A DNA stretch of 64,000 bases from assembly GCF_012295525.1 (NCBI RefSeq), contig NZ_CP051167.1, positions 4,695,501 through 4,759,500 on the forward strand. Direction: 5' to 3'. Position numbers and translations under genes: made by a program. Origin of the DNA: Oxynema aestuarii AP17 (GTDB lineage Bacteria > Cyanobacteriota > Cyanobacteriia > Cyanobacteriales > Laspinemataceae). Positions 1 to 64,000 of the stretch are shown piece after piece (the stretch's first letter is position 1; the number at the start of each line of letters is the position of its first letter). The notes under the pieces are model-generated. The model searched no databases and was not told where the DNA came from. It saw only the letters and a program-made list of their open reading frames with translations.

Positions 1-2
1 GC

Positions 3-161
3 GTGCGTGGGTTCGCCTTCGTAGACATGAGTGATGACGCCGAAGAAGACACTGCCATTACCGAAATGAACGGTTTGGAGTGGATGGGGCGTCAGTTACG
101 AGTCAACAAAGCTAAACCCCGAACGGAAAGTCGCAGTGGTGGGAGGCGCAATAGTTTTTAA
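3..161 (+). CDS. RRM-type RNA-binding protein, C-terminal end (partial)
   Basis: Only the last 52 residues are in the window. They contain the RNP1 signature of an RNA recognition motif (RGFAFVDM), followed by the closing RRM helix and strand (AITEMNGLEWMGRQLRVNKAKP) and a short Ser/Arg/Gly-rich tail. This is the usual build of the small cyanobacterial Rbp proteins of about 90-100 residues, which bind single-stranded RNA and are often cold-regulated or tied to mRNA localisation. The start codon lies outside the window. The frame is open to the left edge and ends at TAA. Family assignment is firm from RNP1; which paralogue it is cannot be told. Confidence 0.85.
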   Translation: MRGFAFVDMSDDAEEDTAITEMNGLEWMGRQLRVNKAKPRTESRSGGRRNSF

Positions 162-507
162 CATCCGCCTTTTAACATACAAGATCGAGAGTCCCCCAAT
201 AATGGGGTGTTCGAACTACTGAGATCGCCATTTTTGGAGTCGTTTCTAGGAACGGCGATCGCCACTAGGGACGGGTAAAGGTACCGATAGGGACCTTTGC
301 CCGTTTCTTGTTTATGCGGGAATCCGGCGAGGCTGTCGTCTATCGACGGGTAGATTTGTAAAGTTTTTCAGACGGGGCGATCGCGCGGCAAAATCTATCT
401 AAGAGATGCGTTGGAGCGACTCAAACCAGTAATAATACTCAAGAAAGCGCCAGATTTTCTATAGTTCGCATAAAGTTCGCGCCTGTTTGAGGAAATGCAT
501 CCTTAAG
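162..507. other. Intergenic gap between rbp and the tnpB remnant
   Basis: No ORF here looks real. The gap holds the terminator-like hairpin at 272-313 and several HIP1-like GCGATCGC sites. No tRNA or recognisable promoter was seen. Confidence 0.6.
272..313 (+). terminator. Rho-independent terminator candidate
   Basis: The arms CGGGTAAAGGT (272-282) and ACCTTTGCCCG (293-303) pair over 11 bp with one G-T wobble around a 10-nt loop. They are followed by the T-rich tract TTTCTTGTTT. It lies downstream of the RNA-binding protein gene and probably ends its transcript. Confidence 0.75.
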
Positions 508-1236
508 ATATTAACTAATGGAGAGTTCGGGGGGCGATCGCTCCCGCGCTCTAACCGAAAGGTCAGCGTCGGGATGCTTCGACCAGCTCGGCAACAACAT
601 CGACCCCCCTTGAAAAGTCGATTCCCCTCAATGGGGATGAGACCAGCAACCCGTCCTTTAGCTATAGCCTGTGGTAAACTCTCGCCATGCTAACGATGAA
701 CTACACCTACCGAATCCATCCAAACGCCACCGGGCAGACCGAACTGTTGGAGGGGATGGAGAGGTGCCGAGGGGTATATCACTACGCCTTGGGCGAACTC
801 AAAGACTGGATAGCTGCGCGTCACTGTCCGGCAGACCGATATTCGTTGGAAAAGGAATCTGGCGGAATGGGTGCGATCGCAATGGGGAGTCTCCTTTGCT
901 AAGGACGATCCCAACGGCACTCGCCCAAGCTGCCCTAACGGCTTTGCTATTGTGAGCAAAGGGTTGGATGTCAGAGAGCATCATTGCCCTGAGTGTGGGG
1001 ATCGAATCGATCGCGATCCGCCTCCGGCGTCGCTACGCGATCGTGCTACAGCAGAGATAGTTTTGCATTGCGGACTCGAACCAGTCAGTAGCCAGGGACT
1101 CTGGCGAAAGGAAACCGCCTGTCAAGTCGGTCTGTCGGGGGTCTATGACCTAGACAAGTGGCGTGGGGCAGGAATACCCAATCGTGAGGTTGGGAAACCC
1201 GCGCCGTACCCAGTGTAGGCGTCGGGAAGATGTCAC
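508..1236 (+). mobile_element. Internally deleted IS200/IS605-type tnpB element
   Basis: Both ends match the two longer tnpB elements in this window. The left end has TTAACT then GTTCGGGG (from about 525) and a GGGGATGAGACCAGCA-like box before the tnpB start. The right end has TACCCAATCGTGAGGTTGGG and closes with GTCGGGAAGATGTCAC at 1236. The middle of tnpB is missing, so the element is about 730 bp instead of about 1,485 bp. No tnpA is present. The right end stops 91 bp before the fbp start codon, so the remnant probably replaced or displaced part of the fbp upstream region. Confidence 0.75.
687..1218 (+). pseudogene. tnpB remnant, centre deleted and frameshifted
   Basis: The first part (687 to about 865) encodes an N-terminus like the other copies (MLTMNYTYRIHPN, then VYHYALGELKDWIAARHC). 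The reading frame then changes at about 865-870. The second part (about 866-1218) encodes the end of TnpB: SFAKDDPNGTRPSCPN, the zinc-ribbon pair HHCPEC and the tail CQVGLSGVYDLDKWRGAG. The RuvC block with the first two catalytic acids is gone. The zinc ribbon has lost one cysteine of the first pair (SCPN instead of CPNC), and a short insertion (PPASLR) interrupts the last RuvC segment. It cannot make a working nuclease. Compared with the long copies, the deletion removes roughly 280 residues, and the junction lies at a shared GAATGGGTG. Confidence 0.85.
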
Positions 1237-1327
1237 TGACAGGCCGACGGGATACCCCACAGGAACGTCCACCCAATATTGACCCCCGTCGCCATTGCAA
1301 CGCTGCTCCACCAACAGGAGAACCATT

Positions 1328-2392
1328 ATGGCAGACTCAACCCCCGGTATCGGACAAGAACCCAGTTTAGATCGAGACTGCACGACCCTTTCTCGCCACG
1401 TCCTCCAACAACTACAAAGTTTCGGCCCCGACGCGCAAGATCTCAGCGCTTTGATGAACCGGATCGCCCTCGCCGCCAAACTCATTTCCCGTCGCTTAAG
1501 TCGTTCCGGCTTAGTAGAAGGGGTATTGGGCTTTACTGGAGAGGTCAACGTGCAGGGAGAAAGCGTCAAACGGATCGACGCTTACGCCAACGAAGTGTTT
1601 ATTTCCGTCTTCAAGCAAAGTGGCTTAGTTTGCCGCTTGGCGTCCGAAGAAATGGAAAAACCGTATTACATCCCGGAAAACTGCCCGATCGGGCGTTATA
1701 CCCTGCTCTACGACCCGATTGACGGCTCGTCTAACATCGATAGCAACCTCAATGTCGGTTCGATTTTCTCGATCCGCCAGCAAGAAGGCATCGACGAAGA
1801 CGGAAGCGCCCAAGATCTGCTGCAAAGCGGACGCAAGCAACTCGCCGCAGGCTACGTTCTCTACGGCCCGAGTACGATGCTGGTCTATTCCATTGGCAAA
1901 GGGGTGCATTCGTTTACCCTCGATCCGAGTTTGGGCGAGTTCATTCTGTCGAGTGAAAATATCCAACTGCCCGATTGCGGCTCGATTTATAGTGTCAATG
2001 AAGGCAACTTTTGGCAGTGGGACGAATCCCTGCGCGATTACATCCGCTACGTTCACCGCCACGAAGGCTATACGGCCCGCTATGGCGGCGCTTTGGTGGG
2101 AGACTTTCACCGAATTTTATTTGAAGGCGGGGTCTTTTTATATCCCGGTTCGGTGAAACAACCGGAAGGTAAATTGCGGCTTCTGTACGAAACGGCGCCG
2201 TTAGCCTTTTTGGCGGAACAAGCCGGAGGGCGCGCCAGTACGGGGGTCGAGGAGATTTTAGACGTGGTTGCCGACCACTTGCACCAACGGACTCCGGTGA
2301 TTATCGGGTCTAAAGACAATGTGGAACTGGTCGAATCGTTCATTCAGGAACGGGCGCGGGAGGAAAACGAACGCCTGATGACCTCTTCGTGA
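1328..2392 (+). CDS. fbp: Class I fructose-1,6-bisphosphatase
   Basis: The enzyme removes the 1-phosphate from fructose 1,6-bisphosphate in gluconeogenesis and the regenerative Calvin cycle in the cytoplasm. The 354-residue product carries the class I metal and substrate motif [10 protein letters not shown] (from about residue 129) and a C-terminal [12 protein letters not shown] substrate-binding stretch. The ATG at 1328 was chosen because AGGAG lies at 1316-1320, seven bases upstream; an in-frame ATG at 1295 adds eleven residues of poor quality ([11 protein letters not shown]). It is the first gene of fbp-tal-zwf-opcA, a known cyanobacterial cluster. A tnpB remnant ends just upstream. No clear promoter is visible in the short remaining gap, so transcription may start inside or before the remnant. 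A sedoheptulose-bisphosphatase side activity is possible but is more typical of the GlpX-type enzyme. Confidence 0.95.
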
Positions 2393-2521
2393 GGGGAGGG
2401 GGAACGTGACTGGGTGAAAGGGAAGCGGATGAAAGTGTAAACCGCTTACCAGGAATTCTAGAACTTCTCTGGCACAATCCAGAGCAAGTGTGTTTGTAGC
2501 AATTCAATCGAAAAGGACATT

Positions 2522-3664
2522 ATGACTGCGACCAACCCAATTTTACAAATCGAAGAACAGTTCGGACAGAGCATTTGGATGGACAATCTCAGTCGGGACG
2601 CGATCGCCTCGGGGGAGTTAAAAACCCTGATTCAAACCCGGGGATTGAAAGGGCTGACCTCGAATCCGGCGATTTTTGAAAAGGCGATCGCCGGGAACGC
2701 CATTTACGACGGGGATATCGAGGCGGGAATCCGCGCGAATAAGTCCGTGGAAGAGATTTACGAATCGCTAGCGTTTGAAGATATCCGCAATGCTTGCGAT
2801 CTGTTTCGCCCGATTTACGACGAAACCGACGGGTTAGATGGCTACGTCAGTATCGAAGTCTCGCCCCATTTGGCCCGGGATACGGAGAAAACCATTTCTG
2901 AGGCGAAACGCTATTACGACGCCATCGGTCGGGATAACGTGATGATTAAGATCCCCGGAACGCCGGAAGGGTTGGTGGCGGTGGAAAAAACGATCGCCGC
3001 CGGGATTAACGTCAATATCACCTTGCTGTTCTCCGTGCAGAGTTATATAGATACCGCTTGGGCTTACATTCGCGGTTTGGAAGCGCGCGCCGAAGCGGGT
3101 CACGACATCAGTAAGATCGCGTCGGTGGCGAGTTTCTTCATCAGTCGGATCGATGCCAAAATAGACGACGCGATCGACGCCAAACTGGCCGAGGCCAGCG
3201 ATCCCGACGTGCAAGCTAAACTAAAAGAAACGAAAGGGAAAGTGGCGATCGCCAACGCCAAGATCGCCTATCAGAAGTACAAGGAAATCATCCAGAGCGA
3301 TCGCTGGAAAGCCCTTTCCGCCAAAGGCGCCAACACCCAACGCCTGCTGTGGGCGAGTACCAGTACCAAGAATCCGGAATATAGCGACGTTCTTTACGTC
3401 AACGAACTGGTCGGACCGAATACGGTCAACACCCTGCCCCCGGCGACGATCGAAGCGTGCGCGGATCATTGCGAAGTCGCCAGTCGCATCGAAACCGACG
3501 TGGATAAAGCTAACGCCACGATCGCCAATCTCCCGGAATTGGGGATCGATCTCGATGCGGTCATGGCGGAATTACTCGACGAAGGGATCGAGAAATTCAA
3601 TCAGCCTTTCGATTCGTTAATGAGTTCTCTAGAGAACAAAGTCAAACAACTGACTCCGGCATAA
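2522..3664 (+). CDS. tal: Transaldolase
   Basis: Transfers a dihydroxyacetone unit between sugar phosphates in the non-oxidative pentose phosphate pathway. The 380-residue length fits the longer bacterial/actinobacterial-type transaldolases. Diagnostic stretches are LTSNPAIFEKAI near residue 46 and VMIKIPGTPEGL, where Lys143 is the expected Schiff-base lysine, followed by GINVNITLLFSV. AGGA lies just before the ATG at 2522. The 129-bp gap after fbp has a small CTCTGG/CCAGAG hairpin (2467-2484). Second gene of the pentose phosphate cluster, same strand as its neighbours. No anomalies were seen. Confidence 0.95.
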   Translation: MTATNPILQIEEQFGQSIWMDNLSRDAIASGELKTLIQTRGLKGLTSNPAIFEKAIAGNAIYDGDIEAGIRANKSVEEIYESLAFEDIRNACDLFRPIYDETDGLDGYVSIEVSPHLARDTEKTISEAKRYYDAIGRDNVMIKIPGTPEGLVAVEKTIAAGINVNITLLFSVQSYIDTAWAYIRGLEARAEAGHDISKIASVASFFISRIDAKIDDAIDAKLAEASDPDVQAKLKETKGKVAIANAKIAYQKYKEIIQSDRWKALSAKGANTQRLLWASTSTKNPEYSDVLYVNELVGPNTVNTLPPATIEACADHCEVASRIETDVDKANATIANLPELGIDLDAVMAELLDEGIEKFNQPFDSLMSSLENKVKQLTPA

Positions 3665-3670
3665 TTCCTA

Positions 3671-3716
3671 GGGGCGATCGCGCCATTCCCTCGTGCGGAG
3701 GCGACGCGATCGCCCC
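3671..3716 (+). promoter_or_regulatory. 12-bp inverted repeat between tal and zwf
   Basis: GGGGCGATCGCG (3671-3682) and CGCGATCGCCCC (3705-3716) are perfect complements separated by 22 bases. Each arm contains a HIP1 octamer. No T-tract follows, so it is more likely an RNA-processing or attenuation hairpin than a full terminator. Confidence 0.5.
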
Positions 3717-3737
3717 GAACTCCCTCTCTTCTTCGTC

Positions 3738-3764
3738 CCCCAGTTTGTCACCCACAAGCTGGGG
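3738..3764 (+). promoter_or_regulatory. Second hairpin in the tal-zwf gap
   Basis: CCCCAGTTTGT (3738-3748) pairs with ACAAGCTGGGG (3754-3764), with one T-G wobble and a CACCC loop. It ends 30 bases before the zwf start codon, so it could affect zwf translation or tune tal versus zwf output. Confidence 0.5.
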
Positions 3765-3794
3765 AGACTTTCCGTAACACCCATATAACGATCG

Positions 3795-5324
3795 ATGGTC
3801 ACCCTACTAGAAAATCCCCTGCGCGTCGGATTGCAACAAGATCGCATCCCCGAACCCCAAATTTTAACCATCTTCGGGGCGTCCGGCGATCTGACCCAAC
3901 GCAAACTGGTTCCCGCGCTCTATCAAATGAAATTAGAGCGCAAACTGCCCCCCGAACTCACCATCGTCGGCGTCGCCCGTCGCGACTGGTCTCACGAGTA
4001 TTTCCGCGATTACTGTCGCGAAGGGATCGAAGAATATGGCGGCGGTTTGGGGAACGAACAACTGTGGAACGACTTCGCCAAAGGACTGTTTTACTGTGCG
4101 GGTAACATCGACCATCCCGAGAGTTACCAAAAACTCAAAGCCTTTTTAAGCGAACTCGACGACCAACGCGGGACTCGGGGAAACCGCGTCTTTTACCTGT
4201 CCGTCGCCCCGCGCTTTTTTGCGGAAGCGGCGCAACAATTGGGCAACGCGGGAATGCTCGCCGATCCGACCAAACACCGTTTAGTGATTGAAAAACCATT
4301 CGGTCACGACCTCGCCTCGGCCCAAGTCCTCAACCGGGTGGTGCGTCAAGTATGCAACGAAACGCAAATTTATCGGATCGACCATTATTTAGGCAAAGAA
4401 ACCGTTCAAAACTTACTGGTGTTTCGGTTTGCCAACGCCATTTTTGAACCCCTGTGGAATCGGCAATTTGTCGATCACGTGCAGATTACCGTCGCCGAAA
4501 CCGTGGGGTTGGAAGGACGGGCGGGGTATTACGAAACGGCAGGGGCGTTGCGCGACATGGTGCAGAATCACCTGATGCAGTTATTTTCGCTGACGGCGAT
4601 GGAACCGCCGAACTCCCTCGACGCGGACAGCATCCGCAATGAAAAAGTCAAAGTGGTGCAGGCGACCCGCTTGGCGGATTTGGAGAATTTGGACAATAGC
4701 GCGGTTCGCGGTCAGTATACGCGCGGCTGGATGCGCGGGAAGGAAGTACCGAGTTACCGGGAAGAAGACGGCGCCTCTGCGGAGTCCACGACGCCGACCT
4801 ATGCGGCGCTGAAGTTGTATATCGATAACTGGCGCTGGAAAGGGGTTCCCTTTTACATGAGAACGGGGAAACGGATGCCTAAGAAGGTGACGGAAATTGC
4901 GATCCAGTTCCGAGACGTGCCGTTTTTGATGTTCCAGTCCGCCGCCAAACAGGCGAATCCGAACGTGTTGGCCCTGCGGATTCAGCCGAATGAAGGGATT
5001 TCGATGCGTTTTGAGGTGAAAACCCCGGGGAATTCCTTGCGGACGCGATCGGTGAATATGGATTTCAGTTACGATACGGCGTTCGGTCAGCCGAATACGG
5101 ATGCGTACAGTCGGCTGTTGATCGATTGCATGTTGGGGGACCAGACCCTGTTTACCCGAGGGGACGAGGTGGAGGCATCTTGGCGCATTTTGACGCCTCT
5201 GCTGCAAGCTTGGGACGCCCCGGCGGAAGCGGATGCGATCCCGCTTTACGAGGCGGGAACCTGGGAACCTGTGGAAGCGGAATTGCTACTCAACCGCGAC
5301 GGTCGGCGCTGGCGCAGACTTTAA
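3795..5324 (+). CDS. zwf: Glucose-6-phosphate 1-dehydrogenase
   Basis: First step of the oxidative pentose phosphate pathway: glucose 6-phosphate is oxidised to 6-phosphogluconolactone with NADP+, supplying NADPH in the dark. The 509 residues contain the Rossmann motif [11 protein letters not shown] near residue 28, the substrate/active-site motif RIDHYLGKE (Asp196, His197), and conserved [11 protein letters not shown] and MRTGKRM segments. The start ATG at 3795 leads directly into the conserved N-terminus; no in-frame start further upstream is needed. The opcA start follows 56 bp after the stop, as in other cyanobacteria where OpcA is needed for full Zwf activity. In the family, redox control through cysteines and OpcA is known; that step is not visible here. 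Confidence 0.96.
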
Positions 5325-5380
5325 GGCGATCGCCCCGGCGACAGACGACTCGCGAATTCAGCAAAAAGGATTGAGGATTG

Positions 5381-6712
5381 ATGAATACTCCAATTGTTGC
5401 CCTGCAAAAACCCAAAGATATTTCTCTAGAAGATATCGAGTCCGAACTCAGTAATATTTGGCTGTCGGAAAATGGCGGCAAGGCGGCGCCTGTCGCGACG
5501 AGGGCGACCACGTTTAGTATGGTGGTTTACGAACCGGAAGAGTTCCAACAGTTGCTCGGCGCCCTCGGGTTTTACGACGGCCCGATTGACGGGATTCACG
5601 GACCGCAGACGAAAGAAGCGGTGGAAGCGGCCCAGCAAGAATACGGATTGCGCCTGTCGGGACGGGTAGACCCCCAAACGTTGAAGCGCTTGCGCGAGGC
5701 TTATGTCAACCATGGGGGCGATCGCCCGGAGGTCAACAACGCCGATGCCCGGGGATTCAGCATCAGCGACGCGATCGCCGCCCAAAATCCCTGTAGAATC
5801 GTGACGCTTTGCCCGGTTTTGGGCGAAGATACCGGGGTCACTGCTCAAGTCTCCGCCTACTGCCCGATTCAGAAACAACACGGCAGCAATCTGATCTGTT
5901 GCGAGTACATTACTCTACGCGGGACGAAAGAAGCCCTCGAACGGGTCAGCGATCTGGTCGTCTCTCTGACGATCCCGAATTTGCCCAAGTTCGTCTGGTG
6001 GAAAGCGACTCCCAATCCGGAACAGGAGTTATTTCACAAACTCTCCCAATGCTGCAATTGCATGATCGTCGATTCTTCCTATTTCAGCGATCCGGAATCG
6101 GAATTTATCAAAATGCACCAGTTAATCGACGAGGAAACCTACATCGCCGATCTCAACTGGCATCGTCTGTCCTCGTGGCAGGAATTGACGGCGGCGGCGT
6201 TCGACCCCCCGGAACGACGCACGGCGTTGGTGGATCTCGATGGGGTTACGATCGACTACGAGAAAGGTAATGCGGCCCAAGCGTTCATGTTTTTAGGCTG
6301 GATGGCGTCCCGCCTCGGCTGGGAACCGAAGGCGTATATCGAAGAAGGTGGGGATTACGATATTACCCGGATTAAGTTCGACGGACCCAATCACCACACG
6401 GTGGAGGCGGAGTTGGCGGCGATTCCAACGGCGGACTGGGGCGAAATTCCCGGCGATTTGGTGGGATTGCGCTTGAGTTCGACCACGAATGAGGAAAATT
6501 GCTGCACGATTTTGTGTTCGGAAACGACGGGCTGTATGCGGATGGAAGCCGGGGGAACGGCGCAATCGTCGCGGACGGAACAGGTGACGCCTCTGACGGA
6601 CCAAAAGGCGGAATATTTACTCAGTCAGCAGTTGCAACGCTGGGGCCGCGATGCGCTGTACGAGGAGAGTTTGGCGGTGGTGGTCGAGATGTTGTCATTG
6701 CGCCAGAACTAA
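5381..6712 (+). CDS. opcA: Glucose-6-phosphate dehydrogenase assembly/activator protein OpcA
   Basis: OpcA is the allosteric activator of cyanobacterial Zwf. The product is 443 residues from the ATG at 5381; the TTG three bases earlier is not needed. Residues about 45-110 form a peptidoglycan-binding-1-like fold (FQQLLGALGFYDGPIDGIHG, then TKEAVEAAQ), and the rest is the conserved OpcA body with several cysteines (CNCMIVDSSYF, ENCCTILCSE, TTGCMRMEAGG). GAGGA sits only a few bases before the ATG, with AAAGGA a little further up. It is the last gene of the cluster; a strong hairpin follows at 6787. The N-terminal domain is odd for a cytoplasmic activator and presumably acts as a protein-binding module. 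Confidence 0.93.
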   Translation: MNTPIVALQKPKDISLEDIESELSNIWLSENGGKAAPVATRATTFSMVVYEPEEFQQLLGALGFYDGPIDGIHGPQTKEAVEAAQQEYGLRLSGRVDPQTLKRLREAYVNHGGDRPEVNNADARGFSISDAIAAQNPCRIVTLCPVLGEDTGVTAQVSAYCPIQKQHGSNLICCEYITLRGTKEALERVSDLVVSLTIPNLPKFVWWKATPNPEQELFHKLSQCCNCMIVDSSYFSDPESEFIKMHQLIDEETYIADLNWHRLSSWQELTAAAFDPPERRTALVDLDGVTIDYEKGNAAQAFMFLGWMASRLGWEPKAYIEEGGDYDITRIKFDGPNHHTVEAELAAIPTADWGEIPGDLVGLRLSSTTNEENCCTILCSETTGCMRMEAGGTAQSSRTEQVTPLTDQKAEYLLSQQLQRWGRDALYEESLAVVVEMLSLRQN

Positions 6713-6786
6713 CTACGGTTGAGTTTCGGCGCTGTTTGGGGGCGATCGCCCGGATGGCAAGATCGAGTGATTCTCAATAAAAATGT

Positions 6787-6814
6787 GTAGGGGCGAACGG
6801 CGGTTCGCCCCTAC
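6787..6814 (+). repeat. 12-bp perfect hairpin repeat downstream of opcA
   Basis: GTAGGGGCGAAC, a GGCG loop, then GTTCGCCCCTAC. This short palindrome is of a type found dispersed in many cyanobacterial and other bacterial genomes. It lies 74 bp after opcA and could end the operon transcript, but no T-tract follows. Confidence 0.7.
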
Positions 6815-6901
6815 GGGATCTAGGGATCGTGCAGGAATTTGCCGATCGATCGCCAAGAACGAGGCGATCGCCTCCTAGTCTCCTTCGTCGATCTCACTAA
6901 A

Positions 6902-6943
6902 TCTAAACTTTAAACTCTAAACTTTAAACTCTAAACTTTAAAC
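6902..6943 (+). repeat. Tandem TCTAAACTTTAAAC array
   Basis: Three perfect copies of the 14-bp unit TCTAAACTTTAAAC, which is itself two near-identical heptamers, followed by a partial TTTAAAA. The array ends 15 bp before the ATG of the next glycosyltransferase, so it fills the place of a ribosome binding site. Related TCTAAAA heptamers occur at 38211 and 62251. Confidence 0.85.
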
Positions 6944-6958
6944 TTTAAAATTCCCCGG

Positions 6959-8122
6959 ATGCATATTTTAACCATTCACAATAACTATCAAATTCGCGGC
7001 GGCGAGGAAGTCTCCCGGGAAGCCGAGGAACGGCTATTGCGCGAACGGGGTCATCAGGTCGAAAGTTATGAAGACGATAATGCCCGTCTGAGTGAGTTAG
7101 GGGCGATCGATGTGGCGACGCGCACCCTGTGGTCGCGAGAAGCTTACCAGCAGGTGAAACAAAAACTGCAAGCGGGATCTTACGATCTCGTCCACGTCCA
7201 GAACTTTTTTCCTTTAATCTCGCCGTCGGTCTATTACGCGGCCCAGGAATGTGGGGTTCCGGTGGTGCAGACATTGCGGAATTACCGCTTGTTATGTCCG
7301 AATGCTTTATTTTTCCGGGACGGACGGGTATGTGAGGACTGTTTGGGAAAAGCAATTCCCTGGCCCGGGGTGGTTCACCGTTGCTACCGCCAAAACCGTT
7401 CGGCGAGTGCGACGACGGCGGCGATGTTGGTGGTGCATCGGGGATTGCAAACTTGGGAGAAGAAAGTAGACCGTTATATTGCACTGACGGAGTTTGCGCG
7501 GCAAAAGTTTATTGAGGGGGGGCTTTCGGCGGAGAAGATTGTGGTTAAGCCGAATTTTGTGGCGCCGGATCCCGGTCCGGGGTCGGGGAGTGGGGGTTAC
7601 GCGCTTTATGTGGGGCGTTTGTCGGTGGAGAAGGGGTTGGATGTGTTGTTGGCGGCGTGGGAACGGTTGGCGGGGAAGGTTCGGTTAAAGATTGTCGGGG
7701 ATGGGCCGTGGGGCGATCGCGTGGCGGCGGCGGCGGCGAAGATGCCGGAGGTGGAATGGTTGGGGCGCCAACCGATGGAGGAGGTTCATCGTTTGATGGG
7801 GGAGGCGATGGTGTTGGTGTTTCCGTCGAAGTGGTACGAAACGTTCGGACGGGTGGCAGTGGAGGCATTTGCGAAGGGGACTCCGGCGATCGCGGCGAAT
7901 TTAGGGGCGATCGCCGAATTAGTCGAGGACGGACGCACCGGGATTCGCTTTCAGCCGAGCGATCCGGTGGATTTAGCCGCTAAAGTGGAATGGATCTTGA
8001 ACCATCCCGAACCATTGGCCGCAATGCGTCGCCATGCGAGAGCGGAATATCTGGCAAAATATACCCCCGATCGCAATTACGAGCAGTTAATGGCGATTTA
8101 CGAGGGAGTACGTCGTCGTTAA
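6959..8122 (+). CDS. Glycosyltransferase family 4
   Basis: A 387-residue GT-B fold enzyme expected to transfer a sugar from a nucleotide donor to a growing polysaccharide or lipid-linked acceptor on the cytoplasmic side. The N-terminal acceptor domain starts MHILTIHNNYQIRGGEE. The C-terminal donor domain has YVGRLSVEKGLDVLL near residue 216 and the GT4 signature region YETFGRVAVEAFAKGTPAI, with glutamates in the usual EX7E spacing. A cysteine cluster (CPNALFF, VCEDCLG) in the N-terminal half may bind metal. The start follows an AT-rich tandem repeat and has no Shine-Dalgarno sequence. First gene of the exopolysaccharide island. Sugar specificity cannot be read from sequence. Confidence 0.9.
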   Translation: MHILTIHNNYQIRGGEEVSREAEERLLRERGHQVESYEDDNARLSELGAIDVATRTLWSREAYQQVKQKLQAGSYDLVHVQNFFPLISPSVYYAAQECGVPVVQTLRNYRLLCPNALFFRDGRVCEDCLGKAIPWPGVVHRCYRQNRSASATTAAMLVVHRGLQTWEKKVDRYIALTEFARQKFIEGGLSAEKIVVKPNFVAPDPGPGSGSGGYALYVGRLSVEKGLDVLLAAWERLAGKVRLKIVGDGPWGDRVAAAAAKMPEVEWLGRQPMEEVHRLMGEAMVLVFPSKWYETFGRVAVEAFAKGTPAIAANLGAIAELVEDGRTGIRFQPSDPVDLAAKVEWILNHPEPLAAMRRHARAEYLAKYTPDRNYEQLMAIYEGVRRR

Positions 8123-8194
8123 CGCTTCTCGCTCGTCCTCATTGTTGGTTTCGCAGTCAATGGGAGTCGGGGAGGGGCGATCGTCGGATCGATA

Positions 8195-8233
8195 ACAATG
8201 GATTCGTCACAATGGATTCGTCACAATGGATTC
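8195..8233 (+). repeat. 14-bp tandem repeat carrying three ATGs in three frames
   Basis: The unit ACAATGGATTCGTC occurs twice and then partially. Its ATGs fall at 8198, 8212 and 8226, one in each reading frame. Only 8226 opens into the 470-codon gene; the other two give peptides of fewer than 30 codons that overlap its start. Confidence 0.8.
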
Positions 8234-9638
8234 AGATGCGGAATTTTCTAAGCGACATAAAGGATATATCCAACTTTCCGAGTTAACTTTAATTGCGTTT
8301 AGCAGTACCTTTTTTTCGCGGGTTCTCACCCTTTTTAAAATCCCTTCAATTATCAATTTAGCTCATTTGGGGATTATTCCCTTTGTCTTTGGGCTGGCAA
8401 TCTTAAAAAGTAGGGTAAAAGATCGGAAGCAAATTAAAATATTTGAAGAATTTTTAATTGCCTTATTTATTTTTTTAATTGTTAACTTTGCCAGCGCTTT
8501 ACTCAACGATGCTGGTATTATCAATGCTGTCGTTAACTTTCTATTCTTTTGCGAACATTTTCTGACTTTGGCTTTAATTATTTATTTACCTTTAACCCCA
8601 GAAAAATTTAAGTTTTTTAGAGCATTTATTATCGGTTCTTCATTCACCAATACGATTTTTGCTTATACGCAACACTACGTTTTAAGGCTGCATTTAAGAA
8701 AAGGACTTGAAGATAATATCAAAGGCGTTTTTATTGGGGGTGGAGCCGGACACGTGGTCGGTGCTTCCGTAGCACTCACTTTTGGAATTTACTATTTTGC
8801 CAATGCCAAACAGATCCCCATCTGGATTAGAGTTGTCATTGTGTTGGCGACTTTTTGGCATATGAATATGGCGGACGCCAAACAAGTTCTACTCGTCTTT
8901 TTAGTTGCTGGCGTTCTTTTACTGATTACCAAATTGAACAATATCGTCGATGCAATTAAGTATTTAGGTGGCGCTGTATTTCTGGGTTTTGCTTTATATT
9001 GGGCGATCCAAAATGTGCCTGCTTTTGAAGCCTTTAATACCTGGGCAAGACCGGAAATTTACGGTCCGGAAGGAGAAGCGACCTTATTAAAAACGGCAAC
9101 ATTTCGTTTGGTTCCCAATTACTATACAACCCCTTTACATCCTTTTCTAGGCGTCGGTCCGGGTCATACGGTGGGACGGTTGGGTGGTTGGATGTTGCGC
9201 GAGTACGAATCAATTTTAAGTCCCTTGGGGTCTACCATTCATCCCGCCTCGATCGCGGTGTGGACGGCGGTCGGCGAAAGTTGGTTGGGGGACCAGTCAA
9301 GTATGTTTTCTCCCCTGTTTGGTTGGGCGGGAATTTGGGGCGATCTCGGTTTACTCGGTTTATTTTCTTTTCTCGGAATTTGGGCGGTGGTCTGGTTTCG
9401 CCTCTGTTTTGACGATGTATCTAGATTTTTTGTTCTCACGGTTTTGGTCTTCGGTTTGATTTTTACGCAGATGGAAGAACCGGGATATATGAATTATGTG
9501 GCGAGTTTGATTGCCCTACGTTGGCAAGAAAAAAATGTCAAACGACTGTATCCCGATGCACCGCAATGGCAAGTCTCCCATCGGAAGCACCGTAAATCAA
9601 TTAAAGCCTGGATAAAATACTTTTTATTGCTCGACTGA
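8226..9638 (+). CDS. O-antigen ligase/polymerase-like (Wzy-type) membrane protein
   Basis: A 470-residue protein with about ten hydrophobic spans, for example FLIALFIFLIVNFASALL, LLVFLVAGVLLLI and LGLLGLFSFLGIWAVVWF. A large polar loop at about residues 265-355 contains FLGVGPGHTVGRLGG, the type of loop that carries catalytic residues in Wzy/WaaL proteins. By family it would polymerise repeat units or ligate a polysaccharide at the outer face of the plasma membrane. Gene context (glycosyltransferases on both sides) supports this. It is more AT-rich than the gene before it. The start at 8226 lies inside a tandem repeat. The gene ends only 7 bp from the stop of the convergent neighbour. Confidence 0.75.
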   Translation: MDSDAEFSKRHKGYIQLSELTLIAFSSTFFSRVLTLFKIPSIINLAHLGIIPFVFGLAILKSRVKDRKQIKIFEEFLIALFIFLIVNFASALLNDAGIINAVVNFLFFCEHFLTLALIIYLPLTPEKFKFFRAFIIGSSFTNTIFAYTQHYVLRLHLRKGLEDNIKGVFIGGGAGHVVGASVALTFGIYYFANAKQIPIWIRVVIVLATFWHMNMADAKQVLLVFLVAGVLLLITKLNNIVDAIKYLGGAVFLGFALYWAIQNVPAFEAFNTWARPEIYGPEGEATLLKTATFRLVPNYYTTPLHPFLGVGPGHTVGRLGGWMLREYESILSPLGSTIHPASIAVWTAVGESWLGDQSSMFSPLFGWAGIWGDLGLLGLFSFLGIWAVVWFRLCFDDVSRFFVLTVLVFGLIFTQMEEPGYMNYVASLIALRWQEKNVKRLYPDAPQWQVSHRKHRKSIKAWIKYFLLLD

Positions 9639-9645
9639 AAAACAG

Positions 9646-11631
9646 TCAAGCTTTTCTGTATTTGAGATAAAAAAGTCCGGCAGTAGAGATGGCGATCGCC
9701 CCGACTGAAATCGCCACTTTGCGATCGGAAAATGAATATAACAATGAATGTAAAACGGGTTCGACCGATCCGGGAGTTCCGACATAAAGCGGGATGAATC
9801 TCGCGCTTCCACGAGGGGGAAGTTGTCCGTCCGTGAGGGTTTTGGTGACGCCGTTGCGGGTTTCCCGGACGAAGGTGGTGTAGCGGGTTCCTCCGTGATG
9901 GGATTCGGCGATGACGACGGATAAATCGGACTCTCGATTGATAAAAGCGGCTTGGTCTGGGGGAATATCTCCGGAACCGGGATAAATCAGTCCGCCGAGA
10001 ACTTCGGTTTTGCCACCATTGAGGGTTTGAATAATGTTTCCTTCGTCTTCGGTTTTCAGTCCCAAGATCCACAGGTCGCTACCGTCGTTAATAATTTTGG
10101 TGACGTCACCTTCGGGATTCAATTGTCGGGCCCATACTTGCTGATTTTTAAAAATCCAGTCGGAGGCGACCATATCTTTAATAAATAGTTTGCCCGATCC
10201 ACTGTTGCGATAGGCTTTAGCGGAACCGACGGCAATATTTTTTAAGACTAAAGTGCGCGAACTGGCGTGTTCGACCCAGTGAAAGTTACGACCGCCATAA
10301 TTTCCCCAAAATCGTTCTAAAATTACGCTTTTCGAGGGGCCATCTTGCAGGCGAAATACCGGATTTTCGGTGCCGTTGAGGGGTTCGCTGACGGTAATGG
10401 TGGATTCTAATAGGTTGAGGCGCTCTAAATTTCCGCGCAGTTCGATGGTGTTGCTGATGATATATTTACCGTTGGGAAAATACACGATCGCCGCCCCACT
10501 ATCGATCGCCTCTTGGATGGCGGCGGTGTCGTCGCGATCGTCGTTTCCGTCGGCGCCGAAGTTGGCGACGCTGACCCACTGTTCTACTGGGGGGGAATCG
10601 GTTTCGGGAGGGGCTTCGATCGCCAAATTGAGCGAACTTCCCGTGGAGGGAAACAAGCTATAAATTCCGTGAGAGCTATATTCGTCAACGCGATCGCCTG
10701 CAATGACTTCGCCGCTATTGGCGATCGCCGATCGATAGCCGGAAGTGCGTATATTACGGGCATACAGCACCCCTTCGTCGTTGGCGATCGCGGAAACGTC
10801 CGGCGAACCGCCTTCAAGCTGACTGTCGAGAACTACGACTAAACCGCGTCCGTCTACATTGCGAATCGCCGGAACCCGATTGCGACTGGTCAAACCGCGA
10901 ATACTCAGTAAATTTGCCCGATTCTCAATCCCGACGAGGCGCTGATCTTCCACGTGCAGGTTTTCAAAAACCATGCCAAATTCGGGAAAGGTCACCAGGA
11001 CGGCGCGATCGAACCCGAAGATCGCAACATCTTCGATCGTTCCCGGTCCGGGCCAGGGTAAGGTTAAGGCAATTCCGGCAAATCCGTATTTTTGCGGATC
11101 GCTCGATCGCACGGTGACGTTACGAATCGTGCCTTGATTGTTATTGAGATATTCGATGGCGATCGCTCCGGGATTTCCCCGACCGACATCGACGGTTAAA
11201 TCAAATAGAGAATTGCGAAACGCCTGTCCGGCGGGACCTTTTGTTTGAATGACGGGTTTGGGTGCTTCCGGGTTGTCGAAGCCGGGACAGTTATCTTTGA
11301 GCCGGACGATCGCGCGATCGCGGCTCTCGCCTTCAAAAAAGTAACGCTTCCCCGTCTGGGCGATCGTCAAAGTATCGCATACTAAATAAGTACCGTCGGG
11401 AAAATATAAAAAGCGATTGCCCTCTTCCAAAGCGGTTTGGATCGCTGCCGTATCGTCGCTGACGCCATCACCTTTAGCCCCGTAATCGCGGACGTTGGTG
11501 ACGGCAGCATCGGCAGGTAAAGGAGCGGCGATCGCGCGATCGTCGCGATCGAGGGTCACGCCCCAACCGATCCCTGCGGACACGGCGATCGCGATCGCCA
11601 CCCCAGCCCGTCGCCACAAACTATACATCAT
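9646..11631 (-). CDS. Secreted pectate-lyase-like (beta-helix) protein with C-terminal membrane anchor
   Basis: From ATG 11631 the product begins with a signal-peptide-like stretch (MMYSLWRRAGVAIAIAVSAG). Two Pectate_lyase_3/GH55-type modules follow: VRDYGAKGDGVSDDTAAIQTA near residue 44 and VANFGADGNDDRDDTAAIQEA near residue 360, each continuing with a PDGTY or PNGKY strand. Such modules build right-handed beta-helices that cleave or bind polysaccharides. The C-terminus (VAISVGAIAISTAGLFYLKYRKA) is one hydrophobic helix with a basic tail, suggesting membrane anchoring. The start lies 5 bp after the stop of the GT26 gene, so the two are probably co-transcribed. A longer in-frame start at 11721 would overlap that gene and bury the signal peptide. 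A role in trimming or shaping the exported polymer is inferred. Confidence 0.8.
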   Translation of the reverse strand: MMYSLWRRAGVAIAIAVSAGIGWGVTLDRDDRAIAAPLPADAAVTNVRDYGAKGDGVSDDTAAIQTALEEGNRFLYFPDGTYLVCDTLTIAQTGKRYFFEGESRDRAIVRLKDNCPGFDNPEAPKPVIQTKGPAGQAFRNSLFDLTVDVGRGNPGAIAIEYLNNNQGTIRNVTVRSSDPQKYGFAGIALTLPWPGPGTIEDVAIFGFDRAVLVTFPEFGMVFENLHVEDQRLVGIENRANLLSIRGLTSRNRVPAIRNVDGRGLVVVLDSQLEGGSPDVSAIANDEGVLYARNIRTSGYRSAIANSGEVIAGDRVDEYSSHGIYSLFPSTGSSLNLAIEAPPETDSPPVEQWVSVANFGADGNDDRDDTAAIQEAIDSGAAIVYFPNGKYIISNTIELRGNLERLNLLESTITVSEPLNGTENPVFRLQDGPSKSVILERFWGNYGGRNFHWVEHASSRTLVLKNIAVGSAKAYRNSGSGKLFIKDMVASDWIFKNQQVWARQLNPEGDVTKIINDGSDLWILGLKTEDEGNIIQTLNGGKTEVLGGLIYPGSGDIPPDQAAFINRESDLSVVIAESHHGGTRYTTFVRETRNGVTKTLTDGQLPPRGSARFIPLYVGTPGSVEPVLHSLLYSFSDRKVAISVGAIAISTAGLFYLKYRKA

Positions 11632-11636
11632 ACCAC

Positions 11637-12881
11637 TCAAGCCATCGACAGAGTTGGACTGCTGTTTTGACTGTTCTCGATATGTTCTAACACTAAATCC
11701 ACCGTTTCTTGTTTGATCCACCCTTTGACCACCGCCAGTTCGCCAAAGCGCAAGCCCGTTTTCTTTTGGTGTTTGACAATTGCCTCGATCTGGTCGTCGT
11801 CCAACAACGCCGCCGACTTGAGATAGTAACCGATCGGGTATTTTTCCGGCTGATTCTTCAACTGCGGCAACTGTTCGGCAAAGAAATCGATCGTCTGCGG
11901 TTTGACCCAGCCATATTCACTCAACAGCTCCCCAAATCGGCGATCGCGGTTTCTTTCGCGCTGTTCTTGCAAAATACGTTCGACCTGGCGAGGGCTCAAC
12001 AACCCCGCTTCCACCAACAGTTGACCGATGGGTCGATCCCCCTTGCGATTTTGAATCGCCCGGGTTAATTCCCTCGCATAGCGGGCGTTCTTCACGGGGT
12101 TGTCCGTCAGCAGTTGTTTCAACGCCAGCCACACGAACGGCGGAATCGTCTTACTATAACGTCCCCAAAGCCGGGTCGGTTCTTGCACGAAACGATAGAG
12201 CCATTCCAAACCATTCTCCCGTACCCAACGCGGCGCCCACTTTTTCTGCCCCGCATACACCGGGAAAACTCCGCCAAGACCGATGGTGACCGCATTAATT
12301 TGTCCTTGGTGTTGGGCCATCCACAGCTCTTGCTTGGGACATCCCAAAGAAAGAAACACCAAACCCGCCCCACTGCGATTGATTCTCTCAATCAAGGCGC
12401 GATCTTCACTCGGGGTCAGGGGTCGGAACGGAAGCGGTTCCATCGCCGCAATGTCGAGATCGGGAAATTCTTGCTCCAATCGCTGGCGCATCGCCGCCAA
12501 GGTCTGCTCGTCCGAACCCAGGAAAAAGACGCTCACCTTTTTTCTCGGCGCCAGATCGCACAAACGCAACAAGATTTCCATCCCCGCCACTCGGTCTTGT
12601 TGGCGCAGTCCTTGTTGCCGCATCATCCAGACTAAAGGCATTCCGTCCGGTGTGACGAGATCGGCAGATTCTAGCACTCGGGAAAACTCCGGATTCCAAT
12701 AGGCTTCCATGAGCATGTGGACGTTCGCCACGCAAACCATGCGACTTTGCCGAGTCTTGGCCCACCGAATCAGGGTGTCCATTTGTTCGTTAAAGCGCAA
12801 GGCCGTGATCCAAGAGTTCACGACTTTAGTTTTGGGTAAAAAAATAGTTTCTTCGGTTTTAGGAGGTATCGTCGCTACCAT
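11637..12881 (-). CDS. WecG/TagA/CpsF-family glycosyltransferase (GT26) fused to MshEN-like repeats
   Basis: Residues about 15-260 are a typical GT26 domain: VCVANVHMLMEA, TPDGMPLVW, LGCPKQELWM and GLEWLYRFVQEPTRLWGRY. GT26 enzymes add a sugar such as N-acetylmannosaminuronate or a similar residue to a lipid-linked primer. The roughly 130-residue tail, absent from ordinary GT26 proteins, has four related segments: IGQLLVEAGLLSPRQVERIL, RFGELLSEYGWVKPQTIDFF, IGYYLKSAALLDDDQIEAIV and RFGELAVVKGWIKQETVDLV. They resemble MshEN/GspE-N half-repeats (R/K-h-G-x-x-h-x-x-x-G), some of which bind cyclic-di-GMP. The ATG at 12881 follows GGGGGA. The downstream pectate-lyase-like gene starts 5 bp after the stop. 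Confidence 0.88.
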   Translation of the reverse strand: MVATIPPKTEETIFLPKTKVVNSWITALRFNEQMDTLIRWAKTRQSRMVCVANVHMLMEAYWNPEFSRVLESADLVTPDGMPLVWMMRQQGLRQQDRVAGMEILLRLCDLAPRKKVSVFFLGSDEQTLAAMRQRLEQEFPDLDIAAMEPLPFRPLTPSEDRALIERINRSGAGLVFLSLGCPKQELWMAQHQGQINAVTIGLGGVFPVYAGQKKWAPRWVRENGLEWLYRFVQEPTRLWGRYSKTIPPFVWLALKQLLTDNPVKNARYARELTRAIQNRKGDRPIGQLLVEAGLLSPRQVERILQEQRERNRDRRFGELLSEYGWVKPQTIDFFAEQLPQLKNQPEKYPIGYYLKSAALLDDDQIEAIVKHQKKTGLRFGELAVVKGWIKQETVDLVLEHIENSQNSSPTLSMA

Positions 12882-13686
12882 TTAAAAGTCCCCCACATCC
12901 TTAATAAAAGTAATTCGTTTTGAAAAATCAGTTTTGGGTTCGACCTCGAAAGCGCTACACCAAGGCTCGGGCGCTTTCTCAGTAATTTCTCTGTCAAATT
13001 TCCGATTTTGGGAACCCGAGGTGCATTGCTGCGTCAGTTATTCCCGTACTCTCCCCGAGCTTTAAGCGGTGGCGCCGCTCTTGCAGAGTTTGGGGTTTGT
13101 ACCGATCGCCCGGTCTTTGCTCTTCGTCAAATCCGTGCTTTCACTGAAAACAGCGTCCTCGATACACCTGCCCAATTGCAAGGGCTAAGCGCTCATCTTT
13201 ACTTAAATTTCATTTTTTTGCCTCAAAATTAAATTTTTGATAAATTCCTCGTTTTTTGTAACAGTTATTAAATAAAAATACGAGTAAAAAGTTTAAGATA
13301 AAAAGTTTTTTATTTTTAATTTCTGTAGTTTTGATTAAGATTTTAGGGATCGATCGCGGTAAATACTGAACCACTCTTGATGGCGCAATCGAGCGTCAAA
13401 GAGCTGAAACTGACTGAGAATCGATGAAAACAGCGATCCCAAAGATTTGTTTATGATTTAAAAACCAGCAAAAATCGCGATCCGCTCTCGGTTATGCGAA
13501 CGGGGGCGATCGCCCCTCAGTACAAACCCGGAGGTACTCGGCGATCGCTCGATTATCTATACAACTGCGCGAAGCGGCGATCGGGAATCTTTTTCGCCGA
13601 TCGGTATTGCTGGAGATGGAAGACCCAAAAAATAGACGGCCAAAATGACCGCCTGACAAAGGTTACAAGGTTTTAAGTGGATTTAC
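12882..13686. other. 805-bp gap upstream of the GT26 gene
   Basis: No convincing gene. It contains an 8-bp hairpin GAAAGCGC/GCGCTTTC at 12948-12978, an AT-rich block around 13230-13330 that may hold the GT26 promoter, and a GC-richer block with HIP1 sites at 13490-13620. Two short + strand ORFs (13008-13232, 13494-13676) have no recognisable domains and look accidental. Confidence 0.5.
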
Positions 13687-14937
13687 TTAGCGATTGGCTA
13701 CTTCTGGTTGAGAAAGAGCCAGGCGATCGTATAACTGGGCTAAGGCTCGGACTTTCGCCGACCAGCTAAACTCCGCGATCGCCCGTTGCCTTGCGGTTTC
13801 TCCCATTTGCAACCTCAAAGCGCGATCGCCCGCCACGCAGCTCATTGCCTCGGCTAAATCTGTGACCGCTCGTTCCGGTGTTTCTGCAGGTACGGCGATC
13901 CCCGTTTCTGGGGTCACCTGTAGCCCCGGACCGCCGAGTTGCAAGCACAACACCGGACGGCGCGCCGCCATGGCTTCCAAACAGACCAAACCGCCGGACT
14001 CGTGCAAACTCGGGTGAACCAACGCCACACAGTCGCCAAGTTTGTCTAAGGTTTCGTCTCGTCCCAAAGCTCCCCAAAAGGTGACGCGATCGCCGATTCC
14101 CAATTCAGTCGCCAAAGCGGCGAGGCGATCGCGTTCCGGACCGTCCCCCACGATCCAATATTCCGTATTTTCCGGTAAGTCTGCCGCCGCAAAGGCGCGC
14201 AATCCCAAATGAAATCCTTTCCAATGCAACAGGCGACCGATACTGAGAAAGCGGATGGTTCCCGAATCCGACACCGGACAGCGACCGAGGCGATCGAGTT
14301 CGAGATCGGACAAGCCCAACTGAGAAAGCACTTCTACCCGAGGCGCCCCCAAAACACGCAAACGTGCTGCGGTGTCTTCCGTCGTTGCTCGGGCTAATAC
14401 CGAACGGCGGGCAGTGATGCGGACAAAGGGATCCCGTTCGCCGAGCGATCGCCCTAAATCGCGCAGAATTTCGTAAATTTTGCCCCGTTTTCCGAAATCT
14501 CGCCAAAAGGATTTCGGTGCCGACTCGCCCCCACCGACCGGACCCCAAATAAACGGAATCGGCAATAAGGCTAGAAAACTCGGACCCCAGTATTTGACGT
14601 AAGTGACGTGATGGACGAGATCGAATGGGATGGCGTCGTGTAAGTGTTTTCCCTGAAAATACGCGGCAATTTGCCATAAATAATAGTGAACTTGCACGAT
14701 GCGCTGGTTGCGATTGAGCGCTTCGAGCCAATGGGGGAGGCGACAGTAAATGACGGTCAAACCGTTAATTGGACGCTCTTTTAAAGAGCTTTCGACGGCT
14801 TCGCGGTTATTTTCGCGGGTGATGACCCAAATTTGATGAAATTTAACTAATTCACGCACGAGATTCCAGCTAATGGCGGGTTCGGAACCTTTGTCCGGTC
14901 GGTAGGCGTACGCAGAAATTAAAATTTTCAAGCTCAT
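13687..14937 (-). CDS. Glycosyltransferase family 4
   Basis: 416 residues from ATG 14937, where the protein begins MSLKILISAYAYRPDKGSEP, the standard GT4 N-terminus; the ATG at 14982 adds 15 unlikely residues. The donor half has FLSIGRLLHWKGFHLGLRAF, then WIVGDGPERDRLAALATELG, and HESGGLVCLEAMAARRPVL, which contains the GT4 Glu-X7-Glu-like region. An aromatic-rich N-terminal half suggests a lipid-linked acceptor. Separated by 138 bp from the preceding glycosyltransferase gene on the same strand, so it may share its transcript. Specificity unknown. Confidence 0.9.
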   Translation of the reverse strand: MSLKILISAYAYRPDKGSEPAISWNLVRELVKFHQIWVITRENNREAVESSLKERPINGLTVIYCRLPHWLEALNRNQRIVQVHYYLWQIAAYFQGKHLHDAIPFDLVHHVTYVKYWGPSFLALLPIPFIWGPVGGGESAPKSFWRDFGKRGKIYEILRDLGRSLGERDPFVRITARRSVLARATTEDTAARLRVLGAPRVEVLSQLGLSDLELDRLGRCPVSDSGTIRFLSIGRLLHWKGFHLGLRAFAAADLPENTEYWIVGDGPERDRLAALATELGIGDRVTFWGALGRDETLDKLGDCVALVHPSLHESGGLVCLEAMAARRPVLCLQLGGPGLQVTPETGIAVPAETPERAVTDLAEAMSCVAGDRALRLQMGETARQRAIAEFSWSAKVRALAQLYDRLALSQPEVANR

Positions 14938-15075
14938 GGAGAGTCCTCGGGCGATCGATCGGGGGAGGGGCGATCGCGGCAAAACATGCCATCGATCGCC
15001 CGTACGGGGTGAAACGGTCGGGAATTGCGGAAATTACTGAAATTAGGAGCGGCGATCGCGCGCGATCCGTAAAAT

Positions 15076-16212
15076 TCAGTATGCTGCATTGACACGCTCG
15101 ACGACATCGGCGAGAAAATCGGCGGCAGCTTCGGGGGTATAACGCTGCATGGTGGCGCGCGCCCGATCGCCCATCTCGATCGCCAGTTGCGGGTTGTCAA
15201 CGATCTGAGCGAGTAAATTGGCGAGGGTTTGGCGATCGCGCGGGTCGCAAATCCAGCCATTTTCGCCGTGTTCGATCAACTCCGAAGCCCCGGCCCATTG
15301 GGAACACAATACAGGTTTTCCTAATAACATCGCTTCGCTGACGACGACGCCCCAAGTATCCTCCAAGGTTGGCAAAACAAAGACGTCGGCTTGTTGGAAA
15401 TAGGCGCCTAATTCGCTATAGTCTACCCGACCGATCCACTCGACGCGATCGCTCAATCCTTTTTCCTGACAAAATTGTTCTAAGCCCGGGCGATCGTTGC
15501 CATCGCCGACAATTTGCAAGGTGTAGCGATCGATGCCCCGTTCGGCCAAGACCGCGCAAGCATCTAATAATAAATCGATGCCTTTACGCGGGATTAAACT
15601 GCCGACAAAAAGGAAAATTGGTTTGATTTTTTCTGGTGTCTGGCCTTCAGAATTAGTTTGAGTGAAAGAGGCGATCGCCGGAACTTCGTAAGGATGGACG
15701 AAAACCCGATCTTCCGGAGCCTTTAACACCTCAGTTAAATAAATTTTTCCCGCTAGAGAGTTGGTAATACAAGCATCGGCAGTCTTGACCATCGATCGCC
15801 GCACGGCCAATCTTAGCGGTGAATTGCGACAGTCTACACTCGGGGAACTGCCCTCGTAAGCAATGACCACTCGCCAGCGCGCGATCGGTTTGAACGCTAA
15901 GGCTAAAAGCGTCCAAATCCCGAAGGAATTGGAAAAGATAATATGGGGTTTAAATTCCAATAAACGGCTGACAATATTGAGGGGAAGGTAAGTAAAGTTA
16001 ATTCCGTATCCTGTCGATCCTTTGAGGATTGGAATCACTTTTCGCCGACCGACGATTTCGACGGCAAAACTATTTTCAAATCCCGCCGCGTAGCCCCGCC
16101 AATTGGCGGCATACGCTTTCAGATCTCCAAAGCGTCGGGTGAGGGCGGCCAGCATCGGATGCCAGTAGTAGAAGGCAGAGGTGAGCAGCCAAGCAATACG
16201 AGGGTTTTCCAT
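15076..16212 (-). CDS. Glycosyltransferase family 4
   Basis: 378 residues. The N-terminal acceptor domain starts ENPRIAWLLTSAFYYWHPML. The donor domain carries FLFVGSLIPRKGIDLLLDAC near residue 200, LQIVGDGNDRPGLEQF, and VFVLPTLEDTWGVVVSEAML, the last holding the conserved glutamates in the usual place. It likely adds one sugar to the island's polysaccharide repeat unit. It lies 28 bp after the methyltransferase stop and belongs to the operon 19202 to 15076 or beyond. No anomalies. Confidence 0.9.
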   Translation of the reverse strand: MENPRIAWLLTSAFYYWHPMLAALTRRFGDLKAYAANWRGYAAGFENSFAVEIVGRRKVIPILKGSTGYGINFTYLPLNIVSRLLEFKPHIIFSNSFGIWTLLALAFKPIARWRVVIAYEGSSPSVDCRNSPLRLAVRRSMVKTADACITNSLAGKIYLTEVLKAPEDRVFVHPYEVPAIASFTQTNSEGQTPEKIKPIFLFVGSLIPRKGIDLLLDACAVLAERGIDRYTLQIVGDGNDRPGLEQFCQEKGLSDRVEWIGRVDYSELGAYFQQADVFVLPTLEDTWGVVVSEAMLLGKPVLCSQWAGASELIEHGENGWICDPRDRQTLANLLAQIVDNPQLAIEMGDRARATMQRYTPEAAADFLADVVERVNAAY

Positions 16213-16240
16213 TGGACGTGTTTGCGGCTTTCCTCGCTGA

Positions 16241-17053
16241 TTATTTCACCAAAATCCCAACATATTTGATGTCGTTTGTAAAGGGGGTTTCAACAATCCA
16301 AGGTGGGCGGTCGATCTCCTCACAGAAATCGCGAAAGGCAAAATCATCGTCGATATCGTCGGCAATAAAAATACCTCCGGGTTTGAGAGCTTGCCATAGC
16401 AGGGGGTAAGCCCACATTTTCCCCTGATAAAACTTATCGCTGTCGTAGTGACACAGATCGATTTGAGGTAAGATTTTTAAGGCATCGATTAAGGCTTCGC
16501 GATCGGCATAAGGGAGAATTGTCCAAATGGATTTGAGGCGATCGGGAACTACACAACCGACGTAAGATTCGCTATGTTCAGAAAAATATGGTAAATCGGT
16601 ACTGACCAGTTGAGATCCTTCTCTTTCGTTTAAAGACAGTAAAAGCGTCAGGGATGACCAACCATAAGAAACCCCCGTTTCGATCGCCCGTGTTGCTCGG
16701 ACATACTCTGCTAATTGATAAATAATTTCTAAATTTCCTTGTCCTCCCATTCGGTTCGGAATAGACTCGATTAATTTCTGCTGTTCTTCGATTAAATCCT
16801 TGAATTTTTCGGAAAACTTAACTGTGGGAATTTTTCCGGTTATTTTCAAGATTGCGGTTTCTGTATCTACGGCTTTTAAAGCACACCAGTTTCTGGTTTT
16901 TTCTTTGATTCTCCATCGAGCTTCTGACGTGCGTTGCTCTCGTTCTAATCCAAAAATCGAACCAATTTTTCGGCCTAGTCTCCGAATCATTTCCGGATAC
17001 ATTTTAGGTCGTCTTAAGAACCATAAAAAATTTTGAAAACTGGAGTCGATCAT
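16241..17053 (-). CDS. Class I SAM-dependent methyltransferase (Methyltransf_24-like)
   Basis: 270 residues. The SAM-binding motif is ATRAIETGVSYGWSSLTLLL near residue 110, with an acidic strand end at STDLPYF. The later LPQIDLCHYDSDKFYQG and GGIFIADDIDDDFAF match the class that methylates sugars or small substrates using a metal-binding D-x-D/DD pair. It sits between two glycosyltransferase genes with gaps of 5 and 28 bp, so a sugar O-methylation role in the exopolysaccharide is likely but inferred. The short hydrophobic N-terminus is not a convincing signal peptide. Confidence 0.82.
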   Translation of the reverse strand: MIDSSFQNFLWFLRRPKMYPEMIRRLGRKIGSIFGLEREQRTSEARWRIKEKTRNWCALKAVDTETAILKITGKIPTVKFSEKFKDLIEEQQKLIESIPNRMGGQGNLEIIYQLAEYVRATRAIETGVSYGWSSLTLLLSLNEREGSQLVSTDLPYFSEHSESYVGCVVPDRLKSIWTILPYADREALIDALKILPQIDLCHYDSDKFYQGKMWAYPLLWQALKPGGIFIADDIDDDFAFRDFCEEIDRPPWIVETPFTNDIKYVGILVK

Positions 17054-17058
17054 TTTTC

Positions 17059-18276
17059 TTAAAGATCCTTCAATGAATTAAAAATGGTTTGAGTAAAACG
17101 ATTGACTGAATTGTGTTCGACAAACTGTTTCATTTTGGCGCGATCGCCTAAACTGGATCTAGGCTGACTTAAACATTCCATCAACCCTTGCGCGATTTCC
17201 TCGGGACTGCTGGAGTCTACAGTCAATCCCAAACCGTAACGAGTGACCATTTCTCCCATCAGTCCGTAATCCGAACTTAAAATGGGTTTGTTCGCTGTTG
17301 CAGCCCATAGTAAAATCCCGCTCATACCGACGTGACGTTGATAGGGCGCTAAAATTACGTCACTGATTTGAAAATAATCTGGAATTTCTGAATCGGAAAT
17401 AAATTGATAGCGCGCGATCGCTTGAATCGGCTTAATTTGAGAAATTTTAGCAATTTGTTCGTCAATTTGTTTGGAAATTCTCGACTCTCCAACTAAAAGC
17501 AAACAAAGGCGATCGCACCATTCATCACTTAAGCTGGCAATGGCGTCAAGAAGTTGATAAATTCCTTTCCTTTCCGTCAGAGATCCGAACATTAAAAATA
17601 CCGTTCTTTTTTCTTCTATGTTTAATGCTTTTTTCAGACTTTGACTGCGTTCTCGTTCAGTAAGAATAGGTAAAATTGGATCGGGTAAATGACAGATACG
17701 ATCGGTGTTATATCGTTCTTTTACAAAATCGACAGCAAAGGGATCGAGGCAAAATAGCATTTTGAGTTGTGGATGTTTCAAAACCCGAGAGATCGAAAAT
17801 ATTTCCCGCCATTTTTGAAGTCGATCGCCTTCAGAAGAGCGAGCCTGAGTCAGGCGATCGTAATGAAAAGTCGGTCTAAAATAAATTCCGGAAAAAGAAC
17901 AGGGAGCTGTCAGGCCGAAGAGTAACGGGATTTGGTAAGTGTCGAAATACAAAACTAGACAATGGGTTGCTTTTAATGCTTTGGCGTAGCGACACAAAAT
18001 TTGCCATTCTTGGAAGAATCGAAATGCTCTTTTTAAGCGCGACTTACGCGAACTTAAAAGAGCTTCTTCTACGGCTGAAATTGTTACAAAAGCAATATTT
18101 TTGCTGGAGCAGCGATCGGCATATTCCAAAACGTCGGCATGTTCTACAACAAATCTCCGGGAGACTACGATATCTAAACGACCGGGTAAAGTATTTTCAT
18201 CCCAATATTGAATTAAATATTGAATGTAGCTGGGATGATGACCTCTAACCGAAAGATCGAACATCATCAAATTCAT
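17059..18276 (-). CDS. Glycosyltransferase (GT4-like)
   Basis: 405 residues. The start MNLMMFDLSVRGHHPSYIQY resembles GT4 acceptor domains. The donor half has FLMFGSLTERKGIYQLLDAI near residue 230, a LLLVGESRI strand and a YQRHVGMSGILLWAATANKP stretch, where a GT4 donor glutamate region is expected but is less canonical. It is followed 5 bp later by the methyltransferase gene, so the two are very likely co-translated or at least co-transcribed. Codon use is more AT-rich than in the gene at 13687. Confidence 0.82.
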   Translation of the reverse strand: MNLMMFDLSVRGHHPSYIQYLIQYWDENTLPGRLDIVVSRRFVVEHADVLEYADRCSSKNIAFVTISAVEEALLSSRKSRLKRAFRFFQEWQILCRYAKALKATHCLVLYFDTYQIPLLFGLTAPCSFSGIYFRPTFHYDRLTQARSSEGDRLQKWREIFSISRVLKHPQLKMLFCLDPFAVDFVKERYNTDRICHLPDPILPILTERERSQSLKKALNIEEKRTVFLMFGSLTERKGIYQLLDAIASLSDEWCDRLCLLLVGESRISKQIDEQIAKISQIKPIQAIARYQFISDSEIPDYFQISDVILAPYQRHVGMSGILLWAATANKPILSSDYGLMGEMVTRYGLGLTVDSSSPEEIAQGLMECLSQPRSSLGDRAKMKQFVEHNSVNRFTQTIFNSLKDL

Positions 18277-18341
18277 GATTTTGACGTTACTGCCGACTGC
18301 GTACTTTTTCTCTCTGAGATTCCCTGTTCTTGGAGGTTTTA

Positions 18342-19202
18342 TTACTTGATCCCTACGATGGTCATTCCTCTAAAGAGTAAAGGGGTATTGGCAATTTTAT
18401 TTCTCCATGAAAAAGGAAGGATCTGTAAAGCCATTTCTGCAAGACGAATCAGGGGTAAACTCCACCATTGAAGAGGGATTTTTACGATTAAATTTTTCTG
18501 GTTTTTAATCCAAAAAATTTTGTTAAACCCGACATTATGAAAAAGCTGATAAAGCTCGCTCACCGTATATTCTTTTAAATGGAATCCAGTAGCAAGTTCT
18601 TCAAAATATTTGGAAATATCATGAGGTCCAGAGAGTCGGTTGGGGGTAATGCAAATATATTGACCATTCGGGGTTAAAGCATTGTAAATGTTTTGCAGTT
18701 GTTCGAGAGCATCTTCTGGATGTAAATGCTCCATGAGTTGATGACTGTAAGCCAGATCGACGCTATTGGGAGGAACGGGTATGCTACAACCATCGGAGAC
18801 GATAAATTCGACGTTTTGGGGAAAATCAATGTGTTTGGCGACTTCGGTCGCAACATCGACAGCATAGACTTTTGCAACTTTTTGCGAAACGGCGATCGCC
18901 AAGCTACAATCTCCCGGGCCAATTTCTAAATAAGTGATGTCGTCTTTTAGGAAAAATTGCAATAATTCCAGACGACGTTCGACAATCCAAGCCGTAGTTT
19001 CAGCATTTGACTTGCGGGTCCATCGGGGATGATGGGTAATAGTTTGATAAAGTTCGTCGTAAAGCTGAGTGTACAGCTCTTTTCGTTCTTCTTTCTTAGA
19101 GTTTAACAACCGCAAGGCGAGTTGTTTCTCTAATGCGTAGTGTTCGTAAATTTGTTCTAATTTTCTTGATTCTTTGGAAGGAATTTTGATTTTGAGTTCC
19201 AT
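18342..19202 (-). CDS. Class I SAM-dependent methyltransferase (Methyltransf_11-like)
   Basis: 286 residues. Motif I is TYLEIGPGDCSLAIAVSQ near residue 94, the motif II acid is AVDVATEVAKH, and LAYSHQLMEHLHPEDALEQL follows, typical of UbiE/Methyltransf_11 enzymes. The N-terminal 80 residues are charged and helical (KESRKLEQIYEHYALEKQLA). First gene of an operon-like run on the minus strand with four later genes (gaps 65, 5, 28 and 138 bp). The substrate is unknown; a sugar or lipid carrier head group fits the setting. Confidence 0.82.
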   Translation of the reverse strand: MELKIKIPSKESRKLEQIYEHYALEKQLALRLLNSKKEERKELYTQLYDELYQTITHHPRWTRKSNAETTAWIVERRLELLQFFLKDDITYLEIGPGDCSLAIAVSQKVAKVYAVDVATEVAKHIDFPQNVEFIVSDGCSIPVPPNSVDLAYSHQLMEHLHPEDALEQLQNIYNALTPNGQYICITPNRLSGPHDISKYFEELATGFHLKEYTVSELYQLFHNVGFNKIFWIKNQKNLIVKIPLQWWSLPLIRLAEMALQILPFSWRNKIANTPLLFRGMTIVGIK

Positions 19203-19257
19203 GATATTATTCCTGGGGTTCGATAAATTGAAAATTTCAATTTTTACCTGAGTACGG

Positions 19258-19291
19258 TTTGACTCCCCACAGTAAATTACGGGGAGTCAAA
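19258..19291. promoter_or_regulatory. Perfect 11-bp inverted repeat in a divergent promoter region
   Basis: TTTGACTCCCC (19258-19268) and GGGGAGTCAAA (19281-19291) enclose a 12-nt loop. It lies 56 bp upstream of the minus-strand methyltransferase start and could be a leader hairpin or an operator. Confidence 0.5.
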
Positions 19292-19301
19292 AATGGATAT
19301 T

Positions 19302-19316
19302 TTACAAATTTTGTAA
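19302..19316. promoter_or_regulatory. 15-bp palindrome, candidate operator
   Basis: TTACAAATTTTGTAA is perfectly symmetrical (7+1+7) and lies between two divergent exopolysaccharide operons. Size and symmetry suit a dimeric repressor site. No regulator gene is nearby to match it. Confidence 0.4.
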
Positions 19317-19625
19317 CGATCTAAATCACGTTCGCTTTGACGAGCGAGCCATTGCCGCCGTAGGCTGCTTTAAAAAGCGCGGGCAAATTCCGAAGGTCGA
19401 AGCTCGTGCGATTTGAGTGTCTGCCCGTGCATAATGAAGTGCGATCGCCAACTTGAGTTAAGCACAAACAGATGTTAAGCCGCTACAACCATAAACGATG
19501 TTTCGAGGAAATGACAATAAGTTTTTGCTCTCATTTGTCTCTTTTTGTAAATATATGACTTGAAACGATGCTTGTATTGCAGAACCTTTTACCCTCGATT
19601 AAAATTGCATATTTTCTCTAAAAAG

Positions 19626-20750
19626 ATGAAAAAAAATTTTTCTTCAACGCGAGTTTCAACGGATGTAGCCTGTTTTTTGGGGTTCCTCGGTGGGGGGGGA
19701 GCGGAGCGGGTCATCCTCAATCTGACCACAGGGTTCGTCAATCGCGGTTTGAACGTCGATCTGGTTTTGGCAAATACCGGGAGTCCGCACTTATGGCAAG
19801 TCCCGCCAGAGGTGAACATCGTGGATTTGAAGGCTCGAAAATTGTCGTCGAGTCTTCCCGCACTCGTGGGTTATCTGCGACGAGTCAGACCGCCAGCGTT
19901 GTTATCTACGCTGCATTATACAAACGAGATCGCGATCGCCGCCAAGTATTTCGCACGGGTTGACACCCGAGTGGTGGTGCGCGAGGCGAATCAACTTTCT
20001 CTCGATGTCGGTCAGTCAAAGGCATGGAAAAAACGAGCGATTCCCTGGTTCGTGCGCTATTTATACCCATTGGCGGATGGGGTGGTAACGGTCTCTCGTG
20101 GAGTCGCTGAAGATTTATCGCGGGTGTGCGGTTTGCCATTAGAAAAAATTCAGGTGATTTACAATCCGACAATTACCCCTGATTTGGGGATTAAAGCAGA
20201 AGAAACTTTGAATCATCCTTGGTTCGAACCGGGACAACCCCCGGTGATTTTAGCGGTAGGAAAATTGCAAGCGCAAAAAGATTTTCCTACTTTAATTCGT
20301 GCCTTTGCGCGGGTTCGAGAACGCACTGCGGCCCGCCTGATGATTCTCGGGTGGGGACCGGATCGATCGCAGTTGGAAGCATTGGTAGAAGAATTGGGAT
20401 TACAAGAAGATGTCGCTCTCCCGGATCATGTTGCCAATCCTTATGCGTATATGAAACGATCGACTGTTTTCGTTCTTTCTTCGGCGTGGGAAGGGTTACC
20501 GAATGTGTTGATCGAAGCGATGGCGGTTGGAATTCCGGTGGTTTCGACCGATTGCAAGAGTGGCCCGTCGGAAATTTTGAAAGAGGGTGAATATGGGCTT
20601 CTCATTCCTGTTGGAAATCCCCAGGCAATGGCGGAGGCAATTTTAACAGTTTTATCGGGATCGTCGCGGGCGATCGCTCCCGATTGGCTGGAGCAATTTT
20701 CTCTAGATTATGCGGTTAACAAATATCTGGAGATCTTGCAGGTGACATGA
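19626..20750 (+). CDS. Glycosyltransferase family 4
   Basis: 374 residues from ATG 19626; an in-frame ATG at 19560 would add 22 residues (MKRCLYCRTFYPRLKLHIFS and two more) of uncertain value. FLGFLGGGGAERVILNLTTG is the classical GT4 glycine-rich acceptor loop. The donor half has ILAVGKLQAQKDFPTLIRAF, then LMILGWGPDRSQLEALVEEL, and SSAWEGLPNVLIEAMAVGIP, the standard GT4 E-G-L-P-N-V-L-I-E-A signature. Single + strand gene, flanked by minus-strand operons. Likely adds a hexose to the exopolysaccharide; which one is not known. Confidence 0.92.
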   Translation: MKKNFSSTRVSTDVACFLGFLGGGGAERVILNLTTGFVNRGLNVDLVLANTGSPHLWQVPPEVNIVDLKARKLSSSLPALVGYLRRVRPPALLSTLHYTNEIAIAAKYFARVDTRVVVREANQLSLDVGQSKAWKKRAIPWFVRYLYPLADGVVTVSRGVAEDLSRVCGLPLEKIQVIYNPTITPDLGIKAEETLNHPWFEPGQPPVILAVGKLQAQKDFPTLIRAFARVRERTAARLMILGWGPDRSQLEALVEELGLQEDVALPDHVANPYAYMKRSTVFVLSSAWEGLPNVLIEAMAVGIPVVSTDCKSGPSEILKEGEYGLLIPVGNPQAMAEAILTVLSGSSRAIAPDWLEQFSLDYAVNKYLEILQVT

Positions 20751-20860
20751 CTCAAGGGAGCGATCGCCGCGATCGGTTTTGAACTTGCTATTTTTTGAAG
20801 CGACGGAGCGAAGCTCGCGCAGCTCTGGTTCTTGAGAAAACTGCGCGATCGCCTGTTTTT

Positions 20861-21904
20861 TTACCACTGGGTCGGCAAAGTTTTTTTGAATCCTCCAAGA
20901 GAAATACTATGGATGTTTAAAAGATAAGCGAGATTGATCGCCAGTTCTTTAACGAGTCGTTTCCACATCCAGCCCAACCACCGTCCCATTTGTAAGTAAC
21001 AGGCGAGCTTGTCAAACGCTCCCATTTTAACTCGGGCGATCGCCGCTAAATATTTAAAAAACCAGGTCCACAAACATAACATCAATTTTCCTTTATTCTG
21101 AGGATCGAACCAGACATTATAGTCATAATATCCCTGATGGTTTCGACCGGACGCCTGTCGGTGGTCTCGGTACAAAAACAAAGGTTCGGAAATTTCGTAA
21201 AATTCACCGTAGAGGGCGAGTTCTCCGAGCAGAATCATGTCTGAATTGACATAACTAGCAATTAAAGCAGTTTTTTTCAAAATATCCGTTCGGATTAAAC
21301 CGAAAATGGGCGTCCAGCGATCGCCTCCTGGATGGTCGCTTTTGGTGGATGTATTAGATATTGCTTGAGTCCGTGACGTAGATATCTTGCCTTTTTTGCG
21401 AAAATGTTTGCGAGGAAAAATTAGTTCTTGATAGTGCTTAAAACGTTGGTTGGCGGTGGGGAAATTTAACTCTAGAAGGTGGGATGATTGTCGGATGGAT
21501 TGCTCTTGCTCGTCGATAAACATAACTCCGGTATAACAGAGGACGACGGAAGGATGGCGATCGAGAATTTCGACGCAACGTTCGAGATAGTAAGGAGTAC
21601 AGAGGTCGTCATGAGCTGCCCATTTAAAATATAGACCTCGGGCTAATTTAAAAACGCGGTTGTAGTTCGGTGCTGCTCCGATATTTTCTGGATTTCGATA
21701 ATAGCGAATCCGAACATCTTTGGCGGCATATTCTCGACAAATTTGCTCGGTTGCATCGGTAGAGGCATTATCTGAAATAACAATCTCGAAATTTTCAAAG
21801 GTTTGCTCTATTAGGGAATCTAATGTTTGTCTGAGGAATTTTTCGCCATTATAAACGGGCAGGCCAATCGAGACCTGCGGGAAGTGATTATTCACGCTTC
21901 GCAT
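20861..21904 (-). CDS. Glycosyltransferase family 2
   Basis: 347 residues. The GT-A nucleotide-binding start is VSIGLPVYNGEKFLRQTLDS, followed by IVISDNASTDATEQICREY and GLYFKWAAHDDLCTPYYLER, where HDD takes the place of the DXD motif. Between residues about 160 and 200 there is a basic, low-complexity stretch (RKHFRKKGKISTSRTQAI) that looks inserted relative to the family norm. The C-terminus has amphipathic helices (MGRWLGWMWKRLVKEL) that may sit on the membrane. Flanked by convergent and tandem island genes; inverting GT activity on a sugar acceptor is expected. Confidence 0.88.
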   Translation of the reverse strand: MRSVNNHFPQVSIGLPVYNGEKFLRQTLDSLIEQTFENFEIVISDNASTDATEQICREYAAKDVRIRYYRNPENIGAAPNYNRVFKLARGLYFKWAAHDDLCTPYYLERCVEILDRHPSVVLCYTGVMFIDEQEQSIRQSSHLLELNFPTANQRFKHYQELIFPRKHFRKKGKISTSRTQAISNTSTKSDHPGGDRWTPIFGLIRTDILKKTALIASYVNSDMILLGELALYGEFYEISEPLFLYRDHRQASGRNHQGYYDYNVWFDPQNKGKLMLCLWTWFFKYLAAIARVKMGAFDKLACYLQMGRWLGWMWKRLVKELAINLAYLLNIHSISLGGFKKTLPTQW

Positions 21905-22116
21905 GTTTTATTTCCGGTTATTAATTGGTGGAATTTTGGATCTTTTGAAACGGGATGATTACGATCGCGCTCTTTCCAGCGATCGCTTCAATTCATAAAA
22001 AACAATGCTTTTTCTGCAATCGATCGAATCGACCAAAAAAGCGCAATAAAACACCCTTTTGGTCAACTTTAAATTTGTTTTAACTCGTGATAATCGAGGA
22101 TAAAAAGAGAGATTTG

Positions 22117-22170
22117 CTCTCGCGGAAGATCGAACAAGGTTTTCGGTTTTATAACATCTTCTCGTGAGAG
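22117..22170. promoter_or_regulatory. Imperfect long hairpin between the GT2 and fkbM-like genes
   Basis: CTCTCGCGGAAGAT (22117-22130) pairs almost fully with ATCTTCTCGTGAGAG (22156-22170). On the minus strand it lies just after the methyltransferase stop at 22193, so it may be that operon's terminator, although the following T-tract is weak. Confidence 0.4.
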
Positions 22171-22192
22171 AGAGACTTGCTAGATTCTCGCT

Positions 22193-23038
22193 CTATTTGG
22201 GGAGAGCGATCGCGTGAGCGACTTGCCATTTCAATCCCGGATAAGCGGCTTCGAGGGTCAAGATTTCATAGTTAAAATGACTGACAAAATCATCGAGGAC
22301 GCACCGCTTTTCTAAAACCCCTTCTTGTCGTTCGTCGTCAATTTCGTAAATCACGATCGGTCGAAAGATTTTGAGGGTGTCCGCCATTCCATAAAGCACG
22401 TCGAGTTCGGCTCCTTCGACATCAATTTTGACGAGGGTGGGAGGATCGATCTCTAAATTTTCGATCGCGTCGTCGATGGCGATCGTTTCGATGGCCATTG
22501 TCGCCGTAACATCTGGAGGAGCCACGACCGTAGATAAAGTATGTCCGCCGGGATAGTGGGTCAACAGGAGTTTTCCGGTGCCACTTTTGCAAGATACGGC
22601 TTTTTCTAATACGGAAACATTGCTTAGATGGTTGAGTTCGAGATTGACTCGAATTCGCCGTGTATTGTGCCATTCTGGCTCGAAGGCGTAGACTCGCCCG
22701 GAAGGACCGACCAAACGGGCGGCGATCGCCGTAAAAAATCCGAAATTGGCACCGATATCGTAAAAAATATCTCCCGGTTGTAAATAGCGAGCTAAAACAT
22801 TTTGAACGGGCAATTCGTAAGTGCCAAATGCATAGTCGGGGTTGGAATTTCCCCCGTTAAATTTCAATCCTTTGCCGACGCCGTGAGTCAGGGTGACATT
22901 GCGATCGCGCAAACTGGCCCGGACGAGGCGATCGGCCCATCGGTTCGATGGTAACTCGTACAACTTTTCAAGAATTTGAAGGGGTACAAACTTCAGCAGT
23001 GGGACGCTCGATGTTTTTAATGCAGTTTGGAGCTTCAT
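22193..23038 (-). CDS. FkbM family methyltransferase
   Basis: 281 residues. FkbM-type features: FYDIGANFGFFTAIAARLVG near residue 94, VYAFEPEWHNTRRIRVNLEL, and LVKIDVEGAELDVLYGM near residue 221, the family's IDVEGxE motif. FkbM enzymes O-methylate sugars, peptides or polyketides. The ATG overlaps the stop of the preceding 721-codon gene by 4 bp (ATGA), so translation is coupled. Last gene of a four-gene operon with a glycosyltransferase, a PIG-L deacetylase and a lectin-fold protein. A sugar methylation role is the best guess. Confidence 0.9.
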   Translation of the reverse strand: MKLQTALKTSSVPLLKFVPLQILEKLYELPSNRWADRLVRASLRDRNVTLTHGVGKGLKFNGGNSNPDYAFGTYELPVQNVLARYLQPGDIFYDIGANFGFFTAIAARLVGPSGRVYAFEPEWHNTRRIRVNLELNHLSNVSVLEKAVSCKSGTGKLLLTHYPGGHTLSTVVAPPDVTATMAIETIAIDDAIENLEIDPPTLVKIDVEGAELDVLYGMADTLKIFRPIVIYEIDDERQEGVLEKRCVLDDFVSHFNYEILTLEAAYPGLKWQVAHAIALPK

Positions 23039-25200
23039 CGTTGACCTCCATTCACTCCGTGAGTGTTAGCTTTAGCGGTAAAGTGCTTAAAATAGCTCCC
23101 GGTATCGTTTCCCCATTCCCAATTGGCGACTATCCCAACTCGATGAATAGATAGGCGAGAAATACGGGGATAAACATCGCTGAGTGCGCGATACAATACG
23201 GGTTCTTCGTTGACAAATGTCAGGTAATTGTTGCCGTCGAAAACGACGCGCAAGGTGTAGGGAATCCCCCAATACACCCGTTTGCCGACGTTGGTCCATA
23301 CGGCGTCATACAATTCTTCAAATCCATCGAGATGAAAAAATGAGGAAATCGAGGCGCCACCGTAGCCGTCTTCGAGCCAAGTGCTGACGATGATGTAGTT
23401 GTCGGCATCCTGCCAAAAAATCAGCCCCGCGCGCCCGTTTTCCCCCTGTCCGCGATCGCTACCGGGGGGCGTAATTTCAACCTGGACGTCCGCTAACTCG
23501 GGAAATGCCCAGGGGAGAGTATACGCCGTGCGATCGCAATTCGGCTGTTGGGCCGTGGCGCGGACGCGAGCGCTGCCGTTCCCCGTGCGTTCGATCGCCC
23601 CGCGCCCCATTTCCAAGCGCCAGGACTGACCCCCGATCGCCGTTTGGGTTTGGGAGAGTTCTAGGGGTTCGCCTTCAAACTCATCGGCTAAAATCAGCTC
23701 GGAACCTGTCGCCATCCAAGGGGCGCCCAAGTCTTGACTGGCGGGGATCGCAACCGATCGCGGATGGGCTTCCAAGGCGCGAAACTGGTTCCCGTGGGGG
23801 TCGAGAAAACCGATGCCAATTCCGGTGGCGTCGGATCCCCGGCGATCGCCCAGATCCCCGTCAAAGAGGGGTTGACCGTCGAGGAGTGCCTGGAAGCGAT
23901 CGCCGTCGTCGAGGATCTGCACGGAATGAACGGTATTCGACGTGAGAACCGGGCGATCGCTCCGTGCCACCGGGTGCCAGAGACCGCCCTCTCGAATGCC
24001 GACCTCCCAGCGATCGCCGGACAACCACAAGGCCCAAAAGTTCTCGCGATCGCGCGCGCGCCACACCAGCGCCGAGGTTCCCGGTCGCGCCCCGGTCGCG
24101 ATCTCGGTATGCAGTAGCCCGCAAGGCACCTGGGGATCGAGTAACGCCAGAGAGTCGGCAGCGACGGCGATCGTCCCCGTCGGCGTCCGTTGACAAGCGC
24201 CCGTGCAAACGCTCCAATCGCCTCCGATTTCGGCGGGAGAGCCGTCTAATTCCCCCTCGCCGACGAGGCGATCGGCCCCACGAGCGCTGCCGTACCACTG
24301 CTCGAATTCCGGCACGGATTGCACCTGCACCCCATAAACGCGAGTGTCCACGCGGAAGCCAATTTGACCGAGAACGCTTTGATAAATCGCCGCATAGAGA
24401 TTGGGGGTGCGATCGAACGGGTCGATCGCCAACGGACGCATCTCGGGATAGCTTCCCAACCCTCGCGCCTGGGGAAGAGAAGCGGCATAGTAGGCGGCGC
24501 CGCGTTCGCGCAGGACGATCGCATAGTAAATTTGGAGGTTTTGCAAACCCTGAAAGAGGGGCGCGCAGCGATCGCCCACGCGCACCAACAGTTCCCCATT
24601 ATCCGCCCCCGTCGCCCGCACGATCGCCGCATTGCCTTCCATCGGAGGATTGCCAGGAATGGCGCTGGGAAACCACCCGATCGCGAAATTTTCCTCAATT
24701 CGAGGTAAGGGAACGTATTTCGAGAAGCGCGGCGTACTGCGAATCCAAGTCAACAGCCGTCTGAACATCCCGCGTTTGTGAGAACTCGTCAGCCATCGCC
24801 ACAACCGCTTGTGAGGATTTTCTGCCTCACTTCCGAGCCACCAACGCCGCAGCCGTTGGCGCAGGGTTTCGAGCAGACTACTTTCAGAAGTGTTGTGTCC
24901 GTTGAGGACGAAAGCGACAAAGGTCAAGCCGTTGCGGCGAGGGTACGGGCCGTAAGCAATTCCCTGTTTGCCCCAACCGGGGGTAATCAACGGTTGTAGG
25001 CGCAAGGCACCGTTATCGATGCCGATCCGTTTTTCAACATCGGCGCCGAGACGCCGCACCCCACCCGGACTCAAAGTGCCAATGACTTTCCCGGAAGGAC
25101 GGCAATCGGTAAAGGAATCGGTCGCGGCGCGATCGCCGATCTGGCCTAGGGTTGGCGTTGGAGGAGGCTGCGAGGGTTGGGACTTGAGTAGATTTAACAC
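23035..25200 (-). CDS. Large protein with two LamG/concanavalin-like domains, function unknown
   Basis: 721 residues, no signal peptide and no clear membrane helix. I do not recognise the N-terminal 320 residues (basic helices such as LRQRLRRWWLGSE, then FAIGWFPSAIPGNPPMEGNA). Residues about 330-500 and 515-715 look like two beta-sandwich lectin or LamG/DUF1080-type domains: GTSALVWRARDRENFWALWL with VHSVQILDDGDRFQALLDGQ, then GRAGLIFWQDADNYIIVSTW with YTLRVVFDGNNYLTFVNEEP. Such folds bind or cleave glycans. The gene overlaps the FkbM gene by 4 bp and follows a PIG-L gene by 31 bp. A glycan-recognising part of the polysaccharide machinery is inferred; being cytoplasmic would be unusual for such folds. 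Confidence 0.6.
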   Translation of the reverse strand: MLNLLKSQPSQPPPTPTLGQIGDRAATDSFTDCRPSGKVIGTLSPGGVRRLGADVEKRIGIDNGALRLQPLITPGWGKQGIAYGPYPRRNGLTFVAFVLNGHNTSESSLLETLRQRLRRWWLGSEAENPHKRLWRWLTSSHKRGMFRRLLTWIRSTPRFSKYVPLPRIEENFAIGWFPSAIPGNPPMEGNAAIVRATGADNGELLVRVGDRCAPLFQGLQNLQIYYAIVLRERGAAYYAASLPQARGLGSYPEMRPLAIDPFDRTPNLYAAIYQSVLGQIGFRVDTRVYGVQVQSVPEFEQWYGSARGADRLVGEGELDGSPAEIGGDWSVCTGACQRTPTGTIAVAADSLALLDPQVPCGLLHTEIATGARPGTSALVWRARDRENFWALWLSGDRWEVGIREGGLWHPVARSDRPVLTSNTVHSVQILDDGDRFQALLDGQPLFDGDLGDRRGSDATGIGIGFLDPHGNQFRALEAHPRSVAIPASQDLGAPWMATGSELILADEFEGEPLELSQTQTAIGGQSWRLEMGRGAIERTGNGSARVRATAQQPNCDRTAYTLPWAFPELADVQVEITPPGSDRGQGENGRAGLIFWQDADNYIIVSTWLEDGYGGASISSFFHLDGFEELYDAVWTNVGKRVYWGIPYTLRVVFDGNNYLTFVNEEPVLYRALSDVYPRISRLSIHRVGIVANWEWGNDTGSYFKHFTAKANTHGVNGGQR

Positions 25201-25231
25201 GGTTTTGACTCGGTTTTGACTCGGTTTTGAG

Positions 25232-26143
25232 TTAAAATTTCACCCCTTGCATGGCCGGGGAGCGAATGGCTTTGTGTCCGAATCGCCATTGCCGATTTTG
25301 AGGCGATCGCGCTGAGGGTTGTAGATAGAAAAACTCTCGATTTTGCAAAAAACACTCTAAAAATTCACCGTTAGAAACATCGGCCAAAATCGGCCAGCGA
25401 TCGCAGGTCAACCGCACCATTTGAGAGCGATAGCAATTTAACGCCTTCTTTTTCGTTTCTAAAACCTCACTAATATCGATTGCATATCGAAATTCTCGCG
25501 CTAGTTTTAAGCCAAACTGGGCTTTCCAGGTACTGCTTAAAACGTCTAATTTTTCTTGTCGGTTGCCCACGAAACTCGTCCACGGCCAATGACGCCAGAA
25601 CCAAATGGGATATTCGTAAATCGCCGCCTTGAAATCCAGATCTTCTAGTGCTTTTCGCACGATTTGATTGGTGGCGTAATGGTCGGGCGGCGTATCGCCG
25701 GAGTAGGGAATAAAAATTTCTTGCGGTCGGCGATCGCCTAAAATTTCTTTAACGCGATCGCCCGCCAGCTCTCGACAATGTTGTAAACTTCCATCGCGAA
25801 TGTCGAGAAAGATAAGATCCCGTTCGGGAACGCCGAGAATCGCAGTAGCGGCGAGGGCTTCTTGTTTGCGAATGGCTTTGAGTTCCGCTTCGGCGATAAA
25901 TTTAGAATGCGATCGCGCCCCATCGGTCATGAATACGATTTCTAGCTCGGCTTGCGCTTGTTTTTTACGGGCGATCGTTCCCCCACAGCCGAGGGTTTCA
26001 TCGTCTTGATGGGGCGCAAAAACGATCGCCGAACGGTTTAATCGGGTGGCTAAATACGGGCTGACACTCCGATTCATCAAGGACTGATTAAATTGGCGTG
26101 CTAGAGTTTTTAATGACCATTTAAATCGGAATGAATTAGTCAT
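25232..26143 (-). CDS. PIG-L family deacetylase
   Basis: Zinc-dependent removal of an acetyl group from an N-acetylated sugar is the usual reaction of this LmbE/PIG-L family. The 303-residue product (from ATG 26143) has the metal-binding motif FAPHQDDETLGCGG (His and two Asp) near residue 43, FMTDGARSH, and IPYSGDTPPDHYATNQIVRK, which carries the third ligand histidine. The ATG at 26143 overlaps the upstream stop by 8 bp and avoids the larger overlap of the alternative start at 26170. It may unmask an amine on the exopolysaccharide or on its lipid carrier; the substrate is not shown by sequence. Confidence 0.88.
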   Translation of the reverse strand: MTNSFRFKWSLKTLARQFNQSLMNRSVSPYLATRLNRSAIVFAPHQDDETLGCGGTIARKKQAQAELEIVFMTDGARSHSKFIAEAELKAIRKQEALAATAILGVPERDLIFLDIRDGSLQHCRELAGDRVKEILGDRRPQEIFIPYSGDTPPDHYATNQIVRKALEDLDFKAAIYEYPIWFWRHWPWTSFVGNRQEKLDVLSSTWKAQFGLKLAREFRYAIDISEVLETKKKALNCYRSQMVRLTCDRWPILADVSNGEFLECFLQNREFFYLQPSARSPQNRQWRFGHKAIRSPAMQGVKF

Positions 26144-27386
26144 TTTTTTGTTGGAGATTTTGATAAACATTCCAAACCCGTTCGCTGACGCGATCCCAAG
26201 AAAATAACTTGAGAACTCGTTCTCGTCCCGCCGTCCCCATCGAGGTTCGCAGGAGATCGTCTTCCAGTAATTTCAGAATCGCTGCCGCGAGAGAATCGGG
26301 ATTGCCAGCGTGACAAAATAAACCTGTTTTCCCTTCTTCAATCACTTCTGGCATTCCTCCGATTCGCGTCACGATCGCGGGAAGTTCTGTAGCCATTGCT
26401 TCGATTAAACTCATCCCGAAAGCTTCCGTGAGTGAAGGGTTAATGAGAATGTCACTTTCCCGGTAAAATTCGGCTAAGTGAGAGTGGGGAACCGACCCGG
26501 GAAAAGAAACGCGATCGTGAATTTTTTGAGTAATGAGACTATCTAAATAAGTTGCATAATTTTTCTCATAAAATATATCCAACTTTTGGACTTCGGGATC
26601 GTCACTCAAATCGACAATAAACTCCCGGGGAGTAGATCCTTTAGGACCGACGATTTGAAGGGTAACTTCTCGATCGTGTTCGGCTACTTGACGGAAAGCT
26701 TCTAAAAGGACGTGTACGCCTTTCTCCGGTGAAATTCGCCCGACAAATATTAAGGTTTTAGGGAGGCGATCGCGCGGTTTTTCGGGGGGACGAAAGCGGT
26801 CGAGATCGACTCCATTAAAAACCGTATGACATCGAGACGCAAAAGCGGGGAATTTTTGGCGGACTTTGTCGGTGACGTGTTCGCTACATCCGAGGATGGC
26901 ATCGGTTTTTCGGAGGCGGCGAGCGATCGTCGTCGGCTGCAATTGCGTCAACCACTCGGAATGCATGTGTAAAACAATTTTAATCTTCGGATTAAACGCC
27001 CGAACGATGGGAACGAAATGAGACAAATTGTGAATGTGAACGAGATCGCAGTGTTGTCGTCGGAGATCGAAGGCGATCGCCAAGATATACCAAAAATGGT
27101 AAAGCGTAGAATTAAATAAAGGAGAGGGAGAAATCGGCACAATTTTTGAGAGTTCCCGCAAGATCTTGAGGAAGATGCGATCGGGAATTAGAGAGATTCT
27201 GCGATATTCAATTCCTCGATACGTTTCACATTTTGCTTGCGATTTGTGCTGTTTGCAATAGCTGACGATCGCGCAATCTTTGCTCAGACGACTGGACACT
27301 TCATAGGTCCAGGTCGCTACTGAATCTGCATTTTGAACCGGAGGACTGACCACACTCCACGGTTGGTTAATAAAAGCTATTTTCAA
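26136..27386 (-). CDS. Glycosyltransferase family 4, TTG start
   Basis: GT4 enzyme of about 416 residues. I chose TTG at 27386 because GGAGG lies nine bases upstream (27396-27400) and the protein then begins KIAFINQPWSVVSPPVQNAD, a proper GT4 start. The only upstream ATG (27470) would add 28 residues and ignore this ribosome binding site. Donor features: LIFVGRISPEKGVHVLLEAF, LQIVGPKGSTP and NPSLTEAFGMSLIEAMATEL, with the conserved glutamates. First gene of the operon running down to 22193; it overlaps the PIG-L gene. It probably supplies one sugar of the polymer. Confidence 0.88.
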   Translation of the reverse strand: MKIAFINQPWSVVSPPVQNADSVATWTYEVSSRLSKDCAIVSYCKQHKSQAKCETYRGIEYRRISLIPDRIFLKILRELSKIVPISPSPLFNSTLYHFWYILAIAFDLRRQHCDLVHIHNLSHFVPIVRAFNPKIKIVLHMHSEWLTQLQPTTIARRLRKTDAILGCSEHVTDKVRQKFPAFASRCHTVFNGVDLDRFRPPEKPRDRLPKTLIFVGRISPEKGVHVLLEAFRQVAEHDREVTLQIVGPKGSTPREFIVDLSDDPEVQKLDIFYEKNYATYLDSLITQKIHDRVSFPGSVPHSHLAEFYRESDILINPSLTEAFGMSLIEAMATELPAIVTRIGGMPEVIEEGKTGLFCHAGNPDSLAAAILKLLEDDLLRTSMGTAGRERVLKLFSWDRVSERVWNVYQNLQQKND

Positions 27387-28669
27387 TGGAGTTGTCCTCC
27401 AATTGTTTAAAACAACAAGCAAGCAAAAGGAGTAAAAAGCTAAAGGTTGAATGGCATTGACGGTCTGCAACCATCAATCTCATGAAAAGCACTACGAACG
27501 ATCGCACTCCACGATCGACAACGCTTTAAAATTGTTTTAATTGTGCCGATTGCTTAAGCTTTTTCGCCTCAATTGAGTTCAATTGAGCGAAATAGAGCTT
27601 ACATCTCCCGAACTCCCCCGTAACCAGGGAATTTAGAGAGATTCTTTGTAATTGATTGGATTGAGAAACTCTAGATCCAGAATCGCGATCGCCATCGCCA
27701 TCACCATCGATAGGCTGTGACTGACGACCTAGAAAGGCAAGTATGAATCCCTTTTTCAAGGGAATTCCACAGAGCGATCGAGAGCTGAATCAATAGAAAA
27801 TTGCTACAGACTCGATGGCTGCAAAAAAGCCAACATTTTTCCTTCGACGATTTATTATTAAAGATGCATTTTCCCTGAAGATTCGATCGCCCCAACCTCC
27901 CCAAAAAGACTGCATTCGCCTCAAGGAATCAATCTCGAAGCCGCAACTCTCTTGGGTGACCGATAGGGCATCAATCGATCTGGGTGGAATAAATTAAATG
28001 AGTTTTATTATGGGATTTCCGAAAATCTACTGAGAGTATGCCATTAATCGGTTGGAAATTGCAAGAGTTTTCGAGGTGGATTTACACAATCTTTACAAAA
28101 GCAATCGGGGAAAGATCTGCCCCCGTCGCCAGCTTTTCTATAGGGACTATAACCTTTGCCCGGTAAGAGATACGGCGCCAATGAGGATTGCAAGTTCGAC
28201 GGCGATCCAGCTTCGACGATCGCCGATCGGATCGGGGGTTCTCGACCCCTTTAAGCCCCGGCAGCCCCCGACCGAGGACGTGTCAGTCAACGTGCTAGGT
28301 GATTTCACTGAATTTCTGCCCATTAGAGCAATATTTGAGACGAATTCACTGCGATCGTCCTAAATTCGGTGGATCTGAGATTGACTTTCTAAGCGAATCA
28401 CCGGGGAGCCGATCCCCTGGCGGCTCAAACGGCCAAATACTTCGCGAATCAGGGTTTTCATCCCCTCGGTTCGCAGGTCTCGAAGATCGGTTGCAACATC
28501 GGTTCGCTTCGGAGGTGGGGGAAGGTTGAGAGACGGAGATGATTTTATATTACAAGGTTGGGGCTCTCAAACCAAATTTTTGTATAGAATGTTTGGATGT
28601 ACTTACTGCCCTCGTGCGAATCCCGGGAGCGTGGCGCGATCGATGACGTTTTTGAAGGGGCGAGATCCA
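27387..28669. other. 1.28-kb gap between two minus-strand glycosyltransferase genes
   Basis: No convincing gene on either strand; the short ORFs (for example 28052-28363) have no family features. AT-rich at 27400-28060, with a small hairpin around AATCCCTTTTTCAAGGGAATT near 27748. It becomes GC-rich and irregular from about 28160 to 28510 (including a GGGGTTCTCGACCCC palindrome near 28236), which could be the wreck of an old insertion that I cannot identify. The promoter of the 26136-27386 gene must lie in its left part. Confidence 0.5.
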
Positions 28670-29926
28670 TTAGTTTTCGGTCGTGTTTCGTTCTAAAATT
28701 TCCGTAAATAGATCGACGTAGCGAGAGGCTTGTAATTCTAAAGAAAATTCTCGTTCTGCCTTGGCTCTCGCCGCTATTTTTAACTGTCGATGGCGATCGC
28801 GATCGTCGAGAACCCAAGCGATCCCTCGGGCGAGGTCGTCACTGTCAAAGGGTTTAACGAGATAGCCATTTTGTTGATGTTCGACAATATCTTTTAACCC
28901 CGTAGCATTAAAGGTCACTACAGGGGTTCCACAGGCTAAAGATTCTGTCGCCATTTGTCCGAATGCTTCTTGTAAAGAGGGAACCACGGTCACGTCAACC
29001 GCCGAATAAATCATCGCCAGGGTCACGTCATCGTGAACTTGTCCGAGATAATGAGTGGGAAAGCCAAAATTTTCAGGATTGGGCGGTTTTAAGGCTCCCA
29101 AAAGAGCGAGTTCGATGGTATCGGAACCGTGGACCTCGCGGAGGCTGGCGAGTGCTTCACGTAACAGGTGAAATCCTTTTCTCGAAGATTTGGTTGTCCC
29201 GGGAGAAGCGCCAAATAAAATCAGGGTGCGATCGTCCGGTAAATTCAGAATTTCTCTAGCAATGTGGCGATCGATCGGTTTGTATTTTGTCAGATCTAAG
29301 CCATGAGGAATCACGTGAATCGATCGCGATTGAAACAGAGAACTCGATCGCGCGCATTCCGCCAACCAGATGCTGGGACTGACAACGGTCAGATCGATGT
29401 TTTGCCACGATCTCTGTTTTCTTTGCCAAATCGATCGGGATAAATCAAAGGAGCGATCGCTATTGAGTTGGGGGCAGTTTCCACAGGTATCGGTATAGAG
29501 ATCGCAGCTTTCACTATAGTTACATCCCCCCGTAAACGGCCACATATCATGTAACGTCCACACCATTGGTTTGGAAAAATTGGAGAGAGTTTCTATACGA
29601 ACAAAACCATTACAAACCCAGTGTAGGTGGATGAGGTCTGGATTAATTTCTCGAACTTTTTTAGCAAGATTATCGGGAAACCATTGAGAAAAAAATAGTT
29701 TTTTTCCTCGTCGAGGATACAATTTTAAAGGCAGACTATTTGATAAGGGTCCGACCTTCGTGAGTAAGGATTTTTCGGCAATGACGGAGCAATCGATACT
29801 CCGTTTCGCTCGGACTAACATTTGCGAAGAAATGCCGCCGTCGTTCAATCCTTGATGGAGGCGATAGGCGGCACGAGCGGCGCCGCCTTCGAGGTCGGAG
29901 GTACTCAGATGTAAAATGTTCATCAT
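28670..29926 (-). CDS. Glycosyltransferase family 4
   Basis: 418 residues from ATG 29926, beginning MMNILHLSTSDLEGGAARAA, the GT4 start with a glycine-rich loop. A cysteine-rich stretch (GGCNYSESCDLYTDTCGNCP) at about residues 130-150 is typical of a subgroup of exopolysaccharide glycosyltransferases and may bind metal. The donor half has ILFGASPGTTKSSRKGFHLL and VVPSLQEAFGQMATESLACG, where the GT4 glutamates lie. It follows the acyltransferase gene on the same strand; a MITE-like repeat sits between them. Confidence 0.9.
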   Translation of the reverse strand: MMNILHLSTSDLEGGAARAAYRLHQGLNDGGISSQMLVRAKRSIDCSVIAEKSLLTKVGPLSNSLPLKLYPRRGKKLFFSQWFPDNLAKKVREINPDLIHLHWVCNGFVRIETLSNFSKPMVWTLHDMWPFTGGCNYSESCDLYTDTCGNCPQLNSDRSFDLSRSIWQRKQRSWQNIDLTVVSPSIWLAECARSSSLFQSRSIHVIPHGLDLTKYKPIDRHIAREILNLPDDRTLILFGASPGTTKSSRKGFHLLREALASLREVHGSDTIELALLGALKPPNPENFGFPTHYLGQVHDDVTLAMIYSAVDVTVVPSLQEAFGQMATESLACGTPVVTFNATGLKDIVEHQQNGYLVKPFDSDDLARGIAWVLDDRDRHRQLKIAARAKAEREFSLELQASRYVDLFTEILERNTTEN

Positions 29927-29938
29927 TTGAGAAGAGCG

Positions 29939-30097
29939 ATACAGCACTCGGGCGTCTTATGAGGTACAGTACCGATCCCCCTATCCCCCCAACCCCCCTT
30001 TCAAAGGGGGGCGAAGGGGGGATTGCGGAAAGTCCCCCTTTTTAAGGGGGATTTAGGGGGATCTAAATGTCTTGCATAGCAGAGGAAAATGCTATAG
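29939..30097 (-). repeat. MITE-like C/G-run repeat, copy 1
   Basis: About 155 bp bounded by ATACAGCA (29939) and TGCTATAG (30097). Inside are two foldable modules: ATCCCCCCAACCCCCC... with its GGGGGG partner (about 29983-30024), and AGTCCCCC...GGGGGATTTAGGGGG (30031-30062). Copies with the same end boxes are at 33501 and 52741. It lies between an acyltransferase gene and a glycosyltransferase gene and codes for nothing. Confidence 0.8.
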
Positions 30098-30098
30098 A

Positions 30099-31199
30099 TT
30101 ACCTTGTCCCAAAGAGAATTTTTGATACCCATCGATTCTGCATGAGTCGGTCGGCGATCGCCCAACCCAGTAATAACACGGATAGCGACAAGAGTAGAAA
30201 ATAAATAATACTCTGCTGTAAACTAGCAAGATTTAAACCCGGAAGCCGATAAATAGTAATCTGAAAAACATCTAAAATCAGCAGGTGGATCAGATAAATC
30301 CCAAAAGAACAAATCCCCAAATGTTTTAAAATGTGGCGATCGTCTTTGAGGAAAGGAGATAAGCAGATTCCCGTTCCCAATGCACTATATCCCAGGAAGA
30401 CTTCGCGGATCGATTCTGGAACGCTTTCACCGGACAAACCGAGGATGAAAAAAGCACCGATAAAGGCGATCGCCCACCAGTTTTCTCGATTCCTAAAGTA
30501 AGGGGCGAGGTGTGGGTTCAACTGCGAGACGACAAGGGCGATCGTAATATAAACCAGGCATCGAAGAGACCAAAATAAAAAAACAAATAAAACTCGAATC
30601 GGTTGAGCTAAAATACCAAAGTTTTGGTAATTCAATAAACTCTGAAAAGCAGCTTGACTCTCCAGGCTGTAGGCATTTCCGGAGGCGATCGTTAACTGAT
30701 ATAAAGCTATTGAAATCAGGAATAAAAAAGATGCTTTTTTAAGATTGAAAAAATGAGATTTGATGCGATCGTCTAAAAGTTTAATCAATATAGATCCGAC
30801 GACCACAAGAGGTAAAAAATAAAGATGAAACCCTGCCGTACCTAAAAAAATTGTTCCGGTCGGATCTTTTAAAACTTCTTCAATATGATTGGGGTCGCGA
30901 TCGATAATAAATTTTAAAAATTTATAAGTTACGTAAATCAGCGTCCACGCGACATAAGGGATAACCAGACGGTTCAACCGAGACGAAAGCTTGTAACTTC
31001 CCCCCGACCATAATTTATTAACGGATAAGTAAAAAGAAGTGGCCAAGAAAAAGGGGACGGCGAATTCTACAACATGGATAATATCATTCCACCCAGTAGG
31101 CGTTTCACTCAGTCCTTCATCTGAATGGAGGAGGATCACTCCGTAGAGTGCAAACCCCCTACACAAATCGATTCCAGTAAGGCGAAGCGATTTGTTCAT
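30099..31199 (-). CDS. Acyltransferase-3 family membrane protein
   Basis: 366 residues from ATG 31199 (a TTG two codons earlier is not needed). The opening RLTGIDLCRGFALYGVILLH is the family signature R-x10-H, and about ten membrane spans follow (IALYQLTIASGNAY region, ENWWAIAFIGAFFILGLSG, IIYFLLLSLSVLLLGWAI). Such OatA/WecH/ExoZ-like proteins move acyl groups from inside to sugars on the outer side of the membrane. Next to an ABC flippase gene (99 bp) and glycosyltransferases, so acetylation of the exopolysaccharide or its repeat unit is likely. Acyl group and acceptor are unknown. Confidence 0.85.
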   Translation of the reverse strand: MNKSLRLTGIDLCRGFALYGVILLHSDEGLSETPTGWNDIIHVVEFAVPFFLATSFYLSVNKLWSGGSYKLSSRLNRLVIPYVAWTLIYVTYKFLKFIIDRDPNHIEEVLKDPTGTIFLGTAGFHLYFLPLVVVGSILIKLLDDRIKSHFFNLKKASFLFLISIALYQLTIASGNAYSLESQAAFQSLLNYQNFGILAQPIRVLFVFLFWSLRCLVYITIALVVSQLNPHLAPYFRNRENWWAIAFIGAFFILGLSGESVPESIREVFLGYSALGTGICLSPFLKDDRHILKHLGICSFGIYLIHLLILDVFQITIYRLPGLNLASLQQSIIYFLLLSLSVLLLGWAIADRLMQNRWVSKILFGTR

Positions 31200-31298
31200 G
31201 GTCAAAAATCCTTTCCCAATTCAATGTAAATACACCGATGGCAAATCATCAAAAAACTGCGATCGCCGTCCCCAATTTATCCAATTTCACAAAATCAC

Positions 31299-33140
31299 CT
31301 AATCTGAGTGGCTTTCTTCACCGAGAACCACTTCTTCATAGGTGCCACATTTGACAATTTTACCTTTTTCTAACGTATAAATGCGATCGCAGTCTTTAAC
31401 CGTGGTCAGACGATGGGCGATAATAATCATGGTTTTCGTGCCACTGAGTGCATTAATTGCCTCAGAAATTAGACTTTCTGTTTCATTGTCTAATGCCGCC
31501 GTCGCTTCATCTAAAACTAACACTTCTCGTTCGTGATAAAGTGCTCTAGCAATCCCCACACGCTGACGCTGACCGCCTGATAAGCGGACTCCTCTTTCCC
31601 CCACTTCCGTTTGCAATCCTTCTGGGAGTTCGTCAACTAACTCGCGCAATTGAGCGGCATCTATAGCTTGTTGCAATCGATGTTCGTCGATGCGATCGTC
31701 ACTCACTCCGAAAGCAATATTTCTGGCTAATGTATCGTCAATGAGAAAAATTGATTGTGGGATATATCCGATCGATTGACGCCAATTTGCCAAATTTTCA
31801 TAGATCGAGTGGCGATCGACTTTTATATCTCCATCTTGAGGAATGAGTAGCCCTAAAATAATATCGACTAACGTTGTTTTTCCGGCGCCGGATTTGCCAA
31901 TTAATGCGATCGATTCGCCTTTTTTAATGTCAAAGGAAATTCCAGCGATCGCAGATTCTGAAATGTTGGGATAATGATAAAAGATATCTTCGATTTCGAT
32001 GCTATCTTTTATCTCCAGAGGTTCGATCGACTCTGGAAGATCCGCCAGAACTAATCCTGTTGACTTCGAGACGGCTTCAAATTTATCCGAATGCTTTCCG
32101 TAAACCTCTTTTAGATTCTCTTCAGAAGCCTCCAATTCTTTTAAATCTAAATAAAGTTTTTTAAGGACATAATCCGAATTTCTTAAGGTACTAATTGCCC
32201 CCATCAAGTTGCTGATGGCCGGAATTAAACGAATGGAAGCTACTGCAAAAATACTTAAAATGGCAGTCAATTGCTGGACGTCTTGATCTAGCAATAAAAA
32301 CAGAGAGATAAAGCCAACTAGAAAAATAACTAAAAAAGTTTCAACAATAATCCGGGGTAATAGTTTAAAGCCAAAAAAGGAGCCGCTCGCTTTTTCATAT
32401 TTATCCGTTTGGGTTTTGAGTTGGTTTTCAAAGTAAGAACTGCATCCAATAACTTTTGTTTCTTTGATTCCTCCCAATCCATGATTGATGATTCTAATCA
32501 TCGATTCGTTCGCTTCATGAACTTCTTGTCCCCAGTAGCTTAATTTGTTTTTTGAATAAGCAAACAGCAACCAGCAAGGAAGAAGAAGCGCTAAAATCGC
32601 AACAATGGCCATTAAGTTAGTGGCGCATAACAACAGGGTTAAAGATAAAATAACAATGACGTTGGCAATGGAATTGAGCAGAGGAATTAAAATAGCATGA
32701 CCAAACGTATAGGTATAGTTGGTAATGCTCTGGATTAGAGTTGCACTATTCCTAGATAAATGAAAGGTGTATGGTGCGTTCAAATAGGCGTTCATTAACT
32801 TATTCGCTAACTCGCCTTTGAGTTGGAAGCTAAAAATAAAGACATAGGTTTGTGCGTTCCAACTAATAATCGACTTGAAGATAAAAATCAGGATAATAAA
32901 TATTCCGATACAGGCGATAAACTGACTTTCGGAAGGTAATCCAGACCGAGCGTATAAAATACTTAAAAATGAATTGGTTTTAACGATCTCCGGTTGAGTC
33001 GCAAGGGATAAAAATGGCCCGATTAAGCCAATCCCGAAAACTTCCATCAAGGAAACAAATAGAAAAGAAAAAGTCAGGGGAACTAAGTATTTCTTTTTGT
33101 CGCCTAGAACGAAGAGGCATTTTCGTAAGTAAGATATCAT
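31299..33140 (-). CDS. ABC transporter, fused permease/ATPase (PglK/HepA-like flippase)
   Basis: 613 residues. An N-terminal transmembrane domain of about 330 residues with six spans starts YLVPLTFSFLFVSLMEVFGI and contains the PglK/HepA-like GLIGPFLSLATQPE segment. The ATPase half has Walker A GKSGAGKTTLVD (near residue 415), signature LSGGQRQRVGIARAL, Walker B VLVLDEATAAL and a switch histidine in IIIAHRLTTV. In this family the dimer flips lipid-linked oligosaccharides across the plasma membrane; HepA is the heterocyst polysaccharide relative. It stands first in a run with the acyltransferase gene. Confidence 0.9.
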   Translation of the reverse strand: MISYLRKCLFVLGDKKKYLVPLTFSFLFVSLMEVFGIGLIGPFLSLATQPEIVKTNSFLSILYARSGLPSESQFIACIGIFIILIFIFKSIISWNAQTYVFIFSFQLKGELANKLMNAYLNAPYTFHLSRNSATLIQSITNYTYTFGHAILIPLLNSIANVIVILSLTLLLCATNLMAIVAILALLLPCWLLFAYSKNKLSYWGQEVHEANESMIRIINHGLGGIKETKVIGCSSYFENQLKTQTDKYEKASGSFFGFKLLPRIIVETFLVIFLVGFISLFLLLDQDVQQLTAILSIFAVASIRLIPAISNLMGAISTLRNSDYVLKKLYLDLKELEASEENLKEVYGKHSDKFEAVSKSTGLVLADLPESIEPLEIKDSIEIEDIFYHYPNISESAIAGISFDIKKGESIALIGKSGAGKTTLVDIILGLLIPQDGDIKVDRHSIYENLANWRQSIGYIPQSIFLIDDTLARNIAFGVSDDRIDEHRLQQAIDAAQLRELVDELPEGLQTEVGERGVRLSGGQRQRVGIARALYHEREVLVLDEATAALDNETESLISEAINALSGTKTMIIIAHRLTTVKDCDRIYTLEKGKIVKCGTYEEVVLGEESHSD

Positions 33141-33953
33141 TATTCTACTGGTAATTAGTTTTTGAATAAGGTAAAAAGCTTGTCAGTCGAAGGACTCAAT
33201 TGTTTTAAACAACATCATGAAATATAGATGTTTTTCGCGAACAAGAATTGAAAATTAAATAGGTTTGTCGATCGCGAGGCGATCGTCGAATCGAAGGTGT
33301 CGAGGCTGTGAGTATTTTATTGAGTTTTATCTTAAGCTTTAATCTTTTGTCAATGGCAATGGCTGTTGGTTGCCAGGAGATTGACTCCTAACGGTTTCGG
33401 AGGATTGTGTTTTGTTGACAATTTCTCGACAGATATATATATGTGACAGTTATTGTGCTATTTAAGATTTAATTGTGGCAAGACTGTTATTTTGTGAAAA
33501 ATACAGCAGTTTTCGCTGTTGGGCGGTACATTTCGATCCCCCTAAATCCCCCTTAAAAAGGGGGACTTTCACTGCCCCCGTTTTTAAGGAGGGTTGGGGG
33601 GATCTTTGCCTCTTGTACCTCATGACAGCGCGAATTGCTGTAATGAATTCTTGCATGAGTGAACGCCGAATTCTAGCTGGGTTGTCGATTCCAGGGGCGC
33701 TCCACGCAAGACCTCAACCCATACTGTTAAGGGCTAACAAATAAGGGCTAACAAAAAACAGCCGATCGCCCCGCTCCTATTCCGGCAGTGAGTGAAACCG
33801 TACCTGAGTGGGGGCGTTTTCTGCCTGCCGACCTCCAAGGCACTCGATACAATGGAAAGCACTTGAGGAAAACACTTGAGGAAAATGCGATCGGAGGCGA
33901 TCGCCCCTAATTTTCTTCCGTATTTTCTCGTAAACCTCCCTATTCTAACGAAT
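33141..33953. other. 813-bp gap between the flippase gene and tnpB element 2
   Basis: It holds the flippase promoter region (AT-rich, 33141-33480), a MITE-like repeat (33501-33644), and a short direct repeat TAAGGGCTAACAAA occurring twice at about 33727-33755. No gene is supported. Confidence 0.6.
33501..33644 (+). repeat. MITE-like C/G-run repeat, copy 2
   Basis: Bounded by ATACAGCA (33501) and TGCTGTAAT (33644). The first 60 bases (CAGTTTTCGCTGTTGGGCGG and on) match copy 3 at 52741 almost exactly. Internal C-run and G-run arms can fold into one long hairpin. It lies 310 bp from the right end of tnpB element 2. Confidence 0.8.
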
Positions 33954-34110
33954 GTGACATCCTCCCGACACTGAATCAAAGATTACAGCGCGGGCTTCCC
34001 AACCTCGCGATTGGGTATTCCTGCCCCGCGCCACTTATCTAGGTCATAGACCCCCGACAGACCGACTTGACAGGCGGTTTCCGTTCCCCAGAGTCCCTGG
34101 GTTACTACGT
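33954..34110 (-). ncRNA. Putative omega RNA (right-end guide RNA) of tnpB element 2
   Basis: In IS200/IS605 elements the 3' part of tnpB plus the right end is transcribed as a scaffold whose guide begins exactly at the element border. Here the right end is strongly conserved between three copies: ACCCAATCGCGAGGTTGGG forms a hairpin, and GTGTCGGGAGGATGTCAC closes it at 33954. The first bases beyond, on the minus strand, are ATTCGTTAGAATAGGG. The 5' limit given is arbitrary. Confidence 0.35.
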
Positions 34111-35258
34111 TTTCTAGTCCACGATCCAAAACCATCTCTGCTGCGGCACGATCGCGATGCGTTCGATACCCACACTCAGGACAATGATGCTCTCTGACTT
34201 CCAACCCTTTGCTCACCGTAGCAAGGCAGTTGGGGCAGGTTTGACTGGTGCCGTTGGGATTGACTTTGGCAAAGTAGACTCCTCGCTTCCAACACACCCA
34301 TTCCGTCAGAGACAAGAACTGCCCGAAAGCAGCATCAACACAATCTTTTCGCAGCATTCCTCGCGTCAAGCTTTTGACGTTGAGATCTTCTGCAAAGATA
34401 GTTTGCGCCCGGTCGCAAAGCTGATGAGCCGTCTTCAGATGGAAATCTTTACGACGATTGGCAATGCGATGGTGCATTCTAGCCACTTCGATTTGTGCTT
34501 TCTCCCAGTTTTGAGAACCCTTCTGTTTTCGTGCTGCTCTGCGTTGCAGCAATTTCAGCTTGCGTTGCATCGACTTGAAAAACTTAGGGCGTTCTTGGAA
34601 AGAGCCATCGGAAGCGGTCAAGAATCGCTGCAATCCCAGGTCAATCCCAATCGCCCGACCGTGAACCGGAGCATCGGGAACCGATATATCCGATTCAATC
34701 GTGACGACAACATACCATTGTGTACCCCGTACCCTCGACAATACCCTTACCTGTATCCCCCCAACCCCCCTTTGAAAGGGGGGCGAAGGGGCGATGCAGG
34801 TTGATGGGCACTTCCCCAATTTTTGGCAGCTTGATTGTGAAGCCATTGATGGGATTGTTCTTGAATTGGGGAAACACAAAGGATTTGAATTGACCGAACT
34901 TTTTGAAACGTGGAAACCCATGTCCCCGTTGCAAAAATGCTTCCCAGGTATCGTGCAGTCTGCGAATCGTGGTCTGCAACACCTGAGAATGTACCTTACC
35001 CAGATGCGGGAATTGCTTCTTTGCTTTGGGCAGGTTGTTCTGCTGACGATGGTAGGACGGGAATGGCTCATCAGCAGGAATGATGTATTCCTTCTCCAGC
35101 GAGCATCGGTCTACCGAACACTTACGAGAAGCAATCCAGTCTTTGAGTTCGCGCAAAGCGTAGTTATATACGCCTGTGCACGTCTCAAGCCACGACCGCA
35201 GTTCAGTCTGCTGTACGACATTTGGATAGATTCGGTAGGTGTAGTTCACGGTCAGCAT
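33983..35258 (-). pseudogene. tnpB: tnpB split by a C/G-run repeat module (RNA-guided nuclease family)
   Basis: The N-terminal part (35258 to about 34795) encodes MLTVNYTYRIYPN... with the helical region NLPKAKKQFPHLGKVHSQVL and ends in KLPKIGEVPIN. The C-terminal part (about 34755 to 33983) encodes VRVLSRVRGTQWYVVVTIES, IGIDLGLQRFLTASDG (first RuvC Asp), IFAEDLNVKSLTRG (Glu), the zinc ribbon CPNC...CPEC, and THRDRAAAEMVL (third Asp). Both parts look intact, but a module of about 40 bp (34755-34795, with six-C and six-G runs) separates them and shifts the frame by one. The same split is present in copy 3. Without frameshifting no full protein forms; slippage on the six-base runs could restore it. 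Confidence 0.8.
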
Positions 35259-35460
35259 GACTATAATTTACTACAGACTATAGCTGCTGATAAATGCTGG
35301 TCTCATCCCCATCGTAGGGCTTAGTCCTTCCCGTAGGGTGGGGAATCGACTGTTCGAGAGGAGTCCATGGATCCGGACGCTGATGCTTCGCATACAGCGC
35401 GGGACTTATAGCTCCCCGAACCCCTCAAAAGTTAAAAATATCCATTCAGGAGCAACAAAC

Positions 35461-35868
35461 ATGACAGACGAAGCCAATAACGTGCCCAAGGAAAGCGCCT
35501 TAGTCGAAGTCAGCCCCGAGACGGCCAAACTGGTGAACGAACAGATGCCGGATGCCACCGAACAGGTGAAAAAAGAGACGATGGCGCTGTTTGAAGCGAT
35601 TAAAAAACGCGCTCAAGTGGAAATCCAAGGGGCCAGCCAGTTTACCACCGATGCCTATCTCAAAGCGGTGGGACAGGCGCGAGAAGCGATTGAAAAAGAT
35701 AAAGTCCTCGATCCCGATCGCATCGCCTACACCGTCAAACTGATGGAAATGGACGCGCGCCAGAATTGGGAAGCGATCGAAAAAGAAATTAAGGATTTAG
35801 GCGATCGCCTCAGTCAAATGGCCACCGATGCCTGGAATTCGATCGTCAATCCCTCCAAAAAGCAATAA
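35461..35868 (+). CDS. Small helical conserved cyanobacterial protein (phasin-like), unknown function
   Basis: 135 residues from ATG 35461, with AGGAG at 35447-35451; the longer frame to 35338 runs back into the tnpB element. No cysteine, signal peptide or membrane span. The sequence is acidic and mostly amphipathic helix (VSPETAKLVNEQMPDATEQV, then KKETMALFEAIKKRAQVEI and DRIAYTVKLMEMDARQNWEA). Its composition recalls phasins or other coating and scaffold proteins, and I recall similar proteins as widespread in cyanobacteria without an assigned role. Single-gene unit: own ribosome binding site and a strong terminator at 35905. Confidence 0.8.
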   Translation: MTDEANNVPKESALVEVSPETAKLVNEQMPDATEQVKKETMALFEAIKKRAQVEIQGASQFTTDAYLKAVGQAREAIEKDKVLDPDRIAYTVKLMEMDARQNWEAIEKEIKDLGDRLSQMATDAWNSIVNPSKKQ

Positions 35869-35904
35869 AATCCGCGCCCGGATCTCCGGTCGCCTCAATT
35901 GCCA

Positions 35905-35949
35905 AAACCGGGGTCAGAGCATCGATCGCTCTGACCCCGGTTTGTTTTG
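35905..35949 (+). terminator. Strong rho-independent terminator
   Basis: AAACCGGGGTCAGAGC (35905-35920) pairs over 16 bp with GCTCTGACCCCGGTTT (35928-35943) around a 7-nt loop, followed by GTTTTG. It ends the transcript of the small helical protein gene. Confidence 0.9.
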
Positions 35950-36129
35950 TGTTACCATCTCCTTTCCCTGTGATTTCGCACAATCTTACGGGGGTCTACT
36001 CAGGATGCCCCCTCATGCCGGATAATTGAGAAGTTTGTCCCGCTCGTCGTGCGAACGCGACCCCCACGGGCAACACCTCAACCTCGTTGACTTGTCAATC
36101 CACTCAGTCTGAATTTTCTATCGACCACC

Positions 36130-37920
36130 ATGCGAACTTACTACTGCGGCCACCTCCGACCCGAGCATATTGGAGAAACTGTCACCCTTTGTGGATGGGT
36201 AGACCGTCGTCGCGATCATGGTGGCGTGATTTTCTTGGATTTGCGCGATCGCTCCGGCATCGTCCAAGTCGTCAGCGACCCCGAACGCACCCCGGATTCT
36301 TACGCCGATTGCGAAAAAATGCGTAACGAATACGTCGTCAAAATTACCGGACGGATCTCCCGGCGTCCCGAGGATTCGCTCAACCCCAAACTGCCCACGG
36401 GGGAAGTGGAAATTTACGCCGATCGCGTCGAACTACTCAATGGTATCTACAAAAAACTGCCGTTTCCGGTGGCTAACGCCGATACCGAAGCCGTTCGCGA
36501 AGAATTACGCCTCAAATACCGTTATTTAGACCTACGCCGGGAACGGATGAGCCGCAACCTGCGGATTCGCCACGAAACGATTAAAGCGATGCGTCGCTTC
36601 CTCGAAGACGAATGGGACTTTATCGAAGTCGAAACCCCGATGCTGACCCGTTCGACCCCCGAAGGCGCCCGCGATTATCTAGTTCCCTCCCGGGTCAACC
36701 CCGGCGAGTGGTTCGCCCTACCCCAGTCGCCGCAACTGTTCAAACAACTGCTGATGGTCGCCGGGTGCGATCGCTACTACCAGATCGCGCGTTGCTTCCG
36801 CGACGAAGACCTGCGGGCCGACCGCCAGCCCGAATTTACCCAACTCGATATCGAAATGAGTTTCGTCGAAATCGAGCAAATGCTCGACGTTAACGAAGCC
36901 CTGATGTGTCATATCTTCAAAGCCGTTCGCGGGATCGACTTACCCCGTCCGTTCCCCCGCCTCACCTACGCCGAGGCGATGGACCGCTACGGAACCGATC
37001 GCCCGGACACCCGCTATGGCTTGGAATTGGTCGATGTCTCCGACTTGGTGAAAGACTCCGGTTTTAAAGTCTTCTCCGGCGCCGTCGCCCAAGGTGGGAT
37101 CGTCAAAGTCCTACCGATCCCCGGCGGAAACGACGCGATCTCCAACGTCCGCATCAAACCCGGCGGCGACTTATTCAAAGAAGCGAGCGAAGCCGGAGCG
37201 AAGGGACTCGCCTACATTCGCGTGCGCGAAGGCGGTAAAATCGACACGATCGGGGCGATCGCCGACAACCTCAGCCCCGAACAAAAACAAGAACTGCTCG
37301 CGCGCACCGACGCCCAACCGGGACACCTGTTACTCTTCGGCGCCGGAGACACCGCCACCGTCAATAAAACCCTCGATCGCCTCCGCCAAGTCGTCGCCCG
37401 TCAACTCGGCCTGATCGACGAGAGTAAAATTAACTTACTCTGGGTCACCGACTTCCCGATGTTCGAGTGGAACGCCGACGAAAAACGGCTCGAAGCCCTG
37501 CACCACCCCTTCACCGCCCCCAACCCGGAAGACCTCGACGACCTCAAAAACGCCCGGGCTTTGGCCTATGACATGGTGTATAACGGCTTGGAAATCGGCG
37601 GCGGCAGCTTGCGGATTTACCAACGCGAAATCCAGGAAAAAGTGTTCGAGGCGATCGGTTTGAGCGAAGAAGAAGCCCGCAGTAAATTCGGCTTCTTACT
37701 CGATGCCTTTGACTACGGAACCCCCCCTCACGGCGGTATCGCCTACGGTTTAGACCGTCTCGTGATGCTCCTCGCCTCAGAAGAATCGATCCGCGACGTC
37801 ATGGCATTTCCAAAAACCCAACAAGCCCGTTGCTTACTCACGGGCGCCCCGGCGAAGGTGGACCAACCCCAACTTAAAGAACTCCACGTCGCCTCTACCT
37901 ACAAGCCGAAAAAAGACTAA
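36130..37920 (+). CDS. aspS: Aspartyl-tRNA synthetase
   Basis: Charges tRNA-Asp (and, in organisms with the non-discriminating form, tRNA-Asn) with aspartate. 596 residues. An OB-fold anticodon domain is at the start ([20 protein letters not shown]), class II motif 2 is [20 protein letters not shown] near residue 219, the bacterial GAD insertion spans about 290-420, and motif 3 is [15 protein letters not shown] near residue 537. ATG 36130 leads directly into the conserved N-terminus. Many cyanobacteria have a separate AsnRS; which specificity this enzyme has cannot be read here. Monocistronic, followed by a palindrome at 37968. Confidence 0.97.
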
Positions 37921-37967
37921 TGGTAGTGTCATGATGTGATTTTTTATCGTTCGAGCTAACGACTTTC

Positions 37968-37991
37968 GACCCGAGGCGATCGCCTCGGGTC
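37968..37991 (+). terminator. 24-base palindrome after aspS
   Basis: GACCCGAGGC, GATC, GCCTCGGGTC: a 10-bp stem with a HIP1-like core, followed by AATTTATAT. Probable terminator of aspS; it could act in both directions. Confidence 0.65.
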
Positions 37992-38014
37992 AATTTATAT
38001 AAACCCTCAGATCG

Positions 38015-38115
38015 TACCATTTTTCTAAAACCTCGATGGAGATGGATCGCCTGTAGGGACAAGGCATTGCCGTGTCCCTAGCCTCGCTCTCTCTCATTAT
38101 TTTTCAAAAATGGTA
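38015..38115 (-). repeat. Small inverted-repeat element, family B copy 1
   Basis: About 100 bp bounded by TACCATTTTT (38015-38024) and AAAAATGGTA (38106-38115), with an internal hairpin TAGGGACA...TGTCCCTA (38054-38080). Its reverse complement shares the order GGGACAC-GCA-TGTCC-TACA-ATCTCCATCGA-GTTTTA with 56891-56968. Non-coding and MITE-like. Confidence 0.65.
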
Positions 38116-38210
38116 TAACAAGTCATAAAATCATCAATCAATCGAGAATTCTGCTTGTTTAGAAATGACTATATATTGCAAAAAATCAAGTGAAATACCC
38201 CAATGATATA

Positions 38211-38241
38211 ATCTAAAATCCAACATCTAAAATCTAAAATC
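38211..38241 (+). repeat. TCTAAAA heptamer repeats before purU
   Basis: TCTAAAA at 38212, 38226 and 38233, the last two in tandem, ending a few bases before the purU ATG. They take the place of a ribosome binding site. Confidence 0.75.
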
Positions 38242-38244
38242 CCA

Positions 38245-39099
38245 ATGACCTCACCCACCGCAACCTTATTACTTTCTTGCCCCGATCGCCGGGGATTGGT
38301 CGCCGAAATTGCTAATTTTATTTATTCTCACGGTGGCAATATCGTTCACGCCGATCACCACACCGATTTTACCCGGAAAATCTTCCTCACTCGCCTCGAA
38401 TGGCAATTAGAAGGCTTCGATTTATCCCGAGAACAAATCGCCCCCGCTTGCGAACAACTCGCCGGATCTTTACAAGCGAATTGGCAACTGCATTTTTCCG
38501 ATACCGTGCGCCGCTTGTCGATTTGGGTCAGCCGACAAGATCACTGTTTGCTCGATTTACTCTGGCGACAAAAAGCCAAAGAATTTACAGCAGAAATTCC
38601 CTTAATTATTAGCAATCACGAAGACTTAAAAGAGATTGCGATTCAATTTGGTGCCGATTTTCACTACTTACCGATTACGCCGGACAATAAAGCCGAACAA
38701 GAGGAAAAACAGTTGCAATTATTGCGAGACTACCAGATCGACATCGTTGTTTTAGCAAAATACATGCAAATTTTGCGCCATAACTTTATCACGCGCTTCC
38801 CGAATATTATCAATATTCACCACTCCTTTTTACCTGCATTTGTCGGTGCAAAACCCTACCATCAAGCCTACAAACGCGGGGTGAAAATCATTGGGGCGAC
38901 GGCCCATTACGTCACCGACGAGTTAGACGCCGGACCGATTATCGAACAAGATGTGGTGAGAGTTTCTCACCGAGATGAAATCGCGGATTTGATTCGGAAA
39001 GGGAAAGATTTAGAACGGATCGTGTTAGCGAGGGCCGTGCGATCGCACCTGCAAAATCGGGTCTTAGTTTACGGCGATCGCACCGTCGTTTTCGGTTAA
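38245..39099 (+). CDS. purU: Formyltetrahydrofolate deformylase
   Basis: Hydrolyses 10-formyl-tetrahydrofolate to formate and tetrahydrofolate, balancing one-carbon pools. 284 residues. The N-terminal ACT domain starts LLLSCPDRRGLVAEIANFIY. The C-terminal formyltransferase-fold domain has VVLAKYMQILRHNFI, then NIINIHHSFLPAFVGAKPYH with the catalytic His, and IIGATAHYVTDELDAGPII with the catalytic Asp. The ATG at 38245 is preceded by TCTAAAA repeats and lacks a Shine-Dalgarno box. Its stop overlaps the convergent neighbour's stop by three bases (TTAA). Confidence 0.95.
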   Translation: MTSPTATLLLSCPDRRGLVAEIANFIYSHGGNIVHADHHTDFTRKIFLTRLEWQLEGFDLSREQIAPACEQLAGSLQANWQLHFSDTVRRLSIWVSRQDHCLLDLLWRQKAKEFTAEIPLIISNHEDLKEIAIQFGADFHYLPITPDNKAEQEEKQLQLLRDYQIDIVVLAKYMQILRHNFITRFPNIINIHHSFLPAFVGAKPYHQAYKRGVKIIGATAHYVTDELDAGPIIEQDVVRVSHRDEIADLIRKGKDLERIVLARAVRSHLQNRVLVYGDRTVVFG

Positions 39100-39563
39100 T
39101 GATTTCCTTCGGACTCTTCCGACGCGATCGCCCGATTTAAGTGACTGCGTAAGGCTTGATGTTGTAAAAAATGCAACCACCACCAGCCCACCAAACAGCC
39201 GATCGCGTAATAAGGAAAGTCCGACCACGTAAAAAACGTTCCCAATACCAACCGACCCATTAACGTCGCCCGTATGGCCTCTAAAAAGGGCGGATGCCAT
39301 AACTGTAGAAATTCTACGGCACAAATCACAAAAAACACGATCCAAGCATTCCATTTAGGCGACAACTTCGGCACCAAAAAGGCCAGTAATAACATCCAAA
39401 AGATGTTATAAGGAACGCCACCGAAGCTATTGTTAACCCATTCGCGTCCCGGACCGGGATAAAACTTTAACCCCAGTCCTAACGGAACGATCGCCAGGAT
39501 GGAAAGGGCGAGAAATAGGCGATATTTAAAATAGCGATGACCGGGAGAAAACAGAGAAGTCAT
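39096..39563 (-). CDS. DUF2809 family membrane protein
   Basis: 155 residues from ATG 39563; a TTG at 39626 would add 21 residues with no clear gain. Four hydrophobic spans: FLALSILAIVPLGLGLKFYP, NIFWMLLLAFLVPKL, WIVFFVICAVEFLQLW and FPYYAIGCLVGWWWLHFL. The polar loop FLEAIRATLMGRLVLGTFFT with WSDFPYYAIGC matches the DUF2809 pattern. Function unknown in the family. Convergent with purU. Confidence 0.8.
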   Translation of the reverse strand: MTSLFSPGHRYFKYRLFLALSILAIVPLGLGLKFYPGPGREWVNNSFGGVPYNIFWMLLLAFLVPKLSPKWNAWIVFFVICAVEFLQLWHPPFLEAIRATLMGRLVLGTFFTWSDFPYYAIGCLVGWWWLHFLQHQALRSHLNRAIASEESEGNH

Positions 39564-39654
39564 TAATTGTATTTTACTCTGAAATGACTGGGGAATCGAA
39601 TCAATAGCTTTAAAATAAGCCCTCAAAATCCTCTTAACATCAGGAGGCGATCGC

Positions 39655-42600
39655 TCATCGCGTTTGGGTCAGAGGAATTTCTAAAACAAACTCAGTTCCG
39701 CGACCGATTTGAGACGTACAGTGCAAAGTTCCCCCATGTTTGTCTACCACAATTTTATAGGCGATCGCCAATCCCAACCCCGTTCCCAAACCGACGGGTT
39801 TGGTAGTATAAAACGGATCGAAAATTTTGGCGATCGTCGTTTCGCTCATCCCGATTCCATTATCGGCAATCCGAATTTCAATCGAATTAGCCAGCGATCG
39901 CGTGGCAATGAGAATTTGTCCCAATTCCGGGTGATTTTGCCCGGAATTAGAACTGCGATCGCGCTCTTCGATCGCTTCGAGAGCATTATTCAAAATATTC
40001 ATAAAGACCTGATTCAGTTGTCCCGGATAACATTCAATTTCCGGCAAATCACCGTACTCTTTAACTACTTCGATCTCCGGGCGATGGGAATTGCCTTGCA
40101 AGCGATGTTTCAATAACATCAATGTACTGTCGAGATTGTCCTGAATCCGAACTCGCTTCATATCCGCTTCGTCCAAGCGAGAAAAAGTCCGAAGCGACTG
40201 GACAATTTTGCGAATTCGTTCGGCCCCAGATTTCATCGAGGCGATCGTTTTGGGGAGATCTTCGATTAAATAGTCCAATTCCACCGCTTCGATCTCCGCT
40301 TCGATCGCCGGACTCGGATCCGGATAATGCTGGCGGTACAATGCCAAAACCGAACATAAATCTGCCATGTATTCTTCCGTATGAATCAAATTCCCATAAA
40401 TAAAATTCACCGGATTGTTAATTTCGTGGGCGACTCCCGCCACTAACTGACCGAGAGACGACATTTTTTCCACTTGAATTAAATTCGCTTGAGTTTGTCG
40501 TAACTCGGTTAAAGTTCGTTCTAATTCCAAACTCTTCGCCGTCGCCAATCGCGCCGACTCCCGCGATTGCGTATATAACGAGGCTTGATCGATGGCGATC
40601 GCCAGGGAATTACACACTGCCTGTAACAATTCCACCTCGTCTTTTTCCCAAGTACGTTTGGAGAGATCTTGAGTGCAAATCACCGCGAAGATTTCGTCCA
40701 ATTCCGTTTGCATCGGTAACAGCAAACTCGATTGATGTTGATTTGCCATCATCAAGGCGCGTAAGGTGGGGTCGGGTTCGCGATCGATGTCGTCAATTTG
40801 AATCGGTTTGAATTGTAGTAACATCTCCCCGAACGATCCCAATTGTTCGTGGCTGTAATAAGCATTGCTACTGGCTAACTGAGGGGTTTTCGCTTCGTTG
40901 ACTAACTCCCAAAACGGTCGTTCCCCGTCGCGATAGTAGCGCCAAAACATACAGCGATCGCTCTTTAACAAATTGCGAATTTCGCTGACCGCCGTAGCGA
41001 CAATAGTTTGTAAATCTAAAGAATTGCGAATTTGGGTCGCCAGACGGTTGAGCAGTTCTTCCCGATACGCCAATTCTCGATATTGGGCTTCGCTGTCTTG
41101 TAAGGCCCATTCCGATTGTTTGCGTTCGGTGATATTCGTAGTGGTGACGATCGCCCGCCAGATCCGATCTTCCTCGTCGCGAAGGGGAGTAATGGCGATT
41201 TCCCACCAGGTGGCGACGCGATCGAAATTAAACGCTTGCTCGAAACGAATCGCCTCCCCACTGTCTACACATTCTCGATAACGATCGCCGAGAATTTCAG
41301 CCGCATTGGCGGGTAGGAACCCAGGCGTCGCCTCGGCGACGATTCCCTCGGGAGCGATCGGTGCCAGTCGCTGCCAGGTCGGATTGTGACCGACATAGCG
41401 GAAACGGTAGCCCGTCGGCGATTCGTCCCGTTCGATATCGACGATCGAAATACCGATATCGACCCCTTCATAAATACTGCGTAAAAACTGCTCTTGTTCT
41501 CGCAAGGTCATTTCCACCGCTTTGACCTCGGAAATATCGCGGCAGATCGTCGATAAATATTCGACCTCCCCGTTATCGTTGTAATGGGCGATCGCCACTT
41601 GCGACACGGGAATTAAGTGACCGTCGGCGTGCAGGAGTTGAGTTTCACCGTGCCAGATCCCCCGTTCGATCGCCGTAGGAATGACGACTTCGACCATGAG
41701 TTGACCGATCTCTTGCGGGTGTACGTCGCCGACAGATAAATCCCCGAGGTCGCGATCGTGACTCAAGCCGATCATCTGCCGACCGCCTCGGTTGATGTAG
41801 GTAACTTGTCCGGAAAGGGTCGTCGTTCCGATAAAGTCGGGGGTGGCTTCGAGAATCCCCAGCAGGCGCTCATTGAGAGCTTCGGCATGTTTGCGATCGG
41901 TAATATCGAGAACCGTACCGAACACTTGCATCACTGTCCCGTCGGGATCCGCACTCGATTCGATGCGAGCGTTGGCATAGCGCCAAGTGCCATCTGCACG
42001 CATCACCCGCAAGTCGAGATCGCAAACACTCGGACGGGAAATCGCGGTGTCGAGGGCGTTGCGGTAAGCGTCGCGGTCGTCGGGGTCGATCGCCTGCAAC
42101 CAGTCGTCAACGGAAGCGATCGCCTCGTCGGGGCTTCGTCCTAAGATCCGGTACAGTTGTTCCGAGGCGACGATCGCCCCGGTGGCGACATTCAACTCCC
42201 AACTGCCGATTTGGGCGATCCGTTGGGCTTCTTGGAGTTGCTTTTGGCTGTGACGAAACGCCGCTTCTGCCTGTTGGCGATCGGTGTAGTCGTGCGCAAA
42301 ACCGATAATGGCGACGATCCGACCGTCTTCGTCCACTAACGGCAATTTCTGGGTTTCAAACAAGCGCAGCTTCCCGTTACCGTCGGTCGCCGGATCGTAA
42401 GAATTGTAGATCCTCTCTCCGGCGAGAACGGCGCGATCGTCCTCACGAAAGCCGCGAATACCCCGATCGCGATCGCCGAACACTTGCTCGGGAGGGAATC
42501 CCAATTCCAGATCGTCGTGACCGAGCATTTCTTCCGGAGTTTTGCCCAACGCCGTCGCGTAACTTTGGTTGACCAACAGATAGCGAAAGTCCCGATCTTT

Positions 42601-44817
42601 AGCAAAAATCCAATCTGGGGTCGTATCGATCACCTGTCGTAGCAGCCGTTTGGTTCGTTCGGTGGCTTTCAACGCTTCTGCCACTTGTCGTTCGGCCCGT
42701 TTGCGATCGCCGATATCGCGCACGATCCCGAGAATTTCGGTCTCGTCAATCGGTGCGATCCGCGCTTCAAAATCTGCTAAGGTCCCGTCTGGGTTGGGGA
42801 GTTGGTACTCGAAACTGTAAATTCGTCCCGTTTCTAGGGCCAAAGCAATATATCCCTCGACGGTTTCAGCAATCGCGGGGGGCAGCACTTCCCGGGTTTT
42901 TTTGCCTAAAAAAGCACTGGGGGGAACCGCCAGATTTTCGAGATTGGGGGCTTTGAAGTCGAGAAAGGTCCCGTCGGCACTTTGGCGGAATAACATGTCG
43001 GGGATCGTTTCCACAAACGCCCGATAGCGCGCTTCGCTGTCGCTTAAGGCGGTTTCGGTCGCTTTGAGTTCGGTAATGTCGATCGCCACTCCCGACCAAA
43101 TCGCGCTGCCGTCGGCTTCGAGATCGGGCTTCGATGCGGTTTTGAGCCATTTGAACTCTCCGGACGGGGCGATCGTGCGCCATTCGGACTGCCACAGCTC
43201 TAAATGGGTCGCAGAGGCGGCGATCGCTTGTTCGACGCGATCGCGATCCTCGGGATGAATTTGGCCGAACCAGACCTCGGGATCGGCGACGATCGCCTCG
43301 GGTTCGACTTCCCACAGTTCCCGACATCCGGAGGAGATGTAGAGGAACGACAGCTCGCCGTCGGGCGATCGCCGCAATTGGTAAATCGCCCCCGGGATGC
43401 TGTCGGCGACTTTCTCAAACCGCGTTTGGCTGCGATTGAGGGCAGTTTCGACCCGGGCGCGATCGTTGGTTTCCAGGGTCAGGGCGAGGGCGTAGGCTAA
43501 ATATTGGGCGAAGTTTTCCTCGCTAATGCTCCAATTGCGTTCTGTCGTCCCGAGATGTTCCAAGCACAAAACCCCGTGCGGGCGATCGCCGCATCGGATC
43601 GGCACGTCCAGCATCGCCGTAATCCCCAGGGGAACGAGATAATCGTCGCTCAATTCCCGGGTACGCGGATCCGTGCGCGCGTGGCGGGCGAGGATCGCTC
43701 GATTAGCTCCGAGGGATTGGAAATATGCCGGATAGTCCCGCGCCGACAACATCGATCCCCGGGAATGTCGGTCGCCGTCGAGTTCGTAGAGATCCTCGCA
43801 GACGATCGCCTCTCCATCGCGATCGTAAAGCCAGATACTGGCCCGCGCGACCCCGAGAACCCGGGCGGCGGTTTCGGTAATTTGGGCGGCGGCAAACTGG
43901 AGGTCGGCGCCGTACAAGCTCCGGTGTTTCGCCAGTTCGACCAGGGCCATTTGTTGTTTTAACAGTTGGATTTGGCGATCGCGCTGTCGTCGTTGTTTCT
44001 GTTTGCGCTCGTCAATCGACTGTCCGACGCCGAAGAGGGCGCCGCCACCGTCCGCCGTAATGCTCCATTCCACCCACCGTTCCCTACCATCCCCGGTGTC
44101 GATCCGGGTTTCAAATTGGCTGTGGGGTTCTCCCCGGTGCAAGCGTTCGAGTTCGGCTGCAGCCAAGGCGCGATCGTCGGCATGGATCCGAGCGAGCCAA
44201 TCCCGCTCCCCACGGGCGCAAACGCCCTCAAATAAGCGTTCCCAGGCGCGATTGACCCACTGCAATTCCCCCCGCGAGTCGGCAATAAAGTATAAGTCCC
44301 GCGCCCGGTTGAGAGTGCGCCCGAGATCGAGGGGCAATGACGAGGGGTTCGGTTCGCTCTGGGGTCGGGGGAGCGCGTACACGACGCCGTCGAGTCGTTG
44401 GGGCGTTTCCCCGGTGTCTGGGGTCACCCACAGTTCGTGACGGACCGAACATTCGGATCCGTTCGGTCGTTGAATGGCGTATTCGAGGCTGAGGCGTCGG
44501 GGAGTGGCGTCGGTTGGCGGACGATCGAGCAGATCGGCGATCGCCGTTTCCACTCGGGCGCGATCGCGAGGGGCGATCGCCTCCAACCACAGGTGGGGAG
44601 CGCTTTCAAAGGCTTCACTCGGGCGATCGTAGAGTTGGCGCGCGGCTTCGTTGAGATATAGCAGTTCTCGGCTGCTGGCTTTGACCGACCACCACCCCTC
44701 GGACGCGCGATCGGCTCTCGCTAACAGGAAATCGCAAAGAGCCGCACAGTTTTCCGGGCAAGTTTCCGATGGAATTGTCCGGCGATCGATAACAGTTTTT
44801 TTTCGGTAAACAGACAT
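39655..44817 (-). CDS. Multi-PAS/GAF sensor histidine kinase
   Basis: 1,720 residues from ATG 44817, which follows AAGAGA; a TTG at 44838 adds seven residues. No membrane span, so cytoplasmic. Rough order: PAS (30-155), PAS (160-270), GAF (285-450), six more PAS units with PAC ends (455-590, 600-715, 725-855, 865-985, 990-1110, 1115-1235), GAF (1245-1400), a short coiled coil, then the kinase. H-box: LVAGVAHEINNPVNFIYGN with the phospho-His. ATPase: NILNNALEAIEE (N-box), IADNGIGMSE, FDPFYTTKPVGLGTGLGL. No receiver or transmitter partner is fused or adjacent, so it is an orphan. One or both GAF units could hold a bilin or haem; the first lacks an obvious bilin Cys-His pair. Signal unknown. Confidence 0.92.
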   Translation of the reverse strand: MSVYRKKTVIDRRTIPSETCPENCAALCDFLLARADRASEGWWSVKASSRELLYLNEAARQLYDRPSEAFESAPHLWLEAIAPRDRARVETAIADLLDRPPTDATPRRLSLEYAIQRPNGSECSVRHELWVTPDTGETPQRLDGVVYALPRPQSEPNPSSLPLDLGRTLNRARDLYFIADSRGELQWVNRAWERLFEGVCARGERDWLARIHADDRALAAAELERLHRGEPHSQFETRIDTGDGRERWVEWSITADGGGALFGVGQSIDERKQKQRRQRDRQIQLLKQQMALVELAKHRSLYGADLQFAAAQITETAARVLGVARASIWLYDRDGEAIVCEDLYELDGDRHSRGSMLSARDYPAYFQSLGANRAILARHARTDPRTRELSDDYLVPLGITAMLDVPIRCGDRPHGVLCLEHLGTTERNWSISEENFAQYLAYALALTLETNDRARVETALNRSQTRFEKVADSIPGAIYQLRRSPDGELSFLYISSGCRELWEVEPEAIVADPEVWFGQIHPEDRDRVEQAIAASATHLELWQSEWRTIAPSGEFKWLKTASKPDLEADGSAIWSGVAIDITELKATETALSDSEARYRAFVETIPDMLFRQSADGTFLDFKAPNLENLAVPPSAFLGKKTREVLPPAIAETVEGYIALALETGRIYSFEYQLPNPDGTLADFEARIAPIDETEILGIVRDIGDRKRAERQVAEALKATERTKRLLRQVIDTTPDWIFAKDRDFRYLLVNQSYATALGKTPEEMLGHDDLELGFPPEQVFGDRDRGIRGFREDDRAVLAGERIYNSYDPATDGNGKLRLFETQKLPLVDEDGRIVAIIGFAHDYTDRQQAEAAFRHSQKQLQEAQRIAQIGSWELNVATGAIVASEQLYRILGRSPDEAIASVDDWLQAIDPDDRDAYRNALDTAISRPSVCDLDLRVMRADGTWRYANARIESSADPDGTVMQVFGTVLDITDRKHAEALNERLLGILEATPDFIGTTTLSGQVTYINRGGRQMIGLSHDRDLGDLSVGDVHPQEIGQLMVEVVIPTAIERGIWHGETQLLHADGHLIPVSQVAIAHYNDNGEVEYLSTICRDISEVKAVEMTLREQEQFLRSIYEGVDIGISIVDIERDESPTGYRFRYVGHNPTWQRLAPIAPEGIVAEATPGFLPANAAEILGDRYRECVDSGEAIRFEQAFNFDRVATWWEIAITPLRDEEDRIWRAIVTTTNITERKQSEWALQDSEAQYRELAYREELLNRLATQIRNSLDLQTIVATAVSEIRNLLKSDRCMFWRYYRDGERPFWELVNEAKTPQLASSNAYYSHEQLGSFGEMLLQFKPIQIDDIDREPDPTLRALMMANQHQSSLLLPMQTELDEIFAVICTQDLSKRTWEKDEVELLQAVCNSLAIAIDQASLYTQSRESARLATAKSLELERTLTELRQTQANLIQVEKMSSLGQLVAGVAHEINNPVNFIYGNLIHTEEYMADLCSVLALYRQHYPDPSPAIEAEIEAVELDYLIEDLPKTIASMKSGAERIRKIVQSLRTFSRLDEADMKRVRIQDNLDSTLMLLKHRLQGNSHRPEIEVVKEYGDLPEIECYPGQLNQVFMNILNNALEAIEERDRSSNSGQNHPELGQILIATRSLANSIEIRIADNGIGMSETTIAKIFDPFYTTKPVGLGTGLGLAIAYKIVVDKHGGTLHCTSQIGRGTEFVLEIPLTQTR

Positions 44818-45104
44818 TATTTTTCTCTTTTTAAGCAAAATCAGCCCCAGTTATTTTTAAGGCTCTCTCGCTGGCTTTAAAAAGTCGATTCCATTCCCGA
44901 GCGAAGCTGACTTTTATCAAAGTTCGGGGGGGTTTAGCGAAAACCGAATTGTTTTGCAGCTTCGCAGCAAACGGCTCCGACGCGATCGCACTCTCGTTTT
45001 GAGTGCTTTTTCTTTTAGCGATCTTTCTGGCGACTATCGCAATCGAAAATATGCCATCCCCTGAATTGATAAGACATGGCCGTTCTTTTCAAAGTATATA
45101 AGAT

Positions 45105-45249
45105 CTCGCCAGGGGATCGAACCACGGGAATTCCCCGCTCGTTCCTCCCTGGAAGCGCCGATCTGCTCTGGTCGATGGCGGGCGCGATCGCTCCCAGTTT
45201 CGGTTAAGGCAATCCCGATCGCCGATCGCTCCGGGATTGCCTGTTTTTC
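45105..45249 (+). ncRNA. Candidate structured small RNA
   Basis: A TATATAAG box at 45095-45102 is followed by nested inverted repeats: CCAGGG (45109-45114) with CCCTGG (45147-45152), GAAC with GTTC inside, and CGGGAATTCCCCG at the tip. About 55 bases later comes a rho-independent terminator (45207-45249). No ORF lies between. Promoter-like box, fold and terminator with nothing coding in front suggest an independent transcript of about 145 nt. No convincing -35 box is seen, and I do not recognise 6S, SRP RNA or a Yfr family. Confidence 0.4.
45207..45249 (+). terminator. Orphan rho-independent terminator
   Basis: AGGCAATCCCG (45207-45217) pairs with CGGGATTGCCT (45232-45242) over 11 bp, followed by GTTTTTCC. 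There is no + strand gene upstream for 7 kb, so it must end something not annotated as a gene, or act on read-through. Confidence 0.8.
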
Positions 45250-45798
45250 CCACCGATTCGTCCGGCGATCCGCGATCGCGCGCTCGTTTCGTTACTTTTC
45301 TCTTTTCGCCACTTTGAATGCTAAAATCGAACTTTTGTCAATCCGAAAAATTACTTTTTTTATGGAAAAATGAAGGAGCGATCGCCAAGTGACCTCGGTT
45401 AAGTGAGTACCTGCGTACATTCACCGATCGGCAACGGCGATCTCCGATTCCCTTTTTTCAATTGAAGCTTTAAACTGGAAATAGATGAGTGCAAGAATTA
45501 TGAAAAAATCGCCAACCTAAGAATCCGAAAGGATACCCTATTGACATTAATCGGAACCAACGAACTAGGTATTTTGAATCTCAGCCGTATAGAAAATTGA
45601 TACTTGAAGGCAATCCTCTAAGAGACTATTGCAACCCTCGCCGCTCCAGATTTGAGGGACTGGAATCCCCGCACGATCGCTGCATCCCTCGGGCGATCGT
45701 TTGCACGGGAAAGCAAGATGGCTACATAATAGCCTATCGGCTCGATGGCTGTTGACGCGATCGCTCATGTTAAAATCTCAGTTTGCCAACGCTTTCTT

Positions 45799-47145
45799 AT
45801 GACAATCGACGAGTTAGTAAATTTACTATGCGCCAGTCAAAATAAAGCCCTCAATCCCGCTCAAGAACTCGTCCTGCGCCAAGCTTGGGAAGGAAAAACA
45901 TATAATGACATGGCGCGGGACTCCGTTTACGAAGTCGATTATTTGCGAACCACCGCCGCTCGCTTGTGGCAGACCCTTTCTAAGCTTCTCGATCGCCCGA
46001 TTTCTAAAACCAATTTCCGGGCGATCGTCGAATCCAATTCTCTTAATCTCCAACAACAATATTTAGTTGACGCCAACCTCCAAAAACGCCCAAGTAAGCT
46101 AGAATTAGAATATCCGAGCGGTCCGGTTCCCTTAGTCTCGCGATTTTACATCGAACGCCCCCCCATCGAACAACAAGCTTATGCAGAAATTACCAAACCT
46201 GCCAGTGTAATTCGCATCAAAGCCCCCAAAGAAATGGGGAAAAGTTCGTTAATGTTGCGGATTTTAAAAGAAGCATCCAGGTTGGGCTATCATGTCGCTC
46301 CGCTCGACCTCAATCAAGCCGATGTCGCCATCTTGAATCATCCCGATAAGTTCTTGCGTTGCTTTTGCAGGCTCGTGGCGCAACGGCTAAATTTAGCTCC
46401 TAATTTAGATGAATATTGGGATGAAGAGATCGGTTCTAAAATTAGTGCAACTTTATATTTTAAATGGTATATCCTCGAAGCGATCGACCGACCCATATTT
46501 TTAGCCTTAAATGAAGTCAATCGCGTTTTTGAATATCCCGAACTCGCTCGGGATTTCTTACCCTTATTGCGATCGTGGCACGAAGAAGCTCAACATATTG
46601 TCGCCTGGCAAAAATTGCGATTGGCGATCGTTTATTCAACTGAAGTTTACGTCCCCCTCCAGATCCACCAATCCCCTTTTAACGTCGGTTTACCGTTAAA
46701 ATTAACCGATTTTACCCCAGAACAAGTGATGGATCTAGCAATCCGTCACGGCTTGAATTGGATGCGCGATCGCTCCGTCAAACAACTCATGGATCTCGTC
46801 GGCGGACATCCCGCTTTAGTTCGGATCGCGTTGTACCATTTAGCCCGCGAAGAAACCTCGCTCAAACAGTTATTACAAACCGCCCACACTGAAGCAGGAA
46901 TTTACCGCGACCACCTGCGCCGTCATTGGGTCACTCTAGAACAAAACGCCGAATTAACCGAAGCCTTTCGAGAAGTCGTGCGATCGGGAAGTGGGGCGAT
47001 CTTACAACCCATCCTCGCCTATGAATTGGAAAGTATGGGATTAGTTAAACTCGACGGCGAAGAAGTCCGCGTCAGTTGTGAATTGTATCGGCGTTATTTC
47101 GAGAGAGAATTCTTCCTAGAGAGTCCTGGATCCCTTAGTTTTTAA
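45799..47145 (+). CDS. vMAP-type HTH plus AAA-like ATPase domain protein
   Basis: 448 residues from ATG 45799 (MTIDELVNLLCASQNKALNP); the ATG at 45745 adds 18 poor residues. Residues 1-90 form a winged-helix-like vMAP N-terminal domain (LRQAWEGKTYNDMARDSVYE, then DYLRTTAARLWQTLSKLLDR). The AAA_35-type domain follows: RIKAPKEMGKSSLMLRILKE as P-loop (near residue 155, with GKSS), PIFLALNEVNRVFEYPELAR in the Walker B place (Asn-Glu rather than Asp-Asp/Glu), and a C-terminal helical and winged region. Such STAND-like cyanobacterial ATPases occur in signalling and biological-conflict systems, often with effector domains; here there is no fused effector. Partner and trigger are unknown. Confidence 0.85.
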   Translation: MTIDELVNLLCASQNKALNPAQELVLRQAWEGKTYNDMARDSVYEVDYLRTTAARLWQTLSKLLDRPISKTNFRAIVESNSLNLQQQYLVDANLQKRPSKLELEYPSGPVPLVSRFYIERPPIEQQAYAEITKPASVIRIKAPKEMGKSSLMLRILKEASRLGYHVAPLDLNQADVAILNHPDKFLRCFCRLVAQRLNLAPNLDEYWDEEIGSKISATLYFKWYILEAIDRPIFLALNEVNRVFEYPELARDFLPLLRSWHEEAQHIVAWQKLRLAIVYSTEVYVPLQIHQSPFNVGLPLKLTDFTPEQVMDLAIRHGLNWMRDRSVKQLMDLVGGHPALVRIALYHLAREETSLKQLLQTAHTEAGIYRDHLRRHWVTLEQNAELTEAFREVVRSGSGAILQPILAYELESMGLVKLDGEEVRVSCELYRRYFEREFFLESPGSLSF

Positions 47146-47197
47146 GATCTAAGCGATCGCCGTTCTCGTCCGAGTTCGATATCTTTCCTATTATGTT

Positions 47198-49303
47198 TTA
47201 AAACTTCCTTACTTTAACTCGATTGGCGACCGTTCCCAACAAAGGAATCCCCGCCAATCGCAGATCGTCTAACGCGCGTTCGAGTACCCCACTTTTAATC
47301 TTACCGATCGCCGCTACCAGCAGCAAACCGTCCGTATTTGCCGTAATCAAACTCACGTCCGCCAGACCGACAATTTTAGTCGTATCGTAAATGACTAAAT
47401 CAAATGTCGATTGCATTTTGTGCATTAAATCGACCATTTTTTGCGATGCCAGTAACCGAATTGGATCCGGAGGAATCGACCCCGCCGTTAAGACAAATAA
47501 GTTATTTTCAAGGGGCGATCGCTCGATCGCTTCTTCCAATTCAAACTGTCCCGTAATTAAATCCGTCAATCCGTGTTTGTTCAACAATCCCGCGCGTTCG
47601 TGTAACTCCGGAGAACGCAAGTCGGTATCCACAATTAAAACCCGTTGTCCCATCGCCGCCGCCGCCTGCGCCAAATGAATCGCTACCGTAGACGTTCCCT
47701 CATCGTCTCCAGAAGCGGCGATCGTCAGCGAATGGATGGCGCGATCGCAATTCAACAGGCGAATATTAGCATATAAAGAACAAAATGCTTCAAAAAAAGG
47801 CTCGATTTGATACGCACGACCGGACGCCGAACTCAACGTATATTTCGCCGTAACTTGTTCCACTAATGCCGACAAACTGACAACCGCCGACACCTTTTTA
47901 AGCTGTCGATTTAAAGGAATCGCACCCAGAATCGGACGTTTTGTCAAATATTTGAGATCGCGAAGAGTGTAAATGCGGTTGCTTAATTTATCGATGCCTA
48001 ACGCCGCACCAAACCCGAGCATTAACCCTAAAATAATTCCTAAAGCTGCGGTTTTCTTGACATCATTTTTCGAGGGTTGAGGTTCGCCAATCGGTGCGAG
48101 CAACCGCCAAGGAATCTCCCGTTGAGCCGCATCAATTCGCAACGCTTCTCGTTTCGCCAAAAACTGATTGAGGTTCTCCGTGGCAATTTGTAATTCCCGT
48201 TGAATATCGCTGTACTCCCGGGTAATTACTGACAGTCGTTTGACCTCTCCATTGAGCCGTTCGACCGTCTGGCGTAAGGCGCGATCGAGTGCTTCGAGTT
48301 CGCGCAACTGACTGGCCAATTCTGCACGAACGCGCTCCCCTTCTTGAGCCAATAAACTTAATAAATTCTCCCGTTGTTCCCGCAAAATGCGAATGTCGGG
48401 ACTGGTATCGAGAAACAACACCGAATCTTTCGCAATCTGCGTGTCAATGTCTTGTAACTGAGTTAACAATCCCTGATAGCGCGCGTTATCTTTCAACGCC
48501 ACCGCCGTTGCTAATTCGGGGGTATTTTCCGAGAGTTCTCGTTCTAAATCTTGGTAGAGCGATCGCACTTTCGCCAATTCCAATTCATTATTGAGCAGTT
48601 GCTGCTCGACCCCTCCCATTTGACTGGTCAGTTGTTGGGCCTTATTCGCCGGATCGATTAAATTATCCCTTTGTCGCATATTTTGCAGTTGCTGCTGCAA
48701 ATTATCCACGCGAGCATCCAGTTGGGGAATTTGTTCTTCGACAAACTCAATTCCCTGGCGGATATCGGTTTGGCGTTCCTCCAAACTGTAGCTGAGAAAT
48801 GCTTCAGCTACCAATTCTAAAACATCGGCGACTAACTCCGAATCCGAATTCGTATAACCGACTTGTAAAATATTCGCTCCCGTAACTTTAATACTTAAAT
48901 TTTTCATTAAGGCTTGGTAGCTCAATTGCGGATATTTCCCTTGCAATTGCTCGACAAGCGGAGAGAGCACCCCCGGACTGAGCAAGACCTTAATTTTGGT
49001 CTCGTCGAGGGTCGAAAGCGATTCCTCGCGACCGCTTAAGGTTTGTGGGAGGGAAGAAATCACCTGAGTTTCAACGGTAACGGGTTCGGTGAGAATCTCA
49101 AATTGTGCCTGATAAACGGGAGTATAGTTCAGTGCGTTGAGGGTCGCTCCCGTAGCAACTAACACCGTCAAGCCAGCAATTACCCACAGCCGACGACGAA
49201 CGGCGCCGACGATCTGAGTGAGATCTAAACCGCCTTCATCGTCATCGTTCGACGGAGCTGATTTCGCCAAACTTAGAGGTTGAGCGTACTGTCCATCATC
49301 CAT
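47198..49303 (-). CDS. Wzc/GumC-like polysaccharide co-polymerase with degenerate CpsD-type ATPase
   Basis: 701 residues from ATG 49303 (MDDGQYAQPLSLAKSAP). Wzz-type N-terminal span VIAGLTVLVATGATLNAL, a long periplasmic coiled coil (about 170-410: LDARVDNLQQQLQNMRQRDN and similar), a second span TAALGIILGLMLGFGAALGI, and a cytoplasmic ATPase. The Walker A region reads SGDDEGTSTVAIHLAQ, with Thr where the P-loop lysine is expected; Walker A' LIVDTDLRSPEL and B VIYDTTKI are present. The C-terminus (VANRVKVRKF) lacks a tyrosine cluster, so autophosphorylation seems lost. It controls chain length and export together with the Wza-like protein encoded 106 bp upstream. Confidence 0.9.
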   Translation of the reverse strand: MDDGQYAQPLSLAKSAPSNDDDEGGLDLTQIVGAVRRRLWVIAGLTVLVATGATLNALNYTPVYQAQFEILTEPVTVETQVISSLPQTLSGREESLSTLDETKIKVLLSPGVLSPLVEQLQGKYPQLSYQALMKNLSIKVTGANILQVGYTNSDSELVADVLELVAEAFLSYSLEERQTDIRQGIEFVEEQIPQLDARVDNLQQQLQNMRQRDNLIDPANKAQQLTSQMGGVEQQLLNNELELAKVRSLYQDLERELSENTPELATAVALKDNARYQGLLTQLQDIDTQIAKDSVLFLDTSPDIRILREQRENLLSLLAQEGERVRAELASQLRELEALDRALRQTVERLNGEVKRLSVITREYSDIQRELQIATENLNQFLAKREALRIDAAQREIPWRLLAPIGEPQPSKNDVKKTAALGIILGLMLGFGAALGIDKLSNRIYTLRDLKYLTKRPILGAIPLNRQLKKVSAVVSLSALVEQVTAKYTLSSASGRAYQIEPFFEAFCSLYANIRLLNCDRAIHSLTIAASGDDEGTSTVAIHLAQAAAAMGQRVLIVDTDLRSPELHERAGLLNKHGLTDLITGQFELEEAIERSPLENNLFVLTAGSIPPDPIRLLASQKMVDLMHKMQSTFDLVIYDTTKIVGLADVSLITANTDGLLLVAAIGKIKSGVLERALDDLRLAGIPLLGTVANRVKVRKF

Positions 49304-49409
49304 GTTTACCTGTCTCGACGGGACTTTCTTTGAGAGTCTCGAAAGATCGCCCTTGACAACTCTCAACGGGTGCCAGCAATTCTAGCCGATCGCCTTCCCG
49401 AGTGGGGGC

Positions 49410-50846
49410 TTACTGACCGAACAATCCGAAGAAGCGAAAGGGAAAATTGAGAATGGTTAACAATTTACCCAAAGGATTGATCGCAGTATCCATGGTATCG
49501 GAGATACTTGCTAAGGTAGAGCGACTGATGACGATCGCGTCGGCGTTGCGTAGGGCCGGGTTGTTGAGCTCGTTGAGTCCTTGGCTGAAATCGAGGTCGA
49601 TGGTTCGTTGAGAAATCGTCCCGTCGGGATTGAGCCGAATTAACTCGACCGAATCGGTATCCGCTCGATTGGTAAAGCCTCCCGCCGCCAATAAGGCTTG
49701 ATTGAGCGGGGTATTGGGGGGGATTTGGATCCCTCCGGGTTGTTTGACTTCGCCGACGATGTTCACTCGGATGTTTTCCGCCGAAAAGCTCGCCGTTGCG
49801 AGTTGCGTGCTTTCGGACGGTTCGATTTCACGGGCGATCGGAACGACGATCGTATCTCCATTTTGCAGGCGCAAGTCTTGGCTGAGATCCCCAACCTGCA
49901 ACAGTTGCCACAAGTCTACTTCGATGATTTGTTGGGAACCGTTGCGGGTGGGGCGCCGTATTTGCAAGCGCCGGATATTGGCGAGGGGTTTGATTCCTCC
50001 GGCGGCTTGCAGAGCTTGGGTGACGGTCGGTAAGCCTTCGGCGCCGCCGCTACTGTTGAGGGTGTGTGTTCCCGGTCGGTAGACTTCGCCGACGACGGCA
50101 ATGTTTAATGGCGGCACTTCTTTGGCGGCGAAGCTGGCGGCGGCGAGTTCCGAGGCTTCTTGCAGGTCGATTTCGGTGAGGGTGGGAATGGCGATCGTGT
50201 CGCCGTCGCGTAGGGTCAGATCGGCGCTGAGATCCCCGGTTTTGAGCAGACTCCACAGGTCTACCTGGATCTCTAAATCCGGTCCGGAATGTTGGGGACG
50301 CCGGATGCGCGCGTTTCTCAAGTCGGCGGATTGGGTGATTCCTCCGGCAATTTCGATCGCCCGGGTCAAGGTGGGAAATTGAGCGCCTTCTCGGGTCAGG
50401 GTATAGGCGCCGGGTCGTTGGACTTCTCCGGCAATCCCGATTTTTAAGGGGCGCGGTTCGACGAGGGAGACGGTGACGATCGGTTGTCTGAGATAGGCGG
50501 AATAGGCTTCAACGAGAACTTGACTGGCCCGTTCTAAGGTCAACCCCTCTACGGGGATTTTACCGACGAGGGGCAGGTTGAGAGACCCATCGACGAGGAC
50601 TTCTTGTTCTCCACTGTACTGGGGAACGCGCAGGATTTCGATGCGAATCCGATCGCCTCCTCCCAAGGTATAGGCTTGTTCGAGTTGGGGGGAGTTAGGG
50701 GTAACCCGAATCACGGGATCGGCGGGAAGGGCTGGTGTTTGGGCGAGGCTGGGTTGCGATCGCCCCACCACGATCGCGGCGCTACAGCTCAATCCCACAA
50801 CGGTCGTGGCGATCGCCGTAGATAAGGCAAAATGGCGATGGTGCAT
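49410..50846 (-). CDS. Wza-like outer-membrane polysaccharide export protein, SLBB-rich
   Basis: 478 residues. Signal peptide at the start (ALSTAIATTVVGLSCSAAIV ending near SLAQ). Poly_export domain YTLGGGDRIRIEILRVPQYS (near residue 60), then three SLBB repeats: KIGIAGEVQRPGAYTLTREG, NIAVVGEVYRPGTHTLNSSG and RVNIVGEVKQPGGIQIPPNT. The last 40 residues (TAINPLGKLLTILNFPFRFF) may form the membrane anchor. No lipobox cysteine is in the expected place near the cleavage site, although one Cys lies inside the hydrophobic segment. Forms the outer-membrane channel for the polymer; first gene of a two-gene unit with the Wzc-like gene. Confidence 0.92.
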   Translation of the reverse strand: MHHRHFALSTAIATTVVGLSCSAAIVVGRSQPSLAQTPALPADPVIRVTPNSPQLEQAYTLGGGDRIRIEILRVPQYSGEQEVLVDGSLNLPLVGKIPVEGLTLERASQVLVEAYSAYLRQPIVTVSLVEPRPLKIGIAGEVQRPGAYTLTREGAQFPTLTRAIEIAGGITQSADLRNARIRRPQHSGPDLEIQVDLWSLLKTGDLSADLTLRDGDTIAIPTLTEIDLQEASELAAASFAAKEVPPLNIAVVGEVYRPGTHTLNSSGGAEGLPTVTQALQAAGGIKPLANIRRLQIRRPTRNGSQQIIEVDLWQLLQVGDLSQDLRLQNGDTIVVPIAREIEPSESTQLATASFSAENIRVNIVGEVKQPGGIQIPPNTPLNQALLAAGGFTNRADTDSVELIRLNPDGTISQRTIDLDFSQGLNELNNPALRNADAIVISRSTLASISDTMDTAINPLGKLLTILNFPFRFFGLFGQ

Positions 50847-51253
50847 AGGACTAAACCGAGATTTATAAAAGGTTTTATCGAAATTATTCTACTGGGGTAC
50901 TTTTTTTGGCTCTCCATCCAATCTCTAGATCGAGGCTCTCAGAGGGTTGGCGATCGCTTCCCTCTCCCTCGGGAATCGACTGCAGGCGGAATGCATGGGG
51001 TTTACTTTGTATAAGTATCGTTTTTTTTGATGCCACTTCTCCCGAATTTTAGCAATTTTGGAGAGATTTTTAACGTTTAAAAAGTGAGTTTTTAGCGTTC
51101 GATCTCATTTTTTAATTGGGCGAATTACAGGCGCGATCGCTCGTGTTCGTGCTAAGCGCGACCGACAAATCGGCGCGATCTTCGACTAAATACAGAACAC
51201 CTATAACTTTATTCGAGATTCCTCCAAACTGTAAGGAAGTATTGCAATCAATC
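50847..51253. other. 407-bp gap upstream of the Wza-like gene
   Basis: Holds the promoter region of the export pair. AT-rich in its centre (51010-51110), no ORF of note, no clear hairpin. Confidence 0.55.
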
Positions 51254-51410
51254 GTGACATCCTCCCGACGCTGAATCAAAGATTACAGCGCGGGCTTCCC
51301 AACCTCACAATTGGGTATTCGGGCCCCACGCCACTTATCTAGGTCATAGACCCCCGACAGACCGACTTGACAGGCGGTTTCCGTTCCCCAGAGTCCCTGG
51401 GATACTACAT
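51254..51410 (-). ncRNA. Putative omega RNA of tnpB element 3
   Basis: Same right-end scaffold as copy 2 (GGTTGGGAAGCCCGCGC and the closing GTCGGGAGGATGTCAC at 51254) with a few changes, including CCCAATTGTGAGGTTGGG in the hairpin. The first bases beyond the border on the minus strand are GATTGATTGCAATACT, unlike those of copy 2. The 5' limit is arbitrary. Confidence 0.35.
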
Positions 51411-52558
51411 TCTCTAGTCCACGATCCAAAACCATCTCTGCTGCGGCACGGTCACGATGCGTTCGATACCCACACTCAGGACAATGATGCTCTCTGACTT
51501 CCAACCCTTTGCTGACCGTAGCAAGGCAGTTGGGGCAGGTTTGACTGGTGCCGTTGGGGTTGACTTTAGCAAAGTAGACTCCTCGCTTCCAGCAAACCCA
51601 TTCCGTCAGAGACAGGAATTGTCCGAAGGCAGCATCTACACAATCTTTTCGCAACATCCCTCGCGTCAAGCCTTTGACGTTGAGATCTTCTGCAAAGATA
51701 GTTTGCGCCCGGTCGCAAAGCTGATGAGCCGTTTTCAGATGGAAATCTTTACGACGATTGGCAATGCGATGGTGCATTCTAGCCACTTCGATTTGCGCCT
51801 TCTCCCAATTTTGAGAACCCTTCTGTTTTCGTGCCGCTCTGCGTTGCAGCAATTTCAGCTTGCGTTGCATCGACTTGAAAAACTGGGGCCGCTCTTGGAA
51901 AGAGCCATCGGAAGCGGTCAAGAATCGCTCCAATCCCAAATCAATCCCAATCGCCCGACCGTGAACCGGAGCATCGGGAACCGATACGCTCGACTCAATC
52001 GTGATGACGACATACCATTGTGTACCCCGTACCCTGGACAGTACCCTTACCTGTATCCCCCCAACCCCCCTTTGAAAGGGGGGCGAAGGGGGGATGCAGC
52101 TTGGTAGGTACTTCCCCAATCTTTGGCAATTTGATTGTGAAGCCATTGATGGGATTGTTCTTGAACTGGGGAAACACAAAGGATTTGAATTGACCGAACT
52201 TTTTGAAACGCGGGAATCCATGTCCCCGCTTCTGAAATGCTTCCCAGGTATCGTGCAGTCTGCGAATTGTGGTCTGCAACACCTGAGAATGTACCTGACC
52301 CAGATGCGGGAATTGCTTCTTCGCTTTGGGCAGGTTGTTCTGCTGACGATGGTAGGACGGAAATGGTTCATCGGCAGGAATGATGTATTCCTTTTCCAGC
52401 GAGCATCGGTCTACCTGACACTTACGCGAAGCAATCCAATCCTTGAGTTCGCGCAAAGCGTAGTTATATACGCCTGTGCACGTCTCAAGCCACGACCGCA
52501 GTTCAGTCTGCTGCAAGGCATCTGGATAGATTCGGTAGGTGTAGTTCATGGTCAGCAT
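51283..52558 (-). pseudogene. tnpB: tnpB split by a C/G-run repeat module, second copy
   Basis: The N-terminal part runs from 52558 (MLTMNYTYRIYPD) to about 52095 and ends KLPKIGEVPTKL. The C-terminal part, from about 52055 to 51283, has IGIDLGLERFLTASDG, IFAEDLNVKGLTRG, CPNC...CPEC and THRDRAAAEMVL, so all three RuvC acids and the zinc ribbon are kept. The module at 52055-52095 has the same length as in copy 2 and gives the same one-base shift. Small amino-acid differences from copy 2 (for example ARIPNCEV against AGIPNREV) are scattered and mostly mild. Confidence 0.8.
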
Positions 52559-52740
52559 AGCCGGAGTTTACCACAGGCTATAGCTGCTGATAAATGCTGG
52601 TCTCATCTCCATCGTAGGGCTTGGCCCTTCCCGCAGGGTGGGGATGAGACCAGCTCGGGGAGTCCATGGATCCCGACGCTGATGCTTCGCATACAGCGCG
52701 GGACTTATAGCTCCCCGAACCCCTCAAAAGTTAAAAATCT

Positions 52741-52884
52741 ATATAGCAGTTTTCGCTGTTGGGCGGTACATTTCAATCCCCCTAAATCCCCCTTAAAAAG
52801 GGGGACTTTCCTCGTTCCCCCCTTTTTAAGGGGGGTTAGGGGGGATCGGCACTGTACCTCATCAGACGCCCGAATGCTGTATAG
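52741..52884 (+). repeat. MITE-like C/G-run repeat, copy 3
   Basis: Bounded by ATATAGCA and TGCTGTATAG. The first 60 bases match the copy at 33501; the end GTACCTCATCAGACGCCCGA matches the reverse complement of the start of copy 1 at 29939. It abuts the left end of tnpB element 3. Confidence 0.8.
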
Positions 52885-52964
52885 CTTAATTTCCTCGCTC
52901 CCCTTCAATGGCCACGATCGCAACGGCGATCGCACGGATCGCCGATGGAACGTTAAGGCTTGGA

Positions 52965-53165
52965 TTATACTTGGGGCTGGCCTTTGGTGTCGTCGCGCTT
53001 GGGGACGCTCGGCGCTTCGAGACCCCGCTCGATCGCGTACCCTTGGCGGCCTAATTCCCGCACGAATTCGGTAGGGTCGGCGGCGATCGGCCTTGGCGGT
53101 GGAACCTCTGACGGATCCCCCTGTTGTAAGTGTCGCTGTTTTTTAATTCGCGCTTTTTTTCCCAT
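52965..53165 (-). CDS. Small conserved basic protein, unknown function
   Basis: 66 residues. A lysine/arginine-rich start (MGKKARIKKQRHLQQG), a proline-rich middle and a polar tail (FVRELGRQGYAIERG). I recall short proteins with this opening as common in cyanobacteria without a known role; the basic end could bind nucleic acid or a ribosome. ATG 53165 follows GGGGAAAAG about ten bases upstream. A single gene between a MITE-like repeat and the divergent pcm gene. Confidence 0.65.
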   Translation of the reverse strand: MGKKARIKKQRHLQQGDPSEVPPPRPIAADPTEFVRELGRQGYAIERGLEAPSVPKRDDTKGQPQV

Positions 53166-53365
53166 TGTTCTTTTCCCCGTTCAATGTTTCAACTCGATCC
53201 AATTTCTTCGTTGCTGCGGGCGATCGCCCCCCGGGGTTCGTTCCCTCAGCCGATCTTGAAAAGGCGTACGATAAAGAAAGAAGAAACTGTAAATTTTAAA
53301 GGCTTTTAGAGATAAGTTTAACTTGAAATAATTGCATCCTCAATATTTGAGGGAGAGAGGGACAA

Positions 53366-54115
53366 ATGAACAGGTGGGTTATCCTCTTATGGATTTGCTT
53401 GTCCTTCACCGTGCTAAGCAGTTGTCAGGTGGTGGAAGAGGACAGCAAGCCTTTTATGCCAACTCCAGTGACGAAGGCTCAAGATACACTCAATTTCGAT
53501 CGCGCGCGATCGCAAATGGTGGAACGACAACTGCGCGATCGCGGCATCGAAGATCCTGCAGTTCTCGCCGCCATGCAACGGGTACCGCGCCATCGCTTCG
53601 TCCCGTCCGATCTGGTCGATCTCGCCTATCAGGATTCGCCTTTGCCGATTGGCTACGACCAAACGATTTCCCAACCGTATATCGTGGCCTACATGAGCGA
53701 GGTCGCCCAAATTGCTCCGGGCGATCGCGTCCTCGAAATCGGCACGGGTTCCGGGTATCAAGCCGCGATCTTGGCACAACTGGCCCGGGAAGTGTACACG
53801 ATCGAAATTATTCCCGAACTCGCCGCCAGCGCCAGCGCGACGTTACAGGAATTGGGATATGAAAATATCGAGGTCAAAGCCGGGGACGGTTATCGCGGTT
53901 GGCCCGAAGCGGCGCCGTTCGAGGCGATCGTCGTGACCGCCGCCCCCGATCGCGTCCCGCAAGCGCTAATCGAACAATTGGCGATCGGGGGCAAATTGGT
54001 GATTCCCGTCGGCACCTCCGTTCAACAAATGACGATTATCACCAAAACCGAGGAAGGTATCGTCGAAGAACAAACCCTCCCGGTGCGCTTCGTTCCCATG
54101 ACGGGCGGCTCGTGA
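53366..54115 (+). CDS. pcm: Protein-L-isoaspartate O-methyltransferase with lipoprotein-type leader
   Basis: Methylates L-isoaspartyl residues in damaged proteins to start their repair, using SAM. 249 residues. The catalytic body begins near residue 45: MVERQLRDRGIEDPAVLAAM, then LPIGYDQTISQPYIVAYMSE (family motif), VLEIGTGSGYQAAILAQLA (SAM motif I) and APFEAIVVTAAPDRVPQALI. Ahead of it is an unusual N-terminus NRWVILLWICLSFTVLSSCQ, a hydrophobic stretch ending in a lipobox-like LSSC, so the protein may be a lipoprotein facing the periplasm. GGGAGAGAGGGA precedes ATG 53366. A tnpB remnant begins at the stop. Confidence 0.92.
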   Translation: MNRWVILLWICLSFTVLSSCQVVEEDSKPFMPTPVTKAQDTLNFDRARSQMVERQLRDRGIEDPAVLAAMQRVPRHRFVPSDLVDLAYQDSPLPIGYDQTISQPYIVAYMSEVAQIAPGDRVLEIGTGSGYQAAILAQLAREVYTIEIIPELAASASATLQELGYENIEVKAGDGYRGWPEAAPFEAIVVTAAPDRVPQALIEQLAIGGKLVIPVGTSVQQMTIITKTEEGIVEEQTLPVRFVPMTGGS

Positions 54116-54540
54116 CGTTCTCCCGACACTGACCTATGCGCTTCGCCCAGGCTTCGCCAAGGGTACAGCGCGGGCTTCCCACCTCACGGACAGAAGTCTA
54201 TCTGCCCCGGCGTCTTGGGAAGTTCCTGTTTCATCCGGTCTGGTCTAGGCAACGCCCCCGACCGAACCCGTCCACAGGCATTTTGTTTGACATCCACGAC
54301 CCGTCCAGCCGCAGATTGGGAGGATTTCGTTTTGAGGGTGCATTTCCGATCCGCCGCACTGTTCACCAGCCGAATTGTATGGCTGTACGTTGGTGTCGGG
54401 ACAGAAAGCTGCCGCTAGTCTTGGCCATCAAGGGCATTGCTGCCGTGCCAGTTCAAATTTACCAGATTGGTGACTCCGTTCCACTCGATCGCCTCGGCTT
54501 TCATCCCGACAGCTTCGCGTAGAGTGCGGGGCTTCCCGCC
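54116..54540 (-). pseudogene. Remnant of a tnpB-type element (C-terminal end)
   Basis: Starts at the pcm stop with GTGACGTTCTCCCGACACTG, close to the right end of the other elements, then ACAGCGCGGGCTTCCCACCT. Reading the minus strand gives pieces of a TnpB-like tail: VTNLVNLNWHGSNALDGQD, a stop, then ADRKCTLKTKSSQSAAGRVV and ACGRV, KQELP. This recalls other IS605/IS1341 TnpB C-termini with a Cys-rich ending. It belongs to a different subfamily from the three longer copies and has stops. The core and left end are missing. Confidence 0.55.
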
Positions 54541-54606
54541 GATTAAGCTAAAAAAAATATAAGTTAAACTTATCAAAGTTATCAGGAAAACTTTTGCTTA
54601 AAACCC

Positions 54607-54635
54607 TTTACAAAGCTTAACAAAGTCGTTAAGAT
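54607..54635 (+). promoter_or_regulatory. psbA promoter
   Basis: -35 TTTACA (54607-54612) and -10 TAAGAT (54630-54635) with a 17-base spacer, a good group 1 sigma-type promoter. The start would lie near 54642, giving a leader of about 44 bases before the ATG. Such promoters drive strong, light-responsive psbA expression. Confidence 0.75.
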
Positions 54636-54685
54636 GGGAACCATCATACAAACCACCTTGAAAACCAAATAGCACTCATAAACAC

Positions 54686-55768
54686 ATGACGACTACCTTA
54701 CAGCAGCGCGAAAGCGCCTCCCTGTGGGATCGGTTCTGCGAGTGGGTTGCCAGCACCGAAAACCGCCTTTACATCGGCTGGTTCGGCGTGTTGATGATCC
54801 CCACCCTCTTGACCGCCACGACCTGCTTCATCATTGCCTTCATCGCGGCTCCTCCGGTTGACATCGACGGGATCCGCGAACCCGTTGCCGGGTCCTTGCT
54901 CTACGGGAACAACATCATCTCTGGTGCTGTGGTTCCTTCTTCCAACGCGATCGGGTTGCACTTCTACCCGATTTGGGAAGCGGCGAGCTTGGATGAATGG
55001 CTCTACAACGGCGGCCCCTATCAGTTAGTGATCTTCCACTTCCTGATCGGCGTGTTCTGCTACATGGGTCGCGAATGGGAACTGAGCTACCGTCTGGGGA
55101 TGCGTCCTTGGATCTGCGTCGCTTACAGCGCTCCCGTCGCCGCCGCTACCGCCGTGTTCTTGATCTATCCTTTGGGTCAAGGCAGCTTCTCCGACGGAAT
55201 GCCCTTGGGCATCAGTGGCACCTTCAACTTCATGTTAGTGTTCCAAGCCGAACACAACATTTTGATGCACCCCTTCCACCAACTCGGTGTTGCCGGGGTC
55301 TTCGGCGGTGCGCTGTTCAGTGCCATGCACGGTTCCTTGGTCACCAGCTCCTTGGTTCGTGAAACCACCGAAACCGAGTCTCAAAACTACGGTTACAAAT
55401 TCGGTCAAGAGGAAGAAACCTACAACATCGTTGCCGCTCACGGCTACTTCGGTCGTTTGATCTTCCAATATGCCTCGTTCAACAACAGCCGCTCTCTCCA
55501 CTTCTTCTTAGCGGCTTGGCCCGTGGTTGGCATCTGGTTTACCGCTCTGGGTATTTCCACGATGGCGTTCAACCTCAATGGCTTCAACTTCAACCAGTCG
55601 ATTGTTGACTCTCAAGGTCGCGCGATTGGTACCTGGGCTGATGTCATCAACCGTGCCAACTTGGGTATGGAAGTCATGCACGAGCGCAATGCTCACAACT
55701 TCCCCTTAGATTTGGCGAGCACCGATGCGACTCCGGTTGCTTTGACGGCTCCTCAAATCAACGGCTAA
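54686..55768 (+). CDS. psbA: Photosystem II reaction-centre protein D1 (high-light type)
   Basis: 360 residues, the standard D1 length. Five membrane spans. Tyr161 (YZ) is in [12 protein letters not shown], whose Asp170 is a manganese ligand; His190 lies in QAEH, and His198 (P680 ligand) in LMHPFH. His332, Glu333, His337 and Asp342 are in [15 protein letters not shown]. The C-terminal 16 residues after Ala344 are removed by CtpA. Residue 130 is Glu (GREWE), the D1:2/high-light form; low-light copies carry Gln. D1 works in the thylakoid membrane and is the most damaged and replaced subunit. Only one psbA is in the window, but cyanobacteria usually have several. The gene has its own promoter and a strong terminator. 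Confidence 0.98.
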
Positions 55769-55790
55769 TTCCTAAGTTTTAGCTAGATTC

Positions 55791-55824
55791 AAAAAAGCGT
55801 CCTCTAAAGGGGGCGCTTTTTTAT
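55791..55824 (+). terminator. psbA terminator
   Basis: AAAAAAGCG (55791-55799) pairs with CGCTTTTTT (55814-55822), with CC/GG pairs continuing inside, followed by ATT. Classic rho-independent shape, 23 bases after the psbA stop. Confidence 0.85.
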
Positions 55825-55899
55825 TGGGAATTTTTTTATGAAGAATTTAAGGTTGGAGTTGGATGGGATAAGATGAGTTAGCAAGGGGTTAAGGGTGGA

Positions 55900-56799
55900 A
55901 TGTTTTTTCCGTTTAAAAAATTGCCTCCGGCGATCGCCTCTGCTGGAGCTGACGGTACAGTGAAGTTGTGGAGTTTGGACGGCCATTTAGAAGCCACGTT
56001 AAAGGGTCATAAAGCTAATGTTTTAGGGGTAAAGTTCAGTCCGGACGGTCGCTTAATTGCGTCGGTGAGTGGCGATCGCACCATGAAATTATGGCGGCGG
56101 GACGGTCAATTGATTAAAACCGTCAAAGGCCATCACGGCGAAGTATTTGGGGTTAGTTTTAGTGAAGACGGGCGCAAAATTGCCACGGGAAGCAGCGATC
56201 GCACGATCAAAATTTGGCAGCGTGACGGTCGCTTAATCACGTCCATTCGCCGCCACACCATGGGATTTTACGGCATGAGTTTTATGCCCGACGGTAAATT
56301 AATTGCCTCCGCTTGTGCCGATGCGACAGTGAAATTATGGCAGTTTGACGGGCTATGTTTGCGAACCTTAGAAGGTCACGAAGATATCGTTTATAGTGTC
56401 GATTTTAGTCCCGATGGGAAAAGAATTGTTTCGGGAAGTCGAGATACGACGGTCAAACTATGGACGAAAGATAGGGCCTGGGGCCGTAATGGCAGTGTCA
56501 GAACCCTCAAAAGTCATCAAAATGCAGTGATTCAGGTTTGTTTTAGTCGCAACGGACGGTTAATTGCGTCGGCGAGTGCGGATAAAACCATTAAAATTTG
56601 GGATTTAGAGGGGAGATTGTTGACGACACTCAAAGGGCATAAAGATTTAGTTTATAGTGTTAATTTTAGTCCGGACAGTCGCTGGTTAGTTTCCGCGAGC
56701 GAAGATAATACGGTACGGCTGTGGTCTTTGGAGAAGCAAGAAAGCGAAATTGTGGGTCATTCCAAAAGCCCAATTTACACCGCTTGTTTTAGTCCGTGA
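55900..56799 (+). CDS. Seven-blade WD40 repeat protein
   Basis: 299 residues made almost wholly of seven WD40 repeats (VKLW, MKLW, IKIW, VKLW, VKLW, IKIW, VRLW ends), enough for one beta-propeller. Typical blades: HKANVLGVKFSPDGRLIASV and HEDIVYSVDFSPDGKRIVSG. No signal peptide or effector domain. The opening MFFPFKKLPPAIASAGADGT enters the first blade part-way, and the last (SPIYTACFSP) supplies the closing strand, as in Velcro closure. This could be a scaffold, or the free end of what is usually a longer WD40 protein. No partner is suggested by context. Confidence 0.85.
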   Translation: MFFPFKKLPPAIASAGADGTVKLWSLDGHLEATLKGHKANVLGVKFSPDGRLIASVSGDRTMKLWRRDGQLIKTVKGHHGEVFGVSFSEDGRKIATGSSDRTIKIWQRDGRLITSIRRHTMGFYGMSFMPDGKLIASACADATVKLWQFDGLCLRTLEGHEDIVYSVDFSPDGKRIVSGSRDTTVKLWTKDRAWGRNGSVRTLKSHQNAVIQVCFSRNGRLIASASADKTIKIWDLEGRLLTTLKGHKDLVYSVNFSPDSRWLVSASEDNTVRLWSLEKQESEIVGHSKSPIYTACFSP

Positions 56800-56801
56800 A
56801 C

Positions 56802-56968
56802 CATTTTTTATATGGATTTGAATATTTTTTAAAGTTTCCTCATTGAATTAGAGCAATCCTAAATAGGTTATAAAGTTATAAAGTTTATGGATAACGAGAG
56901 GGTAGGGACACTGCACTTCCGTGTCCTTACACGTAATGTATCTCCATCGACGTTTTAAATAATGGGTA
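56802..56968 (+). repeat. Small inverted-repeat element, family B copy 2
   Basis: Starts ACCATTTTTT and ends AATGGGTA. The right half, GTAGGGACACTGCAC...GTGTCCTTAC and ATCTCCATCGACGTTTTA, matches the reverse complement of 38015-38115. The left border is uncertain; the part from 56891 is the secure match. Non-coding. Confidence 0.5.
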
Positions 56969-57063
56969 TTAGATGGGATAGGATTACTATCATTCGATCG
57001 CCCGAATAGCTTGATTTGAATCGGTCATGGTTGGCAATTTTCTTTCTCTTCCTCAATCTACAG

Positions 57064-57101
57064 AAAAAGAAGCCGGAGACCGCGATCTCCAGCTTCTTTT
57101 T
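57064..57101 (-). terminator. clpC terminator
   Basis: AAAAAGAAGC with GGAGA (57064-57079) pairs with TCTCC and GCTTCTTTTT (57086-57101), each strand having a T-tract outside, so it could work in both directions. It lies just after the clpC stop on the minus strand. Confidence 0.85.
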
Positions 57102-57143
57102 CGTCATTAACGCGCCAATTTATACGGCGGACAATAGGCGGAA

Positions 57144-59621
57144 CTAACCCACAGGTTGGGGAACGCGATCGCGCACTTCCACCGCTTCGACGTGGACGTT
57201 CCCCTCGTCGTTGACATCGACGATCGCTTTAGACCCGTCGTACAAATTCCCCGCTAACATCGCTTCCGCCAAAGTATCTTCTAACAGGCGCATAATCGCG
57301 CGGCGTAACGGTCGGGCGCCGTAACTGGGATTGTAGCCTTCCTCAACTAACAGGTCTTTAAACCGATCGCTGACTTCGAGTTCGATCCCTTTTTCACCCA
57401 AGCGGGAGAAGACCTCGCGCAACATAATCTCGGCGATATCTTTGACCTCTTCTTTGGTCAACTGACGGAAGACGATAATCTCGTCGATCCGATTGAGGAA
57501 CTCGGGGCGGAAATATTGCTTGAGTTCTTCGTTGACCAGATTGCGGATGCGGTGATATTGAGCATCTTCGCTGTTTTCCGAGAACTCGAACCCGAGTCCG
57601 CCGCCACCTTTTTCGATCACCTTCGACCCGATATTGCTGGTCATGATAATTAAGGTGTTCTTGAAGTCTACCGTGCGACCTTTGGCGTCGGTGAGGCGCC
57701 CGTCTTCGAGGATTTGCAGCAGACTGTTGAAGACGTCGGGGTGAGCTTTTTCGATTTCGTCGAACAGGAGGACGCTGTAGGGACGACGGCGAACTGCTTC
57801 GGTGAGTTGACCGCCTTCGTCGTAACCGACAAATCCGGGAGGCGAACCGATCAGTTTGGACACCGTGTGGCGTTCCATATATTCGGACATGTCGAGACGA
57901 ATCATGGCGTCCTCGGAACCGAAGAAGTAGGAGGCGAGGGCTTTGGTCAGTTCGGTTTTCCCGACTCCGGTCGGACCGGAAAAGATGAAGCTGGCGATCG
58001 GACGGTTGGGGTTTTTCAGACCGACTCGGGCGCGACGGATGGCGCGAGAGACTGCTTTGACGGCTTCGTCTTGTCCGATCAGGCGTTGGTGGAGGGTGTC
58101 CTCCATTTGCAGCAGTTTTTCCGATTCGGATTCGGTGAGTTTGCTGACGGGGACGCCAGTCCAGAAGGCGACGATTTGGGCGATGTCTTCTTCGGTGACG
58201 ATCGCCGGATCCCCGTTCGCGTTTTCCCGTTTGTGGTTTTCGGCGATCGCCTCGATTTCTTTTTGAATCTCCAACTCGCGATCGCGCAACTGACCCGCTT
58301 TCTCGAAATCTTGATCCCGGACTGCCGTATCTTTATCCTTCACCACCTGGGAAAGTTCTTGTTTGAGTTCTTTGGCGGCGGGGGGTAATTTTGAGTTGCG
58401 CAGGCGGACGCGAGATCCGGCTTCGTCGATCAGGTCGATCGCCTTATCCGGTAAGAAGCGATCGCTGATATAGCGTTCCGACAGTTTCGCCGCCGCTTCT
58501 AACGACTCATCCGCAATTTTGAGTTTGTGGTGTTCTTCGTAGCGCGATCGCAACCCGTAGAGAATCTCGATCGTTTCTTCGACGCTGGGTTCGCCGACCA
58601 TCACGGGTTGAAAACGCCGTTCGAGGGCTGCATCGCGTTCGATATGCTTGCGGTATTCGTCCAAGGTGGTCGCGCCGATACACTGGAGTTCGCCCCTAGC
58701 TAAGGCAGGTTTGAGCAGGTTGGCGGCGTCCATTCCGCCTTCGAGGGACCCGGCGCCGACGAGGGTGTGAAGTTCGTCGATCACTAAAATGATGTTGCCG
58801 TCTTCGCGAACTTCTTGGACGATCGCCTTGAGACGTTCCTCAAATTCGCCGCGAAACCGCGTTCCGGCGACGACCAACCCCATATCGAGGGTGTAAACTT
58901 GTTTGTCTTCGAGCAGTTCGGGAACGTTATTGGTGGCGATGCGGTGGGCCAACCCTTCGGCGATCGCCGTTTTCCCGACCCCCGGTTCCCCGATCAACAC
59001 CGGGTTATTTTTCGTCCGCCGTCCGAGAATTTGGATGACTCGTTCGATCTCTTTTTTCCGTCCGACCACCGGATCGAGCTCGCCGTCGATCGCCTTTTCC
59101 GTTAAATTAATCCCGAATTCGTCGAGTTGGGGATTTTTTTGCCGTCCGCCGCGACTCCTCCCTCCCGCCGCGATCGGGGCTGCAGGTTCGTTCCCCAAGC
59201 GTTCGACGGTTTGCGATCGCAGCACTTTCGGATCGATACCCAGGTTTTCTAAAACTTTGGTCGCGACCCCTTCGCTTTCATGAGTCAGTCCTAACAGCAG
59301 GTGTTCGGTCCCGATATAGTTATGGCCGAGTTGGCGCGATTCCTGCATCGCTTGCTCTAAAACCCGCTTCGCCCTAGGGGTCAGGGGGATTTCTGCCGGG
59401 ACGAAGCCGCTTCCTTTCCCGATGATTTTTTCGACTTCAACCCGCGCATCTTTGAGCTTGACCCCCATTGATTTGAGGATTTGAGCCGCCAATCCCGTGC
59501 CTTCGCCAATTAAACCGAGTAAAATTTGCTCGGTACCGACGAAGTTATGACCCAGGCGGCGCGCTTCCTCCTGAGACAACATGATCGCTTTGATCGCTTT
59601 TTCGGTGAAATATTCAAACAT
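57144..59621 (-). CDS. clpC: ATP-dependent Clp protease ATP-binding subunit ClpC
   Basis: Hexameric AAA+ unfoldase that feeds proteins to ClpP/ClpR and is essential in cyanobacteria. 825 residues. Two Clp-N repeats ([20 protein letters not shown] start, [19 protein letters not shown] second). First ATPase: [14 protein letters not shown] (near residue 213). UVR-type segment [20 protein letters not shown] in the M domain. Second ATPase: [20 protein letters not shown] (near residue 550). The C-terminal domain ends [12 protein letters not shown]. Length and order are normal, and no frame damage is seen. Cytoplasmic, single gene. The promoter should lie upstream of 59622. Confidence 0.97.
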
Positions 59622-60542
59622 GAGGCTATTTTAGTTTGTGTATTTTTGTGTAGTTCCTATCTTCTAAGGTATCTCCATGCGTCCGAGCAGACAGTGACGA
59701 GATCCGTAATGGGATGGGGAAGTAGCCGTCGGAGTCTCGGGTCGATCGCCGCTCGTCAAAACAAAATCGATCGCGAGATCTCCCTCAATTTTTTAATGAT
59801 GGGAAGCACGAGGGAAGCCGTTAACTCAAACATTACCAATCGGATTTAGAGATCGACAAAGCAGGCGAACTCGACGACGACAAGATTTTAAAACCAGGCG
59901 CTTGCACCTGCAATTCCCCACCCGGAGAGTCGATCGCCCGTCCGGGGCGCGATCGCATTGTAGAGGTTGAAGTATTTAACTTGCATATTTAGATCGCTTC
60001 TAATGTTCGTATGTAATCTATTGTAAACCGTCGTTCGTGGGGCCATTGCGCGAACGCATCGAGTTGTCGCCGACGGCGCGCGATCGCGCGATCGCCGACA
60101 CTCTCGGAAAATACGGCAGTGAGGGAACTAGAGGCGATCGCCCCTTCGGAAATCGCGCCGATTTTTTCTCTTTTTTTCTTTGGAATGGCGATCGGTGTCC
60201 GTCTCCTTCCTCCGGCTTCAATCCGACGAGAAAGCCGAAATGTCCCCCTAGAATTTCAGTGATTTCAGGGTAATCTGCTTTGCTCGAAATCGTGTTAGCA
60301 ATTGACAACATCGACGGCGATCGCCTCCTCTCCTTCGGGCGCCTTCTCCTGTCCCCCGCGATCGCCTCGCCGATCTTAGAGCGCGATCGTGATCTCCATC
60401 ACCTTTTTTAAGGGGTAAAGATCGCTTATTTGGACTCAAAACATCACCCGAGCAGATTTATCGAGGTCACGGCGCTAACTGGCAACTCCTGAGAAGCTTT
60501 AACCAGACCTGCATTAAAAATGCTCCAGGAGCGATAATTCCC
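59622..60542. other. Roughly 920-bp gap upstream of clpC
   Basis: Contains the clpC promoter region and many HIP1 sites (for example at 60080-60150 and 60310-60370). Short ORFs on both strands lack recognisable motifs. No RNA gene was recognised. Confidence 0.5.
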
Positions 60543-60740
60543 ATGATTCGTCAACTCGTCCAGCAAGTTTTTGTCACCGGAGTTCTCTCAACAACGACGG
60601 AAACCTTAATTCGACAAAGGTTTAATGAAGGTTGCGATCTTGACGAACTTGATGCCTTAATCGACCTGCAACAAGCGGTTATGTTCGGTCACGTCAAAAG
60701 GGAATCGAGTTTAATCTGCAAACCCGAACATTTTAGATGA
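60543..60740 (+). CDS. Small conserved cyanobacterial protein, unknown function
   Basis: 65 residues, one helical domain: MIRQLVQQVFVTGVLSTTTE, TLIRQRFNEGCDLDELDALI, DLQQAVMFGHVKRES. I recall short proteins with a similar pattern (LVQQ near the start, E-x-x-IR, DL-x-x-L-x-x-L, then Q-x-A-x-x-G-x-V-x-x-ES) as common in cyanobacteria with no known role. AGGAG is at 60527-60531, 11 bases before ATG 60543, a slightly long spacing. It stands alone; a large inverted repeat follows. Confidence 0.65.
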   Translation: MIRQLVQQVFVTGVLSTTTETLIRQRFNEGCDLDELDALIDLQQAVMFGHVKRESSLICKPEHFR

Positions 60741-60766
60741 TGCGATCGATTTAGCTAACTTTAAAG

Positions 60767-60881
60767 GAGTTCTTCCGAACGGTACTCGCTCAAATGCGAT
60801 CGCTCCTCCTCAGTCATATCAACAGCATGACCCGGGCTAAATTTTCGGCAAATTTTGACTTTCCCCCGTTCGGAAGAACTC
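60767..60881. repeat. 16-bp perfect inverted repeat enclosing 83 bp
   Basis: GAGTTCTTCCGAACGG (60767-60782) and CCGTTCGGAAGAACTC (60866-60881). It lies between convergent genes and may be a bidirectional terminator or a short mobile repeat. The following TTTCTT supports a terminator on the + strand. Confidence 0.7.
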
Positions 60882-60895
60882 TTTCTTAAAAAAGC

Positions 60896-62065
60896 TTAGG
60901 GAGAATCGGAATTCGGTTGATTTTCTGTTTCTAAAGATTCCGACTCTGTCCCTTCATTTTGAGTTGGAGGGATTTGCTCTGTTGTTTCTGCTGAATTTTC
61001 ACCCGGGTTCGCTTCGGGTTGTGTCGAGTCTGCTGGCGTTTCGCCTTCAGGGTTATCTTGAATATTATTTTGAGGATTATTGTCTGTTTCGCCTTCAGCT
61101 TCGTTCTGTGCTTCTGTCGATTCAGGGGCTGGAGTTTGGCTCGTTTCGGGTTCGCTTTCCGGGGGTTGTTTCCATTCTTCGATAGGGCGATCGATCGCAT
61201 TTTCAAAGTTGGTCGAAACGAGAAAAACTTGCTGTTCGGCGCTGACCGTTATTTCCGGGTCGAGTTGAGCGTAAATAAAACTCCCCGTAAAATCGCGATC
61301 GCCTAAGAGAAGTTTGTGAGTTTGACCGTTTTTGAGAACGATCTCGACCGTCGCTTGGGGGTTGTCTAAACCGTAATCTTTTAAGAGTTGTGTGGTAGCG
61401 GCGATCGCCCGTTCTTGCTGACCTTTAATCACGTTATCGAAAAAGAAAGAAATATAAGCATCGTTCGCTACGATCTCCTCGGATGGTTTCTCGGATGCTT
61501 TAGTTTCTTGACTGTTTTCTTCCGTTTTAGTGTCTGCTTCCTCCGATTCGGGAACTTCACAAATACCTAAGTCCACATTGCTGTCCGTCGGTTCGCAACT
61601 TTCCGTCGCCGTCGGTGCAGTTTCAGCCGTCGTTTCAGCAACAGTTTCAGAATTAGTTTCTGATGCGGTTTCCATCGATTCACTCTCTGGCGATGGATTG
61701 TTTTCAGAAATTGCAGTTTCTGTACTTTCTTCTGTATCCGTCGCTTTTTCCGATGACGAACTGACCTCCGCTTTTGGCGTTTGTGTGGCTGTTTCTGTTT
61801 TATTTTCCACCACGGTCATTAACCAGGGGGTGCGATCGAGCATTTGCTCTTCCTCACTGTTCGTTCCCCGTTCAAAATGCAGAACCGCGCGATCGGTGGT
61901 TATGGTAAAAGACTCGATTTGCTCTTCATTGAAACTAAAAAGTTGCTTTTGTTTTTCGGCTTTTGCTTCTCGAATGGGGACAATTTCTTTTTCGTAATAG
62001 AGAAATCCCCCAATTAACCCGAGTGCCATAAAAACTAAAATCAGAGTAGAACGTTTGAGTTTCAT
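60896..62065 (-). CDS. DUF4340 domain protein with acidic low-complexity regions
   Basis: 389 residues from ATG 62065 (MKLKRSTLILVFMALGLIGG, one N-terminal membrane span), chosen over the distant start at 62197 because it leads straight into the family's membrane anchor. The DUF4340-type periplasmic domain appears in FSFNEEQIESFTITTDRAVL and later FFFDNVIKGQQERAIAATTQ and YGLDNPQATVEIVLKNGQTH. Two long Glu/Ser/Thr-rich stretches (about residues 95-190 and 285-389) are probably disordered and have no fixed motif. DUF4340 proteins accompany GldG-like ABC transporter parts; here the gldG-like gene lies just upstream. A role in a membrane ABC complex is inferred. Confidence 0.82.
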   Translation of the reverse strand: MKLKRSTLILVFMALGLIGGFLYYEKEIVPIREAKAEKQKQLFSFNEEQIESFTITTDRAVLHFERGTNSEEEQMLDRTPWLMTVVENKTETATQTPKAEVSSSSEKATDTEESTETAISENNPSPESESMETASETNSETVAETTAETAPTATESCEPTDSNVDLGICEVPESEEADTKTEENSQETKASEKPSEEIVANDAYISFFFDNVIKGQQERAIAATTQLLKDYGLDNPQATVEIVLKNGQTHKLLLGDRDFTGSFIYAQLDPEITVSAEQQVFLVSTNFENAIDRPIEEWKQPPESEPETSQTPAPESTEAQNEAEGETDNNPQNNIQDNPEGETPADSTQPEANPGENSAETTEQIPPTQNEGTESESLETENQPNSDSP

Positions 62066-62250
62066 AATAAAGAAGTTTAGAAGTCGAGAGTTGGGAACGA
62101 AAATGGAAAAGGCAAGAGGCAAAAGGAAGTAGGCAAAAGATCGGAAAGAAAAGCGATAAAGCCTGTGGTGTGGGCATCGGATCTGAATCTTCCCCACTTC
62201 CGATAAGATTTTAGAAATCAGAATTCAGTCAAAGAGCGATCGCCTCTCAA

Positions 62251-62273
62251 TCTAAAATCTAAAATCTAAAATC
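62251..62273 (-). repeat. TCTAAAA heptamer repeats
   Basis: TCTAAAA repeated three times in tandem, ending three bases from the gldG-like stop codon. Same unit as before purU (38211) and close to that at 6902. Confidence 0.75.
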
Positions 62274-62276
62274 CAA

Positions 62277-64000
62277 TTATCGCTGTTTCCACCATAAAAG
62301 TGCGGCAGCGCTAAAGCCGATAAGCGGTAGAATTGCGATCGCCATCCATGCTAACAATCGTGCTTGTGCGGGCTGCATTTCAATCCGGCGCCGCGTTGCT
62401 TCTTTCGGTCGGATGGAAAGGGTTTCTTCATTTTGTTTGCTCAACCAATTCACGGAGTTGAGAAAAACATCGCCGTTGAGTTGCAGTTCAAAGCGCCCAT
62501 CTGCTGCAAATTCGGAATTCCCAATCACGACCATTCGCGCCTGTTTATCCAAATCTGGTGTTTGTTCGGCAGTTTCTTCTTCAGCTTCTGGAGATTCAGT
62601 TACTTCTGGAGATTCCGTTGCTTCTGGAGATTCAGTTACTTCTGTTTCTTCTTCAGCTTCTGGAGATTCCGTTGCTTCTGGAGATTCAGTTACTTCTGGA
62701 GATTCAGTTACTTCTGGAGATTCAGTTGCTTCTGGAGATTCAGTTGTTTCTGGAGATTCCGTTACTTCTGGAGATTCAGTTGCTTCTGTTTCTTCTTCAG
62801 CTTCTGGAGATTCAGTTGCTTCTGGAGGGGTAGGTAATTGAGAATCGGCAGCTTCGTCTACGGTACGAGTGAGGGCGACACCCAAAGTTAACGGTCCTCT
62901 TCGATCGCGTTCCGGGTCGAATTGTAGTTGTTGCTGTTCGGGATTGGTTTCGGCCCAACTTTCTTGGGCACTAATTAATAAAGGAGTTTGTTCGACGCCT
63001 TCGACTTCTTCGAGTTGTAAAGGACGGGCTAAGGGATAAAAAGAATAGCCATTACTGAAGTCTCGAACAATGGGATGATTGCCGTAGTTGGAGATAAGCG
63101 GAATCGCCGGACCGAGACCGACTAAACGCCCGCTACCGGACGCATCGATGGCTAAGGCGTCGTCGAGTTGGACGCCCCATTCTTCTAGAAGGTTACCGAG
63201 TTGGGGGTTCGTTTCGGGGTCGATCAGCAGTAAGAGACTACCGCCGCGATTGAGATAGGCTTTTAATGCCTCAATTTCGCCTTCAAATAGAGGTTGTTTG
63301 GGACCGGCGGCGACGATGACGGAAGCATTTTCGGGAATTTCGGTGCGTTCGGCGAGGTTAAGGGGTTCGGTGACGAAATTGCTTTCTTCTAAGGCTTGGA
63401 CGGCTTCGGACATCGACCCGGGGGATCCGGCTTCGAGGGGGCGTTCGCCGTGACCTTGGAGGAAGTAAACGGTGTAGGTACGATCGCTGATGAACTGCTC
63501 TAAAGTGCTGGTTAGTTTAGCTTCAGTCAGTCGCGATTGGGGATTAATTTGTTGTACGAATTGACGTTTTTCGCCATTGCGGGAATTGAGATACACTTCC
63601 CCAAAGCTTTTGACTTCAAACTGTTGGGCTAAAGAGATTTGTTGTTCCGGATCGATATAGCGAAAATCAAATTGTTGAGGGGCTTGTTGCTGATAGTTTT
63701 GTAGGAGTTCGAGATCGCTGGGATTGGGGGCGCGATCGAAAATGGTGACGGTGACGGGTTGGGGTAAATTCTTGACGATTTGCTGCGATTGGGGAGACAG
63801 AGTAAAACGCTGGCTTTCGGTGAGGTCCAATCTGACGGGATTGCGCAAGGCGATGCTGTTGAGCAATCCTAAAACGACTAGGATCGATAGGGTGGAGATC
63901 GCCGCGTTGGTGCCGACTTCGGTGGATCGCTTGTTCCAAAACCCCTCGGCAAACATCAGCGCCAGCAACAACCAGACGATAAAGACGGCAATCCCACCGA
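62277..64000 (-). CDS. GldG-like ABC transporter auxiliary protein (partial)
   Basis: The 5' end lies outside the window: the frame stays open to 64000 with membrane-like residues (GGIAVFIVWLLLALMFAEGF), so the ORF start near 63971 is not the real start. After the N-terminal membrane spans comes the GldG/ABC_transp_aux domain: VRLDLTESQRFTLSPQSQQI, VYFLQGHGERPLEAGSPGSM, SLLLLIDPETNPQLGNLLEE. A tandem Ala/Thr-Glu-Ser-Pro-Glu repeat follows (listed separately), then FAADGRFELQLNGDVFLNSV and a C-terminal membrane span. The family works with an ABC ATPase and permease, originally linked to gliding in Bacteroidetes. The ATPase and permease would lie to the right, outside the window. Confidence 0.85.
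   Translation of the reverse strand, partial: GGIAVFIVWLLLALMFAEGFWNKRSTEVGTNAAISTLSILVVLGLLNSIALRNPVRLDLTESQRFTLSPQSQQIVKNLPQPVTVTIFDRAPNPSDLELLQNYQQQAPQQFDFRYIDPEQQISLAQQFEVKSFGEVYLNSRNGEKRQFVQQINPQSRLTEAKLTSTLEQFISDRTYTVYFLQGHGERPLEAGSPGSMSEAVQALEESNFVTEPLNLAERTEIPENASVIVAAGPKQPLFEGEIEALKAYLNRGGSLLLLIDPETNPQLGNLLEEWGVQLDDALAIDASGSGRLVGLGPAIPLISNYGNHPIVRDFSNGYSFYPLARPLQLEEVEGVEQTPLLISAQESWAETNPEQQQLQFDPERDRRGPLTLGVALTRTVDEAADSQLPTPPEATESPEAEEETEATESPEVTESPETTESPEATESPEVTESPEVTESPEATESPEAEEETEVTESPEATESPEVTESPEAEEETAEQTPDLDKQARMVVIGNSEFAADGRFELQLNGDVFLNSVNWLSKQNEETLSIRPKEATRRRIEMQPAQARLLAWMAIAILPLIGFSAAALLWWKQR
62581..62825 (-). repeat. 18-bp tandem repeat coding for SPEATE/SPEVTE units
   Basis: An array of 18-base units, about eleven copies with two EAEEETE interruptions, inside the gldG-like gene. 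It encodes repeated E-S-P-E-A/V-T units and probably forms a flexible acidic linker between the periplasmic domain and the final membrane span. Such arrays change length easily without shifting frame. Confidence 0.85.

Follow-up and report, generated by a model that had tools for sequence, protein, structure and literature searches.

A frame-disrupting hairpin repeat in tnpB of Oxynema aestuarii AP17 probably spread among transposon copies by gene conversion and transposition in trans

Two tnpB genes in the window, the 64,000-nt stretch of the Oxynema aestuarii AP17 genome analyzed here, are interrupted at the same codon by a palindrome with runs of six C and six G, and the remainder of each gene lies one base out of frame. 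This arrangement raises the question of whether the hairpin is a device by which slippage restores some full-length TnpB at a low, self-limiting dose, as the original prediction suggested, or belongs to a dead copy spread in trans, which the same prediction regarded as the plainer reading. The features of the window that bear on this question are the following:

33954-35433, reverse strand: TnpB-only transposable element copy A, with right end ..GGATGTCAC and left end AACTTTTGAGGGGTTCGGGG..
33983-35258, reverse strand: tnpB gene of copy A (1276 nt), shifted to frame +1 past the hairpin unit
34695-35258, reverse strand: open frame of 187 aa in the 5' part of copy A, with a helix-turn-helix domain
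33983-34753, reverse strand: 3' part of copy A, not in the frame of the start codon, with the zinc-ribbon domain and the RuvC domain (OrfB_IS605)
34755-34795, reverse strand: 41-nt hairpin unit of copy A, in the place of 31 nt present in intact copies
51254-52732, reverse strand: TnpB-only element copy B, same as copy A
51283-52558, reverse strand: tnpB copy B, 1276 nt, with a frame change identical to that of copy A
52055-52095, reverse strand: 41-nt hairpin unit of copy B
29983-30023, forward strand: 41-nt unit matching those of tnpB copies A and B, within an intergenic MITE-like repeat
687-1208, forward strand: internally deleted relative of the element, with query positions 173-948 gone, 78-80% identity and no hairpin region

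The hairpin module predicted at the same position of both window genes was confirmed as a pair of near-identical 41-nt units (34755-34795 and 52055-52095), and its proposed identity with part of the MITE-like repeat was borne out by the match at 29983-30023. Both genes measure 1276 nt compared with 1266 nt in intact copies, and this net change of +10 nt places the 3' part of tnpB one base out of frame, in agreement with the frame change expected for both. The module had also been placed just before the RuvC block; it does occupy the segment preceding RuvC-I, but not as a clean insertion, as 31 bp of the gene are replaced. The RuvC and zinc-ribbon regions are kept in the split gene as anticipated, with Pfam OrfB_IS605 and zinc-ribbon domains recognized in the 3' part and a Pfam helix-turn-helix domain in the 5' part. 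When left and right ends were compared, the element ends were found to be common to most copies, with unrelated sequence outside them. Elsewhere in the window, an array of imperfect 18-bp tandem repeats (62549-62863) lies inside a long open frame (62277-63971, reverse strand).

By domain test, the family to which both window copies belong (family 1) is an IS200/IS605-type TnpB of the IS1341 group. The OrfB_IS605 RuvC, TNB zinc-ribbon and N-terminal HTH domains of the intact copy L020 all scored above the Pfam cut-off, the family-1 protein is homologous to ISDra2 TnpB (8bf8, E 3.7e-31), and hairpin sites were placed on the protein through alignment to solved TnpBs. The typical tnpB domains, the defined left and right ends and the lack of any tnpA seen with these ends are features in common with IS1341-type (TnpB-only) IS200/IS605 elements and with non-autonomous derivatives of these; no match to the element ends was found at the TnpA loci examined. 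In contrast to such elements, most copies here carry a frame-disrupting hairpin allele and are near linkage equilibrium.

The two affected copies of the original prediction are both real, but their number in the genome is far larger. A family-1 census of the 6.36-Mb single-contig genome, represented by one assembly, recovered 22 full-length tnpB copies plus fragments, the others being 91-94% identical to the window copy, and the unit is present in 18 of the 22. Seventeen copies have the hairpin at the same codon together with the +1 frame change, a 40-nt segment standing where intact copies have 30 nt (41 and 31 nt, respectively, when the outer AT dinucleotides are counted). The remaining hairpin copy, L011, bears a symmetric form of 42 nt, which leaves the frame unchanged but contains an in-frame TGA. 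Copies L013, L016, L020 and L022 are intact, encode 420-421 aa and are without the unit; they are 1266 nt long, except for one of 1263 nt. No run-length change that would restore the frame was found among the 18 family-1 hairpin copies, and few copies have extra defects: L012 and L018 contain stops, and L021 a stop together with a 2-nt deletion. The otherwise differing copies L011, L012, L017 and L021 have in common an in-frame insert of 24 nt (TPSASLR and one more residue), which immediately follows the THRD motif near RuvC-III. Homologues are almost all cyanobacterial, and the unit was absent from the family-1 site in the compared homologues that span it (79-88% DNA identity; Gloeomargaritales, Nostoc, Okeania, Moorena, Geitlerinema and others).

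The unit is a small dispersed repeat with more than 100 near-identical copies in the genome. Its form is that of a 41-bp palindrome, AT-C6-..-C6-TTTNAAA-G6-..-G6-AT, which was matched five times in the window at up to three mismatches versus 0.00 expected by chance (shuffles gave none), and 118 times genome-wide at up to two mismatches versus 0 for a reversed control pattern. A number of the matches lie outside tnpB in MITE-like, non-coding-looking contexts, and given this abundance outside genes the C and G runs were not built for tnpB. In its common form, with flanks, the unit folds into a strong RNA hairpin (-42.1 kcal/mol, z -4.7). Few genomes of the order, 8 of 148, contain an exact match. 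Cyanobacteria reportedly possess very small mobile repeats (Elhai et al. 2008, as cited in PMC4390886), and the unit may be akin to these in being a very small dispersed repeat, a lead taken from the title of that paper. The Rickettsia palindromic elements (RPE) are repeats of 105-146 bp fused in frame (PMC2229807). The unit is like these and similar MITE fusions in being a short palindromic dispersed repeat in protein-coding genes that is also found outside genes and, in several tnpB lineages of this genome, in frame (the RuvC-II lineages, L379 and two full-length family-2 copies described below). It differs from RPE in measuring 41 bp, in replacing host bases, in disrupting the frame of the majority of copies in two families (in family 1 with +1, or with the TGA of L011), and in residing in multicopy transposons among whose copies it seems to spread.

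Analysis of variation among the 22 copies revealed that family-1 copies are mosaics near linkage equilibrium beyond about 40-80 bp. All four gametes were observed for 61% of the informative SNP pairs, and the mean r2 between SNPs, 0.38 for pairs no more than 5 bp apart, had dropped to the 1/(n-1) background of about 0.05 beyond about 40-80 bp; this decay with distance indicates recombination and not recurrent mutation, and a similar decay was observed in two other tnpB families. The highest r2 between hairpin status and any SNP was 0.27, intact copies match hairpin copies exactly over 23-56 bp to the left of the site and 45-114 bp to its right, and hairpin and intact copies are intermixed in the trees of both gene parts. 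As hairpin status is almost unlinked to flanking SNPs, the hairpin allele appears to move by short-tract recombination. A simple clonal origin from one dead copy was ruled out, there being no hairpin-copy clade and no linkage left.

The reading that we consider likely is that of a frame-disrupting repeat insertion in tnpB which spread via conversion and transposition in trans. In an ancestral copy, a 41-bp palindromic unit would have replaced 31 bp of tnpB and shifted the remaining sequence by one base, and recombination over short tracts (gene conversion) would then have carried the hairpin allele from one resident copy to another. Hairpin copies may also have been moved by TnpA in trans, since TnpB is unneeded for transposition in studied relatives, being dispensable for that of IS608 and ISDra2 (PMC9956272). 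The dead allele spread in trans of the original prediction is the best fit, amended in that the unit apparently also spreads by short-tract recombination between resident copies; the data fit either transposition of hairpin-bearing copies or conversion after insertion. Hairpin copies would produce no or very little full-length TnpB, yet they keep their ends and the conserved 3' region; they may act as non-autonomous elements, and their guide RNA could load into the TnpB of an intact copy. The majority of copies are probably defective passengers that rely on a few intact copies, and not a self-limiting switch. A repeat of like kind has entered several other tnpB lineages of the genome as well, in some of them in frame. 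These patterns suggest that a small palindromic repeat may behave as an allele sweeping a transposon family within one genome, against a coding gene, and that recombination between copies is frequent enough to erase linkage over tens of bp.

Whether selection may still act on the split genes, as had been proposed, received a mixed answer from the singletons in hairpin copies. The 5' part contained 16 nonsynonymous (N) and 20 synonymous (S) singletons and one stop (neutral expectation 23.2, 11.8 and 2.0), the 3' part 23, 20 and two (neutral expectation 29.8, 12.9 and 2.25). Synonymous changes account for 40 of the 82 singletons versus a neutral expectation of 24.7 (p=4e-4), an excess that counts against full neutrality of the hairpin copies, while stops are at the neutral rate (3 of 82 versus 4.3 expected). 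Rare or private alleles had an N:S of 47:45 (stops counted as N) versus 19:62 for common alleles (p=3e-4), the latter with the look of constraint, and fixed differences to L099 were 10:32; since polymorphism in general has a higher N:S than divergence, these contrasts of rare, common and fixed changes are supportive only. The private changes of hairpin copies thus look relaxed, though short of full neutrality, and residual selection is possible. Part of the constraint signal may also stem from conversion carrying old constrained variants. Substitution types were also compared between the two parts, and no difference between 5' and 3' parts was observed (p=0.51). Fourfold diversity in the last 41 codons was low (0.075 versus 0.170, p=0.009), which fits a putative omega-RNA embedded in this region. 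The family-1 singletons are also asymmetric between strands, with 36 changes of G to A versus 18 of C to T on the coding strand.

The genome contains about 120 TnpB domain matches, and with tnpB this abundant, two or more independent hits of the repeat in tnpB are about what is expected from its genome share. All 20 long copies of family 2 carry the unit in the linker preceding RuvC-I, where it takes the place of 19 nt seen in the relative L222; L221 is also without it. One protein position hit in both large TnpB families was ruled out, as the family-2 site lies about 25 codons farther 3'. Copies with a G6 run are +1 out of frame at the unit, while the four with a G5 run are in frame, two of them at full length (L164 with 381 aa and L160 with 363 aa), and L174 is in frame via a symmetric arm. 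Family 2 (L160-L179) has additional defects that recur among its copies: the heptamer GTGAAAA is expanded next to RuvC-II, and a 4-nt deletion (CTCT) is shuffled between copies. The G5/G6 run-length difference is real, but as a difference between DNA copies of family 2 only.

A DNA-level contingency switch, in which tnpB copies are toggled by G/C runs that slip during replication or by a reshaped hairpin arm, would accommodate the G5 and G6 copies, the full-length genes L160 and L164 with the unit inside and the symmetric arm of L174. We consider such a switch unlikely, as no variant of this kind exists among the 18 family-1 hairpin copies, the shuffled deletion and heptamer expansions occur in family 2 as well, and the G5/G6 change could run in either direction, one event spread by conversion being sufficient. 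The full-length and broken genes of the G5/G6 pair make the need of transposon copies for their own TnpB directly testable.

A hairpin variant with 19 genome copies is located, in 18 of them in frame, at one codon directly past the RuvC-II glutamate, between VVE and IGMV, and reads SPLTPLNKGGTKGG. It was found in four tnpB lineages (family 3, L364, L369 and L399), of which family 3, L364 and L369 have about 68-73% mutual DNA identity; it is missing from L376, a sibling of L364 (92%), and from relatives, L338 among them. Loci of the genome with a C6/G6 hairpin at the RuvC-II glutamate comprise L320-L336, L364, L369 and L381-L399, while L379 contains another hairpin, in frame and farther upstream. 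Clustering near RuvC is not put forward as significant, the separate positions being few and central (about codons 135, 156, 180 and 273). Family 3 was dropped as a hairpin-free control on account of its in-frame hairpin; its polymorphic N:S of 56:51 (one stop) exceeds the 14:34 of fixed differences to L338 (p=0.009). TldR proteins are nuclease-dead TnpB-like repressors, and the RuvC-II lineages may resemble them in an impaired nuclease centre, with RNA and DNA binding possibly retained; unlike in TldR, the catalytic residues are kept here and the change is a repeat insertion. The hairpin insertions supply naturally occurring TnpB variants whose inserts lie at known positions close to the catalytic centre. 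That hairpins beside RuvC motifs were favoured for disarming the TnpB nuclease (reversibly where run length matters) and limiting self-cutting, with guide RNAs kept and the disarmed allele spread by gene conversion, seems quite unlikely to us.

Dose control by slippage on the C6/G6 runs would involve either the ribosome, shifting +1 at CCC-C or CCC-U, or RNA polymerase, and would yield a low level of full-length TnpB. The sequences of family 1 and of the G6 copies of family 2 both require a +1 shift and both contain an in-frame CCC CCC U, and proline sites of the CCC-C type are +1-prone when tRNA modification is lacking (PMC4519876). In addition, the very stable hairpin overlaps the C/G runs, and most hairpin copies have few further defects. 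Of the features of programmed frameshifting, family 1 has +1-compatible proline runs; its selection signal is mixed. Opposed to this mechanism are the possible supply of TnpB from the four intact copies, the relaxed appearance of private hairpin-copy variation with stops at the neutral rate, and the abundance of the unit outside genes, by which its runs were not made for tnpB. With a single frame change in 17 of 18 hairpin copies, L011 having a TGA instead, and with no run change that restores the frame, the proposed dose control found no support in family 1, and we judge it very unlikely.

An assembly or polishing artefact, in which consensus mixing of repeat copies created the mosaic pattern, is the least likely of the alternatives: a single assembly with repeats of 93% identity is prone to mis-polishing, but mis-polishing should keep read-length haplotypes whereas linkage is lost within about 40-80 bp, less than the usual sequencing read, copies without the unit were called distinctly, and the unit is present in many independent contexts. 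In another genus, two Geitlerinema homologues (L100 and L149) have an in-frame insert (ERADAEPSSASFESS) toward the C-terminus of the homologous tnpB.
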